DNA from: Archangium sp.
GTDB taxonomy: Bacteria; Myxococcota; Myxococcia; Myxococcales; Myxococcaceae
Length of the DNA: 7,888 bases
NCBI GenBank assembly: GCA_016793525.1
Contig: JAEUJT010000453.1
Location: 1 to 7,888, forward strand
Reading direction: 5' to 3'
The notes under the pieces were generated by a model, which saw only the letters and a program-made list of their open reading frames with translations, did no database searches and had not been told where the DNA came from. This document shows, in pieces, positions 1-7,888 of this stretch; positions within the stretch are counted from its first letter, which is position 1, and each line of letters begins with the position of its first letter. The position numbers were made by a program, and so were the translations under genes.

Positions 1-121
1 CTGGCCGAACCCGCAGCCGGCCGTGTTCGGCTACCACGAGGTGTTTCACGTGCTCGTGCTGGTGGCCGCGGCGGCCCACTTCGCGGTGGTGGTGACGGTG
101 CAGTACCGCTTCGAAACCTGA
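1..121 (+). CDS. Hemolysin III / PAQR-family membrane protein, C-terminal fragment
   Basis: Only the last 39 codons are present; the first complete codon is at position 2 and the TGA stop is at 119-121. The peptide begins WPNPQPAVFGYHEVFH and continues into a hydrophobic Val/Ala-rich helix with a further His (residue 26 of the fragment), ending VQYRFET. The FGYHExFH motif followed by a final transmembrane helix with a His near its start is the hallmark of the C-terminus of hemolysin III (YqfA/TrhA-like) proteins. In this superfamily these histidines belong to the putative metal site of a seven-helix inner-membrane protein. The true function of bacterial members is poorly defined; 'hemolysin' is historical. 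The assignment is by motif recall on a short fragment. No convincing hairpin terminator follows the stop. Confidence 0.75.
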   Translation, partial: WPNPQPAVFGYHEVFHVLVLVAAAAHFAVVVTVQYRFET

Positions 122-302
122 ACGCGCTTCGGGCGAGGCGAGTGGGCAGCCGTCGAGCGGACGCGGAGCTCACGCGTCATGCACGACACCGTTCGTGCCG
201 CTGCTGGCGGTGGTCCCTCGGTTGTGCGCGCTCATCGGCCTGCCGGGGGCCGTACGCGATGCGGTGGTAGCGGCGTCGCGCGCATTGGGTACGCTCGGGG
301 GC

Positions 303-1046
303 ATGCCCTCGACCCTCGTCATTGTTCGCCACGGCGAAAGCACCTGGAACGCGAAGAACCTCTTCACCGGTTGGGTCGACGTCGACTTGTCTGAGAAGGG
401 TGAAGCCGAGGCGCGCCACGCGGGGCAGCTGCTGAAGAACGCAGGCGTGCGCTTCGACGTGGCGCACACGTCGCTGCTCACCCGCGCGGTGCGCACCGCG
501 AACCTGGCGCTCGAGGTCTCGGGTCAGGTGTGGCTGCCCGTGTCTCGGAGCTGGCGGCTTAACGAACGCCACTACGGCGGGCTGCAGGGGAAAGACAAAA
601 AGCAGATGACGGAGCAGTACGGCGCCGACCAGGTGAAGAAGTGGCGGCGCAGCTACGACGTGCCGCCGCCGCCGGTTGAGACTGCACACGAACATCACCC
701 GCGCCACGACGCGCGCTACCGGCTGCTCGCCCCCGATGCGCTGCCGGCCTCGGAGTGCCTCAAAGACGTGGTGGCCCGCGTGCTGCCGTACTGGTTCGAC
801 ACCGTCGTTCCCCAGCTGCGCGCCAGAATGAACGTGTTGGTGGTGGCCCACGGGAATTCGCTGCGGGCGCTGGTGAAGCACCTCGAGGGCATCTCCGACG
901 CTGACATCGCCGAGCTCAACATTCCGACCGGCATGCCGCGGCAGTATTCGTTCGACGACGACGCGAGGCTCACGGCTCCACCGAAGTACCTCGATGAAGC
1001 GGCGGCGCACGCAGCGGCGCAGGCGGTGGCGAAGCAAGCGGGGTAG
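303..1046 (+). CDS. gpmA: 2,3-bisphosphoglycerate-dependent phosphoglycerate mutase
   Basis: Cytosolic glycolytic and gluconeogenic enzyme interconverting 3-phosphoglycerate and 2-phosphoglycerate through a phosphohistidine intermediate. The 247-residue product has the usual length of the dPGM family. Visible family features are the RHGES motif with catalytic His10, the following FTGW and DVDLSEKG segments, Arg61 in SLLTRA, the LNERHYGGLQG motif with the acid/base Glu88, and the second histidine motif AHGNSLRAL with His183. The ATG at 303 is chosen because MPSTLVIVRHGES lines up with known N-termini. The frame stays open upstream to at least a GTG at 195, but that 36-residue extension resembles nothing in the family. 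The Shine-Dalgarno match is poor (a G run directly before the start). The Ala/Lys-rich C-terminus matches the variable tail of the family. It stands alone: a 181-bp gap precedes it and a convergent gene follows after 114 bp. No promoter could be assigned. Confidence 0.96.
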   Translation: MPSTLVIVRHGESTWNAKNLFTGWVDVDLSEKGEAEARHAGQLLKNAGVRFDVAHTSLLTRAVRTANLALEVSGQVWLPVSRSWRLNERHYGGLQGKDKKQMTEQYGADQVKKWRRSYDVPPPPVETAHEHHPRHDARYRLLAPDALPASECLKDVVARVLPYWFDTVVPQLRARMNVLVVAHGNSLRALVKHLEGISDADIAELNIPTGMPRQYSFDDDARLTAPPKYLDEAAAHAAAQAVAKQAG

Positions 1047-1160
1047 GTCGTCTCACGGCGGCGGCAGCTCACCGCGCACGAACGCCGCGGTTTGGAACGC
1101 ATGGAGCCGGTGAATGCCCACCAGCAGCGGCACCGGCGCGCCTCGAAAAGAACCCGCGCG

Positions 1161-1574
1161 TTACTCCCCCATGATCTTCACGATGACGCGCTTGCGACGC
1201 TGCCCGTCGAACTCCGCGTAGAAAATCTGCTGCCAGGTGCCGAGGTCGAGCCGCCCCTCGGTCACCGGCACGATGACCTGGTGGTGCATCAGCAGCGACT
1301 TGAGGTGCGCGTCGGCGTTGTCTTCACCGGTGAGGTGGTGCCGGTATTCAGGCTTCGCGGGCGCGAGGTGGTCGAGCCATTTCCAGATGTCTTCGAAGAG
1401 CCCGGGCTCGTCGTCGTTCACATACACACCGGCGGTGATGTGCATCGCCGACACCAACGCCATGCCTTCGGCGATTCGGCTCTTCGTCACCAGCGCCTGA
1501 ACCGTGTCGGTGAGCCGCACCAGCTCGCGCCGCTCCTTGGTCTGGAACCACAGGTACTCAGTCAATGTCTTCAT
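1161..1574 (-). CDS. yjbQ: YjbQ family (UPF0047) protein, secondary thiamine-phosphate synthase-like
   Basis: A 137-residue cytosolic protein of the normal family length. It carries the conserved string [17 protein letters not shown] (residues 43-59), then [10 protein letters not shown] (84-93), [18 protein letters not shown] (107-124) and a basic strand ending [10 protein letters not shown]. These identify UPF0047/YjbQ, in the subgroup that begins with LWFxTxxRRE. Family members form trimers with a histidine-rich pocket; E. coli YjbQ has been linked to weak thiamine-phosphate synthase activity, but the physiological role is unsettled, so the enzymatic name should be held loosely. His45, His80 and His90 are the candidate pocket residues. 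The start ATG (1574-1572) begins [10 protein letters not shown], matching related proteins, but has no well-spaced Shine-Dalgarno. The gene is divergent from the DUF2461 gene across 91 bp and convergent with gpmA. The stop is TAA; the same frame runs on for 35 codons beyond it (see findings). Confidence 0.92.
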
Positions 1575-1642
1575 ACGGGTGACCGCGAACCTTCGTCAGC
1601 TCGAGCGCCGAGGTCAACGAGTCGACGCTTCCACCGCTGGTC

Positions 1643-1648
1643 GAGGTG
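1643..1648 (+). promoter_or_regulatory. Candidate ribosome binding site for an upstream TTG start of the DUF2461 gene
   Basis: GAGGTG pairs with six consecutive anti-Shine-Dalgarno bases. It lies eight bases before an in-frame TTG (1657) but 17 before the ATG (1666). If used, the protein would begin three residues earlier. This is sequence matching only; chance matches are common in GC-rich DNA. Confidence 0.35.
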
Positions 1649-1665
1649 GGCAAACGTTGCGCGCC

Positions 1666-2382
1666 ATGACCTCCTTCGAAGGTTTCCCCAAAGGCGGCGT
1701 CGACTTCTTTCGCGCGCTCACGCTCAACCAAGACCGCGAGTGGTTCAAGGCGCACAAAGCCGACTACGAGCAGCTCTGGCACGCGCCCATCACCGCGCTC
1801 ATCGAGACGGTGCACGCGCGGGTGAAGCCGCTCTTCCCCGAGTCAAAGGCCACCAAGCCGAAAGTATTTCGCGTCTACCGCGACGTGCGCTTCAGCAAAG
1901 ACAAGACGCCGTACAAGACCTACGCCGCCGCGATGGTGCCGCTCTTCTCCGGAGCGGGCACCCCCGAGGGCAGCACCGGCTTCTATTGCGAGTTCGGGCT
2001 CGACGGCGCCTTCGCCGCCGCGGGGCGGTGGGCGATGGAAGGCGACGTGCTGCAGCGCTACCGCAAGACCGTGGCCGACGAAAAAACCGGAGCGCCCTTC
2101 GCCGCAGAAGTGAAGCGGCTCGAGAAGGCGGGCTTCGAGCTCTCTTCGTTGGGGAAGCTGACGCGCGTGCCGCCGGCCTTCGACAAGCAGCACCCGCGCG
2201 CTGAGCTCTTGCGGCACAAAGGCTGTGCCTTCGCCTTCCCGAAAATCCCCGAGAAGGACTGGCGCAACGGGAAGAAGCTCACCGACGGGCTCCTCGCGTC
2301 ACTCACGACGTTGGCGCCGACCCTGCGGTGGGTCGACGCGGTGGCGCGGGGCAAGCGACCGGTGCCTCCACGCGCGCGGTGA
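1666..2382 (+). CDS. DUF2461 domain-containing protein (TIGR02453 family)
   Basis: The 238-residue product covers a whole DUF2461 domain, a family of unknown function. Diagnostic segments are the N-terminal FEGFPKGGVDFFRALTLNQD followed by REWFKAHK (residues 4-31), the highly conserved YRDVRFSKDKTPYKT (71-85), and the C-terminal FDKQHPRAELLRHKG (172-186), where family members carry a similar DxxHPR..LLR..K motif. No signal peptide or membrane segment is visible, so it is probably cytosolic. The ATG at 1666 gives MTSFEGF, the usual type of N-terminus. However, a TTG three codons upstream (1657) is preceded by GAGGTG at 1643-1648 with 8-nt spacing, a better ribosome site than the ATG has, so the true start may be 1657, adding three residues. 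It is divergent from yjbQ, and the peroxidase gene begins 49 bp downstream on the same strand, so co-transcription is possible. No biochemical role can be inferred. Confidence 0.92.
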   Translation: MTSFEGFPKGGVDFFRALTLNQDREWFKAHKADYEQLWHAPITALIETVHARVKPLFPESKATKPKVFRVYRDVRFSKDKTPYKTYAAAMVPLFSGAGTPEGSTGFYCEFGLDGAFAAAGRWAMEGDVLQRYRKTVADEKTGAPFAAEVKRLEKAGFELSSLGKLTRVPPAFDKQHPRAELLRHKGCAFAFPKIPEKDWRNGKKLTDGLLASLTTLAPTLRWVDAVARGKRPVPPRAR

Positions 2383-2431
2383 CGTGCGCGAGATTCTAGA
2401 AGCCGTCACGGAGTCTGGGTAAGCAGCGCTG

Positions 2432-3457
2432 ATGCACCCAACTCCCTTTGCTGTTGCGCTCGTGGCCGCCGGCGTCGCGCTGGCTCAGACGCCTCCCCTC
2501 GAGGCCCGCGCGAAGTCGCTCTTCAAGCCGCTGCCGAAACAGTTCGAGTCGAAAGACAACCCCATCACCGCCGACAAGGTGGCGCTGGGCAAGCTGCTCT
2601 ACTTCGACACCCGGCTCTCGAAGAGCCAGACCATTTCCTGCAACAGCTGCCACGACCTGGCGAAGTATGGCGTCGACGGAGAGCCCACCTCGCCGGGCCA
2701 CAAGAAGCAGCGCGGCGGCCGCAACTCGCCCACCGTGTTCAACGCCGGCAACCACATCGCGCAGTTCTGGGACGGCCGCGCCAAAGACCTCGAGGCGCAG
2801 GCCATGGGCCCGGTGCTCAACCCCATCGAGATGGCGCTGCCCGACGCGCACGTGGTGGAGGCGGTGCTCAAGTCGATTCCCGGGTACCCGCCGCTCTTCG
2901 CCAAAGCCTTCCCCGCCGACAAGGAGCCCGTCACCTTCGCCAACATGGCCCGGGCCATCGGCGCGTTTGAGCGCACGTTGGTGACGCCGAGCCGCTTCGA
3001 TGCGTACCTCGCCGGCGACGCCAAGGCGCTGACCGACGCGGAGAAGAAGGGCCTCGACACGTTCATCTCGGTTGGCTGCGTGGCGTGCCACGTGGGCGAA
3101 GGCGTCGGCGGCGGCATGTACCAGCGGCTCGGCTTCGCGGTGCCAGTGGCCAGCCTGAAAGACTTCGGCCGCTTCGACGCCACCAAGGTCGAGGCCGACA
3201 AACACTTCTTCCGCGTGCCGAGCCTGCGCAACGTGGAGAAGACCGCGCCCTACCTGCACGACGGCAGCGTGAAGACGCTCGATGAGATGGTGAAGTTCAT
3301 GGCCAAGTACCAGCTCAACCGCGAGCTGAAGGCCGACGAGGTGACGTCCATCGTGACGTTCCTCAAGTCGCTCACCGGGCCGCTGCCGGTCGCGGCCATC
3401 TCGCCACCGAAGCCGCTCCCCAGCGGCAAAGACACGCCGAAGCCCGACCTGAACTGA
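2432..3457 (+). CDS. Exported di-haem cytochrome c peroxidase (CCP/MauG family)
   Basis: A 341-residue periplasmic protein with a signal peptide of about 18-21 residues (short hydrophobic core, likely cleavage near ALA-QT). Two haem-binding motifs are present: CNSCH (70-74, peroxidatic domain) and CVACH (216-220, electron-accepting domain), spaced as in bacterial CcpA. Other family positions are intact: His90 in the loop after haem 1 (SPGH), RNSPTVFNA (97-105), the inter-haem Trp113 in QFWDGRA, NPIEM with Glu133, and RVPSLRNVEKTAPYLHDG (261-278). Met290 in the segment before YQLN is the likely sixth ligand of the high-potential haem; a Met rather than the Tyr of MauG favours a classical peroxidase. 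It would reduce H2O2 to water using electrons from small c-type cytochromes. After the domain is a Pro/Lys-rich tail (318-341). The start ATG is set by the signal peptide; the Shine-Dalgarno is weak. The ligand assignments rest on recalled alignments. Confidence 0.95.
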   Translation: MHPTPFAVALVAAGVALAQTPPLEARAKSLFKPLPKQFESKDNPITADKVALGKLLYFDTRLSKSQTISCNSCHDLAKYGVDGEPTSPGHKKQRGGRNSPTVFNAGNHIAQFWDGRAKDLEAQAMGPVLNPIEMALPDAHVVEAVLKSIPGYPPLFAKAFPADKEPVTFANMARAIGAFERTLVTPSRFDAYLAGDAKALTDAEKKGLDTFISVGCVACHVGEGVGGGMYQRLGFAVPVASLKDFGRFDATKVEADKHFFRVPSLRNVEKTAPYLHDGSVKTLDEMVKFMAKYQLNRELKADEVTSIVTFLKSLTGPLPVAAISPPKPLPSGKDTPKPDLN

Positions 3458-3468
3458 GCTTCAGGGCG

Positions 3469-3765
3469 TCAGCGACAGGCGCACGCTTCGCACTCGCTCA
3501 GCGTCTTGAACGGCTTGACCCCGTCGCCATCGGCGCAACCGCCCCAGGAGAACCGCGCGCACTGCTTCGCCGACGTGTCGAAGAAGTACGCGTCGATGTT
3601 CGCCTCGCACACGCCGGGGACCGGCCCTCGCTCGCACTGCCGCTGACACGGTGCGCTCGCGCCGCAGCTCAAAGTCCCGAGGAGCCAAACGAACCCCACC
3701 GCCAACCAGGCATGTCGCGTCACGCGCGCACTGTGAACCACGCGACCCGCCCTGCGCAACCTCAC
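3469..3765 (-). CDS. Small exported or lipid-anchored protein with a Kunitz/BPTI-like domain
   Basis: A 98-residue protein: basic N-terminus, hydrophobic helix (residues 20-33), Cys34 after TLS, then a cysteine-rich domain. Cys34 could be a lipidation site, but TLSC is an imperfect lipobox; cleavage after ASA (36-38) by the ordinary signal peptidase is the alternative. The domain spacing C44-8-C53-15-C69-7-C77-14-C92 equals that of bovine pancreatic trypsin inhibitor for the first three intervals, with two extra residues in the fourth. Further matches are Gly51 two before C53, Ala55, YFFD (60-63), and FSWGGC (72-77), corresponding to BPTI FVYGGC. Glu54 occupies the P1 inhibitory position. Cys40 and the terminal C95 and C97 are additional or displaced relative to BPTI. 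The start is GTG at 3765, overlapping the upstream stop as GTGA; an in-frame GTG at 3723 would give a shorter, more typical signal peptide. A protease-inhibitor role is inferred, not shown. Confidence 0.8.
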   Translation of the reverse strand: MRLRRAGRVVHSARVTRHAWLAVGFVWLLGTLSCGASAPCQRQCERGPVPGVCEANIDAYFFDTSAKQCARFSWGGCADGDGVKPFKTLSECEACACR

Positions 3766-5492
3766 CCGCCGTCAGCTGTACCGGCGTCGACGGCGGTGCT
3801 GGTGGGCCCCGCCTCGAGGTCGTCACCGACCAGGTCGCCCGTCGAGCCGAAGCGCTGGGCGAGCAACGTCGCTTCGTGCTCGGTGAGCGAGAGCAGCAGT
3901 CGAACGTTCGACAGGCCCCGCTCGGCCAGCGTCGCGTCGCTCATCGCGCGGCCGACCTTGAGCAGCCCCACGCTCACCTCGGGGTCGAAGGGGTTGACCG
4001 CCAGCGCGTCGGTGTACGCGGTGCGGGCCAGGGCCCAGTCTTTCTTTCGCAGCGCGATGCGCCCGAGGTGCACGTTGGTGCCCGCGGAGCCGGGGTGCGA
4101 TTCGAGCGCGCTCTTCAGCACCTTCAGCGCCTCGTCGAGGCGGCCAACCTCCATCAGGGTCAGCGCGTATTTGTTGCTGATGCTCTCGTACCGCGCGCCC
4201 ACCACGCCCCACGCGCGCTCGTAATACGTCAGCGCCGCGGGTATTCGGTTGCGCTCGCGCAAGACTTCGCCCAAGTGCGCGGCGCGGCGCGCGTCGGGCT
4301 CCTTCACCTCGGCGAAGTCACCGAAGCTGATTTCGCGCTGGGCCTTCGCCTTCTTCGCCCCGTTCTCGGCCGCGAGCTCTTTCTTCTCGTTCGACGACGT
4401 GGGGATGAGCTCCTTCGGGTACGGCTGCTTCTTCAGAAACGCCATCCACCCCTTCTCGAACTCGGGCCACTTCTTGCCGGTGACGCGCTCGACGGCGGCG
4501 CGGTCGCTCAGGCCCTGCGACATGGCGGTGAGCAGCCGCTCGAGCGCGTCGTCGCCATGCTCGGAGCGAATGAGCTGAATGGCGAAAAACACCTCGGCGA
4601 AGGCGGTGGCCGCGTCTTCAGCGGTGGGCAGCAGCGCCATCGACGGGTGCATCTTCTCGAAGGGCACGAGCGCGTTCTTCCGCACCCGGCTGCCGAGTAG
4701 CGCCAGCGTCGACGGCGTCATCGCGCCACCGGCCGGCCCGCGCCACCGCGACTCGAGGTACTTCGCCAGGCCCTCGTGCATCCAAATCGGCACGGTGTTG
4801 CGGCTCTTCCGCGAGACGACGAGGTGCGTGTACTCGTGCGCCAGTGTGTCGAGCCAGTCGTAGCCGTGCACCACGGCCTTGGGGCTGGTCACCATGAGCT
4901 TGTTGAACTTGCAGATGGCGATGGTGCCGGTGGTGCGAATGGCCTCTTTGGAGAGCGTCGATACCTTCGACAGCTCCGACGCGTTGTTGATGATTTCGAC
5001 CCGAATTTTGCCCGGCGGCGCGTAGCCGAGGTCGTGCATGAGCGCGGTGCGAATGTCTTCGAGCGCGTCGAGCGCCCACGGCACCAGCACCGCGTCTTTC
5101 CCCGGCGGGGTGAGAAGAATGAAGTGCGCCGATTCGTGCCGTTCGTGCTTCTCGACGATGCGCTGCGTGTCTTTGGCGAGGCGCAGCCAGCTGCCCGGCT
5201 TGTCACCCACTCCGGCGCGGGTGAGCTCGTCGATGGCCAGCGCGTAGTCACCTTCTTCGAAGGCGATGCGGCCGCGGTAGTAGCGCACCGGCTCGACGTC
5301 GTGCGGCGCGATGCGCTCGAGCTCGACCAGCTCGGCCTTGGCACCCTCGGCGTCCCAGTCGTCGAGGAGCTGGTCGATGTTTTGAATGCGCGCCTTCGCC
5401 TCGCCCTTGAGCTCGGGCAGCTGCACGTCGGCGGGCTCGTTCAGCCCGGCATCGGCGGCCAAGGCCAGCGCGAGGAGAAAAGCCGGCGTCAT
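3762..5492 (-). CDS. Exported TPR protein with peptidase-MA-type zinc metallopeptidase domain
   Basis: A 576-residue protein. Residues 1-15 form a short signal peptide (MTPAFLLALALAADAG), placing it in the periplasm or beyond. An N-terminal helical, TPR-like region (about 33-92) precedes a gluzincin-type catalytic domain (about 120-355). That domain has the zinc motif HEYTH (His219, Glu220, His223) and, 17 residues on, IWMHEGLAKYLES with Glu240 as probable third ligand; this pair is typical of the peptidase MA-like family (PF13485). A Lys/Glu-rich linker (about 366-388) leads to a second block of TPR repeats (about 403-505), of which residues 471-504 are the clearest. The acidic, Thr/Ala-rich tail has no recognised domain. 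All catalytic residues are present, so activity is expected, but the substrate is unknown. ATG 5492-5490 is supported by AGGAG eight bases upstream and a 4-bp overlap with the preceding stop. It is the middle gene of a coupled three-gene set. Confidence 0.9.
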   Translation of the reverse strand: MTPAFLLALALAADAGLNEPADVQLPELKGEAKARIQNIDQLLDDWDAEGAKAELVELERIAPHDVEPVRYYRGRIAFEEGDYALAIDELTRAGVGDKPGSWLRLAKDTQRIVEKHERHESAHFILLTPPGKDAVLVPWALDALEDIRTALMHDLGYAPPGKIRVEIINNASELSKVSTLSKEAIRTTGTIAICKFNKLMVTSPKAVVHGYDWLDTLAHEYTHLVVSRKSRNTVPIWMHEGLAKYLESRWRGPAGGAMTPSTLALLGSRVRKNALVPFEKMHPSMALLPTAEDAATAFAEVFFAIQLIRSEHGDDALERLLTAMSQGLSDRAAVERVTGKKWPEFEKGWMAFLKKQPYPKELIPTSSNEKKELAAENGAKKAKAQREISFGDFAEVKEPDARRAAHLGEVLRERNRIPAALTYYERAWGVVGARYESISNKYALTLMEVGRLDEALKVLKSALESHPGSAGTNVHLGRIALRKKDWALARTAYTDALAVNPFDPEVSVGLLKVGRAMSDATLAERGLSNVRLLLSLTEHEATLLAQRFGSTGDLVGDDLEAGPTSTAVDAGTADGG

Positions 5493-7888
5493 TTCACCAG
5501 CTCCTCGTAGTAGCGCTTGTTCTGGTCGCGGTATCGGTCGGGTGCGCCCTGCTTCATCGCGTCCATCACGTCTTTGCGCAGCTCGCGCGGGGCGTTGTTG
5601 GGGTCGTCGTCGGGGATCTCGACCTTCTCTGTCGACGGGCCTTTCCCCTGCCCTTTGCCTCGGCCACCCATCGGCATCGGCAACCCGCCGCCTTTCCCAC
5701 CGCCGCTGCGCTGTTGCTGCTTCTGGAGCTGCTGCTGCAACCCGCGGAGCGACTGCACCGCGCCCTGCTGCTCGCCGTACCCACGCGACGGGTCTCTGCC
5801 CGCGAGGCGCTCGCCGGCGGTGCCCATGTGCTGGCCCGCCTGGTCGAGCTGCTCGGCGGCGTTTTCATCGAAGATGGGCGCGCGCTCGCCGAGCGCCTTC
5901 ATCTGCTCCTTGAGCTGCCCCACCTTCTGCTCGAGCTTCTTCTGCTGCGCGGTCTGCTCGGAGACCTGCTGGCGCTCGGCCTCAGACAGCTGGCTGCCCA
6001 TCGGCGGGAAGACGTCGCGCAGCGCGCGGGCCACTTCTTCGGCCTTCGCCTCCCCGCGCTTGAGCTCTTCATCGAGCTGCTTGGCCCGGCGCTGCATCTC
6101 GGGAGGCAAGCCGTACAGCTCGCTCCGCCGCCGTTGATCGGCGCCCTCGCTGGAGAGCGCCGAGGCGTGTTCGCTGAGCGACCCGGCGGCCTCGGCGGCG
6201 AGGTCGAAGTCATTGGCCTCGAGCGCCTGCTTCACGTTCTCGATGTCGCCGAGCGCGGCGGCGCGTTGCTGGTCGAGGTCGGCCGAGGTGCGCGACGTGT
6301 CGAGCGCGCGGTAGGCCTGCTCGAGCTCCTTCAGCTTCTGCTGCACTGCGCGCTTGGCGGCCGCGCCTTGGGAGGCGATGCGCTCCTTCATCTGCTCGCG
6401 GTGCGCGTCGCGGATCTTCTTGGTGCGCTCGGCCAGCGCCTGCTGCTCCTCGAGCGTCTGATCGAGCGCCTCGGAGAACTCCCGGTACTCGCGCGCCAGC
6501 TCGGGGTCGGCCTGCTCGTCGGCCTCGTCTGACGCGTCTTGCAGCTGCTCGAGGAACTGGTCCATCTCCATCGCGAGCGCCTGCATCTGCTTCATCGCCT
6601 CTTCAGCGTTGCCCTCGCGCACCAGCTTCTCGATGTCGTCGAGCTTCGAGTTGAAGTCGCGCTCGGCCATCATCTCGTCGATGGCCTCGCGGTTCATGAA
6701 GTCGTCGCGAATGCCCTTCGCCAATTCCGACATGCGCGCCTGGAGCTCGGCCATGCGCTCCTTCAGCGCGCTCATTCGCTCGAGCAGCGCCTGTTTGGTG
6801 GCGTCGTCTTTGGTCGAGCGGAACTCTTCGAGCAGGCGCGACAGCTCGCGGCGCTCGCGCTGGAGCTCCTGCGCCAGGTCTTTCATGGCCTGCAGCTTGG
6901 CCCGGTCGAGGAGCGACTCGAGGTAGAGCACGTTTTTTTCAGAGTGCTCCGCGTCGCGGCGCAGCGACTCGACGAGGCGCTGGCCGACGATGCGCACGGT
7001 CTCCGCGGGGGCGGGCCGCTGCGAGGTGTGCTCCGGGTCGCGGCCGGCCACGCGGAGGTAGACCAAGCGGTTCAACGAGGTCTCCGAGAGGTCACGGTTC
7101 AACTCGGTGGCGATGTTCGCCGCCGCGCCCAGCAGGCCTTCAGGGGGCTCTCGCTCCGACGCCAGGCTCTTGGCGAAGGCCGCCAGGTCGGACCCCAGCA
7201 TCATCGCCGCGCCGTCGGTGCTGCGGTGCTGCTGCGCGACCTCGGCCGTCAGCGCGGTGCGCTCGCGCGACTCGAGGCGGTCGGCGAGGTGGGTCACCAG
7301 GCGCTCCCACAACGCTTCAGCTTTCTTCAGTGCGTCTCGTCGGTGGGCCGCGGCGCTGTAGAGCGTCAGTCGCTGAGTGCGCGACACCGCTTTCTTCGGC
7401 CCCTTCACCGCGTCGTTGTCGGTCGCCTCGATGAAGTACTGAACCGTGGCGCCAGGGCGGAGGGAGAGCGCGCTCAAGCTCCACGCGTACTGCCCTCGGG
7501 TGGCGCGGCCCTCGTCGGGCTTGAGCGGCACGCGCTGTTCTTGGTGGCCATCGGCCCGGTACACGAGCGCCAGCGCGGAGAGGCCGAAGTCATCGACCGC
7601 GTCGTATTTCACGGTGACGGCCCGCGCCTCGGGGTCGAGCTCGAGCTCGTCGAGCGGCGCGGAGATGCGCACCTGGGGCGCGGTGTCAGGCTCGGCCACC
7701 ACCGGCATGTCAGGGCCCTCGGCCACGACGCGACTCCCCTCGAGAAAGGCCACGTGTGAGGTGCCCGGGGCGTCGACCACGAAGCTGCCGGTCAGCTCGC
7801 GGCCCTTCACCCGGAGGGGCACCGACACCCCGTTCACCACCAGCGCGGCGGAGGACACGTCGCGGTCGGCGCGGGTGACGATGAGCAC
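5489..7888 (-). CDS. DUF4175-type coiled-coil envelope protein, 5' end outside window
   Basis: The frame is open to the window edge, so the N-terminus is missing; 799 residues are visible (numbered from the edge). Residues 1-175 are beta-rich, with repeated Ig/Fn3-like strands such as VTVKYDAVDDFGLSALALVYR (first 20: VTVKYDAVDDFGLSALALVY, 91-110) and VQYFIEATDNDAVKGP. A long, charged, almost entirely helical region (about 180-695) follows, rich in Glu/Gln/Lys/Arg heptads and probably coiled coil. Residues 716-752 are Gln- then Gly/Lys-rich and low in complexity. The last 45 residues include RELRKDVMDAMKQGAPDRY and end KRYYEELVK, a pattern recalled from the C-terminus of DUF4175 (TIGR02302-like) proteins. 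Those proteins usually have N-terminal membrane helices, which would lie beyond 7888. Function is unknown; an envelope or scaffold role is an inference. The stop TGA (5491-5489) overlaps the start of the metallopeptidase gene. Confidence 0.85.
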   Translation of the reverse strand: MLIVTRADRDVSSAALVVNGVSVPLRVKGRELTGSFVVDAPGTSHVAFLEGSRVVAEGPDMPVVAEPDTAPQVRISAPLDELELDPEARAVTVKYDAVDDFGLSALALVYRADGHQEQRVPLKPDEGRATRGQYAWSLSALSLRPGATVQYFIEATDNDAVKGPKKAVSRTQRLTLYSAAAHRRDALKKAEALWERLVTHLADRLESRERTALTAEVAQQHRSTDGAAMMLGSDLAAFAKSLASEREPPEGLLGAAANIATELNRDLSETSLNRLVYLRVAGRDPEHTSQRPAPAETVRIVGQRLVESLRRDAEHSEKNVLYLESLLDRAKLQAMKDLAQELQRERRELSRLLEEFRSTKDDATKQALLERMSALKERMAELQARMSELAKGIRDDFMNREAIDEMMAERDFNSKLDDIEKLVREGNAEEAMKQMQALAMEMDQFLEQLQDASDEADEQADPELAREYREFSEALDQTLEEQQALAERTKKIRDAHREQMKERIASQGAAAKRAVQQKLKELEQAYRALDTSRTSADLDQQRAAALGDIENVKQALEANDFDLAAEAAGSLSEHASALSSEGADQRRRSELYGLPPEMQRRAKQLDEELKRGEAKAEEVARALRDVFPPMGSQLSEAERQQVSEQTAQQKKLEQKVGQLKEQMKALGERAPIFDENAAEQLDQAGQHMGTAGERLAGRDPSRGYGEQQGAVQSLRGLQQQLQKQQQRSGGGKGGGLPMPMGGRGKGQGKGPSTEKVEIPDDDPNNAPRELRKDVMDAMKQGAPDRYRDQNKRYYEELVK
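5501..5505 (-). promoter_or_regulatory. Ribosome binding site of the metallopeptidase gene
   Basis: AGGAG on the minus strand, eight bases before the ATG at 5492-5490, and lying inside the last codons of the DUF4175 gene. It is the best-spaced Shine-Dalgarno in the window; several other starts have weak ones. It fixes the start of the metallopeptidase and, with the ATGA overlap, supports translational coupling. Confidence 0.65.

Follow-up and report, generated by a model that had tools for sequence, protein, structure and literature searches.

Kunitz inhibitors are textbook animal proteins, and the locus studied here raises the question of what such a domain is, and what it would do, in a bacterium. 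An open frame of 98 codons is present at 3469-3765 (-) of the window, by which we mean the whole 7,888-nucleotide stretch of Archangium sp. DNA that was analysed. The original prediction was that this frame encodes a Kunitz/BPTI-like domain in a small exported protein of a probable myxobacterium. The features concerned are listed below, with residues counted along the longest reading.

3469..3765 (-): longest reading of the frame, 98 aa with a GTG start, read directly in the sequence

3469..3723 (-): likelier reading of the putative Kunitz lipoprotein gene, 84 aa with a GTG start at 3723 and the stop at 3469, based on PF00014 and the starts of relatives

3475..3636 (-): Kunitz/BPTI domain, residues 44-97 (Pfam match 44-94), based on PF00014, PDB sequence matches and a fold model of moderate confidence

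3526..3534 (-): private three-residue insertion (residues 78-80 by alignment), after the Cys equivalent to C38

The encoded protein matched PF00014 over residues 44-94 with 35.9 bits (E 8.4e-9, cut-off 21), and no other Pfam match was obtained up to E 1; in NCBIfam it matched no family. The best PDB sequence match was TFPI (E 1.3e-12), and the others included boophilin, dendrotoxins, collagen VI chains, and further animal Kunitz domains. The predicted fold, of moderate confidence, has the short N-terminal helix, the twisted hairpin and the C-terminal helix. The original prediction had named a missing profile score together with a wrong fold as the outcome speaking against it, and neither was found. 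In addition, a profile built from the listed relatives, with the window left out, scored the window protein at 67 bits, whereas shuffles with every Cys fixed reached at most 11.8 (1995 scored out of 2000). The match is therefore not explained by the Cys pattern alone, and by these comparisons the frame encodes a true Kunitz/BPTI domain.

BPTI has a Cys spacing of 8-15-7-12-3 and three disulfides, 5-55, 14-38, and 30-51; the Cys required for these bonds are present in the window protein. The spacings 8, 15, and 7 recur in the window protein at C44-C53-C69-C77, and YFFD at 60-63, FSWGGC at 72-77, and Phe86 before C92 were all found as first described. The last two spacings are 14 and then, with an extra Cys, 2 or 4. 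In the bacterial relatives the final two gaps are 11 (205/207 among the matches listed) and then 2 or 3; among the same proteins, the gap corresponding to C38-C51 is 14 residues in the window and 10 in one other protein. The three-residue insertion occupies a column that is empty in 99/99 aligned relatives, and it was found in none of the 206 other single-domain proteins among the matches listed, which include those of a second profile search that sought closer kin.

As for the gene itself, GTG 3723 (residue 15) is the likelier start than GTG 3765, because several relatives begin directly before the hydrophobic signal stretch, with MTR (P0104) or MLSH (L026, L028, L030, and P0009). The GTG at 3765 shares 4 nt (GTGA) with the TGA stop of the upstream gene. 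The GC content at the three codon positions is 0.61/0.61/0.85, with the third position highest, as in the neighbours; three of these have third-position values of 0.90-0.92. The second-position value lies above the 0.42-0.45 of the neighbours, which is in keeping with the high Cys, Gly, and Ala content of this small protein. A chance ORF was considered and rejected. One terminator-like site was found at 3300-3900, compared with 0.6 expected by shuffles, and no promoter-like site was found in the same interval.

A protein collection was searched with two profiles: alignment A1, made with four relatives, found 490 matches, and alignment A5 found 165 that partly overlap with these. With 120 matches listed per search, there were 212 distinct proteins, or 213 with the window, and 207 of them fit a one-domain pattern; five two-domain proteins and P0165, a pattern misfit, were left out. 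Alignments A3 (the window and 99 of 120 listed matches) and A4 (the window and 69 listed matches) were made after removing two-domain, over-long, and similar rows by eye. Members of a bacterial Kunitz group, as we defined it, have WGGC-x-G-V-x-P-F and a short leader followed by a single Kunitz domain; in the window protein the stretch reads WGGC-ADGD-GVKPF with three residues inserted, and the short leader and single domain are likewise present. Among the matches listed, GVVPF is present in 184/207 and G-[VI]-x-P-F in 190/207, the remaining 17 having mostly G-T-V-P-F or a close variant, and the NNF form occurs only in two mussel proteins among 213. An organism was named for 17 listed matches, namely 3 Myxococcota, 9 Bacteroidota (a phylum that we presume for some of the genera), 2 Pacearchaeota, 1 Chondrus crispus, and 2 freshwater mussels. 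Judged by its profile matches, the window protein belongs to a bacterial Kunitz family with hundreds of matches.

At the genome level the domain is sparse. PF00014 was found in 5/96 genomes of the family of genome G014, in 7/195 of its phylum (Myxococcota), and in 0/14 control genomes, and the bacterial-group profile recovered the same seven Myxococcota genomes. The original description of Kunitz domains as uncommon in bacteria thus holds per genome, although the bacterial family as a whole numbers hundreds of matches. Four of the seven genomes (G003, G009, G010, and G096) have the Kunitz gene at a common locus that differs from its location in the window and is found directly upstream of a conserved gene of 249-259 residues. 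Two others, G112 and G191, carry proteins of different design, described at the close of this account. In genome G004, a P1-Glu Kunitz gene is split into two pieces in different frames (L029/L044, L047), which may reflect either an assembly error or a decaying gene.

The original prediction had also placed the domain behind a signal or lipoprotein leader, and the sequence agrees with this.

3667..3723 (-): signal peptide with a lipobox-like end GTLS-C, read in the sequence

3664..3666 (-): codon of Cys34, the predicted lipid-modified residue by alignment position; the next residue is Gly, not Asp

3646..3648 (-): extra Cys40, four residues ahead of the first Kunitz Cys, by co-occurrence in the family

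3475..3492 (-): C-terminal C92-E-A-C95-A-C97, comprising the fifth and sixth Kunitz Cys and one extra, read in the sequence

A hydrophobic stretch is followed by GTLS-C, and the column of Cys34 holds Cys in 94/97 aligned rows that have a residue there. Among the matches listed, a lipobox-like Cys behind a hydrophobic stretch is present in 199/207 single-domain proteins (window included). GTLS-C was called by eye and with the home-made hydrophobicity rule that gave this count, in place of signal-peptide prediction software. The window protein is therefore probably lipid-anchored and membrane-tethered.

The extra Cys40 and the C-terminal C-x2-C-x-C are two features that the original prediction had passed over. 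Their combination, with the additional Cys four residues before the first Kunitz Cys, occurs in 26/207 proteins (window included, among the matches listed). In the same set, 108 proteins have extra Cys both upstream and downstream; the others have one only upstream (14), one only downstream (24), or none in either place (61). The co-occurrence is strong (Fisher 2e-19, a value that is not a true probability because the rows are related), and the association was the same under all four ways of locating the lipid Cys. This suggests that the two extra Cys pair as a fourth disulfide in many members of the family.

The reactive loop was located by alignment with animal inhibitors.

3595..3615 (-): predicted inhibitory loop, residues 51-57 G-V-C-E-A-N-I, with P1 Glu54 and P1' Ala55

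The small P1' Ala55 and G75-G76-C77, both kept across the family, support this assignment. The alignment of 99 relatives has GGC in every row, and both P1' Ala and the Gly ahead of P3 in 98 rows each; P1, P3, and P2', by contrast, rank fifth to seventh for variability among 49 core columns. Among the matches listed, 203 of the 207 single-domain proteins carry Ala at P1' and the other 4 carry Gly, and P1 is Lys in 75, Glu in 40, Arg in 21, Leu in 19, Asn in 14, Tyr in 12, Phe in 10, Asp in 7, and other residues in 9. Glu may be over-counted here, as the second profile search was seeded with three P1-Glu rows; in the first search set alone, Glu stands at P1 in 16/118 of the matches listed. A fixed scaffold with a changing P1 is the pattern expected of a canonical inhibitor family that faces different proteases. 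Because its P1 is Glu54, the window protein probably has a target that is not trypsin-like. Glutamyl endopeptidases are our guess for this putative target, and to our knowledge the targeting of glutamate-specific proteases is not usual among natural Kunitz inhibitors.

The protease-inhibitor reading of the original prediction draws support from the Kunitz profile and the PDB matches, with the activity itself predicted. Starting from the observed domain, family, conserved loop scaffold, and variable P1, we propose the following for lipidation, the fourth disulfide, inhibition, target, and role. The signal peptide would be cut ahead of Cys34, which would be lipidated, and a short linker would place the Kunitz domain on the external face of a membrane. 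The domain would be held by the three Kunitz disulfides and probably by a fourth tying its N- to its C-terminal end. G51-V-C-E-A-N-I57 would bind at the active site of a protease of S1 type (trypsin/chymotrypsin fold), placing Glu54 in its S1 pocket, and the target would accept an acidic P1, as might a glutamyl endopeptidase secreted by another microbe. The most likely role would be to shield either the surface of the cell or the proteins that it secretes against foreign proteases. On balance, a lipid-anchored canonical (substrate-like) serine protease inhibitor with an extracellular target that is not trypsin-like is the reading that we hold to be probable, with some reserve. A wider proposal is more doubtful, although it deserves mention: bacteria of at least two phyla may possess a widespread, lipid-anchored, often four-disulfide Kunitz arsenal, in which P1 diversifies against the proteases of competitors, prey, or predators and the window protein is aimed at glutamate-specific proteases.

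An inhibitor directed at a protease of the same cell, whether in its envelope or secreted, would have an identical anatomy; it would serve in housekeeping regulation or provide immunity to a self-made exoprotease. Myxobacteria secrete many proteases, and the retention of the Kunitz gene at a shared locus in four genomes is what an endogenous role allows. However, the patchy presence in Myxococcota genomes and the variable P1 better fit changing foreign targets, and none of the seven window proteins scanned with Pfam matched an S1 protease family; we consider an endogenous target unlikely. It is less likely again that the fold serves as a non-inhibiting binding module, like collagen VI C5 and the Kunitz proteins that bind channels in animals. 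In favour of such a module are the many animal Kunitz domains that lack inhibitory activity, the sequence matches to dendrotoxin and collagen VI chains, and the acidic P1 of the window protein. Against it, P1 varies in a family in which P1' Ala, GGC, the loop Cys, and the Gly ahead of P3 are near-invariant, as expected for a functioning inhibitory loop, and P1 is K or R in 96/207 proteins among the matches listed.

For the upstream one of the two adjacent genes, a partnership with the Kunitz protein was also weighed, of which we saw no sign.

3762..5492 (-): Peptidase MA/TPR protein, upstream neighbour, by Pfam PF13485 and TPR, with HExxH at 219

2432..3457 (+): di-haem cytochrome c peroxidase (CCP_MauG), convergent neighbour, by PF03150 (190 bits)

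The cytochrome c peroxidase gene lies 11 bases from the Kunitz stop. A search with the Peptidase MA/TPR gene reached 25 loci with identity up to 73%, assigned to Archangium, Archangiaceae, Myxococcus, Myxococcaceae, Myxococcales, or Myxococcota or Deltaproteobacteria MAGs, in agreement with the myxobacterial host first supposed. PF00014 was found in 4/19 genomes drawn from these loci. No Kunitz gene was seen next to the Peptidase MA/TPR gene at the 25 loci, of which all but one reach at least 1 kb past the matched end, and a tblastn search at this position yielded E 0.34 at best. Three frames there (L012, L018, and L023) fitted a loose Cys pattern and were judged by eye to be chance; a stricter pattern was found in the window only. 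Because no Kunitz gene was seen at this position in the 25 loci, we infer that it arrived at, or moved to, its present place in the lineage of the window. It is very improbable that the Kunitz protein is a functional partner (inhibitor or chaperone) of the Peptidase MA/TPR protein: the genes are on the same strand, the longest reading overlaps its neighbour by the 4 nt noted above, and the neighbour has HExxH, but these 25 loci and the four Kunitz-bearing genomes of the 19, which carry the Kunitz gene elsewhere on another contig, argue against it, and Kunitz domains are known as inhibitors of serine, not metallo, proteases. Within 3762-7888 (-), the Peptidase MA/TPR and DUF4175 genes form a conserved pair that occurs together in 22/25 loci.

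The domain was first supposed to have been either acquired or evolved independently, and this is half right. Convergence does not hold, since the match to animal Kunitz domains extends along the domain (44-94) and the fold is therefore homologous, and a recent transfer from an animal is unsupported because the nearest kin found are bacterial or metagenomic. Such a transfer would suit a fold best known in animals and PDB matches that are animal, but it is extremely improbable given that these nearest relatives share the lipoprotein leader and G-V-x-P-F, that the NNF motif is confined to the two mussel proteins, and that third-position GC is high, like that of the neighbours. Animal contamination was likewise rejected. 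Transfer between bacteria may have taken place. A tblastn search of plasmids and phages with one relative (P0041) found nothing at E 0.01, so that no carriage by mobile elements was seen among them. In an unresolved tree (126 rows, 54 columns), the window grouped with P0104 at 85% SH-aLRT on long branches, which was not taken as evidence.

The Kunitz/BPTI inhibitors (PF00014) form MEROPS family I2. The window protein resembles BPTI, the TFPI domains, and APPI in its domain-long match, the 8/15/7 spacing, the loop with P1' Ala, the YFFD-type strand, and GGC. It differs from them in the lipobox-like anchor, the extra Cys pair, P1 Glu, the 14-residue C38-C51 gap, W for Tyr before GGC, and G-V-x-P-F in place of the NNF stretch. 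Closer are database entries labelled 'BPTI/Kunitz domain-containing protein' or 'proteinase inhibitor I4 serpin', found among the matches listed in Myxococcales, Archangium, Larkinella, Flavobacteriaceae, Hymenobacter, Catalinimonas, and others, which have the same size, leader, and motif and in many cases the extra Cys; the private insertion sets the window protein apart from these entries. The label 'I4 serpin', carried among the matches listed by P0003, P0089, P0098, P0110, P0161, and P0163, all of which match PF00014, is wrong for these proteins and hides part of the group.

Few Kunitz peptides are reported to be known from bacteria, and those of Acinetobacter baumannii F6W77 are reported to inhibit factors XIa and Xa (PMC11511053). 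Like the window protein, they come from a bacterial genome record, and they were tested as S1 inhibitors; unlike it, they are five domains, described as animal-like, in one exotoxin-labelled protein, with P1 Arg in the three anticoagulant ones (PMC11511053). Brucella Omp19 is described as a lipoprotein of the outer membrane whose inhibition of proteases is protective for the cell, although it belongs to the unrelated inhibitor family I38 (PMC6607954). A lipid anchor would similarly hold the window inhibitor at the envelope, for which Omp19 is a precedent from another family (PMC6607954). Pacifastin-like domains, another small disulfide-rich inhibitor fold, are reported from myxobacteria (PMC13388995).

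While the Kunitz domain and automatically annotated relatives are known, the group of probable lipoproteins was not described in the titles or abstract openings of the open literature among the matches listed, nor was a measured protease inhibition found for the bacterial Kunitz group in that literature among the matches listed. Taken together, these probable lipoproteins make up a bacterial group of considerable size that has a distinctive sequence signature and varies in its specificity residue, and many of its members probably contain an additional disulfide. Since Kunitz proteins are small and stable, microbial protease defence becomes directly testable, and the group bears on the origin of the Kunitz fold.

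Several unusual architectures were also observed. In genome G112, of the same phylum as the window, two probably secreted proteins of 360 and 409 aa join NNF-type Kunitz and Kazal domains (L031:763-1845 (-) and L033:1405-2634 (+)), unlike the single-domain window protein, and they may be multi-headed bacterial protease inhibitors. P0010 from Chondrus crispus has two Kunitz domains, one with GVVPF, and P0048 and P0110 are archaeal (Pacearchaeota) records of single-domain members; cross-domain transfers are possible for both. In genome G191, L032:1-3156 (-) codes for a Cys-rich protein of great length that has a single Kunitz domain in its interior and carries long Asp-rich repeats.
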